Part shown: piece by piece, positions 1 to 64,000 of the stretch | How positions within the stretch are numbered: position 1 is the stretch's first letter | How the letters are laid out: each line of letters begins with the position of its first letter | NCBI RefSeq assembly: GCF_009689585.1 | Contig: NZ_AP018694.1 | Coordinates: 3,425,001 to 3,489,000 of the forward strand | Source of the DNA: Aquipluma nitroreducens | GTDB lineage: Bacteria; Bacteroidota; Bacteroidia; Bacteroidales; Prolixibacteraceae | Length of the DNA stretch: 64,000 nucleotides | Direction: 5' to 3' | The notes under the pieces: model-generated | Databases searched by the model: none | What the model was told of the DNA's origin: nothing | What the model saw: the letters and a program-made list of their open reading frames with translations, nothing else | Position numbers and translations under genes: made by a program

Positions 1-830
1 ACTATTTTGTTGTCGCGGATCAGTTGGATGTTACGGAATGATCCATTTTCATTAGGCCCTCCTGAAAGATATAACGCATTAAATGCTGAAGCAGTTGATG
101 GTAGGGTATAGGTTCCGGGAGCCATTGCCTCGCCAATTACGTTCACTTTGATGGATCGCAGGTTACTGATACTTACATCGCCATATGTGTTCGGATTCTG
201 TTCATCCATGCCTTGATAAATGGAGATTAACCGTTTCTTGATGAGTTCTTTTGCTTTGGCGAATTCCATACCGGAAACATAGATTTGCCCAATGTCCGGA
301 ATATTAATAGCTCCGTTTGTATTAATGGGTAATTGGTACGTTTGTTGACTAGCTCCCCAGATGGAAACGGTTAATTCATCATCAATTCCCAATACATAGT
401 TTTGAGGAGTTGGCATGTTAACAGGAGGTTCAAAGGTCAATTTGTCTGAGTTGAAAAACTGAAATCCAAAAATCCGTTTGTTCTCTGGTGTGGTTTCAAC
501 AATTGCTTTTTCAGAATAGACTTCCTTTTTTAACTTAATTTTTTGTGACTTTTTAGTTGTCTGATTGGTTGTAGAATCTACTTTGGAAAAATTGAGTTCC
601 TGTATCCGGCGTTTCAATTGCTCAATCTGAACGGGTGTTGCCCCTTGCATTTGTGCCATTTGTGCCGCCTGATCGATAGTCAGACCCCGTGCATTTACTT
701 GGGTAACGATTTGCTGAATCTGTTGGTCAGAAAGATTATTGACATTAATACTTGCAGGATTTTGAGCCTGTAGAGTAACAGATGCATAAAAGCAGATAAG
801 TACACCAATGAATAAGCTTATTTTTTTCAT
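1..830 (-). CDS. Polysaccharide biosynthesis/export protein (Wza-like), partial at left edge
   Basis: The frame is open to the window edge, so only the first ~276 residues are visible. It starts with ATG at 830 and a signal peptide (MKKISLFIGVLICFYASVTLQAQ region). A Gln-rich, probably helical stretch follows at residues ~30-75. Around residue 140 the segment YVLGIDDELTVSIWG matches the start of the Poly_export domain (PF02563). Around residues 215-250, VNVIGEAMAPGTYTLPS is typical of an SLBB domain. Proteins of this family form the outer-membrane channel for capsule or exopolysaccharide. The upstream UpxY and winged-helix genes fit the start of a polysaccharide locus that continues left of the window. 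The family call is firm; the exact polysaccharide is unknown. Confidence 0.85.
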   Translation of the reverse strand, partial: MKKISLFIGVLICFYASVTLQAQNPASINVNNLSDQQIQQIVTQVNARGLTIDQAAQMAQMQGATPVQIEQLKRRIQELNFSKVDSTTNQTTKKSQKIKLKKEVYSEKAIVETTPENKRIFGFQFFNSDKLTFEPPVNMPTPQNYVLGIDDELTVSIWGASQQTYQLPINTNGAINIPDIGQIYVSGMEFAKAKELIKKRLISIYQGMDEQNPNTYGDVSISNLRSIKVNVIGEAMAPGTYTLPSTASAFNALYLSGGPNENGSFRNIQLIRDNKI

Positions 831-905
831 AAAAAATATATTGAGGCTTTTATATGTAATGAGAATGAAATAATGTCGCAATTTTTTTATTAAGCCACGA
901 AATTG

Positions 906-989
906 ACTCACCCCGTCGCATCTGTGATGCTCTGCCCCCTCTCTCGCGAGAGAGGGGCGAAACGTCCGCTAGCGGACGTTGGGGTGAGT
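906..989. repeat. Cloverleaf-like nested palindrome (REP-type element)
   Basis: An outer 9-bp inverted repeat (ACTCACCCC at 906-914, GGGGTGAGT at 981-989) encloses three hairpins: GCATC/GATGC at 918-930, a GC-rich C5TCTCTCG/CGAGAGAGGGGC hairpin at 934-958, and the perfect 20-bp palindrome AACGTCCGCTAGCGGACGTT at 961-980. Almost every base is in a stem. It lies between a regulator gene and the export gene, in the presumed 5' UTR of the latter. The C-rich core resembles the termini of the valS insertion, so it may belong to the same broad class of mobile palindromes. Confidence 0.75.
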
Positions 990-1088
990 ATTTTTGATAA
1001 TACGAATAAATTGTTCCTATTATCTTATATTCGGATTTGATAATTAATATTGTTTAGTTTCTTGCGAAAATAAGAATTAAGCTGGAGC

Positions 1089-1643
1089 TTAATTTAGATT
1101 TGTACAAGCATTTATTGTTTCAGATCGCCAGATCAGCAGCACTGGCTTATTCCTGAATACCCGGATCAACTCTTCCTGACTAAGAATAATGTATTTAATA
1201 GATCGGCTAATGAATTCTTCAGCTTTTAAAACGAGTGAATCGATCAGCTCCCGGTCTAGCTTATTTCCAATCAGAACCATATCAATAATTTGAGAATCTT
1301 GTCCAGTGGCAAAATCACCAGTTAGGTAGGCAGCCTGAAGATCTCCAAGCTGACTCGTAATTTTATCAATGATCTGGTCAATGCCAACAAATTTCTTTAG
1401 GATATTATTGATATCCTCGAATAGCGGGTGACTGATGTTTGCAAAATACATTTTTTTATTGCCATCGTTGGTTGAATTAAGAAGTTTAGCTTTTTCCATT
1501 TTATTTAATTCAACCCGGATTGAGTTGCTTGATTCGCCGAATTCAGATTCCAGGCTTCTCAGGTAACTCTTTGTTTCACTGTTTAGAAAGAATTTGAGCA
1601 AAAGTCTAATGCGCGTTTTTGATGTAATCAGGCCTTCAATCAT
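1089..1643 (-). CDS. Winged-helix regulator with C-terminal nucleotidyltransferase-like region
   Basis: This 184-residue protein has an N-terminal ArsR/MarR-like winged helix. Residues ~1-60 include SSNSIRVELNKMEKAKLL, the recognition-helix region. A linker follows, and the C-terminal half contains a degenerate nucleotidyltransferase-like pattern (AYLTGDFATGQDSQIIDMVLIGN). Proteins with this layout are common in Bacteroidota polysaccharide loci. It sits between a UpxY-type antiterminator and a Wza-like export gene on the same strand, so a role in controlling the locus is likely but inferred. The usual catalytic pattern of nucleotidyltransferases is not clearly intact. The ATG start at 1643 is the only plausible one. 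Confidence 0.7.
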   Translation of the reverse strand: MIEGLITSKTRIRLLLKFFLNSETKSYLRSLESEFGESSNSIRVELNKMEKAKLLNSTNDGNKKMYFANISHPLFEDINNILKKFVGIDQIIDKITSQLGDLQAAYLTGDFATGQDSQIIDMVLIGNKLDRELIDSLVLKAEEFISRSIKYIILSQEELIRVFRNKPVLLIWRSETINACTNLN

Positions 1644-2321
1644 TTTTCAGGGAATTAATGAACGTATGAATCTTCCATTGCAGTAGTTTTTATGATTTGA
1701 TTTCTGCTGAATGATGGCAGTTTTTAAAATGGAGATAGGTTCGGCTTTCATGGCTTCGCCACCTCAGTCACATCGCTGTGAAAGAGTTGGCTGCAAATTA
1801 GGCATCAATGATAGACTGGTAATTTGAAATCTGAATGAGTTTCAGCATGCCTACAGAAGCTTTTTAGATGCAAGCTTGAGTACAAAAGTAACTCAAATTA
1901 ATGCTGAAATTCTATGTTCTTATTAATATATGTTGTTTAATTCAATGAGATGCCTGTTTTTGTATTTGAATGGTCGAATTCAGGATATGAACGAAAGGTC
2001 TTGCTCCCTTCATCATGAATACACACACCATTTAAAAACCATTTTGGATCGATTTTATTGCCCACGCATACTTAATGTGCGAAGATTTATTCTTTTATCT
2101 GTTAAGGCGAGAGCCTAAATGGAACTGTATTATGGGAAAGATGCTTGTACTGTTGTGATGTGATATTTACAGAAAAGGGAATAGGAGAAAGGAATCAGGC
2201 TCAGGGAAATAGTAGGAAGACAATAACCCTTTTTCGGACGGAACAGCACGGGCCTTTAAGGGCAGTTGCCGGACTTTGAGACCAGAACTTTGAAATCAGA
2301 GTGAATTCGCAAAAGAGAATG
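1644..2321. other. Long gene-free stretch between upxY-like gene and regulator
   Basis: About 680 bases hold no convincing gene. A 62-codon plus-strand frame at 1930-2118 has no recognisable features and is probably chance. If upxY and the regulator are co-transcribed on the minus strand, this is a long untranslated leader, a place where a NusG-like antiterminator could act. I found no clear terminator in it. Confidence 0.4.
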
Positions 2322-2846
2322 TTATTTGTTCAATAGCTCTACTTCATTGGTTCCCAAGTCAGCGTGAACGCAGAATCCCAAATCATTAAAGCGTAAAACA
2401 ATGCTGCGTTTCCCCCGAATTTCAACAACTTCTCCTGATATGCCTGACATAGGACCGGAAACAATTTTCACAAAAGTACCTTTTGATATTCGTTCAGATG
2501 TCACTTCAACTTCCGTATTCATGTTTTGTACAAAATACTTGAGGTCGCTGATCTGGTTTTCAGGAATCGCGGTCGGAAAGCCTTCGAAACAAACATATCT
2601 GCGTACAGCAGGTATGTTGAGAACCTCGTAATATTCACGAGTGCTGACTTTTACAAAAATATACCCACGAATCAATGGATTTTCTACGACTTTTACCCGG
2701 TCGCTCCATTGTTTTTTTTCAATCTTTAATGGTAAATAGCAGTCTATGTCTTTTTTTGTCAATTCCTGGCATACTTTTTTTTCTGCTCTGGAATCAGTGT
2801 AGGCTGCATACCATTTATAGGTATTGTTAAGTGAGTCATTTGCCAT
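2322..2846 (-). CDS. UpxY family transcription antiterminator (NusG-like)
   Basis: This ~174-residue protein has a NusG N-terminal domain (KWYAAYTDSRAEKKVCQEL, then PLIRGYIFVKV) and a C-terminal KOW motif (GTFVKIVSGPMSGISGEVVEIRGKRSIVLRF). UpxY proteins are locus-specific NusG paralogues that prevent early termination within the polysaccharide operon they precede. Its position just before a polysaccharide export locus fits that role. I chose ATG at 2846. The frame extends to a TTG at 2873, but that would add only nine unconserved residues. A perfect hairpin lies 32 bp upstream. Confidence 0.88.
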   Translation of the reverse strand: MANDSLNNTYKWYAAYTDSRAEKKVCQELTKKDIDCYLPLKIEKKQWSDRVKVVENPLIRGYIFVKVSTREYYEVLNIPAVRRYVCFEGFPTAIPENQISDLKYFVQNMNTEVEVTSERISKGTFVKIVSGPMSGISGEVVEIRGKRSIVLRFNDLGFCVHADLGTNEVELLNK

Positions 2847-2877
2847 TAGATTCTTCTTCTGTAGTGTTACCAAACCA

Positions 2878-2924
2878 TTTCATGGATTATATGCCGAACT
2901 CGTTTCGGCATATAATCCATGAAA
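2878..2924. repeat. Perfect 21-bp hairpin upstream of upxY-like gene
   Basis: Arms at 2878-2898 and 2904-2924 are perfectly complementary around the loop CTCGT. The stem contains ATGCCGAA/TTCGGCAT, also present as the outer stem of the repeat at 47738-47783. It lies between guaB and the upxY-like gene. It could terminate guaB, but the minus strand lacks a clear T-run after it. It could instead be a dispersed palindrome or a leader structure. Confidence 0.75.
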
Positions 2925-2977
2925 AAATTAAGAAATAAGTTCGGTGAACTGCCAGATTCGATCAAGGTGACTTGATC

Positions 2978-4474
2978 CTAAATATTAGTCTCCTTCAAAA
3001 TCACATCGTGCGCTCCGCCTTCGATGATGCTGGTTGAAGATACTAAAGTGATCTTGGCATTCTTTTCCAACTCCGGAATGCTTAATGCGCCACAGCTACA
3101 CATGGTCGAAATGATTTTGCCGACCGTAATATCCAGGTTGTCTTTTAGCTTTCCGGCATAAGGGACATAGCTGTCGACACCTTCTTCAAATTTAAGGCCT
3201 TCGCTGCCGCCCGTATCGTAGCGTTGCCAGTTACGTGCCCGGTTCGATCCCTCGCCCCAGTATTCTTTCACGTAATTACTTCCTACTTTTAGTATTTTGG
3301 TTGGACTTTCGTCGAAACGGGCAAAGTACCGGCCCATCATAATGAAATCGGCTCCCATAGCTAACGCAAGCACCATGTGGTAATCCTGAACAATACCTCC
3401 ATCAGAGCAAATCGGAACATAGATTCCGGTCTGTTCAAAATATTCATCGCGGGCTTTTGCTACTTCAATCAAAGAAGTTGCCTGACCGCGGCCAATCCCT
3501 TTTTGTTCGCGGGTAATGCAGATAGAACCGCCGCCAATTCCGACCTTGATGAAATCGGCACCAGCTTCAACGAGGTAGAGAAAACCGTCTTTGTCGACCA
3601 CATTCCCAGCACCAACTTTTACTTTTCCGTTGTATTTATTTTTAATGAATCCGATTGTTTCGGCCTGCCATTCAGAAAAGCCATCTGACGAATCGATACA
3701 CAAAACATCTACTCCTGCTTCAACCAATTGTGGAACACGTTCAGTATAATCGCGCGTATTAATTCCTGCACCTACCAACAATTTCTTGTTTGGGTCGAGT
3801 AATTCGTTTGGATTTTCTTTATGTGCATCGTAGTCTTTCCTGAACACAAAATATTGCAGGTTCTGGTCTTTATCGATGATAGGAAGGGTATTGAGTTTAT
3901 GATCCCAGATTATGTCGTTGGCTTCAGTAAGTGAAATGCCCAGTTCGCCTGTAACCAGTTTCGAGAATGGGGTCATGAATTCGCTGATTTTTGTATCCAG
4001 ATTGTCTTTTGATTCGCGGTAATCGCGGCTGGTCACAATTCCGAGCAGTTTGCCGTTTGAAGTCCCGTCGGCAGTAATTCCAATCGTGGAGTGACCGGTC
4101 GATGCCTTAATGGCAAGCACTTCTTTTAAGGTGTCGTTTGGAGTTAAATTGGCATCAGATACAACAAATCCAGCTTTAAATTTTTTTACTTTCCGAACCA
4201 TCTCAACTTGTGTTTCAATGGCCTGAGAGCCGAATATAAATGACAATCCTCCATTTTTTGCCAGTGCAATGGCCATTTTATGATCGGAAACCGACTGCAT
4301 AATTGCTGAAACAAATGGAATGTTGAGTTCCAATTCAGGAGCAGTACCTTTTTGATACTTGACGAGGGGCGTTTTTAATGATACGTTTTGCGGAAAACAT
4401 TCTTTCGTAGTTAATCCGGGAATCAATAAATATTCATTGAAAGTTCTGGAAACATCGTTGAAATACCTGGCCAT
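2978..4474 (-). CDS. guaB: Inosine-5'-monophosphate dehydrogenase
   Basis: The enzyme oxidises IMP to XMP with NAD+, the committed step of GMP synthesis. The 498 residues carry the full (beta/alpha)8 barrel with an inserted CBS-pair region at residues ~110-225. The catalytic loop [18 protein letters not shown] contains the nucleophile Cys319. Downstream are the phosphate-binding [31 protein letters not shown] segment and the flap region with [12 protein letters not shown]. Length and motifs match complete bacterial IMPDH, although the CBS region looks divergent. It is transcribed toward the upxY-like gene but separated from it by a perfect hairpin. A -7 type promoter element lies 29 bp upstream of the ATG. 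Confidence 0.93.
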
Positions 4475-4502
4475 ATGTTTGTTTTTAAATTGAAAAAGTG
4501 TG

Positions 4503-4510
4503 CAAATTTA
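4503..4510 (-). promoter_or_regulatory. Candidate -7 element for guaB
   Basis: On the minus strand this reads TAAATTTG, matching the Bacteroidota -7 consensus TAnnTTTG, about 30 bases before the guaB ATG. The -33 element is weak. Confidence 0.45.
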
Positions 4511-4516
4511 AATAAA

Positions 4517-4632
4517 AAGTTCGGAGTGTCTAAAGTTCGGAATGCCTAAAGTTCCGACTCCAGTCTCCCTTCGATACGCTTTGCTACTCAGGGAGCGGTT
4601 CTCCGGTCTTCGGACTCCGGTCTTCTGTCTTC
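4517..4632. repeat. Post-stop degenerate repeat tract
   Basis: Three imperfect tandem copies of a 15-16 nt unit (AAAGTTCGGAGTGTCT, AAAGTTCGGAATGCCT, AAAGTTCCGACTCC) start at 4517, 4532 and 4548. A pyrimidine-rich TCCGGTCTTC-type repeat follows at ~4600-4632, abutting the stop codon of the thioesterase gene. The same two motifs occur in the same order at 46311-46444 after another minus-strand gene. Confidence 0.6.
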
Positions 4633-4634
4633 TT

Positions 4635-5036
4635 TTAATATTCTCCTTTTAGGAAAGCAGTGCCGTTGAACAGGGCTATTTTATTCCCGTCTTCATCGGT
4701 GATGTCGACAATGTATGTCGCGAGCGTTTTGCCTGAACTATGTTCTTTTGCGTTGGCGGTTAACTTTCCGGAAGATACACCCTTGAAAAAGTTAATCGTC
4801 GCATTGGCTGCAACAGCAATTCTTCCATGAGAATTGGACGCTGCCGCAAAGGCAAAATCTGCAAGTGTAAATAGGGCTCCACCCTGAATAATGTTTACGC
4901 CATTCAAATGCTTTTCGGTAACGGTCATTTCGGCTGTAGCCTCTCCTTTGCCTATTGAAACCAGATGAATGTCATTGCTACTGGCAAATCGGTCATTCAA
5001 TAATAGTTGCTCGAGCTTTTTAATTCGTTGTTCCAT
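4635..5036 (-). CDS. PaaI family hotdog thioesterase
   Basis: This 133-residue single hotdog-fold protein carries the PaaI/YdiI signature NGVNIIQGGALFTLADFAFAAASN (residues ~46-69). The helix-associated acidic residue Asp is typical of acyl-CoA thioesterases of this family. Its substrate cannot be read from the sequence. I use the ATG at 5036 (MEQRIKK); a TTG two codons upstream is possible. A terminator separates it from the upstream ppiD-like gene, so it likely has its own promoter in a very short gap or depends on read-through. Confidence 0.85.
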   Translation of the reverse strand: MEQRIKKLEQLLLNDRFASSNDIHLVSIGKGEATAEMTVTEKHLNGVNIIQGGALFTLADFAFAAASNSHGRIAVAANATINFFKGVSSGKLTANAKEHSSGKTLATYIVDITDEDGNKIALFNGTAFLKGEY

Positions 5037-5064
5037 ATTCAATCGATTGGGTTGACGAAACCTG

Positions 5065-5096
5065 AAAAAAAAAGCGGGCTATTAGCCCGCTTTTTT
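5065..5096 (-). terminator. Bidirectional intrinsic terminator
   Basis: The 7-bp GC-rich stem GCGGGCT/AGCCCGC (5074-5090) is flanked by A- and T-runs on both sides. It lies just after the ppiD-like gene on the minus strand. Confidence 0.85.
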
Positions 5097-5110
5097 CCTG
5101 ATCTATTCTA

Positions 5111-7219
5111 TTAATAAAATTTTGATCGTTTGTCGACAATTTCGGTGACCTTTTTAAGGGATTCAAAAACCTGCGATCCGGCTCGATAACCCAAGGTTTG
5201 AGCGATTCGGTTTTTTTCGCCTTTCAGATCGGTATCTGTACCGGTTGTGAACGAAGTTACCTTAGTCAGATAAACCCCATTGTTTCCTTCGATAGGAGCT
5301 GAAACTTTTCCTTCAGGAAGTGAACAAACAGTACCTACAACAGCTGGTTCGAATCCGAGTGTTGGAATTGAGAAGCTGGTGAAGTTAACACCGGTAGCCT
5401 CTTTAACATCAGTTGAAAGTTTTGAAGCTACGCTTGCCAGATCAGATCCGGCACTTTTTAACTTGTCGGCAAGCAACTGTGCTTTTTTCTCTTTGCGAAC
5501 AGCCAGATCAACACGTATTTTAGCTTCTTCGAAAGTTGATAATCCTTCTTCTGTTGCACCAGTCATGGCAGCAACAACAAATTTGTTCCCAAATTCGAAG
5601 ATCGTAGATCCTTCGTTATTCACACACATTTTTCCTGGCTCGGCAGTAAATGCAGCACGCACAAGTTGGCGTGAAGATTCCAATCCGGTTACTTCACGGT
5701 CGTTTTCTTTCAGTGTAGCAATTTTTTTATCTAGCTTCTGATCAATCACGGCTTTGTTGAACGCTTCAACAGTTTGGTTTTCGCTGGCAAATTTGCTGGT
5801 TTCAGAATAAATCTTCTGGTAAGTTTCAGTACTTGGTTCTACCTTTTTAGTAAGAATGGCAACACGAACCTGATTGGTTTCTTTACCTTTCTTGGTTGGT
5901 TTAATCAGGTGGAATCCGTAGCGAGTTGTAGCAATATAAAGTTTGTTTACTTCGCCTGAGAAAGCAGCTTCTTCGAATTCAGGAACCATTTGTTTACGTT
6001 TGAACCATCCCAGATCACCGCCCTTAATTTTAGAACCTGTATCTTCGGAGTATTTCATAGCAGCTTCAGCAAAGCTTCCGCCGAGTTCAATGTTTCTTTT
6101 CAAGCTGTCAACCAAAGCCTGAGCTTTTTCAACGCTTCCTACTGTTTGTGGATTAATCAGGATGTGGCTTGCCTGAACAGAGTCGGGCAACATTTTAAAC
6201 TGATCAATTTTAGCTAATTTGTATTCGCCGTTTTCAAAATAAGGTCCGTAGAAATCGCCAGGTTGAGCACTGAATGCCCAAGCTGCAATAGCAGGAGAAA
6301 GCTCTTCTTTTTTCGAAAAAGTTGGATCAAAGCGAGTGTCTGAATTAACGTTGATGTATTGAGCATTATCGGTAACAGTCGAAAATTCAGCTTTGCTGTC
6401 GTTTAACCATTTCTGAGTAGCTGCTTTATCAGCTTCCGACGGAAGTACTTCGAATGTAACATATTCGATTTTCCGTGTTTTATCTTGTCTGTACTCATCT
6501 TTGTGTTTGTTGTAGTAGGCTTTCAATTCATCATCCGAAACTTTTACATCACCATCGGATACTGTTGAGTAGTTAAGTGCTACATACTGAAAATTAGCAT
6601 TCTTGTTTTTTTCGATTAAACTCTTTTTAGCCTCGTCGGTTGTAACATACAATCCTTTTGAAACTAAAGTACTGTATTTAGTGCGCAGTTTATCTTGTCT
6701 GATCTGGTTTTCGATGTATAACCAATACGATTTTTGTTCAGCAGTGGCATTGGTTTCAAGCGATTTTAAGAACTGGATAATTGCTGACTTATCAACTTGT
6801 CCTGTTTTTTGGTTTCTGAAAAGTTGCTGAATAATCGGATGTGGGTTATTTCCTTGCACCAAATCAAAAAGTTCTTCGGCGCTAACAGTAATGCCTAGCT
6901 TTTCAGTTGCTTTTCCTATAATGTTTTCCTGAAGGTAACCTTGCCAAACCTGTTCGCGAATCTGTTCCCATGTATTTTCATCGATCTGCGTCTGTTGGGT
7001 ATTCATTTTGTACACTTCAGAAAGCTCTTCAACTTTCTTTTGAAAATCAGGATATTGTATAGATTCCCCATCAATTTCAGCAATTTTCATCTGACTGGGT
7101 CTCATTAACTTACTTCCCGAATTGAGCATATCGCCCAAAATAAATGCGCCTAAGGCAAGCCCGATTACGATCGCTATCATCATACCCCCGCGATTCCGTA
7201 TGTTTTGTAAAGTAGCCAT
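5111..7219 (-). CDS. PpiD-like membrane-anchored peptidylprolyl isomerase (SurA_N + parvulin)
   Basis: This 702-residue periplasmic folding factor has one N-terminal membrane anchor (residues ~13-30, MMIAIVIGLALGAFILGDML). A SurA_N-type chaperone region spans roughly residues 35-200, and a parvulin/PPIC rotamase domain lies at ~350-445, with VQASHILINP at its start and GGDLGWFKRKQMVPEFEEAAF. A second, degenerate parvulin-like region may follow. The layout is that of PpiD, which assists exported proteins leaving the Sec translocon. It starts a minus-strand cluster order ppiD-like, CNNM, lptC that recurs in Bacteroidota. The ATG start at 7219 is supported by the immediate membrane segment. Confidence 0.88.
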   Translation of the reverse strand: MATLQNIRNRGGMMIAIVIGLALGAFILGDMLNSGSKLMRPSQMKIAEIDGESIQYPDFQKKVEELSEVYKMNTQQTQIDENTWEQIREQVWQGYLQENIIGKATEKLGITVSAEELFDLVQGNNPHPIIQQLFRNQKTGQVDKSAIIQFLKSLETNATAEQKSYWLYIENQIRQDKLRTKYSTLVSKGLYVTTDEAKKSLIEKNKNANFQYVALNYSTVSDGDVKVSDDELKAYYNKHKDEYRQDKTRKIEYVTFEVLPSEADKAATQKWLNDSKAEFSTVTDNAQYINVNSDTRFDPTFSKKEELSPAIAAWAFSAQPGDFYGPYFENGEYKLAKIDQFKMLPDSVQASHILINPQTVGSVEKAQALVDSLKRNIELGGSFAEAAMKYSEDTGSKIKGGDLGWFKRKQMVPEFEEAAFSGEVNKLYIATTRYGFHLIKPTKKGKETNQVRVAILTKKVEPSTETYQKIYSETSKFASENQTVEAFNKAVIDQKLDKKIATLKENDREVTGLESSRQLVRAAFTAEPGKMCVNNEGSTIFEFGNKFVVAAMTGATEEGLSTFEEAKIRVDLAVRKEKKAQLLADKLKSAGSDLASVASKLSTDVKEATGVNFTSFSIPTLGFEPAVVGTVCSLPEGKVSAPIEGNNGVYLTKVTSFTTGTDTDLKGEKNRIAQTLGYRAGSQVFESLKKVTEIVDKRSKFY

Positions 7220-7266
7220 TTACTGTTAGTTATTTTATAATAATTAATCGTTAAAATTTCGCGGTA

Positions 7267-7274
7267 CGAAGATA
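7267..7274 (-). promoter_or_regulatory. Candidate -7 element for the ppiD-like gene
   Basis: On the minus strand this reads TATCTTCG, one base off TAnnTTTG, about 48 bases upstream of the ppiD-like start. No good -33 element at the usual spacing. Confidence 0.3.
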
Positions 7275-7313
7275 ATAATTTTCAATATTAAACCTCCGAA
7301 TTCGATTTTTATT

Positions 7314-8585
7314 TTAGTTATCGTCCAATATCTTAAGGTGAACCAGTTCAATTTTGGTACTGGTTGCTTTAAGTATTCTGAATTGGTATTGGTCGATTGT
7401 GATTACCGTATTTACTTTAGGAATGCTTTCGTAATTGGCCAATATAAATCCGGCAAGTGTTTCGAAGTTTTCGTTTTCAGGGAATTCAAGGTCGAAGTTT
7501 TCGTTCAGTTCATCGAGTTCTAAACGGCCAGAAAGGACAAACTCAGCATCATTGATTTTTTTCATGATCAGATCAATCGTGTCGTGTTCGTCTTCAATTT
7601 CACCAAAAATTTCTTCCAGAATGTCTTCGCTTGTAACCATCCCGGATGTTCCTCCAAATTCGTCGACAACAATAGCCATGCTCAAACGCTGCTGAATAAA
7701 TTTGCTCAATAGTTTGCTGGCTGGCATTGTTTCGGGTACAATCAATACCTTACGCAGGTTCGACTTAATTGAATCGGGTTTTGTAAATATAACCGAATGG
7801 TGAATATAACCAACAATGTTGTCGATATTGCCTGAATAAAATAAAATGCGGGAGTATCCGGTTTCGATGAATTTTTGATGAAGTTCTTCAACCGTCGAGT
7901 CGATATCGAGAGCAACCATTTCGGTTCGTGGAACCATAACCTCACGAAGCTTTACTTTGGAAAAGTCAAGCGCATTACGGAACAGTTTCACTTCGTTGTC
8001 TATCTCCTGACCCGATTTGGGCGCAATGTTGTTTTCTTGTTCATCAACAAAATGAGTCAGATCTATTCGGCTGAAAACAACTTTTTCATCTACATTTTGG
8101 ATCTTTTCATTCAGGATAACTTTTAGAACAAATTTTGAAATCCCCATTGCAATTTTTGTTATGGGGTAGAAAAGGAAATAGAAAAAGGCAATGGGTACCG
8201 TAAATGCTTTTAATATTTTGTTCGGATTGATCCGGAAAAGCATTTTGGGCAAGTATTCGGCAGTGGCCAGGATGATTAGGGTTGAGATGATTGTTTGCGC
8301 CAATAAAACTAGTGAATCGGATTGTAAATATAAAAACAGGATGGGTTTGAGCAGGTTGGCGAAAGCTATACCGTATATGACCAAAGCCAGATTGTTGCCA
8401 ACAAGCATTGTAGCTATAAATTGACCGGGGTTTTGGGTGTAAAGCGAAATCAGACTTGAAAATACTACATTTTGTTTTTTGTCGAGTTCGAGCCTTAACT
8501 TATTGGCCGAAATAAATGCAATCTCCATTCCGGAGAAGAAAGCAGAAAATAAAATGGTTATAAAAATGACGATAAGCAAATTCAT
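7314..8585 (-). CDS. CNNM/CorC-family membrane protein with CBS domains
   Basis: The 423 residues comprise an N-terminal DUF21 transmembrane domain (about four hydrophobic segments, residues ~1-150), a CBS pair (VMVPRTEMVALDID, then VVDEFGGTSGMVTSEDILEEIFGEIEDEHD), and a C-terminal CorC_HlyC/transporter-associated domain. Members are annotated as hemolysins, but the family is better linked to Mg2+ or other divalent cation export. It is followed on the minus strand by the ppiD-like gene, with lptC ending 8 bases upstream, so an operon is likely. The cation is not determined by the sequence. Confidence 0.87.
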   Translation of the reverse strand: MNLLIVIFITILFSAFFSGMEIAFISANKLRLELDKKQNVVFSSLISLYTQNPGQFIATMLVGNNLALVIYGIAFANLLKPILFLYLQSDSLVLLAQTIISTLIILATAEYLPKMLFRINPNKILKAFTVPIAFFYFLFYPITKIAMGISKFVLKVILNEKIQNVDEKVVFSRIDLTHFVDEQENNIAPKSGQEIDNEVKLFRNALDFSKVKLREVMVPRTEMVALDIDSTVEELHQKFIETGYSRILFYSGNIDNIVGYIHHSVIFTKPDSIKSNLRKVLIVPETMPASKLLSKFIQQRLSMAIVVDEFGGTSGMVTSEDILEEIFGEIEDEHDTIDLIMKKINDAEFVLSGRLELDELNENFDLEFPENENFETLAGFILANYESIPKVNTVITIDQYQFRILKATSTKIELVHLKILDDN

Positions 8586-8592
8586 AGGTATT

Positions 8593-9174
8593 TTATTTCT
8601 CTACGTTAACGTACATGTTGCCTTTTAGATTCTTGATGTGATAGGACGTAAAATCCTGATTTGACTCAAACCCGATGCCAGTATACACCTGATCTTTTTG
8701 AATGATTTTTACGAACTGGTCGGAGTAAATTTTTTTGTTTTTGGTGTCCCACACCAGATATTCGGTTTTGAGCGTGTCGCCTTTTAAGTTGACAGCAATC
8801 ACATTATTTTTGGCTTCCCATCGATCCTCGCCGGTGAAATTTTTGGCGTATTGGGCAGTTATACTTGAGATAACGTTCATTTTGGCATCGTACTCTACAA
8901 TTTTCACTCCCTTAGGAAATTCAATGTAAGGATCTTTTTCGTTGTCGTGCTTGATTAGCAGTGGTGTTTGCATTTTAGACCGAATGATCGACGAATCGGA
9001 TACAAGCATTTCAAACCCTTCGGCAGTGATTGCCGGTAAATCTTCAGTACTGGTAACCGTCTTTATTTTGGAAATTTCGTTTTCGCACGAACCCAATAGC
9101 ATTGTTAGCAAGACAATGAATGAGAAAAATGTCACTTCCCAAATTCGAAATCTTTTTAACTTTTTGAATTGCAT
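8593..9174 (-). CDS. lptC: LPS export ABC transporter periplasmic protein LptC
   Basis: This ~193-residue protein starts with a hydrophobic segment (VTFFSFIVLLTMLLGSC) that could be an anchor or a lipoprotein signal with Cys in the lipobox. The rest matches the LptC/OstA-like jelly roll: repeated beta-strand signatures such as GVKIVEYDAKMNVISSITAQYAKNF and WEAKNNVIAVNLKGDTLKTEYLVWD. LptC passes lipopolysaccharide from the LptBFG transporter to LptA. I use ATG at 9174; upstream only a TTG at 9207 is possible. It ends 8 bp before the CNNM gene. Confidence 0.82.
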   Translation of the reverse strand: MQFKKLKRFRIWEVTFFSFIVLLTMLLGSCENEISKIKTVTSTEDLPAITAEGFEMLVSDSSIIRSKMQTPLLIKHDNEKDPYIEFPKGVKIVEYDAKMNVISSITAQYAKNFTGEDRWEAKNNVIAVNLKGDTLKTEYLVWDTKNKKIYSDQFVKIIQKDQVYTGIGFESNQDFTSYHIKNLKGNMYVNVEK

Positions 9175-9284
9175 ATGATTTACTGCATTAATGCTTGTTT
9201 TTGCCAAGATAGAATAAATTTTACATTTTGGAACGACCCAACGTGCGTTGAAAGATTAAAGCTAAAAATAAAATGTGTTAAAAT

Positions 9285-9323
9285 GAAGTGAGCCATGAGC
9301 ATTATTTACTCATGGCTCACTTC
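9285..9323 (-). terminator. Strong hairpin after the outer-membrane barrel gene
   Basis: A perfect 15-bp stem (9285-9299 with 9309-9323) encloses a 9-base loop, about 30 bases past the barrel gene stop. The T-run on the minus strand is modest, so termination is likely but not certain. Confidence 0.65.
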
Positions 9324-9353
9324 CTCAAATCGTAATTTTTTGTGTTTTGACGA

Positions 9354-10652
9354 TTAATCAAATTTGCGTTTTACAAACCAATAGTCGTATAAATTCAGGT
9401 ACAGACTAAATTTGGTATAGTTGTTTCTTACGAGGTTATCTTTTGTTGTTCCTTGTTTGCCAAATTCAAGCGCAAAATTGGCAGTTGATTTTGATTTCGG
9501 AAATGGGAATCCAGCTCCAAAGCTTACTCCAAATTCTTTAATCTGATGGTTGTTTAATTTCAGGTACGAACTTTCATGATGAAGTCCGGCTCTGTATCTC
9601 ACTCTGCTAAAGTAGTTTCTTATTGAAAAGGCATTTGGAATGTATTCAAATCCGGCAGAAATGCGACTCTGATCAACTAAATCGACATTATCGGTGGCCG
9701 GGTTGTATAGTTTTTCTCCGAAGAAAGTGGCTTTACTCCATGCTGCATGATAATAGTCAACATTGACTTCTAGCTTGTTTACTTTATTGTACGATAACCC
9801 GATTCCGAATGTTGACGGCAGTTTAATGATGCCTTTGCTTTCAGGAATAAATTCAAGGGTGTCAGAAAGAGAACTTGAACTTACAGTTATTATCTTTTGC
9901 GAATATAACCGATGAAGCGCTGTTACGTCTGACTGTTTTTCGAATGTGACACCAAGGGTTAAATATTGATTTTTTTTAATTTCCTGATCATATTGAAGTC
10001 CGTAAGTAAGCGTAAAATCGCGAAGACGGGTTCCTTCAACTTTTGAAATGTAGAACAAGTCGGCACTATCAAAGCCAATTCCAGTATTCTGAGTTATCCG
10101 GCCAAAAATATAATTCAAGTTAGCACCTACCGACAAACCTTTAAACGGGCTGATTGATGCTCCAAAGAAGGCTTTTGAGTTCGTTCCATCGCCTGAATAA
10201 CTGTGATAAACGTTTCCAACTCCTGTCACGGCTTCGGTAAAGGCAACCTCGTAGCCCATATCAGAAAATGGCTGAATCCCCATTCCTGCACCTAACCATT
10301 TTGTTACCGGCCAACTCAGCGAAAAATATCTGAAATTGACGTCGTTGGCATTCATTTTCCCGGTAGAACTCTTGTATTTCGAATAGGTACCATCGATACC
10401 AAAATCGAATATAAATGATAAACTATCATTTGCATCGTAAGAAGCCGGATTCGCAGAATTGATCTGAACGCTGTGACGACTACCAAGTGAAGCTCCTCCC
10501 ATGGCAGCTGTACGGCCATAACCATATTGGTGCAAATCACCTAATCCATATCTTGAAAAAGGAGATGTTGTGTTGTTATTTTGCGCAATGCCAGATAATC
10601 CGCAGAAAATCAAAACGATAGCGACTGATAGTGCATTATTTATTTTTAGCAT
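9354..10652 (-). CDS. Outer-membrane beta-barrel protein (FadL/OmpP1-like)
   Basis: The 432 residues begin with a signal peptide (LSVAIVLIFCGLSGIAQ). Next comes NTTSPFSRYGLGDL, a motif found at the start of a Bacteroidota barrel family. Alternating beta-strands rich in aromatic ends follow to a C-terminal YWFVKRKFD. It resembles the OMPP1/FadL/TodX superfamily of long-chain or hydrophobic-substrate channels, but no substrate can be assigned. It overlaps the 3' end of coaX by 17 bases, so the two are translationally linked. The neighbourhood coaX - barrel - lptC recurs in this phylum, pointing to an envelope role. Confidence 0.72.
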   Translation of the reverse strand: MLKINNALSVAIVLIFCGLSGIAQNNNTTSPFSRYGLGDLHQYGYGRTAAMGGASLGSRHSVQINSANPASYDANDSLSFIFDFGIDGTYSKYKSSTGKMNANDVNFRYFSLSWPVTKWLGAGMGIQPFSDMGYEVAFTEAVTGVGNVYHSYSGDGTNSKAFFGASISPFKGLSVGANLNYIFGRITQNTGIGFDSADLFYISKVEGTRLRDFTLTYGLQYDQEIKKNQYLTLGVTFEKQSDVTALHRLYSQKIITVSSSSLSDTLEFIPESKGIIKLPSTFGIGLSYNKVNKLEVNVDYYHAAWSKATFFGEKLYNPATDNVDLVDQSRISAGFEYIPNAFSIRNYFSRVRYRAGLHHESSYLKLNNHQIKEFGVSFGAGFPFPKSKSTANFALEFGKQGTTKDNLVRNNYTKFSLYLNLYDYWFVKRKFD

Positions 10653-11373
10653 TGTATTCCAGGATCCTGTTTAAACCAATTAGGGTTATATTAAAGTGTA
10701 CAAATATGGTATAATTTAATTTTTTATCAAAAAAAATAGAATCACCCCCAGTCATAACGATCTGTAAATTCTGATAATTTTTGTTAAATAATTCGATAGT
10801 TTGAGCAATCTCGTATAAAATTCCATTTTGAACTCCGGCACGGATGGCATCGGTTGTGTTTCGTCCAATGTGTTGAAAATCATCAGAATGATTAACTAAA
10901 GGAAGCTTCCCGGTAAATTGATTCAGCGCTTTAAAACGCATTTGCAGTCCAGGTGAAATATTTCCGCCAATAAACTCATTCTTTTCTGAAACCAGATCGT
11001 AAGTTATGGCAGTTCCAGCGTCGATTATCAGTATATTCTGATCGTGGAAGAGCTCGTTTGCCCCAACGGCTGCAGCAAGCCTGTCTTTTCCCAGAGTTTC
11101 CGGCGTTTCATATAAATTTTTAATCGGAATCTCGGTTCGATGGTCAAGTTCAATGAAAAAATCAAAATTTCCGGATAAAAATTGAAGCAACTCGTCGTTA
11201 ACGGGTTTTACGCTCGAAAGAATGGCCTGGTTTAATTGAGGATGTTCATCTTTGAGCATTTTTAAATGATTTACTGTTAATTGCTCGATCGGAACATTAA
11301 ACATTAAATCGTGCTGATTGAACAAAGCAATCTTTGTGCGACTATTACCGATATCGATTACGAGATTGAGCAA
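10636..11373 (-). CDS. coaX: Type III pantothenate kinase
   Basis: CoaX phosphorylates pantothenate, the first step of coenzyme A synthesis. The 245 residues carry the ASKHA-fold signatures: the phosphate-1 motif LVIDIGNSRTKIALF at the N terminus, ETLGKDRLAAAVGA, ILIIDAGTAITYDLV, FIGGNISPGLQMR, and VVMTGGDS near the end. Length is normal for the family. The start appears to be TTG at 11373, since no ATG precedes the conserved DIGNSRT segment. It lies 3 bp after nadC and overlaps the barrel gene downstream. Confidence 0.92.
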   Translation of the reverse strand: MLNLVIDIGNSRTKIALFNQHDLMFNVPIEQLTVNHLKMLKDEHPQLNQAILSSVKPVNDELLQFLSGNFDFFIELDHRTEIPIKNLYETPETLGKDRLAAAVGANELFHDQNILIIDAGTAITYDLVSEKNEFIGGNISPGLQMRFKALNQFTGKLPLVNHSDDFQHIGRNTTDAIRAGVQNGILYEIAQTIELFNKNYQNLQIVMTGGDSIFFDKKLNYTIFVHFNITLIGLNRILEYNAKNK

Positions 11374-11375
11374 GG

Positions 11376-12218
11376 TTAATCTTCGATTCGTTGACTGATA
11401 TCCATCGCACTAACCGAGTGGGTGAGTGCACCGATTGAAATATAATCGACTCCGGTTGCAGCAACGTCGCGTAAGCGTTCGAGGGTAATATTTCCTGATG
11501 CTTCTATCTTTGCCCTGCCGGCAATCAATTGAACTCCTTTGCGCATGGTTTCCAGATCCATATTATCGAGCATGATAACGTCAGCTTTTGAATCAATGGC
11601 TTCCTGAACCTGCTCAAGTGTAGTGGTTTCAACTTCAATTTTAATTCCATGGTCAACACTGGCGCGCACCGCTTTTACTGCCGCAGCAATTCCGCCAGCC
11701 ACTTCAATGTGATTGTCTTTGATCATGGCCATGTCGTGCAGCCCGAGACGGTGATTACTGGCACCTCCGGTTTTTACAGCATATTTGTCAAGCTTGTTGA
11801 AGCCTGGAAGTGTTTTGCGTGTATCCAAAATCACGGTCTGAAAATCTTTAACAGCATCGGCATATATGGCTGACATTGTTGCAATACCCGATAAACGCTG
11901 CAAAAAATTAAGAGCAGTTCGTTCGCCAGTCAGCAATGCACGGTAGGTTCCTTCGAACTCAACCAATACATCACCTTTCTTAACTTTCGAGCCGTCTGGT
12001 GTCAGTTCATTCCAGATCAAATCCTGATCAAGTTTTCTGAAAACCATTTCGGCAACCGGAAGTCCTGCAACTACACCATCACTTTTGGCAACCATTTTAG
12101 CTTTTCGCCTTAATTCTGAAGGGACTATGTTATCTGTTGTAATATCACCTTCGCCGACATCATCTTTTAGTGCCAGGTCGATTAGAATGATAGCTGCTTC
12201 TTTTACTTTTTTGTTCAT
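11376..12218 (-). CDS. nadC: Nicotinate-nucleotide pyrophosphorylase (quinolinate phosphoribosyltransferase)
   Basis: NadC converts quinolinate and PRPP to nicotinate mononucleotide. The 280 residues match the family over full length: VGEGDITTDNIV, GTYRALLTGERTALNFLQRLSGIAT, ILDTRKTLPGFNKLDKYAVKTGGASNHR and DVIMLDNMDLE, which include the phosphate- and quinolinate-binding residues. It lies 3 bp downstream of nadB, so the two form a de novo NAD unit. nadA is not in the window. Confidence 0.95.
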   Translation of the reverse strand: MNKKVKEAAIILIDLALKDDVGEGDITTDNIVPSELRRKAKMVAKSDGVVAGLPVAEMVFRKLDQDLIWNELTPDGSKVKKGDVLVEFEGTYRALLTGERTALNFLQRLSGIATMSAIYADAVKDFQTVILDTRKTLPGFNKLDKYAVKTGGASNHRLGLHDMAMIKDNHIEVAGGIAAAVKAVRASVDHGIKIEVETTTLEQVQEAIDSKADVIMLDNMDLETMRKGVQLIAGRAKIEASGNITLERLRDVAATGVDYISIGALTHSVSAMDISQRIED

Positions 12219-12221
12219 ATT

Positions 12222-13811
12222 CTATTTTCTGATTTCCTGAAATTTAAACTGATGGTCTATCTGCTGAATCAGGTGAGCGCAAAAATTCGGGTCTTCCGAT
12301 TGATAATCTTCCCGAATATGTCCGCCACGGCTTTCTTTTCGAATTAATGCCGATTCGCAAATGAGGCTGCAAATATCAGTAATGTGTTTGATTTTTAAAA
12401 GATTGTATTCTGTAATTTTTTCAGGTAAATGGTTTTTTATCTCCTGAAGTTCTTTTATTGCTTCGTTTAATTTTTGGGCCGAACGTACGATTCCTGCCTT
12501 TTTACTCATTAGCGTTGCAATCTGGTTTTTAGTCTCCAGGAAGAAGGTTTCATTGGCGTTATCCACGTGAATGATATTTATTTCTGGCATACTAAATGCA
12601 ATTTCTCTTTCTGCATTTGCTTTTTCGGCTGCCCGTTTCCCGAAAACGAGGCATTCGAGCAGCGAGTTACTTGCCAGCCTGTTGGCTCCCATAACTCCGG
12701 TTGAAGCGACTTCGCCGCAGGCAAACAGTCCTTTGACGTTGGTTTCTCCATTCAGGTCGGTCTGTATTCCTCCAACCATGTAGTGCGCTGCCGGTGATAT
12801 TGGCAACAGGTCGCTAGTCAGGTCGATGTTGTATTTTAATAAGGTATGGTATATCGTTGAGAACCGTTTTTTTATGGTTTCCGGATCGAGGTGTTTTAAA
12901 CTCAGGTAAACGAAATCGGAATGGTGAATCTGCAACTGATTGTAAATTTCAAAGGCCACCACATCGCGGGGAGCAAGTTCTGCAAGAGGATGACTGTGCT
13001 GCATAAACCGTTCGCCTTCTTTATTAAGTAGCCATGCACCTTCGCCACGAACAGCTTCGCTGATCAGAAATGCGTCTTCGCCCGGAATATAAAGGGCCGA
13101 TGGATGGAACTGGATAAATTCGATGTCGGCTAATTTGGCGCCAGCGTGGTATGCCAGTGCAATTCCGTCGCCAGTGGCGGTATGCGGATTGGTTGACCGA
13201 TCGTAAATGCGAGATAATCCTCCGGTTGCGATAATGGTTGATTTTGATCTGAAAATAATGTTATTTCCGCTGACAAAGTCGAAAGCCTGAACTCCAGAAC
13301 AAGTCTGATTTTCAACCAAAAGTTCAACAACAGTGGTGTACTCGAAGGCCGAAATGTTATTTTGCTCCTTAACACGGTTCAGCATAAATAAAGTGAGTCC
13401 TTTCCCGGTTGCATCTCCTCCGGCATGGAGGATACGGCGATGACTATGACCACCTTCCAGCCCAAGAACAAATCCGTCATTTTCTTTGTCGAATTGCATT
13501 CCGAGCTGAATTAATTCCTGTACACAACTTTGTCCTTCGCGAACCAGTATTTCTACAGCATCCAAATCGCAAAGCTCGCGGCCTGCAGTCAGAGTGTCCT
13601 GAATGTGCGATTCAAACGAATCTTCAGGAGCCGTAACAGCGGCGATGCCGCCCTGAGCATAATATGAGTTACTGGTATCGAGATGAGATTTGGTAATGAT
13701 GGCAACACTTCCGTTTTTCGAAGCGTGATAAGCAGCCGTAAGTCCGGCTAACCCACTTCCTACGACAATGGTGTCAAATTCTTTAATTTCAGTTGAATGA
13801 AGATCTGCCAT
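12222..13811 (-). CDS. nadB: L-aspartate oxidase
   Basis: NadB is an FAD enzyme that oxidises L-aspartate to iminoaspartate for quinolinate synthesis. The 529 residues begin with the dinucleotide-binding fold DTIVVGSGLAGLTAAYHA (GxGxxG at residues ~18-23). SYYAQGGIAA, HRRILHAGGDATGKG, EFIQFHPSALY, EAVRGEGAWLLN, PAAHYMVGGI and the C-terminal NRLASNSLLECLVFG segment follow, all family hallmarks. It heads the nadB-nadC-coaX-barrel run. A TACCTTTG element lies 27 bases before the ATG. Confidence 0.95.
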   Translation of the reverse strand: MADLHSTEIKEFDTIVVGSGLAGLTAAYHASKNGSVAIITKSHLDTSNSYYAQGGIAAVTAPEDSFESHIQDTLTAGRELCDLDAVEILVREGQSCVQELIQLGMQFDKENDGFVLGLEGGHSHRRILHAGGDATGKGLTLFMLNRVKEQNNISAFEYTTVVELLVENQTCSGVQAFDFVSGNNIIFRSKSTIIATGGLSRIYDRSTNPHTATGDGIALAYHAGAKLADIEFIQFHPSALYIPGEDAFLISEAVRGEGAWLLNKEGERFMQHSHPLAELAPRDVVAFEIYNQLQIHHSDFVYLSLKHLDPETIKKRFSTIYHTLLKYNIDLTSDLLPISPAAHYMVGGIQTDLNGETNVKGLFACGEVASTGVMGANRLASNSLLECLVFGKRAAEKANAEREIAFSMPEINIIHVDNANETFFLETKNQIATLMSKKAGIVRSAQKLNEAIKELQEIKNHLPEKITEYNLLKIKHITDICSLICESALIRKESRGGHIREDYQSEDPNFCAHLIQQIDHQFKFQEIRK

Positions 13812-13837
13812 CTGAAGATTGTTTTCTTACAAGGGCG

Positions 13838-13845
13838 CAAAGGTA
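13838..13845 (-). promoter_or_regulatory. Candidate -7 element for the nadB operon
   Basis: The minus strand reads TACCTTTG, a match to TAnnTTTG, 27 bases upstream of nadB. The -33 box is not evident. Confidence 0.45.
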
Positions 13846-13933
13846 TAAAAACAGATCGACAGGAGCATGACAAACGGCATTTTGTGTGTTACTCGCATGG
13901 TTTCTTAACTCAAATAGTATATTTGGAAGAAAC

Positions 13934-14626
13934 TTATTCTTTAATTTCTAGCATGAATCCGCTTCCGTGTATGTTGCGGATTTCGACTGACTCATCGTCA
14001 GCAAAGAATTTCCGGAGTTTGGTGAGGTAAACATCCATGCTGCGGGCGGTAAAATAACCATCGTCGCCCCATATTTTTCGGAGTGCGGTTTCGCGTGGTA
14101 GCAACTCGTTCCGGTTGTCGCAAAGCATTTTTAGCAGTTCTGCTTCTTTGGGCGATAGCTTTTGCTTCGAATTGTCGTGTTCGAGGGTTCGCAATTTGAA
14201 ATCGAACTGATAAGTGCCGATTTGATAAAAGTCTGATTCTTTGGATTGGTTCCCATTTCCTCTTTTTAAAATGGCCTTAAGTTTAAAAATAAGGACTTCG
14301 GTATCGAATGGTTTGGTGATGTAATCGTCGGCACCAATTTTATAGCCTTTCAAAACATCCTCCCGAAGGTTTTTTGCGGTCAGAAAAAGAATTGGAACAA
14401 CTGAATTCAGCTTCCTGATTTCTGAGCCGATGGTGAATCCGTCAACATTAGGCAACATCACATCCAGAATACAGATGTCGTAACTACTTTTATTGAATTG
14501 GGGTATAGCAAGTTGCCCATCATCTACCCAATCGACTTCAAAATCGTTGATTTCGAGATAGGATTTCAGGACAGCACCAAAACTGAGATCGTCCTCAACC
14601 AGAAATATGTGGGGTTTTGTGGTCAT
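13934..14626 (-). CDS. OmpR-family response regulator (RprY-like)
   Basis: The 230 residues contain a receiver domain (acidic pair in VEDD, phospho-acceptor Asp55 in CILDVMLPN, conserved Lys105 in DYITKPF). A C-terminal OmpR/PhoB winged helix follows (LSPKEAELLKMLCDN, RSMDVYLTKLRKFF, IRNIHGSGFMLEI). Its partner is probably the kinase at 15824-17479. The gap between them now holds an IS630 element whose end lies 33 bases from this ATG. A possible -7 element (minus strand TATCTTTA, 14648-14655) lies just outside the element, so the insertion may have replaced the upstream half of the promoter. Confidence 0.9.
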   Translation of the reverse strand: MTTKPHIFLVEDDLSFGAVLKSYLEINDFEVDWVDDGQLAIPQFNKSSYDICILDVMLPNVDGFTIGSEIRKLNSVVPILFLTAKNLREDVLKGYKIGADDYITKPFDTEVLIFKLKAILKRGNGNQSKESDFYQIGTYQFDFKLRTLEHDNSKQKLSPKEAELLKMLCDNRNELLPRETALRKIWGDDGYFTARSMDVYLTKLRKFFADDESVEIRNIHGSGFMLEIKE

Positions 14627-14694
14627 TATTCAGGATAAATTTATAGTGTAAAGATATTAAGTAATAAGAATAATATAATGTCGTATTTATTTGT

Positions 14695-15084
14695 TTGTAT
14701 GCTATAATACTGAAAATAGAGGAGATTGAAGCCTTAGAGTCTTGTAGTAAAAACTCTAATAATACAATCAGAAAACGCAGTCAATGCCTTCTTTTATCTA
14801 ACCAAGGAAGGACGATTATTGACTTGGCCAGCATTTTTGATGTTGACCGCAGAACCATCGAACGTTGGTTCGATAATTGGGAAAAAGAGGGCGTGGGTTC
14901 TCTTCCAATTACAACCGGCAGAGGAGTAAAAACACGACTTAAGGGTCTTGAAGATGTACTTTCTGAGCAATTAGAAATTCATAGCAGAAATCTAAAAAAT
15001 GTGCTCCTTCATTTAGAAGAAAAGCACAACATTAGAATCTGCAAAAAGACCTTGCAGAATTTTTTAAAAGATACTAGGCTATAG
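14695..15084 (+). CDS. IS630 transposase, N-terminal HTH part (orfA)
   Basis: This 129-residue frame has the paired helix-turn-helix of IS630 transposases: RKRSQCLLLSNQGRTIIDLASIFDVDRRTIERWFDNWEKEG, then a second HTH ending in CKKTLQNFL. It probably starts at TTG 14695. It ends at 15084 shortly after a TTTTTTAAAAG run. The DDE half continues in the +1 frame from 15068, and the protein sequence joins smoothly (FLK then ILGYRWKRARLSL) if one base is skipped there. This is either programmed frameshifting or a one-base inactivation. Confidence 0.85.
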   Translation: MYAIILKIEEIEALESCSKNSNNTIRKRSQCLLLSNQGRTIIDLASIFDVDRRTIERWFDNWEKEGVGSLPITTGRGVKTRLKGLEDVLSEQLEIHSRNLKNVLLHLEEKHNIRICKKTLQNFLKDTRL

Positions 15085-15682
15085 ATGGAAACGAGCTCGA
15101 CTGTCTTTAAAAAGATTACGCAAACAAGATGAATTTGAATTAAGACAAGGACAAATAGATAGCCTGAAACAATTGGAAGATAGCGGATTCATTGATCTTT
15201 ACTTTGGTGATGAAAGTCATTTTGGACTTACTCCAAATGTACCTTATGCCTGGCAAACGAAAGAAAATCCGATATTGCTACCTGCCGCCAAAGGGAGATT
15301 TCTAAATGTTGTGGGTTTAATGAACCGTAAAAACAAACTATTCTTTGATGTACTTGAATCCACATTCAATTCTGACAAATTAATTTGTTTTATGGACGAT
15401 TTTGTTGCGCAAACTATTAAAAAGACGATTGTAATACTTGATAATTCGCCTATACACAGATCTAAAAAATTCAAAGCTAAAATCCAGATGTGGAGAGAGC
15501 AAGATGTATATATTTTCTTCTTACCTCCATATTCACCCGAATTGAATTTGATAGAAATATTGTGGCGTAGGATCAAATATCAATGGCTGAGTTTTGATGC
15601 ATATCTCTGTTTTCAGAATCTCAAAGAACGATTGTTAAATGTCTTACAAAATGTAGGTATAAAATACGACATTATATTTTAA
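15068..15682 (+). CDS. IS630 transposase, C-terminal DDE part (orfB)
   Basis: The frame is open from 15068 and begins with the family-typical KILGYRWKRARLSLKRLRKQ. A TTG at 15173 is the first usable start if translated alone. The catalytic triad is visible: Asp in YFGDESHFGL, Asp in VILDNSPIHRSK and Glu in SPELNLIEILWRRIK. All three are present, so the catalytic core looks intact. The frame runs into the right terminal repeat. Expression as a full transposase needs a +1 (or -2) shift near 15061-15070. Confidence 0.85.
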   Translation, partial: KILGYRWKRARLSLKRLRKQDEFELRQGQIDSLKQLEDSGFIDLYFGDESHFGLTPNVPYAWQTKENPILLPAAKGRFLNVVGLMNRKNKLFFDVLESTFNSDKLICFMDDFVAQTIKKTIVILDNSPIHRSKKFKAKIQMWREQDVYIFFLPPYSPELNLIEILWRRIKYQWLSFDAYLCFQNLKERLLNVLQNVGIKYDIIF

Positions 15683-15719
15683 CCATTACTTAATGCTGAT
15701 AAACAAAAGGATGATTTTA

Positions 15720-15823
15720 TTTCTCTTTCCCTTTTACCTTTTTGCTCCTAAGCAACCGGAAATTGTCATTAGTCATTGGTAAAAAGTTTAAAAGCATCTT
15801 CCCGAATGACTGATGACTATTTT
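15720..15823. repeat. Low-complexity tract after the kinase stop codon
   Basis: The tract holds short degenerate direct repeats such as GTCATTAGTCATTGG and GAATGACTGATGAC, plus pyrimidine-rich runs, immediately downstream of the minus-strand kinase gene. It resembles the other post-stop tracts in the window in position and style. Confidence 0.45.
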
Positions 15824-17479
15824 CTAATCTCGAATAAACGGAATGAAGACTTCAAAACTACTTCCTTTTCCTTGCTCACTGTGTACCGTAATGTTTCCGT
15901 GGTTCGCTTCCAGAATGGCCTTCACATAGCTCAGTCCGAGTCCGAAGCCTTTTACATTATGAATGTTTCCGCTCGTTTGGCGATAGAAGCGCTCGAAAAT
16001 ACGACTTTGAACCATTTTGGTCATGCCAATTCCTTTATCTTCAATCGTGATTAGTATTCCTTTGCTGGTGTTTCGGGTGGCGATTTTAATTTCCGGGGCG
16101 TTTAACGAGTATTTATTGGCATTGTCGAGCAGGTTGTAAATCAGATTGGCAAAGTGGTTGACATCACTTGTTGCCACCGGATTGACAGCTTGAAAATCAC
16201 TGTCGATTGTTCCACCTTTTTTCTCAACCTGAAGCACAATGCTTTGCATGGCGTTTTCAATGACTTCGTGCAAGTTGAAGGCTTCCCAGTTGAATTCAAA
16301 TTCTTTTTTATCGAGCCTGGCAATGGTTAAAATATCTTCAACCTGTCGGTTCATTCGTAAATTTTCTTTTTTAATCATCCCGATAAAATACCTGATTCGC
16401 TCCGGGTTTTCAATCACTTTCTGATTCGAAATAGAATCGGCTGCGACAGAAATGGTTGCAATCGGGGTTTTAAACTCGTGCGTCATATTGTTGATGAAAT
16501 CCGACTTCATTTCCGAAATTTTCTTTTGCTTCAGAATGAAATAAATACTAACAGCAAAAGTAACCAGAACAATAACTGAAAAAATCAGGGAAATCATCAA
16601 TAACCAATTGATTGTTTTGTATATAAACGATTCTTTTTCAGGAAAATAAACTGATAGCTTTATGTTTTTCTGGAAAATATCGTTTGGGAACATATTTACT
16701 TTGTAATTGCTTTGAGCCAGAAGGATGGAATCTGCTTTTACTGTTTTGGATGAAATTAGCGAATCTTTGATGATCCCAATCTCAAATGGGATGGGAATGT
16801 TGCGGTTTTTGAGTTCCATCGTTAATACTTCTTTTACGCGATCAATCGACACATCCTCTTCCCACATCGAAATTTCCTGAACGACCTTGTTGGCAACCCG
16901 TTTCAGTTGGTCGGTTTTGACTTCAAATCTTCGTTTTATGCCAGATGCCGAATCGTTCCATTCTTCGTATTGACCGACAAGCGAATCCATTTTATGAATA
17001 CCATGCGAATATAGTGAGTCTAAATTTTGGGCAAGGCTATCTTTATTTATTATGACAACTTTCTTATTGCGTCCATAACCCAATCTGTTGTTTTTGGTCG
17101 AAATATGATATTGAATGCCTTTTTTACTTCTTTCTCCTTTCACGATCATCTCAATTTGTTGGGCTGATGGCTTTGGTTGGATCAGTCTCCTTTGGGATTT
17201 CGATCCTTCAAAATTTGGGGATGGTGGGGGAGGAGGTGGAGGTGGCACAGCATCAGGAAGATTAGCTGTGTCGCCCAAAGCAAAATGATTAATCATCCTG
17301 AAATCTTGCAACGTTTCAAGCCGGTTAGTTGTGCCGTTCAATGCTTCGCTAACACTGCGGTCGAACAATTCATTTCTAACCCGAATGGCATTGTTCATCC
17401 ATACCAACTGAATGATAATGATTCCGAGAATCGAAATACCCATTAGCGCGATAAGCCCTGTGATGATTTTCTTGTTCAT
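15824..17479 (-). CDS. Sensor histidine kinase (RprX-like)
   Basis: This 551-residue inner-membrane kinase has TM1 at residues ~5-29, a periplasmic sensor region of ~260 residues containing a run of eight prolines (residues ~79-86), TM2 at ~291-317, then HisKA with His334 in NNMTHEFKTPIATIS. An HATPase domain with N, G1 and G2 boxes follows (NLLDNANKYS, EDKGIGM, GFGLGLSYVKAI). It is the likely partner of the regulator at 13934-14626. The divergent Pro/Met-rich exported protein upstream could be a sensed partner or a target. A -7 element lies only 5 bases before the ATG, implying a nearly leaderless mRNA. Confidence 0.9.
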   Translation of the reverse strand: MNKKIITGLIALMGISILGIIIIQLVWMNNAIRVRNELFDRSVSEALNGTTNRLETLQDFRMINHFALGDTANLPDAVPPPPPPPPSPNFEGSKSQRRLIQPKPSAQQIEMIVKGERSKKGIQYHISTKNNRLGYGRNKKVVIINKDSLAQNLDSLYSHGIHKMDSLVGQYEEWNDSASGIKRRFEVKTDQLKRVANKVVQEISMWEEDVSIDRVKEVLTMELKNRNIPIPFEIGIIKDSLISSKTVKADSILLAQSNYKVNMFPNDIFQKNIKLSVYFPEKESFIYKTINWLLMISLIFSVIVLVTFAVSIYFILKQKKISEMKSDFINNMTHEFKTPIATISVAADSISNQKVIENPERIRYFIGMIKKENLRMNRQVEDILTIARLDKKEFEFNWEAFNLHEVIENAMQSIVLQVEKKGGTIDSDFQAVNPVATSDVNHFANLIYNLLDNANKYSLNAPEIKIATRNTSKGILITIEDKGIGMTKMVQSRIFERFYRQTSGNIHNVKGFGLGLSYVKAILEANHGNITVHSEQGKGSSFEVFIPFIRD

Positions 17480-17483
17480 GATT

Positions 17484-17491
17484 CAAAGGTA
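17484..17491 (-). promoter_or_regulatory. Candidate -7 element for the kinase gene
   Basis: The minus strand reads TACCTTTG and ends 5 bases before the kinase ATG. If used, transcription would start at or next to the start codon. Confidence 0.35.
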
Positions 17492-17578
17492 ATCATTAAA
17501 TGTAACGTTGATAGGACTTTAACTTTTCCTTAACAGACTTTAACCGGGCATTAACTCAGTGTTTGCTAGAGGTTAGCG

Positions 17579-17586
17579 TATCTTTG
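17579..17586 (+). promoter_or_regulatory. Candidate -7 element for the Pro/Met-rich protein gene
   Basis: TATCTTTG matches TAnnTTTG. It is divergent from the kinase promoter and would give a 5' UTR of ~130 bases. The -33 element is unclear, which would fit an activator-dependent promoter. Confidence 0.4.
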
Positions 17587-17720
17587 TTACACGAAACGAA
17601 CTAAAACATTTGCTGCGAAAAAGAATGAATTTTAGATGCGGGCTCCTATAGATCGCACAGATTCTTAAAAATAGAGAATGGCTCTTTCAAATGTAAATTA
17701 TTCACTAAAACTATATAATC

Positions 17721-18581
17721 ATGAAAAACAAATTGCTCTCAGTTGGATTAGTTGGATTGACAGGTGTATTGCTCTCATCTTTTATGTTGGTACAAAAGGA
17801 CGGTGAACCGCAGGAACCTAAAAAATCACGCCATATTAAAATGGTAAAAATTGAGGACGGAAAAAAAATGGAACTGGATACGGTTTTGACTGGTAACGAT
17901 GTTTTTGTATGGAATGGCGATACTATAAATCTGGAGAAACACATCAAAAAGTTTAATCGCACTGAGTTTGACAAGATGCATCGGTTTGATGTAAAAGTAG
18001 ATAGGAAGGGTGAACCCGAAGATGTAATGATTATCAACCACAAAGGTGGAAAAAAAGGTGATCCTGCGATTTGGAGAATGTCGCCAGACGATGGTATGGA
18101 AGTAATTACTGAAGATATTGATTCGGTTGGGAAACGAATTATAGTTAGAAAGCGGATGAAGGATGCCCATGGAAACAATATGATTTATTTCAATGAAGAA
18201 AACATGAAGGATTTTCCGCCCATGCCGCCCATGCCCCCTGTGCCTCCGGTTCCACATATGAAAATGATGGGAATTCAACATTCCGGACAAATCATTGATT
18301 TGAATGACCCCAACATTATTTCATTTAAGAAAAAGGAAATGAGTGGCGACCGCGAAAAGATTGAGATCATCCGTAAAAAATCGGGGAACAAGGAAGAATC
18401 GACTTTTAATTTCCAATTTGACGATGAATTGATGCCTCCCATGCCTCCCAATGCACCGGAATTCAATTGGAAATCAGATGGTGATAGTCTTCGCACGAGA
18501 ATTATTGAAAAGAGAAAAATAATAAAAGGAAAAGATGGCAAGGAAATTGATGTAAAAGTTGAGACTGAAGAAAATAAATAG
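17721..18581 (+). CDS. Exported Pro/Met-rich protein of unknown function
   Basis: The 286 residues start with a signal-like hydrophobic segment (LLSVGLVGLTGVLLSSFMLV). The protein is highly charged. It has two Pro/Met clusters, DFPPMPPMPPVPPVPHMKMM at ~residues 164-185 and ELMPPMPPNAPEF near 240, and several short repeat-like KKxxxDxxxGKxxD segments. Similar Pro/Met-rich segments occur in the extracytoplasmic parts of Bacteroidota BlaR1/M56-type proteins, but no peptidase motif is present here. It is divergently transcribed from a kinase whose sensor domain is also proline-rich, so functional coupling is plausible. It has its own terminator. I cannot assign a function. Confidence 0.75.
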   Translation: MKNKLLSVGLVGLTGVLLSSFMLVQKDGEPQEPKKSRHIKMVKIEDGKKMELDTVLTGNDVFVWNGDTINLEKHIKKFNRTEFDKMHRFDVKVDRKGEPEDVMIINHKGGKKGDPAIWRMSPDDGMEVITEDIDSVGKRIIVRKRMKDAHGNNMIYFNEENMKDFPPMPPMPPVPPVPHMKMMGIQHSGQIIDLNDPNIISFKKKEMSGDREKIEIIRKKSGNKEESTFNFQFDDELMPPMPPNAPEFNWKSDGDSLRTRIIEKRKIIKGKDGKEIDVKVETEENK

Positions 18582-18655
18582 CATACTTTTGCGTTAATTA
18601 TGTTGTGCACTTTCCCCCGAAGTCATAACGCGATAACAATTAAACAGAAATCAGT

Positions 18656-18690
18656 AAAAGCGATCGGAATAAATTTCTGATCGCTTTTTT
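18656..18690 (+). terminator. Intrinsic terminator
   Basis: Stem AAAAGCGATC/GATCGCTTTT is followed by a T-run, about 75 bases after the Pro/Met-rich gene. Confidence 0.85.
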
Positions 18691-18768
18691 ATTGTACTAG
18701 TTTCTAAGTGTTTGGAGCATTAATTTGAAAGGTCGAAATCAACAATTTTTATTGTTTTTAAAAGAAGA

Positions 18769-18794
18769 AACCACCGAAGGGGGATTCGGTGGTT
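18769..18794. other. Perfect 10-bp stem-loop in gene-free region
   Basis: AACCACCGAA/TTCGGTGGTT with a 6-base loop. A T-rich tract follows on the minus strand only, yet no minus-strand gene lies just upstream. It could end an unseen small RNA or read-through transcript. The rest of 18691-19150 shows no convincing gene. Confidence 0.5.
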
Positions 18795-19150
18795 CAAATG
18801 CCTTTACATTTCTGTGATGGGCCATACTAACACATAGCGGTCCTGAAATTGAATTTAATGCTGTTTAACTTGAAAAAAATCGCGTTATGTGTTTGCTGAA
18901 TCAAAATTAGATAATTGTTATTTCTGTTGGAATTAAATTCTGTGAACTCATGTTTTTTGTAGACAAACGGCAGTTTTGGCAATAATAAATGTAGTGTGGA
19001 TAATTTTTCTTGAATTTCGATGGTTGTCCAGTTTTTGCTGCATAAACGTCGTTGTGACACATCTTTTTTGTAAACGGTTAACTCGATAATCTGAGATTGT
19101 TTTGAATCGGACTGACTTATAGTATATATAATAATCCGATAAATTATTTA

Positions 19151-19158
19151 TAAATTTG
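19151..19158 (+). promoter_or_regulatory. Candidate -7 element for the ECF sigma gene
   Basis: TAAATTTG lies 24 bases before the sigma factor ATG and matches TAnnTTTG; no clear -33 box. Confidence 0.4.
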
Positions 19159-19181
19159 TGAACCACTAAACAAAAAAGCCA

Positions 19182-19805
19182 ATGCACTCTGTTGAAAATA
19201 AATATGAAGAGCGCATGCTCTGGACAAAGTTTCTCGAAGGAGATACCCAGGTGCTGAGTCTGATTTTTATGCGCTATTCAAATTTGTTATTCGATTATGG
19301 CTGCCGGTTTACAGATGATCAGGATTTGGTAAAAGATTCTATTCAGGAAGTGTTTTGCACGTTGATAAGAACCCACAAAAATTTATCGGACACAGATAAT
19401 GTAAAGCTCTACCTTTTAAAATCGGTTAAGCGAAGAATTATTCGTGAACTGAAGTATGCCAGTAATAAACCGCTGTCATTAGACGATCATGATTATTCAT
19501 TTAACTTCGTTTGGTCTGAAAATTTGGAGAATCAGTTAACCGAAGTTGCTGAGGAGAAGATGCTACTAATTGCTGATGCTATGAATTCACTTACTGAAAG
19601 ACAAAAGGAAGCAATTTACCTACGTTTTAACCGTGGACTCGAATACGAAGAAATATCTTCTTTGCTAGGCCTCAATTACCAATCATCGCGTGCCTTAATC
19701 CATCGAGCCATTGATAAACTTCGTGAAATCGTTCATGTTCAGGAAAGGAAAATCACCCAGATTTTTTTCTCTATTCTATTTGGTAATTCAAAAGCTGTTC
19801 TTTAA
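19182..19805 (+). CDS. ECF RNA polymerase sigma factor (FecI-like)
   Basis: The 207 residues contain sigma-70 region 2 (FLEGDTQVLSLIFMRYSNLLFDYGCRFTDDQDLVKDSIQEVFCTL) and region 4 (MNSLTERQKEAIYLRFNRGLEYEEISSLLGLNYQSSRALIHRAIDKLRE). Region 3 is absent, as in group-IV sigma factors. The next gene is a FecR-type anti-sigma factor and then a SusC with an STN signalling domain, the classic trans-envelope arrangement in which substrate binding at SusC releases this sigma factor. It should activate the SusC/SusD operon downstream. Confidence 0.93.
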   Translation: MHSVENKYEERMLWTKFLEGDTQVLSLIFMRYSNLLFDYGCRFTDDQDLVKDSIQEVFCTLIRTHKNLSDTDNVKLYLLKSVKRRIIRELKYASNKPLSLDDHDYSFNFVWSENLENQLTEVAEEKMLLIADAMNSLTERQKEAIYLRFNRGLEYEEISSLLGLNYQSSRALIHRAIDKLREIVHVQERKITQIFFSILFGNSKAVL

Positions 19806-19876
19806 CACAAAAGAAAGTTTGAAATTCGCATCAACAAAAATCAACAGCTTGTCTTTTGTTTATAGAAATTATAAAC

Positions 19877-21076
19877 ATGGATAAGTACAGAGATTATTCT
19901 GCGGTCGACTTTTTAGATGATGAGCGCTTCCTGAAGTGGCTATGCGATCCAACTCAGGAAGATATTGATTTTTGGAATACTTTTCTTAAAAATCACCCAT
20001 ACAAAAAAGCGGAAATAAAAGAAGCGATCCTTATATCTAAATTATTCCATTCAAGCGAAAATAAGCTTAAGCTCACCGAACAATATGAACTTTGGGAAAA
20101 GATTCAGAATGAATCGAAGTCGTCAAGCCGGACATATTTTTTAGGATTCTTAAAATATGTAGCTGTATTTGTTCTGGTTTTCTTTTCCGGAGCGGTTTCT
20201 TATCGAATTTATCAAAATTTAACCATACAACAACAGTTTCAGTTGGCCGAATCTATTCCCGCGGCTAAAGGCGAAGCCATGATTGTTTTGGCTGACGGAT
20301 CAACGGTATCGCTTGAAAAACAAATGTCTCAAATTTCTTACAGCGAGAATGGCGAACAACTCATTGTAAACAAAGATACGATACAGCTGAAGCCTGGTTC
20401 ACAGGCCGAATCAATCAATAAAGTAATTATTTCATACGGAAAAAAATCAATGATTTTGCTCGCTGATGGCACCAAGATTTGGCTTAATGCTGGAAGTCAG
20501 CTCGCATTTCCAGCCGTTTTTTCTGATGAAATCAGGCAGGTTACTTTGGTTGGTGAAGCTTTCTTCGACGTAGCAAAAAATCCGGAGAAACCCTTCATTG
20601 TGAAAACTTCAGATTTAAGTGTCCAGGTTCTGGGTACACGTTTCGATATTTCGGCTTATCCTGAAGATAAGGTGATTCAGACGGTTTTGGAAGAAGGAAG
20701 AGTTTACCTGAAATACCTGGGGAAAGGAATTTTGAATCGGGAATATGCCATTGAGATGCAACCAAATCAAATAGTCGAGTTGGATAAGGCTTCAGGTACG
20801 GCCAGCCGGAAAATGGTTGATGTTTCAAAATATATCTCTTGGAAAGATGGATTACTCGAATTTGAAAAAGTGGATTTGGAGAGAGCATTAAAGCAGGTTG
20901 AACGTTTTTATGATATAAAAATTCTTCTGTCAGATGATGCAATTAGAAGTTACAAGCTTTCGGGTAAACTGGATTTGAAAGATGAACCTGAGAAAGTATT
21001 AAATGTAATTAAGCTAACAGTACCGATTAACTGGCAGAGAAAGAGTAACGGAGATTTTATAATAACTAAAAAATAA
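19877..21076 (+). CDS. FecR-family anti-sigma factor
   Basis: This ~399-residue inner-membrane regulator has a cytoplasmic N-terminal part (residues ~1-85), one transmembrane segment (~LGFLKYVAVFVLVFFSGAVSY) and a periplasmic FecR domain (MILLADGTKIWLNAGSQLAFPAVF, VTLVGEAFFDVAKNPEKPFIVKT, VLGTRFDISAYPED). A C-terminal DUF4974-type region (LERALKQVERFYDIKI ... YKLSGKLDLKDEPEKVLNVI) ends the protein. It links the STN domain of SusC to the sigma factor encoded 71 bp upstream. I use ATG at 19877; the frame also offers a TTG at 19856. Confidence 0.93.
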   Translation: MDKYRDYSAVDFLDDERFLKWLCDPTQEDIDFWNTFLKNHPYKKAEIKEAILISKLFHSSENKLKLTEQYELWEKIQNESKSSSRTYFLGFLKYVAVFVLVFFSGAVSYRIYQNLTIQQQFQLAESIPAAKGEAMIVLADGSTVSLEKQMSQISYSENGEQLIVNKDTIQLKPGSQAESINKVIISYGKKSMILLADGTKIWLNAGSQLAFPAVFSDEIRQVTLVGEAFFDVAKNPEKPFIVKTSDLSVQVLGTRFDISAYPEDKVIQTVLEEGRVYLKYLGKGILNREYAIEMQPNQIVELDKASGTASRKMVDVSKYISWKDGLLEFEKVDLERALKQVERFYDIKILLSDDAIRSYKLSGKLDLKDEPEKVLNVIKLTVPINWQRKSNGDFIITKK

Positions 21077-21095
21077 CTAAAACCGAAATAAAAAA

Positions 21096-21125
21096 ATCCG
21101 AAGAATGTTCCCGCATTCTCCGGAT
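21096..21125 (+). terminator. Hairpin between fecR and susC
   Basis: Arms ATCCGAAGAATG and CATTCTCCGGAT form a 12-base stem with one mismatch. No long T-run follows, so it may attenuate or process the transcript before susC rather than end it. Confidence 0.5.
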
Positions 21126-21175
21126 CGAAATAAAAAGTGCATGTGATTAGTAATTAAAACTAAACGTCTAAAAGT

Positions 21176-24100
21176 ATGAAAAAAAAGTTTTATCAACGAA
21201 TCTTCCATGATTTTGGGAGATTTAAAAAACTGTTCCTTATTATGAGGTTGTCTTTTATCATGTTGCTGATTAGTACATTAACTGTTATTGGTAACAGTTA
21301 TTCTCAGTCGACTAAATTTTCTTTTCAATTGTCGAAAGCGACAATTAAAGATGTTTTTGAGGAAATTGAGCAAAACAGTGAATTTATTATCGTTTACTCA
21401 GACGATATGATTGATGTTTCGCGCGAAGTTTCGTTAAAGGTATCTGATGTTTCTGTCGAAAGAATTTTAGATCAGGTTCTTAAAGCATCGGGCAATGGTT
21501 ATGAAATTAAAGATCGGCAAATTGCGATTACCGAGCGGAAAGGAGTGCCTGCAATGGAATTAATGACTCAAAATGAACGCGAACTAACTGGTATTGTGAA
21601 AGACTTCTCAGGTCAACCACTCCCAGGAGTTACAGTTATGGTAAAAGGAACCACCATCGGTACAATTACTGACTTTGATGGTAAATTTACCCTTAGAACT
21701 CAGGTAGAAAATAAGGTGCTGGTTTTCTCGTTCGTTGGGATGAAATCACAGGAAATTCCGGTTGCAAATAAAACATCTTTCAATGTAGTTTTAGAAGAAG
21801 AAACTATTGGATTGGAAGAAGTTGTTGCTGTAGGATATGGAACTCAGAGTAAACGGGAAATCTCTGGATCTGTAACCAATGTATCTGAAAAGAGTTTTAA
21901 TAAAGGTGTAACCCGCACTGGTGTTGATTTATTGAAAGGAAAAGTTGCTGGTTTGACAATCACAAATGGTAGTGGCGATATTACTAAGGATCAGACTATT
22001 CGTCTGCGTGGTACATCATCGTTAAACGCCAGTAGCCAGCCTTTCATCGTTGTCGATGGAGTTCCTGGAATGAGTCTAAACTCAGTGGCTCCACAAGATA
22101 TCGAATCGATCAGCGTACTGAAAGATGCTTCTGCTGCTGCTATTTACGGATCAAGGTCGGCTAGTGGTGTAATTCTGATTACAACTAAAAAAGGGAAGAA
22201 AGACCAAACATCTATCGATTATGATGGTTATGTTGCGGTTGATAATGTGACTAACGTTCCTAAATTGTTAAATGCAGAACAGTGGAGAGATTATGCCAAG
22301 ACAAATAATATTAATACTACAGGTATGGATTTGGGTGGTAATACCGATTGGTTTGACCAGATTATGCGTACCGGGATTACTCAAAACCACAACTTGTCCA
22401 TGGCCGGAAGTTCAAAAAGTAGCAATTATAGGGCATCTGTATCTTATTTGAAACAGGAAGGTGTTGTGAAAGACAATGCACTTAAACGTTTCAATGCTCG
22501 TATGACCTTTAATCAGAAAGCTTTTGACGATAAATTGGATTTGACATTTACTGGAGTAATGTCGCAGCGGGATTATAGCCCAAGTGATACACGTAACTTT
22601 GTATTGGCATATAACATGCTTCCTGTTTTCCCGGTAAAGAATGACGATGGTACATGGTACGACAATCAGGAGTACGATCAGGGAAACCCGGTTCGCAACA
22701 TTACTTACAATTCACAGGAGAACAAAAACAGCTTGTATTTTGGAAATATTAAAGCTGACCTTGATGTATTTGCAGGCTTAAAAGCAAGCCTTAATGTACT
22801 GAGACAACGTGAAACCAACGATTATAGCCAATATTACAATTCTCAGACTGAACGTGGCCGTAATGATTTGGGTTATGCCAAACGTGAAGGATGGACTGCT
22901 GATAAACAATTACTCGAAGCTACCCTGAATTACAAAAAGATCATAGAAAATCACAATATGAATTTCCTTGCCGGTTATTCTTACGAAGATAACTATTATC
23001 AAAAGATGGGTGCCCAGAACCGTCAGTTTGTTACAGATCTTTTTGCTGCCAACAATTTGAGTGCTGGTGAAAACCTTCGCTCTGGAGATGTTTGGTCAGA
23101 GAAAAATATGAATAAGTTGATTTCTTTCTTTGGAAGGTTAAATTACACTCTTCATGATAAATACGTATTAACCGCTTCTATCCGTCGTGATGGTTCTTCG
23201 AAGTTTGGAAAGAATCACCAGTGGGGTACATTCCCATCGGTTTCTGCTGCCTGGCATATGAAAGAAGAATCATTCCTTAAAGATGTAAGTTTCATTGATG
23301 ATCTGAAATTCAGGACAGGTTATGGTGTGTCAGGTAATCAGGACGGTTTAAATCCTTACCTGTCGCTTCCTTTGTACGGAAAAGCAGGTCAGTATTATGA
23401 CAATGGGAAATGGTATAGTGCTTATCAGTTCGACCAGAATGAAAATCCAGACCTTCGTTGGGAGCAAACTTCAATGTTTAACATCGGGTTCGATTATAGC
23501 TTCATTAAAGGCCGAATTAATGGTAGTATTGATTACTACAATAAAAATACCGATGACCTTCTGTACACTTATACAGTGCCACAACCTCCTTATCTGAAAG
23601 GAACAATGATGGCCAATGTAGGATCGATGAATAATAAAGGTTTTGAGTTTGTTGTAAACGGAGATATTATCCGTAAGACTGATTTCCGATGGAATGCGTC
23701 ATTCAACATTGCACACAACAAGAACGAAATTACCAGCCTGTCAAACGATCAGTTTACAACGAGTTCAATTAAAACCGGTGATGCCTGGATTCGTGGCGGT
23801 TCAAACAATACGACCCATATTATCGAAGAAGGTAAACCAGTTGGAACATTTTACGGATGGGTTTGCAACGGAATTGATGCAAATGGAAAATACATTATGG
23901 ACGATATGATCGATGGAAAAGCTGGTTTAACAGACGAAGATCGTACTTATATTGGTTCTGCACAGCCTGACTTTACTTATGGACTGTCAAGTGCAATGAC
24001 ATATAAAAACTGGGAATTCAACTTCTTCCTTCGTGGTGTTCAGGGTAACGATGTATTGAACTTCTCAAAAATGTCGTATGCTACTACTCAATGGTTGCCA

Positions 24101-24412
24101 GGCGCTAATGTATTGCAGGAAGCACTCACAATTGGGTTGAAAGAAAGTCCAAAATATTGCAGCTTATACATCGAAGATGGTTCATTCCTGAGAATGGACA
24201 ACGCAAGTATCGCTTATAATTTTGATACAAAGGGCAAGTATGGTATTAATAAGTTAAGAGTGTATCTGACAGGTCAAAACTTATTCGTTATTACTAAGTA
24301 CACAGGTTTGGATCCAGAAGTTGAAATGTCGGGACTTGATCCTGGCGTTGAAGGACGTGAGTATTATCCAAAATCAAGAACTTTCTCTGTAGGAATTAAC
24401 TTGAGTTTCTAA
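21176..24412 (+). CDS. SusC/RagA-family TonB-dependent transporter with STN domain
   Basis: This 1078-residue outer-membrane importer has a signal peptide in the first ~44 residues, an STN domain (TKFSFQLSKATIKDVFEEIEQ, residues ~46-120) and a carboxypeptidase-regulatory-like beta-sandwich (LTGIVKDFSGQPLPGVTVMVKGTT, ~135-210). The SusC plug (VVAVGYGTQSKREISGSV, then LRGTSSLNASSQPFIVVDGVPG and IYGSRSASGVILITTKKGK) precedes the beta-barrel ending in FSVGINLSF. The STN domain is the contact for the FecR protein encoded upstream. It pairs with the SusD-like gene 19 bp downstream. Confidence 0.96.
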   Translation: MKKKFYQRIFHDFGRFKKLFLIMRLSFIMLLISTLTVIGNSYSQSTKFSFQLSKATIKDVFEEIEQNSEFIIVYSDDMIDVSREVSLKVSDVSVERILDQVLKASGNGYEIKDRQIAITERKGVPAMELMTQNERELTGIVKDFSGQPLPGVTVMVKGTTIGTITDFDGKFTLRTQVENKVLVFSFVGMKSQEIPVANKTSFNVVLEEETIGLEEVVAVGYGTQSKREISGSVTNVSEKSFNKGVTRTGVDLLKGKVAGLTITNGSGDITKDQTIRLRGTSSLNASSQPFIVVDGVPGMSLNSVAPQDIESISVLKDASAAAIYGSRSASGVILITTKKGKKDQTSIDYDGYVAVDNVTNVPKLLNAEQWRDYAKTNNINTTGMDLGGNTDWFDQIMRTGITQNHNLSMAGSSKSSNYRASVSYLKQEGVVKDNALKRFNARMTFNQKAFDDKLDLTFTGVMSQRDYSPSDTRNFVLAYNMLPVFPVKNDDGTWYDNQEYDQGNPVRNITYNSQENKNSLYFGNIKADLDVFAGLKASLNVLRQRETNDYSQYYNSQTERGRNDLGYAKREGWTADKQLLEATLNYKKIIENHNMNFLAGYSYEDNYYQKMGAQNRQFVTDLFAANNLSAGENLRSGDVWSEKNMNKLISFFGRLNYTLHDKYVLTASIRRDGSSKFGKNHQWGTFPSVSAAWHMKEESFLKDVSFIDDLKFRTGYGVSGNQDGLNPYLSLPLYGKAGQYYDNGKWYSAYQFDQNENPDLRWEQTSMFNIGFDYSFIKGRINGSIDYYNKNTDDLLYTYTVPQPPYLKGTMMANVGSMNNKGFEFVVNGDIIRKTDFRWNASFNIAHNKNEITSLSNDQFTTSSIKTGDAWIRGGSNNTTHIIEEGKPVGTFYGWVCNGIDANGKYIMDDMIDGKAGLTDEDRTYIGSAQPDFTYGLSSAMTYKNWEFNFFLRGVQGNDVLNFSKMSYATTQWLPGANVLQEALTIGLKESPKYCSLYIEDGSFLRMDNASIAYNFDTKGKYGINKLRVYLTGQNLFVITKYTGLDPEVEMSGLDPGVEGREYYPKSRTFSVGINLSF

Positions 24413-24431
24413 ACCTTAAAATTTAAACAAC

Positions 24432-25964
24432 ATGAAAAAAAGTAAAATATTCATTTTCATAGCTGTCGTAATCGCATCATGGGGATTCTCAGGCTGTACA
24501 AACCTTGATGAAGTTGTTTACGATAAGCTTCCTGTTGACCAATTTGGAAAAAACACTAAAGAGGTTAACTCATTAATCGCTCCAATTTACAGAACGTTAA
24601 AAGACGTATTTCCTTCGAACTATTTCTTGCTCAGCGAATGTTCATCTGATATGGCCATCACTCCAACCCGCAAGGGTGGTGACTGGTGGGATGGAGGTCA
24701 GTTCAAGGAATTGCGTTTCCATACCTGGACTCCGTCAACAAATCTTGTAAAAGATTCATATAACTCGGCAGTTTCAGCAATTACCCTTTGTAATAAGATC
24801 TATTCAATGATTAATGAAAATCCTGCCATTGAAAATAAAGATCAGATCATTGCCGAAATCAGGGGTGTAAGAGCCTTCTGGTATTATACTTTGCTCGATT
24901 ATTACGGAAATGTGCCAATCGTAACTGACTTTAATAACAAAGATCTGCCAAAGACAAGTACAAGAGTAGAAGTTTACAAGTTTGTCCTTGATGAATTGAA
25001 TGCGATTAAAGATGTGGTAAGAGCTGATGTTTCATCGGCCAGTTATGGTAAGATTACAAAAGGTGTGGTTTACACCATGTTGGCAAAAATGTATCTGAAT
25101 GCAACGGTCTGGAATCCGGCCGGCGGAGCTAAATGGCAGGAATGTATTGCTGCAGCTGATGAAGTAATCAAACTTCCTTACCTGATTGAACCAAGCTTTA
25201 AACAGAGTTTCATTGTTAAGAATCAAAACTCACAGGAAATTATTTTCCCGATTGTATTTAGCACCAGCGATGGTGGTAATCACATTGCCCAGCGTACACT
25301 TCACTATTTGGCAGCTCCATCATTGGGACTGAAAATTGGAACATGGAATGGGATCTGCGCGATGCCTGACTATGTAAAGGCTTATGATCCTGCTGATAAA
25401 CGAATAGGGTGGTCATTCCTGACAGGCCCAATGAAAGATCCTGCAACAGGCTTGACTTACATTACAGCTCACGGTCGTCCGCTTATCCACACGGTTGATG
25501 TTACCATGAAATATGGTTTCGATGCTGATGGTTGGGGACAAACAGAACAGGAAGATGGTGCACGTTGCTGGAAATGGGAATTTGAAAGCGGACAGAATGG
25601 TGATGCCGAAAACGACATGGCTATTTTTAGACTTGCTGATGTTTACCTGATGAAAGCCGAAGCCTTAGTTCGCTCAGGTGGCGATATTGCAGAAGCAACC
25701 CGCTTGGTTAATGTTATCCGGAAAAGAGCTTTTGATGATGCAGCAAAATTGAAAACTACTGTTACTCTTGAAGATGTTTATCAGGAAAGAAGGTTCGAAT
25801 TGGCTTGGGAAATAAGTTCACGTCAGGATATGATCCGTTTTGGAACATTCCTGAATGCAATTCCTGGATGGAAAGGTGTAACAGCTTCAAAATATTTGTT
25901 ATTCCCGATTCCGCGTACAGCAAGAGATGCTAATCCAAACCTGACTCAGAACCCAGGTTACTAA
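24432..25964 (+). CDS. SusD/RagB-family nutrient-binding lipoprotein
   Basis: This 510-residue surface lipoprotein has a lipobox Cys (WGFSGCTN, Cys at ~22). The SusD alpha-helical TPR-like fold is represented by EIRGVRAFWYYTLLDYYGNVPIVTDF, MLAKMYLNATVW, and the C-terminal YLMKAEALVRSGG and DVYQERRFELAWE segments. It forms the lid over the SusC channel and binds the glycan. Tandem location right after susC and a double terminator downstream define the end of the operon. Confidence 0.95.
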   Translation: MKKSKIFIFIAVVIASWGFSGCTNLDEVVYDKLPVDQFGKNTKEVNSLIAPIYRTLKDVFPSNYFLLSECSSDMAITPTRKGGDWWDGGQFKELRFHTWTPSTNLVKDSYNSAVSAITLCNKIYSMINENPAIENKDQIIAEIRGVRAFWYYTLLDYYGNVPIVTDFNNKDLPKTSTRVEVYKFVLDELNAIKDVVRADVSSASYGKITKGVVYTMLAKMYLNATVWNPAGGAKWQECIAAADEVIKLPYLIEPSFKQSFIVKNQNSQEIIFPIVFSTSDGGNHIAQRTLHYLAAPSLGLKIGTWNGICAMPDYVKAYDPADKRIGWSFLTGPMKDPATGLTYITAHGRPLIHTVDVTMKYGFDADGWGQTEQEDGARCWKWEFESGQNGDAENDMAIFRLADVYLMKAEALVRSGGDIAEATRLVNVIRKRAFDDAAKLKTTVTLEDVYQERRFELAWEISSRQDMIRFGTFLNAIPGWKGVTASKYLLFPIPRTARDANPNLTQNPGY

Positions 25965-25978
25965 TCAGTTTAATGATA

Positions 25979-26002
25979 TTCGGGATTTATCCCGGGTTTT
26001 TG
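25979..26002 (+). terminator. Terminator after susD-like gene (first)
   Basis: Short stem CGGGA/TCCCG followed by GGTTTTT. Confidence 0.6.
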
Positions 26003-26013
26003 CGAATAATCCG

Positions 26014-26042
26014 GCGGCTTTCCAGAGGGAAGGCCGCTTTTT
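26014..26042 (+). terminator. Terminator after susD-like gene (second)
   Basis: Ten-base stem GCGGCTTTCC/GGAAGGCCGC with one wobble, followed by TTTTT. Confidence 0.75.
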
Positions 26043-26054
26043 ATCCAATAGATG

Positions 26055-26097
26055 AACCCTAAAGCCGACCCTTGAAACAGGTTGACTTTAGGGTTTT
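26055..26097 (+). terminator. Third hairpin before the GH51 gene
   Basis: Ten-base stem AACCCTAAAG/CTTTAGGGTT followed by TTTT. Three hairpins in a row isolate the GH51 promoter from susCD. Confidence 0.65.
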
Positions 26098-26143
26098 ATC
26101 ATGATCTGTCTGGAATTTTTTTTGTAATTGATTACTAAACCTA

Positions 26144-26173
26144 TTTTAAGTGTATATTATACAATTATATTTG
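26144..26173 (+). promoter_or_regulatory. Promoter of the GH51 gene
   Basis: TTTT, 18 bases, TATATTTG (26166-26173). The -7 element is a full match to TAnnTTTG, 33 bases before the ATG at 26207. Confidence 0.55.
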
Positions 26174-26206
26174 TATATCATTATAAACCGAAATAACCAG
26201 CTTAAT

Positions 26207-28171
26207 ATGAAACTAAAACACTCTGTTCTTTTGATTTGCCTGATGATTGCAGCTTCGTTAAGTGCACAAACGCAACCCAAAACTCTGGTTGTTAAAGCAG
26301 GCACTCCAATTGCTACCATCCAGTCAACGATGTGGGGGCTATTTTTCGAAGACATCAACTTTGCTGCCGATGGTGGAATTTATGCCGAGTTGGTTAAGAA
26401 CCGCTCTTTTGAGTTTAATAAACCGCTCATGGGCTGGACAAAAATTGGCGAAGAATATGCCGGTCAATTCCAGATCATCAATAGCCAAAATGAAAATAAT
26501 CCACGTTTCCTGCGTCTCGAGTCGTTGCAGGGGAAAGAACTTGGGTTGACCAACGAAGGGTTTCGTGGAATGGGAGTTGTTGCTGGTGAAAATTACCTGT
26601 TTTCAATTCTGGCCAAACAAGAACAAGGAGCTTCAGCGCTCAAAATCGAGTTGCTCGATTCAACCGGATTGGTAATTGGCAATGCGGAAGTGAAAAACTT
26701 TTCAGGTGATTGGAAAACGTATGAAACGAAATTCGCTTGTTCGGTAACTCATCCAAAAGCTCAATTGCGACTAACTCTTTCAGGAAAAGGAGTACTCGAT
26801 ATCGACATGGTTTCGTTGTTTCCTGAACATACGTGGAAAGGCCGAAAGAATGGTCTTCGTGCCGATTTAGTGCAGAAACTTGCCGACCTGAAACCTGGAT
26901 TTTTGCGTTTCCCCGGAGGTTGTATTGTTGAAGGACACGAACTTGAAACCCGCTACCAATGGAAGAAAACTGTTGGAAATGTGGATGATCGCAAGCTGAT
27001 TGTCAATCGCTGGAATACCGAGTTTTCATACCGGAACGCTCCAGATTATTTTCAGTCGTACGGATTGGGGTTCTTTGAGTATTTCCAGCTTGCTGAAGAT
27101 ATTGGCGCTTCTCCGCTTCCAATTCTAAACTGTGGAATGGCCTGCGAATTTAATTCCTCTGAACTGGTTCCGCTCGACAAACTCGATCCATACATTCAGG
27201 ATATTTTGGATTTGATTGAATTTGCCAATGGTGCAACCACTACCAAATGGGGAAAGCTACGCGCTGACATGGGGCATCCAGCACCGTTCAACCTAAAAAT
27301 GGTTGGGGTGGGGAACGAACAGTGGGGAACTCAGTACATCGACCGTTTAAAGATTTTCCTGAAAGTGCTGAATGAAAAACATCCTGAAATCGCGTTCGTT
27401 GGTGGCGCTGGCCCATTTCCTGACGGAAAGGATTTTGATTACCTCTGGACACAAATGCGCGAGTTGAAAGTGCCACTTGTCGATGAGCATTACTACAGAA
27501 GTCCGGAGTGGTTCCTGAAAAATGCATCGCGCTATGATTCGTATGACCGCAAAGGACCAAAAATATTTGCTGGTGAGTACGCCGCACACGATAAAGAAGG
27601 AGAAGATGCAGAATCGCGTAATACCTGGAAAAGTGCATTGGCCGAAGCTGCTTTAATGACTGGTTTGGAACGGAATGCGGATGTCGTTTACATGGCATCG
27701 TATGCACCCTTGTTTGGAAATGTAAATGCATGGCAATGGCGTCCCGACCTGATCTGGTTCGACAACCTGAAATCGGCGGCAACACCCAATTATTACGTAC
27801 AGAAAATGTTCTCGACCAATGCCGGTACTGATGTTGTTACAGCTTTGGTTGATGGCAAACCATTAACTGGTCAGGATAGCTTGTTTGCCAGTGCCTGTAT
27901 CGATTCAAAAACTTCGGAACTGATCGTAAAAATGGTAAACGTGGCAAGGCATACGGCTTCGTTAACACTATCGCTTGAAGGGAAACAGCCTTCAGTGAAA
28001 GAAATCAACCTGCAGGTTGTTGCAAATGCCAACCCCGGAGCGTTCAATCAGGTTGGTAAACCGGAAGAAGTGACTCCGGTTGAACGGAAACAAAAGATTT
28101 CAGGCAAGAAGATCGATATCAGTCTGGACGCCTATTCACTGACAGTTGTTCGCATTCCGATAAAGAAATAA
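26207..28171 (+). CDS. Alpha-L-arabinofuranosidase, GH51
   Basis: This 654-residue exported enzyme has a signal peptide (LLICLMIAASLSAQ). It releases terminal arabinofuranose from arabinan or arabinoxylan. A beta-sandwich, carbohydrate-binding-like segment lies at ~45-215 (GENYLFSILAKQEQGASALKIELLDSTG). The TIM barrel follows with FLRFPGGCIVEG, the acid/base Glu371 in GVGNEQWG and the nucleophile Glu457 in KIFAGEYAAH. The C-terminal arabinofuranosidase domain ends the protein. I chose the ATG at 26207 because it starts the signal peptide. Its location downstream of susCD indicates that the locus targets an arabinose-containing glycan. Confidence 0.92.
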   Translation: MKLKHSVLLICLMIAASLSAQTQPKTLVVKAGTPIATIQSTMWGLFFEDINFAADGGIYAELVKNRSFEFNKPLMGWTKIGEEYAGQFQIINSQNENNPRFLRLESLQGKELGLTNEGFRGMGVVAGENYLFSILAKQEQGASALKIELLDSTGLVIGNAEVKNFSGDWKTYETKFACSVTHPKAQLRLTLSGKGVLDIDMVSLFPEHTWKGRKNGLRADLVQKLADLKPGFLRFPGGCIVEGHELETRYQWKKTVGNVDDRKLIVNRWNTEFSYRNAPDYFQSYGLGFFEYFQLAEDIGASPLPILNCGMACEFNSSELVPLDKLDPYIQDILDLIEFANGATTTKWGKLRADMGHPAPFNLKMVGVGNEQWGTQYIDRLKIFLKVLNEKHPEIAFVGGAGPFPDGKDFDYLWTQMRELKVPLVDEHYYRSPEWFLKNASRYDSYDRKGPKIFAGEYAAHDKEGEDAESRNTWKSALAEAALMTGLERNADVVYMASYAPLFGNVNAWQWRPDLIWFDNLKSAATPNYYVQKMFSTNAGTDVVTALVDGKPLTGQDSLFASACIDSKTSELIVKMVNVARHTASLTLSLEGKQPSVKEINLQVVANANPGAFNQVGKPEEVTPVERKQKISGKKIDISLDAYSLTVVRIPIKK

Positions 28172-28189
28172 AAGGTTAAGTACTTAATA

Positions 28190-28242
28190 AAAAGGGCTTT
28201 ACTGACAATAGTAACTTGGTCAGCAAAGCCCTTTTCTCTTTT
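28190..28242 (+). terminator. Intrinsic terminator after GH51 gene
   Basis: A 17-base stem (AAAAGGGCTTTACTGAC with GTCAGCAAAGCCCTTTT, one mismatch) is followed by a T-rich tract. Confidence 0.85.
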
Positions 28243-28296
28243 TTAGCTTGTACATTCCTGACTAATTTAGATGCATTGTAAAACTTTTGTCAATCG

Positions 28297-28327
28297 ATTG
28301 CAAAAGTTCGCATTGTTGTTAATTTTG
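28297..28327 (+). promoter_or_regulatory. Promoter of the Gfo/Idh/MocA gene
   Basis: ATTG (28297-28300), 19 bases, TAATTTTG (28320-28327), a near-consensus Bacteroidota promoter 35 bases before the ATG. Confidence 0.55.
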
Positions 28328-28362
28328 CTGAAGCCAATATTAAATCTACTAACAAACTAACA

Positions 28363-29805
28363 ATGACAAAACAAAATGAAGCTTCGAGGCGGTTGTTCCT
28401 GAAACAGGCAGCTGCAATCTCATCGATGATGGTATTTCCAACAATTCTTACGAAAGCAATGTCAGGCACATATTCTCCTGCGGTGGGATTGGCTGGCGCT
28501 AATGAGCGTGTTAACCTGGCTTGTGTTGGTATTGGAAACCAGGGCGGTTCTGATGTATTTTCCTTATACAATACCGGATTCTGTAATGTAGTAGCTGTTT
28601 GCGACACCGACATGGGAGCTCCACAGACACAGAAGGTACTCGAAAAATTTCCGGATGTTCCACGTTTCCAGGACTTCCGAAAGATGTTCGATAAAATGGC
28701 TAATCAAATTGATGCCGTTTTGGTAGGTGTTCCCGATCATTCCCATTTCGCAATTGCCATGTTGGCCATGTCTCTGGGTAAAGCTGTTTATGTTGAGAAA
28801 CCAATGGGACGAACTTTTAACGAGGTTCAACTTATGATGAATGCCGCAAAGAAATATAACGTGGTAACTCAAATGGGTAATCAGGGACATTCCGAAGCCA
28901 ATTACTTCCAGTTTAAAGCCTGGACCGAAGCCGGAATTATTAAAGATGTAACTGCGATTACTGCGCATATGAATTCGGCTCGTCGCTGGCACGGTTGGGA
29001 TCCAAAAATCACAAAATTCCCTGCCGCAGAGCCAATTCCCGCTACATTGGACTGGGATACCTGGCATTCGGATGTGAAAATGCACGATTATAACCACGAT
29101 TTCATCAACGGACAGTGGCGTTGCTGGTACGACTTCGGAATGGGAGCATTGGGCGACTGGGGTGCGCACATCATCGATACCGCTCACCAATTCCTGAATT
29201 TGGGACTGCCTTACGAAGTTGATCCGGTAAAATTAGAAGGGCACAATGCGTTCTTCTTCCCGATGTCGTCAACGTTATCATTTAAATTTCCGAAGCGCGA
29301 CAATATGCCACCGGTTGAAATCATGTGGTACGATGGCGTAAATAATATTCCATCTGTTCCTGAAGGTTTCGGTACTACTGAGCTTGATCCTAACATTCCT
29401 CCAACCAGCGTTGGGAAAGTTCAACCAGCGAAACTGAATCCGGGAAAAGAAATTTACAGTAAAGACCTTACGTTTAAGGGAGGATCGCATGGAAGCACTT
29501 TGTCGATCATCCCGGCTGAAAAGATGAAGGAAATGGAATCAAAATTACCTGAAGTGCCGGTAAGTCCGTCGAACCATTATGCCAATTTTCTGAAGGCTGT
29601 TAAAGGTGAGGAAAAGACACGTTCGCCATTCGAAATTGCTGGTCCTTTGAGTCAGGTTTTCAATCTGGGAGTTTTAGCTCAGCAACTGAACACTAAGATT
29701 GTTTTCGACCGTGAGACCAAACAAATCACCAACAATAAACTGGCTAATCAGATGCTGGTTGGGGCTCCGCCTCGCAAAGGCTGGGAGCAGTTTTATAAAC
29801 TGTAG
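28363..29805 (+). CDS. Tat-exported Gfo/Idh/MocA-family oxidoreductase
   Basis: The 480 residues begin with a twin-arginine signal (EASRRLFLKQAAAISSMMVF). A Rossmann fold follows (VNLACVGIGNQGGSDVF) with VDHSHFAIAM-type and VYVEKPMGRTFNEVQLM segments, the latter including the conserved Lys of EKP. The C-terminal half has Trp-rich segments typical of the Bacteroidota exported subfamily (MGALGDWGAHIIDTAHQFL). Relatives act on sugars or carry out NAD(H)-dependent glycoside cleavage; the substrate here is unknown. Its place after GH51 suggests a role in processing the same glycan. Confidence 0.9.
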   Translation: MTKQNEASRRLFLKQAAAISSMMVFPTILTKAMSGTYSPAVGLAGANERVNLACVGIGNQGGSDVFSLYNTGFCNVVAVCDTDMGAPQTQKVLEKFPDVPRFQDFRKMFDKMANQIDAVLVGVPDHSHFAIAMLAMSLGKAVYVEKPMGRTFNEVQLMMNAAKKYNVVTQMGNQGHSEANYFQFKAWTEAGIIKDVTAITAHMNSARRWHGWDPKITKFPAAEPIPATLDWDTWHSDVKMHDYNHDFINGQWRCWYDFGMGALGDWGAHIIDTAHQFLNLGLPYEVDPVKLEGHNAFFFPMSSTLSFKFPKRDNMPPVEIMWYDGVNNIPSVPEGFGTTELDPNIPPTSVGKVQPAKLNPGKEIYSKDLTFKGGSHGSTLSIIPAEKMKEMESKLPEVPVSPSNHYANFLKAVKGEEKTRSPFEIAGPLSQVFNLGVLAQQLNTKIVFDRETKQITNNKLANQMLVGAPPRKGWEQFYKL

Positions 29806-29823
29806 AATTTTTAAAATAAAGTT

Positions 29824-29862
29824 GAAAGCCCGGAGCCTCACTCTTCGGGCTTTCTTGCTTTT
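29824..29862. terminator. Terminator between convergent genes
   Basis: Stem GAAAGCCCG/CGGGCTTTC with a T-run, between the plus-strand oxidoreductase and the minus-strand gene ending at 29872. Confidence 0.8.
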
Positions 29863-29871
29863 TATGCAGAT

Positions 29872-31221
29872 CTATTCCATTGAAAGGATTTGATCTGTAA
29901 TTGTTGCTTTTACGATAAACATATACTCTTCGAGAACTGCAAATTCGTCGTCCGTCAATTCCAGATTATTGTAGGCTTCATAAAATCCAAGTATTCGATC
30001 AATATCACCTATTCGGGTTAAGCCCATTAGCAATGCTATGAGGTAGTTATACGCTTCGATGTGGTGTATCCATGTGCGCCCTGAGAAAAGCGATTGCATG
30101 GTAAACGAATCTGTTATTTCTTCTTCCTTAATCGATAAATCTAAAACCAATTCAACTGATAATAATATCTTTAATAGTGCATATTCAGGAAACAGCGCAC
30201 TGTATTCTCTAAGTTTAGTTTCATATTGAGTGGCATCTTCAGCCCTTAGTATGATTAATTCAAGAAAATACGAAGCTGGATTTTTCGGTGTTTTGCTTCT
30301 GAAGTCATTCAATAATGATTTTGCGGCTTCCGGATCCTCAAAAGCGGCATCATATATTTGTGTAAACAATTCGCAGGTTTCAATATCAAGCTTTTGGTTG
30401 CCTAATCCCAACATTTCTTCAGTAAAAGTGTTGTCAGTAACCTCAAAATCAAAGTCATTGAGATATTGTTCCGAATATTGATCAACAAGATCAGGATCAA
30501 CAATGCTGGAAATAACATGTTCTGTTAATCGCTGAAGTTGTTCGTCTTCATTGTCATTTAAATCATCGCGTCTGGAATTAAGGTTCTGAAACAGTTCGCG
30601 TTTTTCTTTTAATGTCAATTGGTCGAACTCGTCAAGCTCATCAAATTCATCATCGTCAATAAGTTCAAAATCATAATTTCCCGGACCTGCTGTTCGTTCG
30701 AGCTGAGCCAGTATCTGTCTGGTTTTTGCCTCATCTTCGTTGGGTCCGTTCACATAGAATGGTTTGCCATTCAGTCCACATTCAATGTCAATCAACTCAA
30801 TATCCTCGGTATCTTCTTCAAGCATAAACCGGGTGATCGATGTGAAATCTTTATGTGGTTTGAATTCGTATTCTGCGGCATATTCAAGACCGGCAAAAAC
30901 AATGTTGTGAGCCAGGTTGTAGCTGATTGTTTCAAATACGATATGTTCCATGCTTTCTTTCATTTCCTGATATTCAGCTTCAGGAATATTAAAAAAATAC
31001 TGCGTGTTTTTTATGCCCAGACAGAAAATATCGACTAAGTACATACACGTTGTTATATTTCCATTAACATGTGAGCGGGCTACGACTACGTGAGCCACAC
31101 CTTGTTCTTTCCATTCGGTATTTACTAAACATTCGTAGATGGGCAAGTTTCGGGCTTTTTTTCTGATGTAATTTTCGGGGCTCAGCATCTGAATAACTTT
31201 GCCTGTGTTTTTCTTTGCCAT
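29872..31221 (-). CDS. Acidic protein of unknown function
   Basis: The 449 residues carry no signal peptide and no catalytic motif I recognise. The N-terminal ~170 residues look like a compact domain with beta-strands (VAHVVVARSHVNGNITTCMYLVDIFCLGIKN). A very acidic linker follows (DDDEFDELDEFDQL, ~190-205). The C-terminal ~200 residues are helical and could be tetratricopeptide-like (NPASYFLELIILRAEDATQYETKL, YNYLIALLMGLTRIGDIDRILGF). It lies 88 bp downstream of a SWIM-domain gene on the same strand. A cytoplasmic scaffold role is conceivable but unproven. Confidence 0.6.
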   Translation of the reverse strand: MAKKNTGKVIQMLSPENYIRKKARNLPIYECLVNTEWKEQGVAHVVVARSHVNGNITTCMYLVDIFCLGIKNTQYFFNIPEAEYQEMKESMEHIVFETISYNLAHNIVFAGLEYAAEYEFKPHKDFTSITRFMLEEDTEDIELIDIECGLNGKPFYVNGPNEDEAKTRQILAQLERTAGPGNYDFELIDDDEFDELDEFDQLTLKEKRELFQNLNSRRDDLNDNEDEQLQRLTEHVISSIVDPDLVDQYSEQYLNDFDFEVTDNTFTEEMLGLGNQKLDIETCELFTQIYDAAFEDPEAAKSLLNDFRSKTPKNPASYFLELIILRAEDATQYETKLREYSALFPEYALLKILLSVELVLDLSIKEEEITDSFTMQSLFSGRTWIHHIEAYNYLIALLMGLTRIGDIDRILGFYEAYNNLELTDDEFAVLEEYMFIVKATITDQILSME

Positions 31222-31309
31222 GGATTGGATTAAATTTTTTGAGGGTATAAAGGTAAAGTATATACTTATTGTTGAAACCTCTTTATTTCGTGAACCTGTA
31301 ATGCAGAAT

Positions 31310-32983
31310 TTATTTTAGACTAGCCAGTTCCTCCATCATTGCCGGGCGTCGTTTATAGGTATCCCTAAAAAGCGATAGCAACTTGGTCACAATTGGTTTT
31401 CCTCCTTCTATCTTTTGAACCTGTTTTAACATGGTGGCCAGCTCTTTGTAATTCGACCGGCTGTTACTTTCTTCAGCAAACTTTTGGCACGAAACAGAAT
31501 ACATTTTTAACATGTCTTCTGGAAATCGTGGGAAAAGAAATTCGTGGTAATGTCTCAGCAAACTATACCTGAACCTTTGTTTCATCAAAGCTATTAGTTC
31601 GTCCCACATTTCTTCCATCACGTACAATTCATAAAGGAATTCATCAAATATTCGTTCTTTTTTCAGCCCTGAAATGATTGCATCCCTTTCGATATGCCAT
31701 TTTTCTGGCTCAATGGTTTGTTTCAGAAGTAAATAATATTTCTTTTCATGCCTTGAATCATAAAACAATTCGCGCAAAAGCGAAAGATACTTTTGTTGTT
31801 GATGTGTATCAGAATAAATTTTCAGAAGCACATTTTTCCAGTTCATGGTTGTACCATGGTGCATCAGTTTCTCTGAAATCTGAATGCCTTCCTTGATTGT
31901 TTGGATTGCTTCGTCAAATCGTTTTTGTTCCAGAAATTCATCCACTTTCATTTGCCTGAATTCTGGTATGGTGAGGTTTTCGTTGATTAATTGCACCATT
32001 TCAACGATCCTTCCTGAAGCCTTCAGAAGCTGAAGTTTTTTCTGTAGCAAACTGGAAAGTTCATAATCTGATCTTGTACTTTTTATTTTCAGATCGATTA
32101 CCGGAAATAATTCATTCATACGGCCTGTTAACTCGGCCAAATCAGTCATGGAATCTAGTATCATGTCGTCGCCATAATGCTGATATTTTGGTTTGGCATA
32201 TTCGGATTTCAGCAAATCCAGCATTTGGTCTTTCAATGGCATCGGAACATCCTTGTTTCCGGTAAGACTGCTGATCAGATCAAAAGCGCCATCGAACGCA
32301 TCTGCAACCATTCCGTCCGAATCGTCTATATCGTCTACAACTTCACTCACCTGATCAATCACGGCCAAGGCAATTTGTAATGGGTCGAAATAGTTTTTGT
32401 GGTTTAGAAATTCATGCGCTTTGTCAATCAGGCTAAAAACAATTTTGAAAGCTTTTGGGGCATGATAATAATCGATAAAGCCATATCTGCCGACAGATGA
32501 TTTTAAACTTTGGGCGATTAGTTTTGAGTAGCTTTCTTTGCCTGCCGTTGGGTCTTTTTCGGCAAAATAAACTTGGAACATTCGCTTGAAATTCGAACTT
32601 TCAGAGGCATAATTCTTAATAAATTGTCGGAGTCCCTCAATTGGAACTGAATCAACCAACTGAGGGAAACTCATTTTGGTAGCCTTCCCATTTTTCCGGC
32701 CTATGGTCGGAGCCTTCATTTCTTCTTCTTCGATGTTCAACACTGTCGCAACAACATGTTTGCAAACGTCACCGTCGTATGGGCAATCACAATCCCACTC
32801 CTGAACGTGATCAAATTTAATATCAACCGTCACTTCATAATCGTCGTTTCCTGATACGGTAGCACTCCAATTCCCATTGCCATTATCTTGAAGGTCAGCA
32901 ACTGCACCTTCTTTGAAATAATTTTTTCCACGGCTCCAAATGGTCGGATCTACCGTCTTTTTAAATTCTTTAACATTAATCAT
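31310..32983 (-). CDS. SWIM zinc-finger protein
   Basis: The 557 residues have a SWIM motif at ~residues 63-83 (WDCDCPYDGDVCKHVVAT), with zinc ligands Cys65, Cys67, Cys74 and His76 in the CxC-CxH pattern. The remainder is long and helical, probably repeat-like (KQQKYLSLLRELFYDSRHEKKYYLL), with no helicase or nuclease motifs. SWIM domains bind DNA or proteins and often accompany SNF2 or MoxR/VWA systems, none of which is adjacent here. It probably shares a transcript with the UPF0158 gene 42 bp upstream. Confidence 0.82.
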   Translation of the reverse strand: MINVKEFKKTVDPTIWSRGKNYFKEGAVADLQDNGNGNWSATVSGNDDYEVTVDIKFDHVQEWDCDCPYDGDVCKHVVATVLNIEEEEMKAPTIGRKNGKATKMSFPQLVDSVPIEGLRQFIKNYASESSNFKRMFQVYFAEKDPTAGKESYSKLIAQSLKSSVGRYGFIDYYHAPKAFKIVFSLIDKAHEFLNHKNYFDPLQIALAVIDQVSEVVDDIDDSDGMVADAFDGAFDLISSLTGNKDVPMPLKDQMLDLLKSEYAKPKYQHYGDDMILDSMTDLAELTGRMNELFPVIDLKIKSTRSDYELSSLLQKKLQLLKASGRIVEMVQLINENLTIPEFRQMKVDEFLEQKRFDEAIQTIKEGIQISEKLMHHGTTMNWKNVLLKIYSDTHQQQKYLSLLRELFYDSRHEKKYYLLLKQTIEPEKWHIERDAIISGLKKERIFDEFLYELYVMEEMWDELIALMKQRFRYSLLRHYHEFLFPRFPEDMLKMYSVSCQKFAEESNSRSNYKELATMLKQVQKIEGGKPIVTKLLSLFRDTYKRRPAMMEELASLK

Positions 32984-33025
32984 GTCAAAAGATTCGTTAG
33001 TTTGATTTGAGTTTTCTAAAGTCTT

Positions 33026-33808
33026 TTATATTTTCTCGAACGCTCCACATTTGAAGTCCGTGTCATCTTTTTGATCAAAACGGTTCATGAGGCACAGCAG
33101 GTTTTCTTCCCAATCATCAACCTGATGGCTTTTACAAATGACACAAAGACTCGGAATTGGCACTGTATCCGGATCGACTTTATTACCGTCGTCGTCATAA
33201 AAACCGTTTATCTCTTCATGGATGATATCAGAATCTTTGCTCTTGAGTTCCAATATCAGCATCTCTTTTACATGGTTTTCCATGAATTGTTTTTTGAAAT
33301 CAAACCAGTTCTGGCGGTATTCTGAATTTTCGATGATGGTTTTGAAATTTGCAAACGGTTTCCTGTGGTTTAAGGCATTTATTAATTTTTCTTTTATCCA
33401 TTTATCCTCTAATGAATCAGTAAATTCTTTCATTATTTCAAAAGATTCGAATGAAGCCAAAGGTTCAAAACTGACCCAATTTTCCCAGTTGTTATGCTCG
33501 AAATTTAAGCCTTCAAACGACTCGCCTGTCATTGCTTCAAATTCTTCCGGATCTTCCAACAGCTCATGTGGAAAATCTTCGGTTTCGGCGGTGTCTAAAT
33601 TCAGGAAACAAACTAAACCCGAATCCATACTTTCAACAATTTTTTTAATTGCTTTCTGGTACTTTTCTAATAGCTCATTTTCAGGTATTTCCTCAGGTTC
33701 ATAAAATTCATTTTCCAGAAATGTAAGTATTTCCTGAAGTTTACCCTGATCCTCTTTAATTGAGGAAAGGATTCGGAGAATTTCGTCCAATATCTCTTGA
33801 GTTTTCAT
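33026..33808 (-). CDS. UPF0158-domain protein
   Basis: This 260-residue acidic cytoplasmic protein has a middle region (residues ~50-190) with the UPF0158 pattern: MDSGLVCFLNLDTAETEDF, FEIMKEFTDSLEDKWIKEKLINALNHRKPFANFKTIIENSEYRQNWFDFKKQFMENHVKEML. The family has no established function. A C-terminal Cys-containing tail (PSLCVICKSHQVDDWEENLLCLMNRFDQ) might bind a metal. It heads the three-gene minus-strand group. Confidence 0.7.
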   Translation of the reverse strand: MKTQEILDEILRILSSIKEDQGKLQEILTFLENEFYEPEEIPENELLEKYQKAIKKIVESMDSGLVCFLNLDTAETEDFPHELLEDPEEFEAMTGESFEGLNFEHNNWENWVSFEPLASFESFEIMKEFTDSLEDKWIKEKLINALNHRKPFANFKTIIENSEYRQNWFDFKKQFMENHVKEMLILELKSKDSDIIHEEINGFYDDDGNKVDPDTVPIPSLCVICKSHQVDDWEENLLCLMNRFDQKDDTDFKCGAFEKI

Positions 33809-33984
33809 TGGATTGGTGTTTTTTTATCTGATTTTAGGAAACAGTAGAATAGTCTGGCGATTCCAAAAGTTTTGAATTTAAAATTTGTGGAATTTACTTC
33901 TTTTGTAGTAATTCCAAAACAAGTGGCATGTCTTTGTTTCTTATAAATTGTCCGTTATCGAGCGGTTCGTGCCTTTTTGAAACA

Positions 33985-34011
33985 AAAATATCCGCATAAA
34001 ACGGATATTTT
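33985..34011 (-). terminator. Intrinsic terminator
   Basis: Ten-base stem AAAATATCCG/CGGATATTTT follows the AIM24 gene on the minus strand. Confidence 0.7.
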
Positions 34012-34036
34012 ACTGAATACAAGTTGTATTTTGCTT

Positions 34037-34804
34037 TTATTCAAAAATATTATTAAGCAGTCCGCCACTCGCTTCTTTCCGACTGTTTGGACCAAAGGTG
34101 CTGAGTTGGGCAACCAGCTTCCGGATTGGCATCGATTGTAACCAAACTTTTCCGGTGCCGCGTAGCGTTGCCAAAAACAAACCTTCACCCCCAAACACCA
34201 TTGAGCGCAATCCACCAGCCTGCTGAATATCGAAGTCGATTGATTCTTCGAACCCGACGACACAGCCGGTATCGACCCGAATCACTTCATTGTTTAACTG
34301 GCGTTCGATTATTGTACCTCCGGCGTGGATAAAAACCTTCCCGTCGCCCTGAAGTGTTTGAAGAATAAAACCTTCGCCACCAAAGAATCCGGCGCCAATT
34401 TTTTTATTAAATCGCATCGATATTTTTGTTCCCAGAGCAGCGCACAGGAATGCGTCTTTCTGAACGATCAAACTTCCACGGTGATCGGGTAAATTAATCG
34501 GAATAATAGTTCCGGGATAAGGTGCCGAGAACGCAACATGTTTTTTGCCCCACCCCTGATTCGTGAAATGGGTAATAAATAGCGATTCGCCAGTTAATAA
34601 ACGTGAGCCAGCAGAAAGTACTTTGTCGAAAAATCCGGCGCGAGGGTTTGAACCATCTCCCATTTTCGAATCGAAGCTAATACCGTCTTCCATGTACAGC
34701 ATGGCGCCAGCTTCCGCAATTACGGTTTCTCCCGGATCGAGTTCAATTTCTACCAACTGAATGTCGTTACCTACAATTTTGTAATCAATTTCGTGTGATT
34801 GCAT
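34037..34804 (-). CDS. AIM24/TIGR00266-family protein
   Basis: This ~255-residue beta-rich protein has the family pattern [31 protein letters not shown], then [13 protein letters not shown] and ARAP-like GTIIPINL. The Gly-rich [31 protein letters not shown] and a final [22 protein letters not shown] follow. The role of bacterial members is not known; the yeast namesake is mitochondrial. I use ATG at 34804; the frame reaches a TTG at 34879, which would add 25 unconserved residues. Confidence 0.85.
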
Positions 34805-34984
34805 GGGTCTAAATTTTTTTTGATGAATCTTTCTGATTGAACAATATTGAACAAATTTATGGAATGTTGACAAACGCAACGCAATTTTTCGACCAGTAAG
34901 TTTATTTTACCGGTGAAATATAGTCAATGCCAAATGAGGTTTAATCTTCGAAATTAGTATTTGCGATTTCTGATATTGATAATT

Positions 34985-35773
34985 TTACCCAATCTCGATA
35001 GTATTTCCGGATTTTACAGGTACGAACCTGAAGCTTTTAGAGATGGCCGCCTGCGCCGAAAAACTGGTACAGTGCGAAGGAATAACCTGCTCTACCTGCA
35101 TTGATTTCATCCAATCAATTGTCTTCTGCGTAGTAGCATCGTCGCTTTGTAAATGGAAACCACCAATAACCAGATAAACTTTCTCAATCCCGGTTACCTT
35201 CATGGCGTGGGCAGTCATGTTGCAAATACCTGAATGCGCGCAGCCCGAAATCACGACCAACCCTTTCGAAGTTACAATCGCCAGGCCGGAGTCGTCCAGC
35301 ACAAAATCGTCGGTTCCGTCTGCTTTCTCGAAGGCCGTCGTTTTACTTTCAAATTCGGTTAATCGAGGTATTTCGCCCAGAAAATAGATCTGCCCCGAAA
35401 GCTGAATTGGATCGCGGCTCAAAACCAAATCAAACTCCGAGCGTATTTCATCTTCACTCCATTTGATCCCTAGTTCGGTACCATTCGATTTGCGGGTTCT
35501 TTTCAGAAAAGTATCCGGATGACACACTAATTGTTGTCCTTCGAAAAGCGACAAACCTCCTGTATGATCATCGTGTCCGTGACTTAGCACAATCGTGCCA
35601 ATTTGCTGAAGATCGATGTTCAGAATTTTAGCATTATAAGCAATTAAATCAGATGAACTGGTGTCGAACAAAACGGTGAAGTCGGCCTCAATCATGTAGG
35701 AAAGTCCGTGTTCGGCGCGGCACCACCGTCCTGCGGTGTTGTCGTTTAAAACGGTAATTTTCAGCTTTTGCAT
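34985..35773 (-). CDS. Metallo-beta-lactamase-fold hydrolase
   Basis: The 262 residues carry the metal-binding HxHxDH motif (LSHGHDDHTGG, His65, His67, Asp69, His70), a later metal His in ISGCAHSGICNM and IGGFHL near the end. The layout resembles the family annotated as 7,8-dihydropterin-6-methyl-4-(beta-D-ribofuranosyl)-aminobenzene-5'-phosphate synthase, and also small-molecule MBL hydrolases, so the substrate is open. It ends up 8 bp from the aldo/keto reductase upstream on the same strand and is probably co-transcribed. Confidence 0.83.
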   Translation of the reverse strand: MQKLKITVLNDNTAGRWCRAEHGLSYMIEADFTVLFDTSSSDLIAYNAKILNIDLQQIGTIVLSHGHDDHTGGLSLFEGQQLVCHPDTFLKRTRKSNGTELGIKWSEDEIRSEFDLVLSRDPIQLSGQIYFLGEIPRLTEFESKTTAFEKADGTDDFVLDDSGLAIVTSKGLVVISGCAHSGICNMTAHAMKVTGIEKVYLVIGGFHLQSDDATTQKTIDWMKSMQVEQVIPSHCTSFSAQAAISKSFRFVPVKSGNTIEIG

Positions 35774-35781
35774 TTAGTTCG

Positions 35782-36777
35782 CTACAAATCCAGTTTTAAT
35801 TTGTCTAACTCAGCATTCATAAAGTTTATTTCATCGGAGCTCAGTTTTAGTTGTGCTGCCTTTGCATTTTCAACCGACTGGGCGGCATTGCGAGCTCCAA
35901 CCAGAGCAATTGTAATTCCAGGTTGTTCAATGGTCCATCTGATCACCAACTGGCTCAAAGTGGCTTTTTTATCGTCGGCCAGTGGTTTTATTTTTTGCAG
36001 AAAGGCATTGATTAACGTTATATTCTGATCCGAATAATAAGGTTGATCGATCCGTGTATCTCCTTCGGCAAACAAGTGGCCAGGTTTTATTTTTCCTGAA
36101 AGCAGGCCTCTTTGCAGCGGACTATATGCGAGTACCGATTTGTTATTTTCAATCAGGTAAGGAACGAGATCTTGCTCAATATCGCGTTTAACCATGCTGT
36201 ACGAAACCTGATCAGAAACCAGATTGATGTATTTGGCGGCTTCTTTCATCAACGATACATCATAATTGCAAACGCCGGCATAGCGAACTTTACCTTCTTT
36301 AATTAATTGAGCTACAGCTTCCATTGTTTCCTGAACCGGAGTAGTTGGGTCGGCCCAATGAATCTGGTAAAGATCGATGTAATCGGTTCCCAAAAGACGC
36401 AAGCTGGTTTCACATTCTTTGATGATGCTTTCTTTTCCGGAATAACGGTAAATGTCAATCGGTTTGCCTTGGTTGTTTTTACTGTTGAAAAAGAACTCGC
36501 CTTTGGTACCTTCCCAACTCAGACCATATTTGGTTAGAATTTGTATTTTATCCCGAGGCATCCCTTTGATGGCTTCACCAACAATTTCTTCGCTTGTTCC
36601 CTGCCCGTAAGCAGGAGCTGTATCAATAGAAGTTACACCATAATCAAATCCTGCCCGAATGGCTTCTACAGCTTCAGAACGTTCGGTACCTCCCCACATC
36701 CATCCACCGGCGGCCCAGGCGCCAAAAGTAACAGCTGACACGTTTAAATCTGAATTTCCTAATTTTCGGTATTCCAT
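35782..36777 (-). CDS. Aldo/keto reductase
   Basis: The 331 residues form the (beta/alpha)8 NADPH-dependent reductase with the tetrad visible: Asp52, Tyr57 (IDTAPAYGQG), Lys83 (ILTKYG) and His in LYQIHWADP. The C-terminal cofactor-binding IALVGARNAAQSVENAKAA segment is present. Substrate unknown. It lies just upstream of the MBL-fold gene and 24 bp after the large kinase gene, all on the minus strand. Confidence 0.93.
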   Translation of the reverse strand: MEYRKLGNSDLNVSAVTFGAWAAGGWMWGGTERSEAVEAIRAGFDYGVTSIDTAPAYGQGTSEEIVGEAIKGMPRDKIQILTKYGLSWEGTKGEFFFNSKNNQGKPIDIYRYSGKESIIKECETSLRLLGTDYIDLYQIHWADPTTPVQETMEAVAQLIKEGKVRYAGVCNYDVSLMKEAAKYINLVSDQVSYSMVKRDIEQDLVPYLIENNKSVLAYSPLQRGLLSGKIKPGHLFAEGDTRIDQPYYSDQNITLINAFLQKIKPLADDKKATLSQLVIRWTIEQPGITIALVGARNAAQSVENAKAAQLKLSSDEINFMNAELDKLKLDL

Positions 36778-36801
36778 AATTATTTGGTTTAAGTTTTTGT
36801 C

Positions 36802-39800
36802 TTATGCTTTTTTCGATACAGAGTCCGTTTTAAATAGTGGTATCTCCACATAAAAAGTCGTGCCCTCATTAATTTCGGTAGTGTACCAAATCTTTCCGCC
36901 GAAATTGTCGACAATATTTTTTACGATCGACAACCCAAGTCCCATGCCACTGGTTTTTGTTGTAAAGTTTGGCTGAAACAGGTTTTCCTGAGCTTCTACG
37001 CTGATTCCGGTTCCATTGTCGCTGATCTGAATCACAGCCACTGATTTATTTGTATTGACGGTAATTTGTATTTCGCCTTTTTGGTCAGCCGGAATCGCCT
37101 GGATGGCATTTTTTACCAGGTTCAGAAATGCCCTTGAAAATTGTTCTTTGTCGATGAAAACCTTTACTTCTGCAAGGTTATTCATTTCCAGCACGAAGTG
37201 CAGGTTCTGGTTCGGCTCGAACAACGAACAAACGTTTTGAACCACTTCAATCAGGTTGAAAACTTCATTTTTTGCTTTTGGAATTTGCGCAAAGTTCGAG
37301 AACTCTGTGGCAATTCCAGAAAGCGTATCAATTTGCTCAATCATGTTTTTGGTAACCCGATTGAAAAAGTCGTCATAGTGCTCGTTGCCTTCCTCTTTTG
37401 CACGTTGCAAATACTGAATGTTGAGTTTCATCGGAGTGAGTGGATTCTTAATCTCGTGCGCTATTTGCTTGGCCATTTCGCGCCATGCCGACTCACGTTC
37501 CGAACGGGCCAATAATTCAGCGCTTTCAACCAAATCATCGACCTTGTGGTTATATTCGCGAACCAACGCACCAATCTCGTCTTCCGACTGATAGTTGATG
37601 TGTTCGTTCTTTGTTCCTAACTGAATGCCTCTCAGTTTTTCGCGGATTAAAGTAAGCGGTTGAGTTATTTTGTTCGACAAAAAGATTGCAATAATCACAC
37701 TGGCCAGGAAAAGAATCAGGTAAAGATTAATAAAGGCAACAATAAATGTTGAAATGCCTTGTTTTAAATCATCTTCACGAGTGAAATACGGAAGGTTGAG
37801 GTACCCCAGATAATCGCCTTTGTTATTTATAATAGGTTCATAAGCTGAAAGATAGGATAGTGACCCTATCTTTTCAGGCTGAAAATATTTGAGCTGAAAT
37901 CGTTCAGAAAGCTCATAAAATGCTTTGGAATCAATACGATCTGAGGTTAGTCCTTTGTCAAAAATTTCGGGACGCGAAGTGGCTAATAATTGTCCATTTA
38001 CATCGTAAATATTGATGTCGGTTCTGAATATGTTTGATAGTTTATTCAATTCGCCGTATAGCCATTCTTGCAGTTCTGGATTAATTGAATTGACATAAAC
38101 CAGTCTGTCTTTTATCTCTTCTGAAATCGATTTTATTTTTTCCTGAAGGTCGACCTGATGTCTGGTTCGGTAGTCGCGAATGTTATAATAAATTGTTCCG
38201 GTTGCTACAAAAAGGTGCGATATTAATACGACCGAAATGATGGATCCCTGAATCCGGAAGCGTAGGTCGCTCGGAATCAGAAGCTTTCTCATGTCTGAAT
38301 TTCTTATCAGGATTATTGTTAGCACAAAAGCAAAATAGAAGACGAATATGTATGGAAACGAAATGAGATAATCGACAAATGTGAGCGAGCGGTTACTGAC
38401 AATTATATGGTTTTTCTCGTCAATATTATAAATCAGATGGTTATATCCACCCCAGTTTAAGAGCTGAAATTCAGAGTCGTAAGATTCGATGTTGTACGAT
38501 TGCAGGTAATAATTATAAGTATAATCTCCCGAAAAGTTCACCAACTCGTCGTCGAAATATTTTGCATACGAAAGGTATTTATATCGAAATGGCTTGGCCA
38601 GCGATTGATCGATAAGCAATTCAGGAAATCCAATTCCTTCAGAAATAATTTTTGAATCAATTTCAATAAATATCGATGTCCCGTTTGCATTATTCCGATT
38701 CGGATAATGAAGTTTTCCCAAATACGAAATCCGTCCGTTCAGATTGTTCATGAAATAAAAGTCGCTATTTAGGACTCTTATTCCTGAACTTTCAATCATT
38801 TTCTCGAAGAATGGGAAGCAGGGTTCCAAAATGTTTTCGGGTTGAACCATAACGCTATCCGTTGCAGTACAAAAATAGGTTTGAATATCATACTTTCTGA
38901 AATATCCACTGAAATAGGCCCTGGTAAGGTAATTTGCCAGATCGGTATATGGAGGAGTGAGCAGTGTGGGAATAATTGAATCGGCCTTAAACTTATCCTG
39001 CATTCGCGACAGAAGAACTTCAGCAACCGGGTCTTGTTCGGAGCTTAAAGTTGTTGCCCTCAGTCTTTGCACTTCAAGGTCGCGCTTCTTGACGGTATTG
39101 TAAACCAACATGAGGCTAATGACCGAAAAAAGTGAGATGAAAAGTATGGAATAGGATAGTGAATAAAGCGAAATATGCATTTTTTTAATCAGGCACTGTA
39201 GTGAATTAACTGCAAAAAACAGGAGCAGGATATAAGCCCATCCGGAAGGGAAAAATACGCACAGGACGATTGATGTGAAAACTGCAACCAGATTTAGCCT
39301 GAGGAAAAGGTTTTTACGATTCAGATGTTCAGTCCGTTGAATAATCCTCAGGTGAATGAGAAAAACAGAAAACAACAACATGGCAATGGCCAGATAGGCG
39401 CTTACACTGTATTGATCGATGTCGGTAATGCGGTTTAATTTGTAACTTATGTTGCTGTTACTGATCAGGTTTTCAATCATAGAGCCGACAATCTGATACA
39501 ATAGTCCGACAAAGGCGAACGCAGGAATAATCAGTTTTTTTCGAAGTAGTTCGGTGGACGAAAACTCGTTTGCAAATACCAGGCTCCAGAAAAAAAACAG
39601 AATTGTAATCAGGAAAAAGTCGCCCAGCGAGGGAAGCCATTTCGAAATAGCATAAAACTGCGCACTAAATAACCCGACATGGTTTAAGATCGCAGGTATC
39701 TTTAGTGTGATGTGAACCCAGTAAAGAAAGCAGAATGCTATAAATAGCGACAGCATCTTCAATACCAGATGGTTGCCTGTGCGTCGTCTGATTTCGCGGT

Positions 39801-40479
39801 ACAACGAAATCAGTAGAAATATAAAACCAAGCAGATACAAGATAACCGGAATGTACAGCTTTACCTCGCTATAGGCTTCGTCTCCAGATGGCAAAATCGT
39901 GAAGAGGTATTGATCTTTTGAGTCGTGAATCTCGGTAGCATTGGTAATCCTCGATATGTTTATTTTATAGCTCGATGGAAGCTTAAAGGGTGGTATATAT
40001 GAATTTTCGAGGTAATGATTTTCGTATGAATAGTTGTTCTTGATGTGTATCAGCCCAATGATCTCGTAATTGCCTATAATTCTTGTTTGAGTGATAAAAA
40101 TACCGTTGGGTAGCGTGATTAGCTTATTGGCAACCGAAACTTTATTCGGGATATTTTGAAATGCAAATTGATTACTTGACCAGTAAATCATTTTCCATTT
40201 TTTGTAAACGATAAACCCCAGACCTTCGTCTTCAAATAAATGGTTTAATTCAGAAAAGGTTGATGAGTAGTTTTCAGCCGATAAGCTGTCGTTTATTTTC
40301 AGCTCTGTCTTAGTTAGGTATTTCGAGAGTTTGAGTTCCTGGTCGAGTATGGTCTTTTGGAAATTCTGAATGACTTTTGATTCAGGATGATTTTTTAGTG
40401 TTTGGTTTTCCAGGATTGCTGCCAGCAAAATGAACAGGATGGCAAGAAAAAATAATATGTGTTCTCTGAATACCTTCAT
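36802..40479 (-). CDS. Large multi-TM sensor histidine kinase (NtrY-like C terminus)
   Basis: The 1225 residues comprise an N-terminal hydrophobic segment, an extracytoplasmic region, about seven to ten transmembrane helices between ~205 and ~470, and a second extracytoplasmic sensor region. A further TM pair precedes HAMP (~935-990), HisKA with His1008 in MAKQIAHEIKNPLTPMKL, and an HATPase with NLVKNAIQAI, DNGTGI and GMGLGLSIVKNI. The kinase core resembles NtrY/AtoS, but no response regulator is adjacent. It is one of the longest kinases of its type; the signal is unknown. Confidence 0.88.
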   Translation of the reverse strand: MKVFREHILFFLAILFILLAAILENQTLKNHPESKVIQNFQKTILDQELKLSKYLTKTELKINDSLSAENYSSTFSELNHLFEDEGLGFIVYKKWKMIYWSSNQFAFQNIPNKVSVANKLITLPNGIFITQTRIIGNYEIIGLIHIKNNYSYENHYLENSYIPPFKLPSSYKINISRITNATEIHDSKDQYLFTILPSGDEAYSEVKLYIPVILYLLGFIFLLISLYREIRRRTGNHLVLKMLSLFIAFCFLYWVHITLKIPAILNHVGLFSAQFYAISKWLPSLGDFFLITILFFFWSLVFANEFSSTELLRKKLIIPAFAFVGLLYQIVGSMIENLISNSNISYKLNRITDIDQYSVSAYLAIAMLLFSVFLIHLRIIQRTEHLNRKNLFLRLNLVAVFTSIVLCVFFPSGWAYILLLFFAVNSLQCLIKKMHISLYSLSYSILFISLFSVISLMLVYNTVKKRDLEVQRLRATTLSSEQDPVAEVLLSRMQDKFKADSIIPTLLTPPYTDLANYLTRAYFSGYFRKYDIQTYFCTATDSVMVQPENILEPCFPFFEKMIESSGIRVLNSDFYFMNNLNGRISYLGKLHYPNRNNANGTSIFIEIDSKIISEGIGFPELLIDQSLAKPFRYKYLSYAKYFDDELVNFSGDYTYNYYLQSYNIESYDSEFQLLNWGGYNHLIYNIDEKNHIIVSNRSLTFVDYLISFPYIFVFYFAFVLTIILIRNSDMRKLLIPSDLRFRIQGSIISVVLISHLFVATGTIYYNIRDYRTRHQVDLQEKIKSISEEIKDRLVYVNSINPELQEWLYGELNKLSNIFRTDINIYDVNGQLLATSRPEIFDKGLTSDRIDSKAFYELSERFQLKYFQPEKIGSLSYLSAYEPIINNKGDYLGYLNLPYFTREDDLKQGISTFIVAFINLYLILFLASVIIAIFLSNKITQPLTLIREKLRGIQLGTKNEHINYQSEDEIGALVREYNHKVDDLVESAELLARSERESAWREMAKQIAHEIKNPLTPMKLNIQYLQRAKEEGNEHYDDFFNRVTKNMIEQIDTLSGIATEFSNFAQIPKAKNEVFNLIEVVQNVCSLFEPNQNLHFVLEMNNLAEVKVFIDKEQFSRAFLNLVKNAIQAIPADQKGEIQITVNTNKSVAVIQISDNGTGISVEAQENLFQPNFTTKTSGMGLGLSIVKNIVDNFGGKIWYTTEINEGTTFYVEIPLFKTDSVSKKA

Positions 40480-40529
40480 AATACAAAATAATCATTTTTA
40501 TGCTTCAATCCCGAATGTCTTTAGCCAAT

Positions 40530-41003
40530 TTATTGATGATGATAAGGTTCTCCCTTCAGGATAGTCATTGCACGGTAAAGCTGTTCCAGAAAAATCAACC
40601 GAACCATTTGGTGCGAAAAGGTCATTTTCGAAAGACTCATCTTTCCGTTTGCCCGTGAATAAACGCTTCCTGAAAATCCGTACGGTCCACCAATGACAAA
40701 GACCAACCGCTTAATTCCTGAGACCATTTTTTTCTCCAAAAAGCGTGCAAATTCTACCGAAGAAGCTTCCATCCCTTGTTCGTCGAGCAAAAATAATTCG
40801 TCGGAGGTGGTTAGTTGCTGGAGAATGAGCTCTCCTTCCTTTTCTTTCTGTTGGTCTTCACTAAGGTTTTTAGAGTTCTTGATGTCTGGTATTGCTTTCA
40901 TTTCAAAAGAGATATAATGAGGTATTCGTTTCAGGAAGACTTCAAGTCCTTTTTGCAAATAAGCTTCGTCAGTTTTACCGATTACCAGCAGGCATATTCT
41001 CAT
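40530..41003 (-). CDS. rlmH: 23S rRNA (pseudouridine1915-N3)-methyltransferase
   Basis: RlmH methylates pseudouridine 1915 in helix 69 of 23S rRNA using SAM. The 157 residues match over full length: MRICLLVIGKTDEAYLQKGLEVFLKRI at the start, FLLDEQGMEASSVEFA, the SPOUT knot VFVIGGPYGFS, and SLSKMTFSHQMVRLIFLEQLYRAMTILKGEPYHH at the end. A TACCTTTG element lies ~80 bp upstream. Confidence 0.95.
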   Translation of the reverse strand: MRICLLVIGKTDEAYLQKGLEVFLKRIPHYISFEMKAIPDIKNSKNLSEDQQKEKEGELILQQLTTSDELFLLDEQGMEASSVEFARFLEKKMVSGIKRLVFVIGGPYGFSGSVYSRANGKMSLSKMTFSHQMVRLIFLEQLYRAMTILKGEPYHHQ

Positions 41004-41081
41004 GAGTTCGCGTTTCAGTTAAAGATTCTAATTTTCGTTTTTTAAATTGATTTTTCAGGTATATGAAATTTGTTACCTTTA

Positions 41082-41089
41082 CAAAGGTA
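41082..41089 (-). promoter_or_regulatory. Candidate -7 element for rlmH
   Basis: The minus strand reads TACCTTTG, matching TAnnTTTG, ~80 bases upstream of the rlmH ATG. Confidence 0.4.
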
Positions 41090-41161
41090 TTTGTTTAAAT
41101 AAAAAATTGCACGGTTTTTGGTAATGATTCATGCTGAGACGAATTTGTACGAAAATTATTA

Positions 41162-41560
41162 ATGATGAAAAATTTTAAATTGAAACTAATATCCTTCGTG
41201 TTCGGGTTTTTTGCTCTGGCAACCGCTTCTTTTGCTCAGATTCCCAATGAAATTGTGACAAGTATACTGAGTGGCAATGATGTTACTTTAGCCGCTTATT
41301 TCAATGAAAATGTTGAATTGGTTGTCGAATCGCACGATGATGTTTATAGCAAATCGCAGGCCCAGCAAATTGTTGCGGAGTTTTTTAAATCGAACAAACC
41401 CAAGCAGTTCAGTATCATTCATCAAGGTGGAAAAGAAGATGCCCGTTATGCTATTGGTAGCCTGACTACTGCTACCGGTGCTTTTCGTGTGTATTTTTTG
41501 TTGAGGATTAAGAATAACAGTACACTGATTCACCAGTTAAAAATTGAAAAACAGGGCTAA
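41162..41560 (+). CDS. DUF4783-domain exported protein
   Basis: The 132 residues begin with a signal peptide (LKLISFVFGFFALATASFAQ) and then a single SnoaL/NTF2-like DUF4783 domain (EIVTSILSGNDVTLAAYFNENVELVV ... YSKSQAQQIVAEFF). This family is typical of Bacteroidota and has no known function. The stop codon overlaps the start of the BrkB gene (TAATG), so the two are translationally coupled. Confidence 0.85.
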   Translation: MMKNFKLKLISFVFGFFALATASFAQIPNEIVTSILSGNDVTLAAYFNENVELVVESHDDVYSKSQAQQIVAEFFKSNKPKQFSIIHQGGKEDARYAIGSLTTATGAFRVYFLLRIKNNSTLIHQLKIEKQG

Positions 41561-42507
41561 TGCCTGATAGACTCTCGAAAAAACTGATCTCCATTTGGGA
41601 AAGTATACTGGTCAAGGCAAAACGGGTTACTCTCCCCGGACTTGATGGAATGGCAATCTATGATGTGATGGTTTTTTTCTGGCGCAGCATAGTCGATGGC
41701 GCTTTATCTACACGCGCTTCAGCTATTGCATTCAGCTTTTTTGTCGCTCTTTTCCCGCTCATTATCTTCCTGTTTACTCTCATTCCGTATATCCCGGTTG
41801 ATAATTTCCAGAATGAACTTTTCCTTTTGATTAAGGATATGGTTCCTGAAAATACCTTCAAAGCCATCGAAGAAACTGTTATGGATATTTTGACCCGTCA
41901 GCGGGGCGACTTGCTTTCACTTGGTTTTTTCATGGCGCTTATTTTCTCAACCAACGGCTTTGCTTCGATGATGACTGCGTTCGATGCTTCACTTCACAGT
42001 TTCGAACGCCGTACCTGGCTTGGACAACGATTGATTGCTTTGTTGCTTTTGATTATCATGTCGGTTTTGCTTGCTGTTGCAATCACGTTGATTACTTATG
42101 GCCAGTATTTTATCAACTACATGGTAGCGAATGGATATTTAAAAGACCATTTCACAATTATTTTGCTTTCAATCTCGAAATGGATTGTCATTTTATTTTT
42201 GTTTTTCATGGCCAATTCATTTCTGTATTACCTGGCACCTGCCAAGAAAACCAAATGGCGTTTTATTTCCGCTGGAGGCACTTTGTCTACCGTTCTGAGT
42301 GTAGTCACCTTTTTAGGATTCACCTATTACATCAATCGCTTTGGTCAGTACAACAAGCTGTATGGCTCGATCGGAACATTGCTGGTTATTTTGCTACTGA
42401 TGTATTTGATGTCGATGATTCTTCTGATCGGGTTTGAGTTGAATGCCAGTATCAACGAAGCAGTAAAGCATTCAAAGGGAGGATTTGCGCACAGGAATCA
42501 GGCTTGA
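41560..42507 (+). CDS. YihY/BrkB-family membrane protein
   Basis: This 315-residue integral membrane protein has about six hydrophobic helices. The family signatures are STRASAIAFSFFVALFPLIIFLF, FMALIFSTNGFASMMTAFDAS, FLYYLAPAKKTKWRFISAGGTLSTVLSV and GTLLVILLLMYLMSMILLIGFELNA. Earlier annotation as RNase BN is not supported for this family; the function is unclear. The start codon overlaps the DUF4783 stop. Confidence 0.88.
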   Translation: MPDRLSKKLISIWESILVKAKRVTLPGLDGMAIYDVMVFFWRSIVDGALSTRASAIAFSFFVALFPLIIFLFTLIPYIPVDNFQNELFLLIKDMVPENTFKAIEETVMDILTRQRGDLLSLGFFMALIFSTNGFASMMTAFDASLHSFERRTWLGQRLIALLLLIIMSVLLAVAITLITYGQYFINYMVANGYLKDHFTIILLSISKWIVILFLFFMANSFLYYLAPAKKTKWRFISAGGTLSTVLSVVTFLGFTYYINRFGQYNKLYGSIGTLLVILLLMYLMSMILLIGFELNASINEAVKHSKGGFAHRNQA

Positions 42508-42537
42508 AATGGAATGTAATTAAAGGTTTCGGGTTAC

Positions 42538-42587
42538 AATCACCAATCACCAATTTCCAATCTTCGGTCTTTCGACTTCGGTCATTT
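42538..42587. repeat. Post-stop degenerate repeat tract
   Basis: CAATCACCAATCACCAATTTCC and CTTCGGTCTTTCGACTTCGGTC-type repeats abut the stop codon of the rhomboid gene. The second motif resembles tracts at 4600-4632 and 46411-46444. Confidence 0.5.
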
Positions 42588-43457
42588 TTATTTCCCCATC
42601 CTGAAAAGAATTTCTTTTTCTTCTTTCGATAAGGAATCGTAGCCCGACTTACTTATTTTTTCAAGGATTTCGTTCATACGTTTTTGATCCTGATTTTTCT
42701 GTCGGTTGTACTCAATGTCATCTACCGGTTTTCGATAGCTAACTTTTACTTTGGGCTTTGGGCTGAAGGTCTTTTTCAGACTTGAAAACAATCCATTTAC
42801 ACTTTTGCCGGGATCAATTCCCCTCCGCAACTGCAACACATAAATCACTCCCCAGAAAGCGCCACCCAGATGAGCCAGGTTACCTCCTGCATTGGTCGAC
42901 GAAATGCCAATCACATACATCAAAACCGACACGAGTGCAATGTATTTCATTTTCACCGGCCCGATAAACATCAAATGAAGTGTGTGGTTTGGAGCATTTA
43001 CAGCCAATGCGGTAACGATTGCAATTACTGAAGCCGATGCGCCTAGGAGTCTGGAGTCAGAAACCATATGCGAAAACACCGGAAATAAATTATATCCGGC
43101 CACATAGAATAATCCTCCTGAGATACCTCCCAGCAAATAAATTGTAATTAGTTTTCCCTGATCAAAATAAGTCAGGAAAATCTGCCCCATCCAGTAAAGC
43201 CAAAGCAGATTAAACAGGATATGCAGAAAATCGAAATGCAGAAACATGTAGGTGATGAGCGTCCAAGGCCGACTTGCCAACTGTTCGAAATCAGCCGGGA
43301 GCGCCAGCCAGTCCATAAGAGGGAACGGCGTTCCGGAAAGGAAAAAGAACACGTTTAATATCCGGAAAACAAGGAAAACTCCCAGGTTAATGTAGATCAC
43401 TCGGGTCAATGCTGATCCTTCTCTAAATGATTCCTTTATTTCGTCGAAAATGGTCAT
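42588..43457 (-). CDS. Rhomboid intramembrane serine protease (second of tandem)
   Basis: This ~289-residue protein has six or more TM helices. The catalytic Ser lies in LLGASASVIAIV and the catalytic His in LAHLGGAFWGVIY; the L1-loop Trp-Arg equivalent and FLHFDFLHILFNLLWLYWMG helix are present. The C-terminal ~80 residues are charged and cytoplasmic (KPKVKVSYRKPVDDIEYNRQ). The ATG at 43457 is preferred over a TTG two codons upstream. It follows the other rhomboid gene with only a palindrome between them. Confidence 0.9.
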   Translation of the reverse strand: MTIFDEIKESFREGSALTRVIYINLGVFLVFRILNVFFFLSGTPFPLMDWLALPADFEQLASRPWTLITYMFLHFDFLHILFNLLWLYWMGQIFLTYFDQGKLITIYLLGGISGGLFYVAGYNLFPVFSHMVSDSRLLGASASVIAIVTALAVNAPNHTLHLMFIGPVKMKYIALVSVLMYVIGISSTNAGGNLAHLGGAFWGVIYVLQLRRGIDPGKSVNGLFSSLKKTFSPKPKVKVSYRKPVDDIEYNRQKNQDQKRMNEILEKISKSGYDSLSKEEKEILFRMGK

Positions 43458-43473
43458 TTGCAAAGATTTTTTT

Positions 43474-43501
43474 CACCCCTCCTTGGGAGGGGCAGGGGAG
43501 G
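43474..43501. repeat. Solo GC-rich palindrome between rhomboid genes
   Basis: The 7-bp hairpin CCCCTCC-TTG-GGAGGGG (43476-43492) is followed by CAGGGGAGG. On the minus strand the order is a C-rich arm, TG, then the hairpin: the same architecture as both ends of the DUF559 insertion in valS. It starts 4 bases after the stop codon of the upstream rhomboid gene. It lacks a T-run on the minus strand, so it is not a typical terminator. Confidence 0.65.
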
Positions 43502-43504
43502 CTT

Positions 43505-44242
43505 TTAATAAAAATTCCTCGTGTTTCGGTTCCAGTATCTGATCAGGAAAAAGCCAAAGAGCATTCCGCCCAAATGTGCAAAATGCGCAATGTTTGCCCC
43601 CATTCCTGTAATTCCGCTGAAAAGTTCGATGGCTCCATAACCCGCTACAAAATATTTGGCTTTGATTGGTATAGGCGGAAACAATAACATGAGTTCGGTA
43701 TTGGGGAAAAGCATTCCGAAACCGAGCAAAATGCCAAATACAGCTCCTGAAGCACCAACTGTTGGTGTATTTAAGATCATATTTAATTTGCCAGCCGGGC
43801 CAACCCAATTTTGTCCTTGCTGTAACAATTCAGCCCCTTGGCTTAGCACCGCCTGAACGTCCTGAGGGTTCATTTTCGAAGCGTAGTATTGAAATTCCAT
43901 GTAATTCACAAAGGTGTGAAGTGCTGCCGCCCCGAGTCCGGTTACAAAATAGTAGATGAAGAAACGTTTCGGACCCCACACGCTTTCCAGAACGCGGCCA
44001 AACATCCAAAGCGCGAACATGTTAAATGCCAGATGCATAAATCCGCCGTGCATGAACATGTGGGTAACCAATTGGTATGGTCTGAAATCGGGCGATTGAA
44101 TGTAGTGTAATCCTAACGTATTGGTAAGGTCAATTCCCTTCATCTGAAGAATGTAGGTTGCCGCCAACATGAGTACATTGATAATGACCAGGTTTTTGAC
44201 TACAGGAGGAATCGTATTAATACTGGGTCTGAAATTCTGCAT
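43505..44242 (-). CDS. Rhomboid intramembrane serine protease (first of tandem)
   Basis: The 245 residues have six TM helices with the catalytic Ser in TVGASGAVFGILLGFG, the His in IAHFAHLGGMLFGFF and the HMFMHGGFMHLAFNMFALWMFG segment. It lies just downstream of mutL, an arrangement found repeatedly in Bacteroidota. Substrates are unknown. Confidence 0.92.
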   Translation of the reverse strand: MQNFRPSINTIPPVVKNLVIINVLMLAATYILQMKGIDLTNTLGLHYIQSPDFRPYQLVTHMFMHGGFMHLAFNMFALWMFGRVLESVWGPKRFFIYYFVTGLGAAALHTFVNYMEFQYYASKMNPQDVQAVLSQGAELLQQGQNWVGPAGKLNMILNTPTVGASGAVFGILLGFGMLFPNTELMLLFPPIPIKAKYFVAGYGAIELFSGITGMGANIAHFAHLGGMLFGFFLIRYWNRNTRNFY

Positions 44243-44249
44243 TGTTATT

Positions 44250-44345
44250 CGTTTTAGACGATAGATAATAGATTTTAGATAAAAGGCTTGCCAATCAAGA
44301 TTCGCACCAACTTTAAACTTTGGACATTAAACGTTAAACTTCACC
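44250..44345. repeat. Low-complexity tract downstream of mutL
   Basis: Short degenerate repeats of the types GATAGATAATAGATTTTAGAT and AACTTTAAACTTTGGACATTAAACGTTAAACTT run in the gap between mutL and the rhomboid gene. This resembles the other post-stop tracts in the window. Confidence 0.4.
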
Positions 44346-44393
44346 GGCCAAAGTAGTAAATTTCTTTTTTGAATCAGCATTCCGGTCAAAATG

Positions 44394-46244
44394 TCATTTG
44401 AGCAATTTTTCAAAATCTTCCAATGGCATAATCGAGAGTACTTTTTTCCCTTTGGGCGAAAAATTGGGCGTCTGACAGGCAAACAAGTTGTCGATGAGTT
44501 CGCTGATTTCGCCCGGTTTCAACGCATGTCCATATGGAATGGCTGATGCCTGTGCCAATGAAATGGCAACTGTTTCCCTGGCTTTTTCCTGAAGGCTGAC
44601 TGGCGAATTTTTATATGCTTCCAGCAAACTCTCAATAATTTCGATGGGCGACGAAGTATTCAGAACTCCCGGTGTTCCGTTAACAATGAAACTATTCTTT
44701 CCAAAATCGCGAATGTCGAAGCCCAAAGCCCTCAAATCGGGCAAAATACTGGTGAGCAAAGTTGCATCCGAAGCATTCAGTTCAAATGTTTCGGGGAAAA
44801 GTTGTTGCTGGCTGGCTACTTCATTGTTCTCCAAAACCTGCATCAGCCGTTCGTACAAAATTCGTTCGTGCGCCCGTTTTTGGTCAATCACCATTAATCC
44901 CGATTTAACAGGTGTCAGTATGTATTTGTTCTTAAACTGAACTGAACTTTTGGTGGTTTGCTGCTCATCGATCCGGAATTGTACCGGTTCTTCCTCCTGA
45001 TCTTCAGGTTTTGCACTGAAATCAGGCTCCAGTCCTTTGTAAAGCGATTGCCAGTTCGTCGAATTTGGTCGTTCCGCAGGACGTGATGAAAAACTACTTC
45101 CTGCTCCGGAGTAGCTCTTTGCTGGAGTTTGAGTCTCGAATGGATTGTAATTCGGATTCACCTTGATTTCGGGCATGGCCACTTCGTCGAAATTGTGTCT
45201 TGCCATTGGAATTTCAACACTTCCGGCCTGATCGAAATCAATAGACGGAACAATGTTGAATTTTCCGAGTGCTTCGCGAACCGAGGCCTGAAGTATTTGC
45301 CAGATGGCCGATTCGTTTTCGAATTTGATTTCCGTTTTGGTCGGGTGAATGTTCACGTCAATATCTGCCGGATCGAGATCGAAGGAGATAAAATACGACG
45401 GAATGGCATCGGGTGGAAGTATTTTTTCGTAGGCCTGCATAATTGCCCGGTGGAAAAACGGATGTTTCATGTATCGCTTGTTCACGAAAAAGAATTGTTC
45501 GCCAAAGGTTTTTCGGGCAAATTTGGGCTGCCCAATAAATCCCGATATTTTGACCAAGGTCGTTTCCGTGTCAATCGGAATCAGGCTCTGATTGATGTTT
45601 TTTCCGAAGATGGAAACAATGCGCACCCGTTTGTTGGAACTTGCCAGTTCGTAAATGGCAGATCCATTATGGTGCAGCGAAAGTGAAATTTCAGGATTGG
45701 CCAACGCGATGCGCTGTATTTCGTTGATGATGTGTTTCAATTCTGCCGGATTCGACTTCAGGAATTTACGTCGCGCCGGAACATTAAAAAACAGGTTTTT
45801 AATCTGGAAATTGGTGCCGTTGTCGCAACTCACCGGTTCCTGAGTAATGATGTTCGATCCGGAGATGTGAATGAAAGTTCCCAGGTCGTGATCGTGTTCT
45901 TTGGTGCGGAGTTCAACATCAGCAATGGCTGCGATGGAAGCCAGTGCTTCGCCGCGAAAGCCCATGGTGCGGATCGCAAAAATATCGTTGGCTGATTTGA
46001 TTTTTGACGTCGAGTGGCGCTCGAAGGCCATTCGTGCGTCGGTGTCCGACATGCCGCTGCCGTTATCAATGATCTGGATCAGTGTTCGTCCGGCATCTTT
46101 AATGTTTACTTTAATTTGGGTTGCTCCCGCATCAATCGCATTTTCAACCAGTTCTTTCACCACCGAAGCAGGCCGTTGAATGACCTCGCCTGCAGCAATC
46201 TGGTTGGCAACCGAATCTGGAAGTAATTGAATAATATCTGCCAC
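44394..46244 (-). CDS. mutL: DNA mismatch repair protein MutL
   Basis: This ~616-residue GHKL ATPase has conserved motifs IAAGEVIQRPASVVKELVENAIDAG, IDNGSGM, RHSTSKI and TMGFRGEALASIAAI. The transducer and C-terminal dimerisation domains follow. The C-terminal endonuclease motif DQHA(X)2E(X)4E appears as DQKRAHERILYE, with the key His replaced by Lys, and the CPHGR-type motif reads SPKGKK, so the nicking activity may be absent. I chose GTG at 46244 because conservation begins at ADIIQLLPD; an in-frame TTG at 46289 would add 15 unconserved residues. mutS is divergent ~1.7 kb away. Confidence 0.92.
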   Translation of the reverse strand: MADIIQLLPDSVANQIAAGEVIQRPASVVKELVENAIDAGATQIKVNIKDAGRTLIQIIDNGSGMSDTDARMAFERHSTSKIKSANDIFAIRTMGFRGEALASIAAIADVELRTKEHDHDLGTFIHISGSNIITQEPVSCDNGTNFQIKNLFFNVPARRKFLKSNPAELKHIINEIQRIALANPEISLSLHHNGSAIYELASSNKRVRIVSIFGKNINQSLIPIDTETTLVKISGFIGQPKFARKTFGEQFFFVNKRYMKHPFFHRAIMQAYEKILPPDAIPSYFISFDLDPADIDVNIHPTKTEIKFENESAIWQILQASVREALGKFNIVPSIDFDQAGSVEIPMARHNFDEVAMPEIKVNPNYNPFETQTPAKSYSGAGSSFSSRPAERPNSTNWQSLYKGLEPDFSAKPEDQEEEPVQFRIDEQQTTKSSVQFKNKYILTPVKSGLMVIDQKRAHERILYERLMQVLENNEVASQQQLFPETFELNASDATLLTSILPDLRALGFDIRDFGKNSFIVNGTPGVLNTSSPIEIIESLLEAYKNSPVSLQEKARETVAISLAQASAIPYGHALKPGEISELIDNLFACQTPNFSPKGKKVLSIMPLEDFEKLLK

Positions 46245-46310
46245 GTTCTCGTTTTCTGTTTCGGAATTAATTGATGACAAAACTAACAATTGTTCGGGTA
46301 GTTCGAAAAT

Positions 46311-46444
46311 TAAGTTCGGAGTTTGAAAAGCCTAAAGTTCGGAGTTTAAAATGCGGTACTTAGGCTCAATTCGTTAATCCCATTTCCAAATCTCGAAATT
46401 TTCTTCCGTTTTCCGTCTTCCGTCTCCGGTCTTCTGACTTCCGG
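46311..46444. repeat. Post-stop degenerate repeat tract
   Basis: Two copies of AAGTTCGGAGTTT (46312 and ~46335) are followed by a TTCCGTCTTCCGTCTCCGG-type pyrimidine tract (46411-46444) that abuts the stop codon of the GNAT gene. The same two motifs in the same order occur at 4517-4632. Confidence 0.55.
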
Positions 46445-47605
46445 CTATTTCAAATCTTTCCCAAAAATACGAAACCGCTTGTAAACACGACCTCCCATTT
46501 TTTCCATTTCAGCCCGAACTTTGGTGTTGTATTCCAGTTCAAGATGCGAATCGATGACTGTTTTTCCCTGAATGATGGCCGATTGCATGAGTTTTACGCC
46601 CATCATAACGTCAAGTCCTTTGCCGCGGTAATCAGGATCGATACCACCTAACAGCAAATTGAGCTGTTTCGTTTTTCGGGCGGCAGCAAAAATTCGAAAA
46701 ATCCCTAGTGGAAATAAATATCCTTTTGCTTTTTTAATCCCATCGCCAATATGCGACATGGCAATGACAAAAGCCACAACTTCGTTTTGGGAGTTGACCG
46801 CTATTTTGATGAAACACGGATTAATCAGGAACAGATAGCGGTTGGCAAAATCATCCATTTCGGCTTCAGTAAATGGAGTGAATCCATAAATTTCGGTGAA
46901 AGTCTGGTTTAGCAGGTGAAGAACCTTGTGAATATAGGGTTTTACTTTTCTGCGGGAGGTAAATTCCAGAATGCTTAATCCGGTATTCATGCGGATTGCC
47001 CGTTCTTCTATTTTCAGGTAAAACTCCGGAATCGGGTTTGGAACTTTGATTTGGTAAACAACCAAATCAACTTCTTTGCTGTAATCGCATTTCTCAATTA
47101 ATTCGCTCTGGTAAGGGAAATTGCAGTTCGAGGCGATTACAGCCGGTTCGTCAAATCCTTCAATCAGAAAGCCTTGAGGGTCTTTGTCGGAAAATGCCAG
47201 AGGCCCAACCAGCCGATCCATACCTTTTCCCCTTGCCCAATTTTCGACCGATTGAATCAGGGCTGAGGCTACTTCTTTATCATTCCAGGTTTCGAAAAAA
47301 GCAAAGCGAGCATTATTCTCCTGATGCTGTTCGTTGTATTTACGGTGGATGATTCCCATAATCCGGCCAACAGCTTGTTTGTTCCGGAAGGCCAGCAATA
47401 AAATGGTGTCGCACGAATCAAACGATTTGTTTTTCTTCGGATTGAAAAACTCCCAGTCGTCCATGTAAATTGGAGGAACCCAATTGGGGTGATTTTGATG
47501 GATAACGGCAGGCAGATGAATGAATTTAGTGAGATCTTTTCTGGTGTAAACTTCCCGAATTTCTATTTTCTGAAGTTTTTCATTTTGAACTGTCATCTGA
47601 TCCAT
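46445..47605 (-). CDS. GNAT-like protein (large acetyltransferase-family member)
   Basis: The 386 residues contain an N-terminal GNAT-like fold (TRKDLTKFIHLP, LLLAFRNKQAVGRIMGIIHRKYNE, RFAFFETWNDKEVASALIQSVENWARGKGMDRLVGPL). A second acetyltransferase-like half has LLLGGIDPDYRGKGLDVMMGVKLM near the C terminus, resembling the CoA-binding R/QxxGxG/A loop. Relatives are annotated as GNAT or YghO-like; the substrate is unknown. The ATG is at 47605. Confidence 0.75.
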   Translation of the reverse strand: MDQMTVQNEKLQKIEIREVYTRKDLTKFIHLPAVIHQNHPNWVPPIYMDDWEFFNPKKNKSFDSCDTILLLAFRNKQAVGRIMGIIHRKYNEQHQENNARFAFFETWNDKEVASALIQSVENWARGKGMDRLVGPLAFSDKDPQGFLIEGFDEPAVIASNCNFPYQSELIEKCDYSKEVDLVVYQIKVPNPIPEFYLKIEERAIRMNTGLSILEFTSRRKVKPYIHKVLHLLNQTFTEIYGFTPFTEAEMDDFANRYLFLINPCFIKIAVNSQNEVVAFVIAMSHIGDGIKKAKGYLFPLGIFRIFAAARKTKQLNLLLGGIDPDYRGKGLDVMMGVKLMQSAIIQGKTVIDSHLELEYNTKVRAEMEKMGGRVYKRFRIFGKDLK

Positions 47606-47737
47606 TTGCCTGGTTTGTGATGTGTTAAGCTATTCAGAATAAAGGCTACAAGATATTTTATTTTTCTGACAGATTGCAATGGTTTTGTAACTGATTTTTA
47701 ACATAGCGTTGTATTTAGACGGTTATGTCGTCTCGTC

Positions 47738-47783
47738 ATGCCGAACTTCCTGCCCGCACTCTTGGCAGGCGGGGTTTCGGCAT
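47738..47783. repeat. Nested palindrome: CCTGCC...GGCAGG hairpin inside an ATGCCGAA/TTCGGCAT hairpin
   Basis: The outer stem ATGCCGAA (47738-47745) with TTCGGCAT (47776-47783) equals the core of the hairpin at 2878-2924. Inside its loop sits CCTGCC (47749-47754) with GGCAGG (47764-47769) and a GGGG tail. A similar inner palindrome is inserted in the tRNA-Gly remnant at 55840-55868. The rest of the 344-base gap between the GNAT and mutS genes shows only the mutS promoter. Confidence 0.65.
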
Positions 47784-47919
47784 CTCTGATAAGATGAAAA
47801 ATTCAAGTAAAAAACACTGGTTTCAAATTCAAAAAATCAGGATTTGGACATTTGAATTTTGAGATTTTGCCTTTGCTGCCGATTTTTTATTTTCGTTTTT
47901 TATCCATTTCTTTAAAATG

Positions 47920-47927
47920 TATCTTTG
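47920..47927 (+). promoter_or_regulatory. Candidate -7 element for mutS
   Basis: TATCTTTG, a full match to TAnnTTTG, 23 bases before the mutS start. The upstream region is T-rich but lacks a clear TTTG at the right distance. Confidence 0.5.
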
Positions 47928-47949
47928 CTCATCTTAAAAATTCAGATCA

Positions 47950-50583
47950 TTGACTACGACTCCGAAATATGTTGAAACTCCTTTGATGAAGCAGTATTAT
48001 GCCGTCAAAGCAAAACATCCTGATGCCGTTTTGTTGTTCAGGGTAGGCGACTTTTACGAAACTTTTGGCGAAGATGCCATTCGCACCGCTGGAATTTTGG
48101 GCATTACGCTTACCCGTCGGGCCAATGGTTCGGCCAGCTATGTTGAATTGGCCGGATTTCCATATCATGCGCTTGATACTTATCTTCCCAAGCTGGTTCG
48201 CTCGGGAGCACGAGTAGCTATCTGTGAGCAGTTGGAAGATCCGAAAATGACCAAAAATATCGTTAAACGTGGCATTACCGAGTTGGTAACTCCGGGAGTT
48301 TCGTACAACGATAATATTTTGGAACACCGCGAAAATAACTTTCTGGCTTCCGTTCATTTCGACAAAAAATTAGCTGGGATTGCGTTTTTGGATATTTCAA
48401 CCGGAGAATTCCTCACTGCTGAAGGTTCGTTTGAGTACATCGATAAATTGCTTAGCTCATTTCAACCGAAAGAAGTTTTGTTTCAGAAGGGGAAGGGTGC
48501 TGATTTTACTGCTTTGTTTGGCGGGAAATACTACACTTTTTCACAGGACGACTGGGTTTATACTGAAAATGCCGCCAACGACCGGCTGATGCGCCATTTC
48601 GAGACCAAATCGCTCAAAGGGTTTGGGGTTCATGAGTTGAATTACGGGATTATTGCTTCGGGAGCGATTCTTCATTATCTGGATTTGACTCAGCATCACC
48701 AAACCAAGCACATTGTCAATCTGTCGCGCATCGAAGAAGATAAATATGTTTGGCTCGATCGCTTTACTATTCGCAATCTCGAACTTTTTAATTCGATAAA
48801 CGAAGGCGCCAAAACGTTGGTTCAGGTGATTGATAAAACCATTTCGCCGATGGGCGCCCGTTTGCTGAAACGTTGGATTGCTTTGCCGCTGAAGGAAATT
48901 GCCGCCATCAACAATCGCCAAAATGTGGTGGAATATTTGGTGAAAGATGAAAGTTTGAAAGAAAATCTGGAAGAGCATATTCGGCAGGTGGGCGATCTGG
49001 AACGTATTATTTCGAAAGTGGCCGTTATTCGTATTAACCCGCGCGAAGTGGTGCAATTAAAACATGCCCTTCAGGCCATTGCGCCCATCAAAGAAATTTG
49101 CGCACAAACCGATAGCCCGAATTTGCAGCGATTTGCCGAACAGCTCAATCCTTGCGAATCGATCCGGACACGCATTGAAAAGGAAATCCATCCCGATCCG
49201 CCAGCGCTTGTAAACAAAGGCCACGTCATTGCTTCGGGCGTTTCACCCGAATTGGATGAGTTGCGCGAACTTGCTTTCTCCGGAAAAGATTACCTGGCCC
49301 GGTTACAGGAACGTGAAGCTGAGCGAACAGGTATTTCAAGCCTAAAGATCTCGTTCAATAATGTGTTTGGCTATTACATAGAAGTCAGGAATACCCACAA
49401 GGATAAAGTTCCGCCGGAATGGATTCGTAAGCAAACCTTGGTTGGAGCCGAACGCTACATTACCGAAGAGCTTAAAGAATACGAATCGAAAATTCTGGGT
49501 GCCGAAGAGAAAATTCTGGCGATTGAAGTTCGCCTGTTCAATGAACTGGTGGTTGCCTTGTCCGAATACATTCAGGCCATACAATTGGATGCTGCTATTG
49601 TTGCGCAGTTGGATTGTTTGTTGTCCTTTGCTTCCACAGCAATCGAATACAAATATTCGCGTCCTGAGATTAACGATTCTAAAGAGATTATCATCAAAGG
49701 TGGTCGCCATCCGGTAATCGAACATCAATTGCCAATGGGCGAATCGTATATTTCGAACGATGTGACACTGAATCAGGACGACCAGCAGGTGATCATCATC
49801 ACCGGACCCAATATGGCTGGTAAATCTGCGTTGTTGCGGCAAACCGCACTGATTGTGCTGATGGCTCAGGTTGGAAGTTTTGTCCCGGCTGAAGCTGCTC
49901 AGATTGGCTTTGTCGATAAAATATTTACGAGGGTAGGGGCGTCCGACAATATTTCGCTGGGCGAATCCACTTTTATGGTCGAGATGAACGAAGCGGCCAG
50001 TATCCTGAACAACATTTCAGACCGAAGCCTGATTCTGTTGGATGAACTGGGTCGCGGAACTTCAACTTACGATGGTATTTCCATCGCGTGGTCGATTGTG
50101 GAGTATATTCACGAACATCCAAAAGCCAAAGCAAAAACCATGTTTGCTACGCACTATCATGAACTGAACGAAATGGAAAAATCGTTTGTCCGTGTGAAGA
50201 ACTTTAATGTATCGGTAAAAGATGTGGGCAATAAAGTGATTTTCCTGCGTAAGTTGGTTTCGGGTGGAAGCAACCATAGTTTTGGGATTCATGTGGCCCG
50301 GATGGCCGGAATGCCGCCTTCTGTGGTTCGCCGGGCCGACGAAATTTTGCTTCAATTGGAGGATACGCACCGAAAAGAAGGCCTTTCGAAGCCTTTGGAA
50401 GGCATGGCTGAGAAAAGAGAAGGTTTCCAAATGAGTTTTTTCCAATTGGACGATCCGGTGCTGAAACAAATTCGCGACGAGATCAAAAATCTGGACATCA
50501 ACGAACTGACTCCTTTAGAAGCTTTAAATAAGCTAAACGATATTAAGAAGATTACCGGTCTGGATCGGCCTTTCAAAAAATAA
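47950..50583 (+). CDS. mutS: DNA mismatch repair protein MutS
   Basis: The 877 residues include the mismatch-reading FxE motif in [14 protein letters not shown] (Phe35, Glu37) and the lever and clamp domains. The ATPase has Walker A GPNMAGKS (residues 619-626), Walker [16 protein letters not shown] (Asp698, Glu699) and the ABC-like signature [16 protein letters not shown]. Length is normal for MutS1. The start appears to be TTG at 47950, since the conserved ETPLMKQY region begins 9 codons in and the first ATG comes inside it. Confidence 0.95.
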
Positions 50584-50615
50584 TGCACCGAAAATGCCTA
50601 AAGTTTTAATCCTTT

Positions 50616-50646
50616 TTTGGAGAAAGAAAAAATAGGTATATATTTG
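50616..50646 (+). promoter_or_regulatory. Promoter of the tRNA cluster
   Basis: TTTG (50616-50619), exactly 19 bases, TATATTTG (50639-50646): a full match to the Bacteroidota housekeeping promoter. It lies ~130 bases before the first tRNA and is the best promoter in the window. Confidence 0.8.
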
Positions 50647-50774
50647 CATCGCTGTTTTCGAAAGCACTAAACAGTACGTTCAAATCCGAAAAATGCTGCA
50701 ATTTCCACCAGATTGCGGGATAATATTGAAAAAGGCATCGTTGTCCAGAATGAAAATTCGGGACTGCAAAATAT

Positions 50775-50847
<73 letters not shown>

Positions 50848-50859
50848 CTTTTTAAGGAG

Positions 50860-50942
50860 GCCCGGATGGTGGAATCGGTAGACACGCAAGACTTAAAATC
50901 TTGTGACCATTGGTTGTGCGGGTTCAAGTCCCGCTCCGGGTA
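50860..50942 (+). tRNA. tRNA-Leu(TAA)
   Basis: An 83-base class II tRNA: acceptor GCCCGGA/TCCGGGT (one G-U pair), anticodon stem CAAGA/TCTTG with loop CTTAAAA (anticodon TAA), a long variable arm and T-arm GGTTCAAGTCC. It lies 12 bases after the first tRNA-Gly. Confidence 0.95.
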
Positions 50943-50971
50943 CTTTTAAAATATCGGATCAATAAATTATT

Positions 50972-51087
<116 letters not shown>

Positions 51088-51234
51088 ATTTCTCTCTGGA
51101 AATTACGCTTTTGTTTTACCAATTTTCAATTCTTTCCATTTAATCGGAGCACACTGCTGACTGTAGTTGAATCTGATCGATAGTATTCAGGATGTAATTC
51201 TCCGAATGTATTTCATTCGTAATCTGAATGCAAA

Positions 51235-51267
51235 ATCCCCGGAAAACAAAGATGGTTTTCCGGGGAT
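51235..51267 (-). terminator. Terminator of the T9SS-cargo gene
   Basis: Perfect 13-bp stem ATCCCCGGAAAAC/GTTTTCCGGGGAT, ~75 bases past the stop codon, with a short T-run on the minus strand. Confidence 0.75.
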
Positions 51268-51342
51268 CTTTATGGTCAGAAGTATTGCTGATTTATTTGA
51301 AATGAATTATTAATTGAAATCTTTAATGCTCCTATCAGATAG

Positions 51343-54300
51343 CTATTTTTTTACGAGTTTATAGCATGTCATAGCTTCTTTATTCGTAATACCAATCAAA
51401 TACGTGCCTGCGGGCAAGTTTTGTACCGATATTGCCTCATGATTAGCAACCTTTTTTTCGCTTATTAATTTACCATTCAAACTGGATATCCGGATTGTTG
51501 TTTGGTCCTCAATGCCAGTGATATAAAATTTGTCAGTTGTTGGGTTCGGGTATATACTTATCGAATTTTGCTTTTCGGGGTCAATGCCAGTCTTAATCAC
51601 AACATTAATCTTAACAGTGTCACTTGTTGCAGAATAGTGTTCGGTATCGGCAGGCGAAAACTGTACGGTTAACTCTTGTAAATCGCCGGTATTCATTACA
51701 GTTCCGGCGATAGGGTTATAAACAAATGTTCCTTCAATATTTGCAACTGCATTTAATTGCAAATCGCTCAAGGCTGTCCCATTCACAATATCTTTTGGAT
51801 TTTCCCAGGTAATTACAGGAACTGCTTTTCGAACATTGATCTGTACCGTTTTGTTGACAATCTTGTTTTTCGCCAGATCATTGGGTGTAAACGTTACGCT
51901 TAGTTCCTGAGCATCCCCAACATTTAATTTAGTTCCGGCAGCCGGTGTGTATTCAAAGGTGCCTTCCACAGTGCTTGTTGCATTTAGCTGAAGATCATTC
52001 AGGGCTGTTCCGTAGGAAATATCTGAAGGATTGCTCCAGGTAATGACCGGATTAGATTGGGTCGTTTTAAATGAAATTTCATAACTGTAAGCTATTCCTT
52101 CAGCATTTGCTGCATAAACGCGGGCATAGTAAACCGTATTTGGTTCCAATTCGGTGAGCGAAGCATAGAAGAAGCCTATTGTTGTTGGGGCTCCAAGGTT
52201 ATGTATTTTGCTGTTAAACATGGTTGGGTTTGGACTGGTGCTCCAGCAAATGCCATAAGCTGTTGCATTAGGGAATCCAAAATCAGTAATGCTGCATTTG
52301 CCAATAGCAGAAGTTGATTCAATATCCTTTATTTCATAAAGTATTACATTGGCAATGATTCCTTTAGTGCTAAACGATACCTGTTCTCCGTAACTAGTTC
52401 CTGCCTCGTTAATCGAATAAGCCCTCACGTAGTATTTTGTATGAGTTTCTAATCCGGTTAATGTGGCAGAGAAAGCTCCTGCCTCGGAGATACTCCCTTT
52501 GTCTATCTTACTATTGTCAGTCGTTGGGTTTGGACTGGTACTCCAGCAAAAACCATAAGCAGTTGGGTTCGGTTGACCCAAATCGGTAATATTCCCGTTG
52601 GCAACAGCCGAATTAGTTGAAATACTGCTTACAGCTTGAGTCGTTACTGAAGGCAGTTTTAACGTGGTGAAAGTCATATCATCGCCATTGGTTGTTTCAT
52701 TGGCATTTGCTCCCACAACCCTGTAGTGGTAGGTCGTACCCGCTGCTAATCCTGTAATTGCTTTGCTTACCAAGGTAGTTGTACTGCCCGTAACCGGGCT
52801 TTGATCAGCCGTAACGGTCGTTCCGTAACTGGTTGTCAAACCATATTCAAAAGTTACAGTAGTGCTGGCACCCTTGGCATTAATGGTTCCATTAAGTGTA
52901 GCTCCGGAAGATGTAATACTGGTCGCTGCATTGGTGATAGCAGTTGGGGTGTCCTCATACGTAAATTGGTCAGCACTACCCGTTGCGCTTGTTCCCCCCG
53001 CAGTTGTAACTGTAATATGTACTGTTCCGGAAGTGCTTGCCGGCGAAGTAGCTGTAATCTGTGTATCTGAGTTAACCGTAAAGCTTGTCGCAGCGGTTGA
53101 CCCAAATTTCACCGCAGTAGCGTTTGTAAAGTCTGTTCCGGTTATTGTTACCGTAGTACCGCCAGCGGTGGTTCCGCTGGTGGGCGAAATGCTTGTAATG
53201 TTAGGGAGAGCTGCAAATGTAATATTCAATTTAAATTTCCCGTACATATTATCTGTAAATAATACGATGTAATAGGTTCCTGGAGTTAAAGTAGCAGTTG
53301 TTCCGTTACCAACTTTAAAGTATTTCTTGGAACTTAAACTTGCGTCGTAGCTTGTTGAAACCAGAAATGCAAAATGACTTGTTGTAATTTCATTTGATGA
53401 AGCAAATAAAGTAATTGTACCGCTTTTAATAAGAGTTACCTTATATCCTTTCGAAGGATATGATCCATTAACACTAACAAGGTTCATTGTTGGTGCCAAT
53501 GTAGAAGAAGACATGTCTACATCATCTGTAGGGGCAAAAGGAAGGGTAATTTGTTCGTAAAATGATTCTGTTAGAGTAGTTGTACCAGTAGTAAATGTCT
53601 GATCCTGTCCATTCGTTGTTCCTCCGGTATTTTCGCCAACTACCCTGTAATGGTAAATTGTGTTAGCCGTTAAGCCTGTAATTGCTTTACTTACCGAAGT
53701 GGCAGAACTTCCGGTAACCAGACTTTCGTCGGCGGTAACAATAGTGCCATAGCTGGTTGTTATTCCATACTCGAAGGTAACTGTTGTGCTGCTTCCATTG
53801 GCATTCACTGATCCATTAAGTATAGCTCCGGAAGATGTAATGCTGGTAGCAGCGTTGGTGGTTGCAACAGGAGCTGAGACAGTGGGTAGTGCCGTTACTA
53901 CTCCCAGATTTACAGAGTTTAGAGTGTTACTTACATAGTAGCTGCCTGCACTGCCGGTATTACTGCTGCTTGAAACTACAAATGAACCGCCTGATGAAAG
54001 TGGGTTGTAAGCGATTTGTAAATCCGATTCAGTATTGCCGTTCAACTCACCGACACTATATTGGATACCCACTAAACCTGAATAGCTGCTTAGCGGACTT
54101 GTGAATGTATAAGCCAGGCTTATACTCTGGTCACTTCCATTGGTAACGGCAGTCCCCGAAAAATTAATGCTGTTGTTGGTAATCGTTACATCAGAAGAGG
54201 GGCTAAGTACAAGACCCTTGACAGAAAAAACAGTGCCGTTTTTTATAGTAAATCCACTACTGCCAACACTCAGGAGAGAGGGCTGCGGTGCGGCCCATAC

Positions 54301-54351
54301 CCCTGCTGCCAGCAATAGTACTGTTATTATTGTGTAAATTGTTTTTCTCAT
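51343..54351 (-). CDS. Multidomain secreted surface protein with T9SS sorting domain
   Basis: This ~1002-residue protein has a signal peptide (IYTIITVLLLAAGVWA). Its modules in order are: a unique region (~20-150), a fibronectin-like module (~158-253), a region like the pre-peptidase C fold (~255-375), an IPT/TIG domain (NITSISPTSGTTAGGTTVTITG, ~381-463) and a second, closely related fibronectin-like module (~467-563). Two FN3-like repeats containing YGFCWSTSPNPT (~567-763) and two repeats of the ITWSNPSDISYGTALNDLQLNA type (~767-925) precede a C-terminal type IX sorting domain (ISIYPNPTTDKFYITG ... LPAGTYLIGI). It is probably an adhesin or matrix protein. I chose ATG at 54351 because it starts the signal peptide. 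The gene lies inside the tRNA-flanked segment. Confidence 0.88.
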   Translation of the reverse strand: MRKTIYTIITVLLLAAGVWAAPQPSLLSVGSSGFTIKNGTVFSVKGLVLSPSSDVTITNNSINFSGTAVTNGSDQSISLAYTFTSPLSSYSGLVGIQYSVGELNGNTESDLQIAYNPLSSGGSFVVSSSSNTGSAGSYYVSNTLNSVNLGVVTALPTVSAPVATTNAATSITSSGAILNGSVNANGSSTTVTFEYGITTSYGTIVTADESLVTGSSATSVSKAITGLTANTIYHYRVVGENTGGTTNGQDQTFTTGTTTLTESFYEQITLPFAPTDDVDMSSSTLAPTMNLVSVNGSYPSKGYKVTLIKSGTITLFASSNEITTSHFAFLVSTSYDASLSSKKYFKVGNGTTATLTPGTYYIVLFTDNMYGKFKLNITFAALPNITSISPTSGTTAGGTTVTITGTDFTNATAVKFGSTAATSFTVNSDTQITATSPASTSGTVHITVTTAGGTSATGSADQFTYEDTPTAITNAATSITSSGATLNGTINAKGASTTVTFEYGLTTSYGTTVTADQSPVTGSTTTLVSKAITGLAAGTTYHYRVVGANANETTNGDDMTFTTLKLPSVTTQAVSSISTNSAVANGNITDLGQPNPTAYGFCWSTSPNPTTDNSKIDKGSISEAGAFSATLTGLETHTKYYVRAYSINEAGTSYGEQVSFSTKGIIANVILYEIKDIESTSAIGKCSITDFGFPNATAYGICWSTSPNPTMFNSKIHNLGAPTTIGFFYASLTELEPNTVYYARVYAANAEGIAYSYEISFKTTQSNPVITWSNPSDISYGTALNDLQLNATSTVEGTFEYTPAAGTKLNVGDAQELSVTFTPNDLAKNKIVNKTVQINVRKAVPVITWENPKDIVNGTALSDLQLNAVANIEGTFVYNPIAGTVMNTGDLQELTVQFSPADTEHYSATSDTVKINVVIKTGIDPEKQNSISIYPNPTTDKFYITGIEDQTTIRISSLNGKLISEKKVANHEAISVQNLPAGTYLIGITNKEAMTCYKLVKK

Positions 54352-54410
54352 AATATAATATTTTAGAAAAGAATTATCACTTAGTTGCATATACTTTCGG
54401 TGAAGCAATA

Positions 54411-54448
54411 GATTTGGTAGAATATGAAAAGCAATATTCTACCAAATC
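54411..54448 (-). terminator. Terminator between the two surface-protein genes
   Basis: Perfect 15-bp stem (54411-54425 with 54434-54448), core TTTGGTAGAATAT, between the stop of the fibre-like gene and the start of the T9SS gene. Confidence 0.7.
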
Positions 54449-54462
54449 TCGATTGCTTACTA

Positions 54463-55299
54463 TTAATCTAGCTTTATCATATTAAATTGGGCCCCAATAC
54501 CTGGTGCTAAATTCAAAGTTAAAGGAGTTGCAGAGTTGTTTCTAAGGGTCAAAACATCCCCGGCTGCCAAGGGAAAAATGGCTGTTCCAGAAATGTGGCC
54601 ACTGGCCACTAAACAGGTTATATTTGTCGAAGCATCTACAGTTCCATTTACTGCAACAGCAATAGCGCTACCAATTCCGGCAGTAATATTTATTGAATAA
54701 TCAACCTTATAGCTTCCGGCAGTATTAACTGTGATTGTCGTTGTACCTGCTGTATGATTCGTATTTGTCAATGGTCCATTGTTCGAAAAAGGAACATCAG
54801 CTCCTCCTACAACTGTTGCATCTGCGATTGTAGCAAATTCATATACATAACCAAAGTCTGATAATCCAGAGCCGCCTGTAGCTGGTGTACTCCATGTACC
54901 ATCACCTCTTAGATAGGTAGCCGAACTGGCAGTTCCACTGCCCAAGCGTGCTGTTGGTACAGTGCCGCTAGCTAAATTCGAAGCGTTTAAATTCGTTACG
55001 GCAGAGCCATTTACTGCGGGCAGGGCATCTGTGCCATTTATTAGAACTACCCAGGCTGCGCCTGTATAATAATAGAACCCGGTGGCGCCATCTGTTTGAT
55101 ACACTATTAGTCCAGTTGCCGGACTACTGATAGCAGCCCGCTGAGCTGCAGTCATCCGAGGAGTTAATAACCCTTTGGTAGTGCTTGTTACATCAAGCAT
55201 AGCCGAAGCATCAGGTGAAGCTATTCCTACACTAACCTGTGCATTTACGGTTAAAGAGAAAGTGATAATTACCGCTAAAATAACTAGTAGTTTTTTCAT
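54463..55299 (-). CDS. Exported tail-fibre-like protein with C-terminal jelly-roll
   Basis: The 278 residues start with a signal peptide ([18 protein letters not shown]). The first part ([48 protein letters not shown]) is a common Bacteroidota surface-protein opening. The centre ([36 protein letters not shown]) closely resembles phage tail-fibre repeats. The C-terminal ~130 residues are beta-rich ([23 protein letters not shown] ... [21 protein letters not shown]) and look like a BclA/C1q/TNF-type jelly roll. It is probably a trimeric surface filament; no known function. It sits in the tRNA-flanked segment. Confidence 0.78.
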
Positions 55300-55819
55300 G
55301 TTTATAAATTTTAAATTGTATGGTTTATTTTATGCTAATATTATGGTTGAGTGAAGTTCTACTTTAAACACAGTCCTGTAATGATCAATCTCGGAAAAGT
55401 TTGTGGTATTCATCGTTGTGAAAAACAACTAAGTGAAAGGTTGATTTCCCATAGAATGCTTATTAGAGTCTTTGATGGTATAGATGTCTGCAAATTACAA
55501 CATAATATTTAGAAATGAAATGACTTTGCTTGATCATATTCGAAATTTAATTAAATTTTTATCGAAATATTTTTTGAATAGTGAACCAAATTTGGAATTC
55601 GGTTGTGGTTTTGGATGCAGTCTATTGATCTCGACTCGGTAAAACTTATGGAGTTGTTTCTCAGGATCAGACTGTTTGAGTTTATTCGCAAGCTTGATCC
55701 TAATTGTTGATCGACTGCTGAAAAGCCGACAGGTGGTTGGGTGTCATTAGGCAATAAAGTGGCTGAATTCTCTTGAGACAGCTTCCTGCTTATGTATAGA
55801 AAATTATTAAATTCTTTTC
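55300..55819. other. Gene-free stretch
   Basis: About 520 AT-rich bases with no convincing gene. A 67-codon minus-strand frame at 55551-55754 shows no features. A promoter for the fibre-like gene should lie at its left end but I could not identify it. Confidence 0.4.
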
Positions 55820-55886
55820 AAGGTTGGAGTTACGAGTTCCCAGCCTGCCAGAAGGCTTGTCAGGCGGGGAGTCTCGTTTCTCGCTC
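55820..55886 (+). pseudogene. tRNA-Gly(GCC) 3' remnant interrupted in the T-loop
   Basis: AAGGTTGGAGTTACGAGTTC (55820-55839) matches the tRNA-Gly segment AAGGTCGGGGTCGCGAGTTC with four changes. It is followed by a 29-base palindromic insert and then GAGTCTCGTTTCTCGCTC (55869-55886), identical to the tRNA 3' end. The 5' half of the tRNA is missing. The part beyond the insert is almost unchanged, while the part before it is degenerate. Confidence 0.8.
55840..55868. repeat. CCTGCC...CAGGCGGG palindrome inserted in tRNA remnant
   Basis: The insert contains CCTGCCA and TGTCAGG as imperfect arms around AGAAGGCTT, with a GCGGG tail, and resembles 47749-47774. It sits exactly in what was the T-loop. 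Confidence 0.65.
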
Positions 55887-55928
55887 AAAAAAAAAGCACT
55901 TCAGGAAACTGAGGTGCTTTTTGCATTT
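55869..55928. repeat. 60-bp direct repeat, copy B (tRNA-Gly 3' end plus terminator)
   Basis: Matches 51028-51087 at 59 of 60 positions, including the complete terminator hairpin. Confidence 0.85.
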
Positions 55929-55938
55929 TGATAATCGT

Positions 55939-56547
55939 TTATTTGTCGATGTAATACCGCACCATCGGCCTGTTTTTCGATGTGCTGTCCACAATCTGAA
56001 ATCCGGCATCTTCAAACGATCGGAATAATCCAATCCAGGCAAATGAATCTGCCAGTTTTTCCTGAGTTGGGATGGTTGGGTAGGCTTCAATGATTCCAAT
56101 TTTTTCTTTTCGGGCATATTCAATAATTCCTTTTAAAAGTTGAACCGAAACACCCTGTCGCCTGAAATTTTTGTCAACTAAAAAACACGGAATTGACCAA
56201 ACAGGTTGGTCATCAATTCGTTTGTGAACGCGCGATTTCTCTAGTTTTAAAAAGTCTTCACGTGGGGCAAAAGCACACCAGGCAATGGGCAAATCTTCAT
56301 AAAATCCAAGAATTCCGACTGGTTTGCCTGCCCAAACCAGCTCTTTCATCGCCAATTTGTTGCCGTCGTTTTCTTTCCCTTCCTGAAAATCTTGTTTCCG
56401 AAGTCGGGGCCACATGCACCAACAATTTCCGCAGGCCCCGCGTTCACCAAAAAGCTGGACAAATTTACCCCAATTCTTTTTGGTTAAAGGCTCGAAAGTG
56501 AGCTGACTTAAAAATTCAGGATCTTTGTACTTCTTCTTCTTTGCCAT
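55939..56547 (-). CDS. GNAT-family N-acetyltransferase
   Basis: The 202 residues show the acetyl-CoA-binding core: PCFLVDKNFRRQGVSVQLLKGIIEYARKEKIGIIEAYP, with RRQGV as the pyrophosphate loop. The N-terminal half has the Cys-rich ERGACGNCWCMWPRL, a motif seen in one subfamily of bacterial GNATs and possibly a metal or substrate site. The substrate is unknown. It lies directly outside the right-hand direct repeat. Confidence 0.87.
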   Translation of the reverse strand: MAKKKKYKDPEFLSQLTFEPLTKKNWGKFVQLFGERGACGNCWCMWPRLRKQDFQEGKENDGNKLAMKELVWAGKPVGILGFYEDLPIAWCAFAPREDFLKLEKSRVHKRIDDQPVWSIPCFLVDKNFRRQGVSVQLLKGIIEYARKEKIGIIEAYPTIPTQEKLADSFAWIGLFRSFEDAGFQIVDSTSKNRPMVRYYIDK

Positions 56548-56575
56548 ATCTGATTTGTTTCTATCTGACGATACT

Positions 56576-57739
56576 TTAAATATACTTTAACCACCATTTG
56601 TTTTGCCCATCCTTATAGATGCTGTACTTGCGGCATGGATAGTATAAAATAAGGACAACTGCGATCCAAATGATATAGATTGCCCAAAGTTGAAGCCCGC
56701 TTTCTACTCCTTTGGGGCGGCCAAAATTTCCGGAAGCAAAATCCATTTGAGTCCATGAAAATCCCTGAAGGAACATGATTGCGATTAGAAGTGGATGAAC
56801 AATATACCAGTGAATCAGATAAAAGAATAGAGGAACTTTTCCATAAATGGATACAAAATTGGTAAAATTGTTTCTCACCTGATCAGCAAATGCAAGTATT
56901 AAAAACATGATTCCTAAGGTTACTAAGCTATACAGAAGTGATGGTGGGTATTTGGTTACGTTAATAAAAGACAGAAAGGTAAATAAGTTATTCTTCTGTG
57001 ATGTCCACAAACTCAGATCGCCGTAAATGTTGATGAAACGAAGAACTGTAAACAAAACCAATGCACCCAAACCTATTTTTAGAAACGTAGTGCTTCTTTT
57101 GTTATCAGCCAATTCAAACAGTTTTCCCGAAGCAAAACCTACCAACATAATTCCCAGCCATGGAACGGGTGGGTATCCAATAACGAATGTTATTTGAGAG
57201 GTCAAAGGAAATGCTGTGGTTGCAAACAATGGTGATAAAATGGTTTTCAATATAGGAAATCCTTCTAGCGGAATGAATGGAAGTAGATTATGCCCGAACA
57301 TGATGGTTAAGCCTGTTATCCCAATAATTGCAGGAGACAACCTAAGCATAAAACTCAGGATAATAAAACCAAGTCCTATGGCTGCAATCACTTGAAAAAG
57401 CCAGGTGTGAAATCCCAAGTCGAACCAGACTCCAAAGTTGACGAGTGTAAATTCGAGCAGGATCAACCAGAGTCCCCGTTTGATAAGATTTTTTCTACTT
57501 TCTGTCGGTGTATGTCGATTGTTGAATGAAATATAAGCTGACGTTCCTGCAAGGAAAACAAAGATGGGCGCACACAAATAAGTAATCAGTCTGGTGAAAA
57601 ACAACGCCGGGGTGGTCGATGAAAGATCAACCGGATTTTGCGTGATGGAGGTAACATGCATCAGGTCACGAACGTGGTCCAGAACCATTAAAATCATAAC
57701 CAGCCCTCGGGTAAAGTCTATACTGTAAATTCGTTTCAT
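56576..57739 (-). CDS. Heparan-alpha-glucosaminide N-acetyltransferase-like membrane protein (DUF1624)
   Basis: This ~387-residue membrane protein has about ten hydrophobic helices. The N-terminal signature RIYSIDFTRGLVMILMVLDHVRDL with the conserved Asp-His pair is typical of DUF1624/HGSNAT-type acyltransferases, and HWYIVHPLLIAIMF lies near the end. It probably transfers an acyl group across the membrane to a glycan; the acceptor is unknown. I use the ATG at 57739; the frame extends to a TTG at 57799. Confidence 0.82.
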   Translation of the reverse strand: MKRIYSIDFTRGLVMILMVLDHVRDLMHVTSITQNPVDLSSTTPALFFTRLITYLCAPIFVFLAGTSAYISFNNRHTPTESRKNLIKRGLWLILLEFTLVNFGVWFDLGFHTWLFQVIAAIGLGFIILSFMLRLSPAIIGITGLTIMFGHNLLPFIPLEGFPILKTILSPLFATTAFPLTSQITFVIGYPPVPWLGIMLVGFASGKLFELADNKRSTTFLKIGLGALVLFTVLRFINIYGDLSLWTSQKNNLFTFLSFINVTKYPPSLLYSLVTLGIMFLILAFADQVRNNFTNFVSIYGKVPLFFYLIHWYIVHPLLIAIMFLQGFSWTQMDFASGNFGRPKGVESGLQLWAIYIIWIAVVLILYYPCRKYSIYKDGQNKWWLKYI

Positions 57740-57799
57740 TGCAATTTGTTTCGTAAAAGCCAATTGTTTTGCTGATTGGCAATTTAAGGATTTCTGCAA

Positions 57800-57833
57800 T
57801 AAAAAAAGCGTCCGGATTTTGCTCCGAACGCTT
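57800..57833 (-). terminator. Terminator after the aminotransferase gene
   Basis: An 11-base stem (AAGCGTCCGGA with TCCGAACGCTT, one wobble) is followed by a T-run on the minus strand. Confidence 0.8.
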
Positions 57834-57857
57834 CTGTATAGGAATGTTTATGTTTTT

Positions 57858-59084
57858 TTATTCCTGAGTTGCAGCAGCTATTTGCCTCACTTTACTTCCG
57901 GGGTAAACTTTTAGAGCTTCTTCCAGAATTTTTAATGAAGTTGCCAGATCCTCTTTCTTCAGCACGTAAGCAATACGTACTTCGTCTTTGCCGTATCCCG
58001 GAGTGGTATAGAATCCGGTTGCAGGAGCCATGAAAATAGTTTGATTTTCGTATTCAAAGTCGCTCAGTAACCACGCACAGAATTTGTCAGAATCATCAAT
58101 TGGTAGTCGAGCAACGGTGTAGAAAGCCCCCATTGGAATGGGAGAATAGACTCCGTTGATTCGGTTTAATCCGTCAACAAGGAATTTGCGACGTTCAACA
58201 TATTCGTCGTAGATGTCGTGCATGTATTCTTTATTGTTGTCGAGCGAGGCTTCCGCAGCGATTTGTCCAATCAACGGCGGACTTAAACGGGCCTGACAAA
58301 ACTTCATCACGTTTTTCTTCAGTGCTTTGTTTTTGGTAATTAGAGCGCCAATGCGGATTCCACATTCGCTGTATCGTTTCGAAACAGAGTCTATCAGTAC
58401 TACATTTTGCTCAATTCCTTTCAGATGGAACGCTGAAATATAGGGTGCTCCGGTATAGCAAAATTCGCGATATACCTCGTCGGAGAATAAATACAAATCG
58501 TATTTTTTGATCAGGTCACGAATCTGGTTCATTTCACTGCGGTTATACAAATAGCCTGTTGGGTTATTCGGGTTGCAGATCATGATTCCTTTTGTTCGTG
58601 GAGAAATCAGTTTTTCGAATTCGGCAACAGGCGGAAGCGCAAAACCTTCGTCAATTTTAGATGGAATAGATTTGATGACAGCGCCCGCCAGAATAGCGAA
58701 AGCAGTGTAATTGGCATAGGCTGGTTCAGGAACGATAATTTCATCACCCGGATCGAGACAGGCCAGGAACGCAAAAGTTACCGCTTCAGATCCTCCGGTA
58801 GTGATGATTATATCGTCGGCTGTAACATCAATATTAAATGTGTGATAGTACGCCGCAAGCTTTTCGCGGAATGATTTGATTCCTTCACTGGGAGAATACT
58901 CCAAAATTTTACGGTCAATATTGCGTATCGCGTCGATTGCGTTTTGTGGTGTAGGCAAATCAGGTTGACCAATATTTAGGTGAAATACCTTTTTGCCCTT
59001 TTCTTTGGCTTTGTCGGCCAAAGGAACCAGTTTCCGGATGGGGGAGTCTGGCATCAAATTACCACGTTCCGATGTATTTGGCAT
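57858..59084 (-). CDS. PLP-dependent aminotransferase (class I/II, AspC-like)
   Basis: This 408-residue fold-type I aminotransferase contains LNIGQPDLPTP, the PLP-binding TTGGSEAV, ICNPNNPTGYL with the aromatic-stacking Asn, FSDEVYREF and the Schiff-base Lys236 in DSVSKRYSECGIRIGAL. Its specificity (aspartate, aromatic or other) cannot be read from the sequence. A TATATTTG element lies 30 bases upstream. Alanine dehydrogenase is divergent next door, hinting at shared amino-acid metabolism. Confidence 0.92.
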   Translation of the reverse strand: MPNTSERGNLMPDSPIRKLVPLADKAKEKGKKVFHLNIGQPDLPTPQNAIDAIRNIDRKILEYSPSEGIKSFREKLAAYYHTFNIDVTADDIIITTGGSEAVTFAFLACLDPGDEIIVPEPAYANYTAFAILAGAVIKSIPSKIDEGFALPPVAEFEKLISPRTKGIMICNPNNPTGYLYNRSEMNQIRDLIKKYDLYLFSDEVYREFCYTGAPYISAFHLKGIEQNVVLIDSVSKRYSECGIRIGALITKNKALKKNVMKFCQARLSPPLIGQIAAEASLDNNKEYMHDIYDEYVERRKFLVDGLNRINGVYSPIPMGAFYTVARLPIDDSDKFCAWLLSDFEYENQTIFMAPATGFYTTPGYGKDEVRIAYVLKKEDLATSLKILEEALKVYPGSKVRQIAAATQE

Positions 59085-59113
59085 GTTTTAATATAAAATT
59101 AGCAGTAAGCCGG

Positions 59114-59121
59114 CAAATATA
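59114..59121 (-). promoter_or_regulatory. Candidate -7 element for the aminotransferase gene
   Basis: The minus strand reads TATATTTG, with TTTT 19 bases further upstream, 30 bases before the ATG. Confidence 0.5.
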
Positions 59122-59305
59122 CGATTATCAAATCTAAATTAAAATTTTAGGTTTTTATTTAATCCGAAATATTAACGGCAGATTAACTTTCATATTTCCA
59201 GTGTATTTGTTTATTTGGTTTTAATTTGATTATAATTTGTATGACAACTCTTAAAACTGACAATTTTTATTGTATTTTATCATGTTTTTGATACGTTGAA
59301 TAGGC

Positions 59306-59313
59306 TACTTTTG
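59306..59313 (+). promoter_or_regulatory. Candidate -7 element for ald
   Basis: TACTTTTG matches TAnnTTTG, 29 bases before the ald ATG. A TTTG lies only 15 bases upstream of it, shorter than the usual 19. Confidence 0.45.
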
Positions 59314-59342
59314 AGCTCATACAAAACATTAAATCTACGACG

Positions 59343-60455
59343 ATGATTATAGGAGTGCCAAAAGAAATTAAGAACAACGAGAACCGCGTTGCTTTAACAC
59401 CAGCAGGTGTAGCCGAAATGATTAAAAGTGGTCATACAGTTTATGTGCAGGCAACTGCCGGAATGGGTAGTGGATTTAGCGATGAAGATTATATTCATGC
59501 AGGTGCAACGATGCTTCCAACAATCGAAGAAGTATATGCCATTGCTGAAATGATTATCAAAGTGAAAGAACCTATTGAGTCAGAGTACAAGCTGATAAAA
59601 GAAGGTCAGATTTTATTTACTTATTTCCATTTTGCTTCAAACAAACCATTAACTGATGCAATGATTGGAAGTAAAGCTATTTGTTTGGCTTACGAAACAG
59701 TTGAAATGCCTGATCGTTCGTTGCCTTTGCTGGTTCCTATGTCGGAAGTGGCTGGTCGTATGTCGATTCAGGAAGGAGCAAAATACCTGGAAAAAACTTA
59801 CGGCGGTTACGGCGTATTGCTGGGCGGCGTTCCCGGAGTTCCACCTGCTAAAGTATTGATTATTGGTGGTGGAATTGTCGGAACCGAAGCTGCTAAAATG
59901 GCCGGTGGTTTAGGCGCTGATGTCACAATTATCGATGTTAGCCTGAAGCGTTTACGTTACCTTGACGATATTATGCCAGCGAACGTAAAAACATTGATGA
60001 GCAACGAATACAACATCCGCGAGATGGTTCGTAATGCCGATGTGATTATTGGTGCGGTTTTAATTCCTGGCGCTGTTGCTCCAAAATTGGTTACCCGCGA
60101 TATGATCCCAACGATGAAACCTGGAACGGTAATGGTTGACGTAGCAGTTGATCAGGGCGGTTGTTTCGAAACAACTGTTGCTACAACCCACGATCATCCA
60201 ACTTTTGTAATTGATCATGTTATTCACTATTGTGTAGCCAATATGCCGGGCGCTGTGCCACGCACATCAACTCTGGCTTTGACAAACGCTACACTTCCAT
60301 ATGCTATACAGATTGCTAACAAGGGGTGGAAGAAAGCCTGTGTGGATAGTGAACCATTGAAAAAGGGGTTGAATGTTGTTAATGGGAAAGTCGTTTTCGA
60401 AGGAGTAGCTGAAGCTTTCGGACTTCCTTATCAAGACGTTCAAACAGTACTCTAA
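59343..60455 (+). CDS. ald: Alanine dehydrogenase
   Basis: The enzyme interconverts L-alanine and pyruvate plus ammonia with NAD(H). The 370 residues match over full length: [23 protein letters not shown] at the start with the substrate Arg, VKVKEP-type [29 protein letters not shown], the Rossmann [26 protein letters not shown], and [45 protein letters not shown]. It is monocistronic, with its own terminator. Confidence 0.95.
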
Positions 60456-60514
60456 ATCCTGAAAACCCCTGTAAAGTGGGGTTGTTCTTTTTATCGAAAT
60501 TTTTCAAATCATAG

Positions 60515-60547
60515 AAAAGGTCGGAACAATCAATTCCGGCCTTTTTT
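60515..60547 (+). terminator. Terminator after ald
   Basis: Twelve-base stem AAAAGGTCGGAA/TTCCGGCCTTTT with one wobble, then TTTTT. Confidence 0.85.
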
Positions 60548-60568
60548 CATTTTCACCTGAAGGTTTTA

Positions 60569-60599
60569 TTCGGTCAACGAAGTAATTTTTCTATTTTTG
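60569..60599 (+). promoter_or_regulatory. Promoter of valS
   Basis: TTCG (60569-60572), 19 bases, TATTTTTG (60592-60599). Good match to TTTG-N19-TAnnTTTG, with a ~45-base leader to the ATG. Confidence 0.6.
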
Positions 60600-60648
60600 C
60601 ACCTTCGTTTAAATAGATAATCAGGAAATACTCAATAAAATACAAATC

Positions 60649-63600
60649 ATGGATATCCCCAGCAAGTACAATCCCGCCGAAGTTGAAGACAAATGGTACA
60701 AGTACTGGATGGAAAATAAGTTTTTCCATTCCGAACCCGACGAACGTGAACCTTATACCATCGTCATTCCACCACCAAATGTCACTGGCGTACTGCACAT
60801 GGGGCATATGCTCAACAATACCATTCAGGATATCTTAACCCGTCGTGCCCGAATGCTTGGGAAAAATGCATGCTGGGTGCCTGGAACCGACCATGCCTCC
60901 ATTGCTACCGAAGCGCGTGTGGTGAATAAATTGAAGAATGAAGGAATTTCGAAATTCGATTTGAGCCGAGACGTATTTCTGGAACATGCCTGGGAATGGA
61001 CCAACAAACATGGTGGTATCATTCTGGAGCAGTTGAAAAAACTGGGGGCTTCATGCGATTGGGATCGCACTGCCTTCACCATGGACGATGTTCGCAGCGA
61101 ATCGGTTATCAAAACTTTTGTTGATTTGTACGACAAAGGTCTGATCTATCGCGGTGTTCGAATGGTGAACTGGGATCCTGCTGCAAAAACTGCGTTGTCA
61201 GACGAAGAGGTGATTTACCGCGAAATGCAATCAAAACTCTATTACCTGAAATATAGGATAGCCCCCTCTGACTCCCCCGAGGGGGAGGAGAAGAAACCCC
61301 AATACAAGACTGCAAGAAAATCTGAGTATGAACTGTTGAAGAAGAATGCCAAAGAATTACGTCGATTTTCAACTGAAGCTGAAGGAGTTTTATGGGAAGC
61401 TTTAAGAGGAACCCAATTAGGAGAAAAATTCAGGAGACAACATATAATAAATGACATCATTGTTGATTTTATTTGCCTTTCAAAAAACCTTGTAATTGAA
61501 GTTGACGGAGGGTATCACAATACAAGAGAAATTCAGGACTTGGATAAAATCAAAACTGAAATTCTGAATGATCTAGGATATACAGTCATTCGTTTTACAA
61601 ACGAAGAAGTTCTTGTAAATACTGATAAAGTTGTACAATCTATCCAAGATGCGTTAAAAAGCTCCCCCACTGGGGGAGCTGAGGGGGCTGGGCTTTATGT
61701 GACCATTGCAACTACCCGTCCTGAAACGATTCTGGGCGATACCGCCGTTTGTGTGAATCCAAACGATCCACGTTTCACACACCTGAAAGGCAAACGGGTG
61801 CTGGTTCCGCTGATCAACCGCTCCATCCCAATTATTGAAGACGAATATGTGGATATGGAGTTTGGTACCGGCTGTTTGAAAATTACTCCGGCTCATGATG
61901 TGAACGACTATGAAATTGGGTTGCGATTCAATCTTCCAAGTATCGACATTTTTAACGATGATGGTACTCTGAGCGAAAAAGCCGGAATGTATATTGGCGA
62001 AGATCGGTTTGCTGTTCGCGAAAAAATCATGGTCGATCTGGAAGCCGCCGGAAATGTGGCTAAAGTGGAAGATTACAACAATAAAGTGGGTTATTCGGAG
62101 CGCACTCATGTGCCAATTGAACCAAAATTATCAGCCCAGTGGTTCCTGAAAATGGAACCTTTGATAAAACCGGCAACTGAGAATGTGTTGAACGATACCA
62201 TTCAGTTTTATCCGCCGAAATTTAAAAATACTTACCGTCACTGGATGGAAAACATCAAAGACTGGTGCATCAGCCGTCAGTTGTGGTGGGGACACCGGAT
62301 TCCGGTTTATTACTTGGCAGATGGAGGTTTTGTAGTTGCTGATTCCGACGAAAAAGCATTGGCTTTGGCTCAGGCAAAAACCGGAAATACCAGCCTAAAA
62401 ATGACAGACCTGCATCAGGATGAAGATGTACTTGATACCTGGTTCTCAAGCTGGTTGTGGCCAATTTCTGTATTCGACGGCATCAATAAACCCGACAACA
62501 AGGAAATCAACTATTACTATCCAACCAACGATTTGGTAACTGGTCCGGATATCATTTTCTTCTGGGTAGCTCGTATGATTATTGCGGGTTACGAATACCG
62601 CGATCTGTTCCCATTCAAAAATGTATATTTCACCGGAATGGTGCGTGACAAGCTGCGTCGTAAAATGTCGAAATCGCTGGGTAATTCGCCCGATCCGCTC
62701 GACTTGATTGATACGTATGGAGCCGACGGCGTTCGTGTGGGAATGTTACTTTGTTCACCTGCAGGTGGCGATTTGATGTTCGACGAGAGTTTGCCGCAGC
62801 AAGGCGCCGGTTTTGTAACCAAAATCTGGAATTCTTTCCGATTGGTAAACGGTTGGGAAGTAGACTATAAAATTCCGCAGCCTGAACATTCCAAATTAGC
62901 TATCAGTTGGTTTCACGAAAAATTCAGCCAGATTGTGGAACAAACCGACGATCATTTCGATAAATTCCGCATTTCGGATGCTTTGATGAATGTTTATACA
63001 ACTGTTCGCGACGAGTTCTCCGGATGGTTGCTCGAAATGGTAAAACCAGCATACCAGCAGCCAATCGATGGTAAAACATATGAAGAATTAATTGATATTT
63101 TTGATGAAGTTTTGCGGTTCCTGCATCCGTTTATGCCTTTCGTAAGCGAAGAAGTCTGGCAGTTGCTGAAAGAACGCAAGCAAGGCGATAGCATCACCAT
63201 TAGTTCATGGCCAAAATCGACAGGTTACGACGAAACTTTGATCGCTCAGTTCGAAGATGTAAAAGAAGCCATTGCCGGATTGCGCACCATCCGTACCAAA
63301 AACAACATTCCCAATAAGGATCAACTCGAACTGGCCATAATGGTATGCGACAAAGGTTTTGCTCCTGAATTCAATTCTGTTCTGGTAAAGATGGGTAACC
63401 TGTCTGCACTGAACGTGGTGACAGAAGAAGTAAAACTGGCTGCTTCATTTTTGGTGAAATCGACCACTTTCTTTGTGCCGCTTGGCGGAACAATTGATGT
63501 AGAAGAAGAATTGAAGAAACTTCAGGCTGAATTGGATTACACGAAAGGTTTCCTGAATTCGGTAATGAAGAAGCTGAGCAACGAACGTTTTGTAAGCAGT

Positions 63601-63696
63601 GCTCCTGAAGCAGTGGTTGCCACCGAACGCGCCAAACAGGCTGATGCCGAAGCAAAAATCAAAGTTCTGGAAGAACAGATTGCAGGATTGAAATAA
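60649..63696 (+). CDS. valS: Valyl-tRNA synthetase with in-frame DUF559 nuclease-domain insertion
   Basis: ValRS charges tRNA-Val and edits mischarged threonine. The 1015 residues include the HIGH motif as HMGH (50-53), KMSKS (672-676), the editing-site ATTRPET (354-360), the anticodon-binding domain and a C-terminal coiled coil. Family members in Bacteroidota are ~870 residues, and the ~144-residue excess is all at residues ~205-348, between KLYYLKYRI and [12 protein letters not shown], in the CP1 editing domain. That insert encodes a DUF559 endonuclease-like domain (see the element entry). Frame and all synthetase motifs are intact, so a functional enzyme with an extra domain is likely. The ATG start is clear. 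Confidence 0.95.
61260..61287. repeat. Left terminal palindrome of the valS insertion
   Basis: AGCCCCCTC, a short spacer, then CTCCCCC-GA-GGGGGAG. Translated as [10 protein letters not shown] in the ValRS frame. Confidence 0.8.
61661..61689. repeat. Right terminal palindrome of the valS insertion
   Basis: GCTCCCCC-ACT-GGGGGAGC followed by TGAGGGGGCT, inverted relative to the left end. Translated as [11 protein letters not shown] in the ValRS frame. Confidence 0.8.
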
Positions 63697-63721
63697 AGTG
63701 ATATTTGGAATTTAATCGGGG

Positions 63722-63756
63722 AAGGGAATTTTACTATAGGTAAAGTTCCCTTTTAT
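63722..63756 (+). terminator. Terminator after valS
   Basis: Thirteen-base stem AAGGGAATTTTAC/GTAAAGTTCCCTT with one wobble and a TATAG loop, followed by TT. Confidence 0.75.
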
Positions 63757-63788
63757 GTTTTTTAAAGGTTTAACAGACTGAAAAGTTG

Positions 63789-63796
63789 TATATTTG
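63789..63796 (+). promoter_or_regulatory. Candidate -7 element for the ATPase gene
   Basis: TATATTTG, a full match to TAnnTTTG, 53 bases before the ATG. Confidence 0.45.
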
Positions 63797-63848
63797 GATG
63801 TTACCTTGTTAATTTGATTGTTAACATCGAAAAGAAGGAGAAATCTCT
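63797..63848 (+). promoter_or_regulatory. Leader with inverted repeat and Shine-Dalgarno sequence
   Basis: GATGTTA (63797-63803) and TAACATC (63822-63828) form an inverted repeat directly after the -7 element, a possible operator or leader hairpin. AAGGAG at 63835-63840 is a strong Shine-Dalgarno sequence 8 bases before the ATG. Most other genes in this window lack one. Confidence 0.5.
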
Positions 63849-64000
63849 ATGATTACAAGAATTAAAATAAACGGATTCAAAAGTTTAGTTGATACAGAGC
63901 TTTATTTGGGTCCATTTACATGTATTGCCGGTGCAAACGCAATAGGTAAATCAAATTTTTTCGATGCTTTAGCTTTCCTATCAAATCTTGCGGATAAAAC
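63849..64000 (+). CDS. AAA-family ATPase (RecF/OLD/SMC-like), partial at right edge
   Basis: Only ~50 residues are visible. They begin MITRIKINGFKSLVDTELYLGPFTCIAGANAIGKSNFFDALAFLSNL, with the N-terminal beta-strands and Walker A motif (GANAIGKSN) of ABC-type ATPases related to RecF, OLD and abortive-infection ATPases. What follows the Walker A cannot be seen, so the subfamily is open. The strong Shine-Dalgarno sequence suggests it may be acquired DNA. Confidence 0.75.
   Translation, partial: MITRIKINGFKSLVDTELYLGPFTCIAGANAIGKSNFFDALAFLSNLADK

Follow-up and report, generated by a model that had tools for sequence, protein, structure and literature searches.

A DUF559 nuclease domain held in frame between palindromic ends in valyl-tRNA synthetase suggests a homing-like, translated element of Bacteroidota

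To our knowledge, mobile elements in essential genes have been thought either to need splicing, as introns and inteins do, or to be very short, as are the Rickettsia palindromic elements (RPE). RPEs are palindromic repeats that lie in frame within protein genes and are read as peptide, and we know of none that carries a nuclease. REP and REPIN sequences with their RAYT (TnpA-REP) comprise flanked hairpins in inverted pairs with dispersed solo copies and an associated nuclease, and homing endonucleases of the EDxHD class exhibit empty and filled alleles together with horizontal spread at fixed sites of conserved genes. I-Bth0305I, a homing enzyme of this class, is described as having additional, long DNA-binding regions (PMC3943268). 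As for DUF559 proteins, the report on Caulobacter VsrA describes it as required for an SOS response in cells without a methylase (PMC12907096), so members of this protein family are able to act on DNA in living cells. A literature search of titles and abstract openings yielded no description of DUF559 elements inside genes. We describe here a case from Aquipluma nitroreducens, found in a 64,000-nucleotide stretch of its genome (hereafter the window), and its relatives in other Bacteroidota, in which a whole nuclease domain, as judged from sequence, apparently stays in aminoacyl-tRNA synthetases, RecG, MetH, MutS and other proteins without splicing.

The window contains valS (60649..63696, + strand), encoding a 1015-residue valyl-tRNA synthetase (ValRS) with an in-frame insert, as identified by open reading frame, Pfam and genome search; the last of these found it to be the only ValRS gene in the 5.71-Mb genome, with a third match of the valS search at 2444516 scoring below the family cut-off and residing within a 1182-residue frame. 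The N-terminal host part (60649..61259, +), ending in KLYYLKYR, aligns through residues 1-204 to residues 1-204 of Thermus ValRS, and the C-terminal part (61690..63696, +) aligns through residues 345-999 to Thermus residues 205-846. This positions the insertion point between the residues matching 204 and 205 of the Thermus enzyme, with the intervening sequence being nearly all insert, in a loop that we place where the CP1 (editing) domain begins. The loop placement is taken from this 1gax alignment because the structure model of the full ValRS was poor (pLDDT 50). The insert itself (61261..61689, +) spans 143 codons, begins with Ala-Pro and ends with Gly-Ala followed by Gly. The preliminary description had put the excess at about 144 residues in one block; the single block held up, and the surplus over empty relatives between the same anchors turned out slightly smaller, at 139 residues (151 vs. 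12 in most). It had also remarked on the lack of a stop or a Met, which translation and Pfam bore out for this copy, but the absence of Met is not general, given that Met is missing ahead of the core in only 49 of the 101 in-gene inserts. Since several independent genomes share the insert, an assembly error is very unlikely.

As proposed earlier, the inside of the insert encodes a DUF559 (PF04480) domain with an EDxHD/Vsr-like fold (61336..61656, +), as evidenced by Pfam (E 7.7e-34; 116.3 bits vs. a cut-off of 20.6), profile search and predicted structure; the insert also matched the Pfam families MTES_1575 and DUF2726. The four putative catalytic residues Asp273 (61465..61467), Glu284 (61498..61500), Asp286 (61504..61506) and His290 (61516..61518, all +) are located where the preliminary description had placed them, and each was kept in 40/40 in-gene copies. 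E245 and D299 were also kept in these 40/40 in-gene copies, and all six residues in 24/24 stand-alone rows. Because another set of relatives, described below, had been found partly via an E-D-G-H motif, these figures come from copies found by HMM or tblastn and not via the motif pattern, with the proviso that an HMM may miss degenerate copies. A profile of 51 inserts matched 3hrl (NGO0050; E 6e-32) and the homing endonuclease I-Bth0305I (3r3p; E 2.8e-7). In agreement, the AlphaFold model of the insert (pLDDT 81, with residues 1-11 and 139-143 below 50) resembled 3hrl with a Foldseek target TM of 0.87, 3r3p with 0.80 (E 4.8e-5) and E. coli Vsr with 0.46. Thus 3hrl is the nearest solved structure and, going by model and profile, the nearest characterized fold is the catalytic domain of I-Bth0305I, which strengthens the comparison with homing nucleases drawn at the outset. 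Pairwise dN/dS of the inserts was 0.07-0.31 where computable, and the insert by this measure is under strong purifying selection.

The ends of the insert are formed by a left outer repeat, AGCCCCCTC (61260..61268, +), and a right outer repeat, GAGGGGGCT (61681..61689, +), which are exact 9-bp reverse complements of each other, just as first described; the 37-nt arms around them are 73% complementary. A hairpin adjoins each repeat on the inside: on the left CTCCCCC-GA-GGGGGAG (61272..61287, +), found by pattern search and folding, which has a 2-base loop and competes with pairing to the outer repeat, and on the right AGCTCCCCCA-C-TGGGGGAGCT (61660..61680, +), found by repeat search and folding. 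Both of the C5/G5 hairpins originally reported are therefore present, but as single-stranded DNA the left one is about as stable as its shuffles (z -0.30) and only the right one exceeds chance (z -2.31). Across the 5.71-Mb genome, there are 4 matches to the pattern CTCCCCCn(0-10)GGGGGAG, 2 of them at the valS insert, vs. 0 for the reversed control pattern, a genome-wide count that ruled out chance repeats at the insert ends. A query for the complete left end, combining outer repeat and hairpin and allowing as many as 3 mismatches, uncovered 3 more solo copies in the genome.

Similar ends recur among relatives of the insert. By eye, the shared layout has a C-rich repeat outermost, followed by a short spacer and then a C-rich/G-rich hairpin whose loop spans a few bases. 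In the hairpin test, 125 of 139 rows could be placed, 14 being dropped for want of the core motif. At a score of at least 18, hairpins were found at the left end of 67, the right end of 66 and both ends of 55 among 94 in-gene elements, vs. 39 of the 711 control stretches taken at these loci; the 31 stand-alone copies had 13 on the left and 19 on the right. Restricting the inverted-repeat test to the 81 of 125 elements with hairpins (score at least 16) at both ends, we found that the inverted match of the ends was better than the direct match in 64 and worse in 15, with corresponding values of 54 and 12 among the 68 in-gene elements, and that the element's own partner end ranked in the best tenth of all partners for 36 of the 81. 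The view that the palindromes are readable as protein in the host frame thus extends to the family, in which they are inverted and coding.

The variation at the valS site was surveyed with a ValRS search covering 61 genomes, including the source genome; the site was readable in 46 of the 47 loci gathered from several searches, with L099 giving no readable ValRS site and L101 being maybe a second ValRS from a mixed assembly. At one and the same codon position, alignment of related ValRS revealed four states: empty (e.g., L016 and L020), DUF559 between palindromes (17 loci: L008-L015, L098, L071, L108, L110, L111, L114, L115, L126 and L132), a single palindrome (L024 and L027) and two palindromes without the nuclease (L026 and L100). 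The L100 sequence resembles that of L015 minus the nuclease, and the palindrome-only alleles lengthen the ValRS loop by 6-25 residues. Relatives within the same genus had an empty site, a palindrome-only remnant or another DUF559 lineage at the same codon. Accordingly, the close relatives are not uniformly filled and palindrome-free, a pattern that the preliminary description would have read as an old fixed domain. Mapping DUF559 presence on the ValRS tree (46 rows) required 11 changes, of which at least 9 were forced by well-supported (starred) branches, and the count stayed at 11 whether L100 was scored as empty or palindrome-only.

The inserts and their hosts also differed in history. For example, L010 and L013 have near-identical host ValRS (dN 0.020, dS 0.47), with inserts at the same site that differ by a dN of 0.37; between L013 and L014, insert dS was 0.44 vs. 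1.67 for the host; and between L008 and L108, both Mariniphaga, 63% of synonymous sites differed in the inserts vs. 82% in the hosts. With the 17 ValRS rows, two of which have partial hosts, the insert alignment was incompatible with the host topology (delta lnL 300, p-AU 1e-85), as were the host data with the insert topology. On the strength of these different inserts in near-identical hosts and the mutual rejection of topologies, it is a well-supported reading of the sequences that the insert passes from one host lineage to another irrespective of the valS gene around it. The original proposal of a mobile unit is upheld by these observations, along with the empty sites and remnants. No co-conversion tract toward a donor was visible in 100-bp steps around the insertion, where some downstream steps were misaligned.

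Residence in frame within host proteins, as surmised earlier, extends to many unrelated hosts, and DUF559 elements, many of them with such ends, were indeed found inside LeuRS, IleRS, RecG, MetH and other genes. With each species represented by a single genome, a scan produced at least 557 relatives, found partly via the E-D-G-H motif; the 80 best of these were all from Bacteroidota going by record titles (80/80), and 70 of the 80 were in stop-free frames of at least 300 residues. The in-gene hosts, with loci from other searches added, included ValRS, LeuRS (two sites), IleRS (two sites), RecG, MetH (two sites), IcmF, MazG, the CCA-adding enzyme, urocanase, alpha-xylosidase, ABC-F, a WbcJ-type reductase, a ligase-associated helicase, aminotransferases of the PseC/LegC type and several restriction-modification proteins, with the aminoacyl-tRNA synthetases identified mostly from conserved motifs. 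Matches in phage and plasmid collections (2 and 39 records, respectively) were all below 60% identity, and in the viral collection only 1 of 77 relatives was close (L192), this being a ValRS gene that lies at the edge of a contig classed as viral.

In a class-wide profile search, 153 of 395 genomes had matches at E 1e-15; because the profile was built from in-gene inserts, its counts describe the in-gene lineage. Among the best 81 rows (at least 141 bits), 78 lay in stop-free frames of at least 300 residues, from 62 genomes. Accordingly, at least 62 of the 395 genomes carry one or more such copies, a lower bound since only 10 candidates per genome were scored. Site assignment took 79 of these 81 rows, the other two being from the source genome and G055, and 3 of the 79 lay in frames shorter than 300 residues. 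LeuRS accounted for 21 copies at the CP1 site and 11 at a second site (2 one-sided at each, all 4 one-sided matches being counted as LeuRS), followed by acetyl-CoA synthetase with 8, MetH with 6 and 3 at two sites, RecG with 5, a SiaA-like phosphatase with 5, IleRS with 3, RecJ with 3, MutS, TsaB and IcmF with 2 each, and others with 8. Assignment by flank similarity was lacking for 28 of the 79 loci, 20 of which were grouped by eye from flank motifs (acetyl-CoA synthetase 8, SiaA-like phosphatase 5, RecJ 3, MutS 2 and TsaB 2, one of each confirmed by NCBIfam). Overall, 71 of the 79 copies occupied 12 sites, with shared descent within genera contributing to this figure; the recurrence could also reflect tolerance of inserts at these sites or descent within genera.

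The insert tree comprised 139 copies, 5 duplicates having been removed beforehand, and like the other insert trees it is based on 128-131 columns, with many forks unsupported. One branch (SH-aLRT 96) set apart 97 of the 105 in-gene rows together with 10 of the 34 stand-alone rows. By eye, 7 or 8 of these 10 immediately preceded a gene that has the right palindrome as its start or leader; also among the 10, L156 is frameshifted and L174 is cut by a contig end. Host-site labels required 35 changes on this tree vs. 93.4 when shuffled, with stand-alone counted as a label, and 38 vs. 108.4 on a 183-row tree of the in-gene type. A constraint to one clade was not rejected for ValRS (p-AU 0.525), LeuRS-CP1 (0.531) or IleRS (0.575), and the idea that ValRS inserts had two or more origins was dropped after this test, only to return in part with the 183-row quick tree, in which starred branches forced 3 changes each for LeuRS_cp1 and IleRS_b and 2 each for ValRS, LeuRS_b and MetH_a. 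Site specificity is therefore not strict, and what fits these trees best is a set of site-specific insert lineages with occasional jumps.

We postulate, with a probability of roughly 0.65, that the valS insert is a homing-like element of Bacteroidota that has palindromic ends, encodes a nuclease and persists, once translated, as a domain of the protein that hosts it. The sequences display the in-frame insertion, allelic variation, horizontal movement, site-biased lineages, retained putative active-site residues and inverted hairpin ends on which this reading draws. According to this proposal, inverted ends of a REP-like type, each with a C-rich outer repeat and a C/G hairpin, would enclose a single stop-free DUF559/EDxHD nuclease frame, and the unit would sit in conserved genes as a lasting loop domain because it is read through in the host frame, without intein- or intron-like splicing. 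We surmise that empty alleles are cleaved by the nuclease close to the site and that repair copies the element in, with occasional arrival in a new gene; the palindromes may both mark the termini at which excision or copying takes place and provide linkers that can be tolerated, and deletion of the nuclease would leave the palindrome remnants. It is a slightly better than even bet that such units constitute a new class of mobile elements, namely translated, non-splicing homing units with a nuclease between REP-like inverted ends, which pass horizontally into a limited number of conserved genes and remain there as a permanent domain of the host enzyme.

Another explanation, which we consider possible but rather unlikely, is transposition via the hairpin ends in the manner of REPIN or IS200/IS605 elements, with DUF559 or a Y1 enzyme in trans recognizing the palindromes, the unit entering wherever fold and frame allow, and the recurrent sites being permissive loops rather than recognized targets. 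The ends are inverted hairpins, 3 solo copies of this palindrome family occur elsewhere in the genome, palindrome-only alleles exist, the host proteins are many and unrelated, and some elements are found at gene 5' ends, all of which speaks for transposition; in addition, the genome harbors 6 Y1 (HUH) transposase domains elsewhere, 4 of them without internal stops, so these are candidates that could move the palindromes in trans, instead of DUF559. However, the Pfam scan found no Y1 domain within the insert itself, the 71 of 79 copies at only 12 sites and the clustering of insert lineages by host site speak against transposition, and intergenic copies, expected to be best tolerated, are rare in the lineage (10 of 107 rows outside a long ORF).

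Three further readings deserve mention. Removal of the insert from the protein, or its bypass in RNA by cryptic splicing or hopping, would leave a ValRS of normal size and explain tolerance in essential genes, and there are hairpins on both flanks; nonetheless, we deem it very improbable, as the Pfam scan of the full 1015-residue protein found no intein or protein-splicing family, in line with the early remark that the insert differs from an intein, and the Rfam scan of 60500-63800 (E up to 1) gave 2 chance matches, neither of them to a group I, group II or other intron family or within the insert. Moreover, no bypass is needed given that the frame is stop-free, and the palindrome-only alleles, with their 6-25 extra residues, are too small for a splicing domain. 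Purifying selection would suit either an old domain fusion inherited vertically with many losses and functioning in the host enzyme, or a domain of mobile origin now kept for host benefit, e.g., as a tethered DNA-damage or anti-phage nuclease. The recurrence of inserts at identical LeuRS, IleRS and ValRS sites across many families speaks for the fusion, but we set it aside in its vertical form on account of the rejected host topology, and the very different inserts in near-identical hosts, the palindrome remnants and the presence of the same element family in unrelated proteins leave it scarcely credible. For host benefit, one can point to the reported finding that Caulobacter VsrA is needed for an SOS response without a methylase (PMC12907096) and to related DUF559 domains in some restriction-modification genes, yet most identified hosts are unrelated housekeeping enzymes and the presence among close relatives is patchy, rendering this reading just as hard to credit.

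If the proposal of a translated, homing-like element is true, selfish DNA would have a third way to live in essential genes, which would account for DUF559 domains inside unrelated enzymes and document, in natural sequences, the positions at which large enzymes put up with an added domain; the element may also be the source of a nuclease connected with the C-rich palindromes found in Bacteroidota. Among stand-alone proteins, Caulobacter VsrA and NGO0050 have the same domain as the insert, but these are separate genes rather than inserted elements; VsrA has an in vivo link to DNA damage (PMC12907096). With I-Bth0305I, the insert shares the catalytic fold and a significant profile match, and with EDxHD homing endonucleases at large the coexistence of empty and filled alleles and the horizontal transfer into fixed positions of conserved genes; in contrast to I-Bth0305I, the DUF559 insert is short and devoid of the long DNA-binding regions described for that enzyme (PMC3943268), and its nuclease is fused inside a host protein between REP-like inverted ends, with no intron family or splicing domain. 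Like inteins with a homing endonuclease, it is an in-frame nuclease element of conserved genes with site-biased lineages, but it has no matched protein-splicing domain, is apparently kept as a domain and possesses palindromic DNA ends. Comparison with RPEs, made by description, reveals the same in-frame palindromic insertion into a protein gene, except that the valS insert has a nuclease between two inverted palindromes and its hosts are Bacteroidota. The family resembles REP/REPIN-RAYT systems in its hairpins with conserved flanks, inverted pairs, solo copies and nuclease, and RAYT/IS200-IS605 elements in the subterminal hairpins at both ends, weak at the left end of the window copy; it differs in that the nuclease is of the EDxHD/Vsr type rather than Y1 HUH, with matches to DUF559, MTES_1575 and DUF2726 and none to a Y1 HUH domain, and in that the unit is coding and mostly inside genes. 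If they do form a new class, such units would be an EDxHD/Vsr equivalent of inteins as well as of REP/RAYT systems and would be widespread in Bacteroidota.

Some members of the in-gene lineage, the DUF559 copies that cluster in the insert tree and lie mostly inside long frames, are positioned at the 5' end of a gene, where the right palindrome makes the N-terminus of the next protein. This is the arrangement upstream of a probable argC in two genomes (L148 and L175) and of a probable murD in two genomes (L151 and L187), each gene being hit in both of its genomes; both gene names were assigned by eye.

Extra stretches were also noticed in hosts that carry a DUF559 insert. A ValRS on a contig filed as viral (L192, 1-3180) harbors, besides its insert, two palindrome-like peptides, which resemble hairpin ends read as protein in the host frame (YYIQAPLSPPEGGSWG ... 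YPSLGGVGGG), at a second place, constituting a further site within the same gene. The LeuRS of genome G111 (L073) comprises a second extra stretch (NMEKYAEYLLWEYIKKNKLEHEF...LIVEIRSQ) in addition to its DUF559 insert, and this stretch looks like another, divergent nuclease-type insert. In a WbjC-like protein of G252 (L047), the insert is accompanied by several palindrome-like peptides scattered over the one protein. A separate DUF559 clade (L079, L081, L083, L084 and L085), the hosts of which are mostly restriction-modification genes (HsdR, type ISP, Mod), is likewise located within long frames, beside palindrome-like peptides.

Y1 (HUH) transposases, candidate movers of the palindromes if these spread by transposition rather than in a homing-like manner, have domains at six places in the A. 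nitroreducens genome (G000:C1, e.g. 281739 and 380218), two of the six with internal stops. The same genome harbors a second REP family, CCCCTCTCTCGCGAGAGAGGGG, at 14 places, with one copy in the window (about 936-957) and five grouped around a stand-alone DUF559 gene (L003, G000:C1:3206199-3207171); a stand-alone DUF559, too, is thus found amid REP-like palindromes. Stand-alone copies also occur in tandem, as exemplified by a pair with equal scores in G248 (C1:2655643-2656598) and by similar pairs in G280, G384 and G386.
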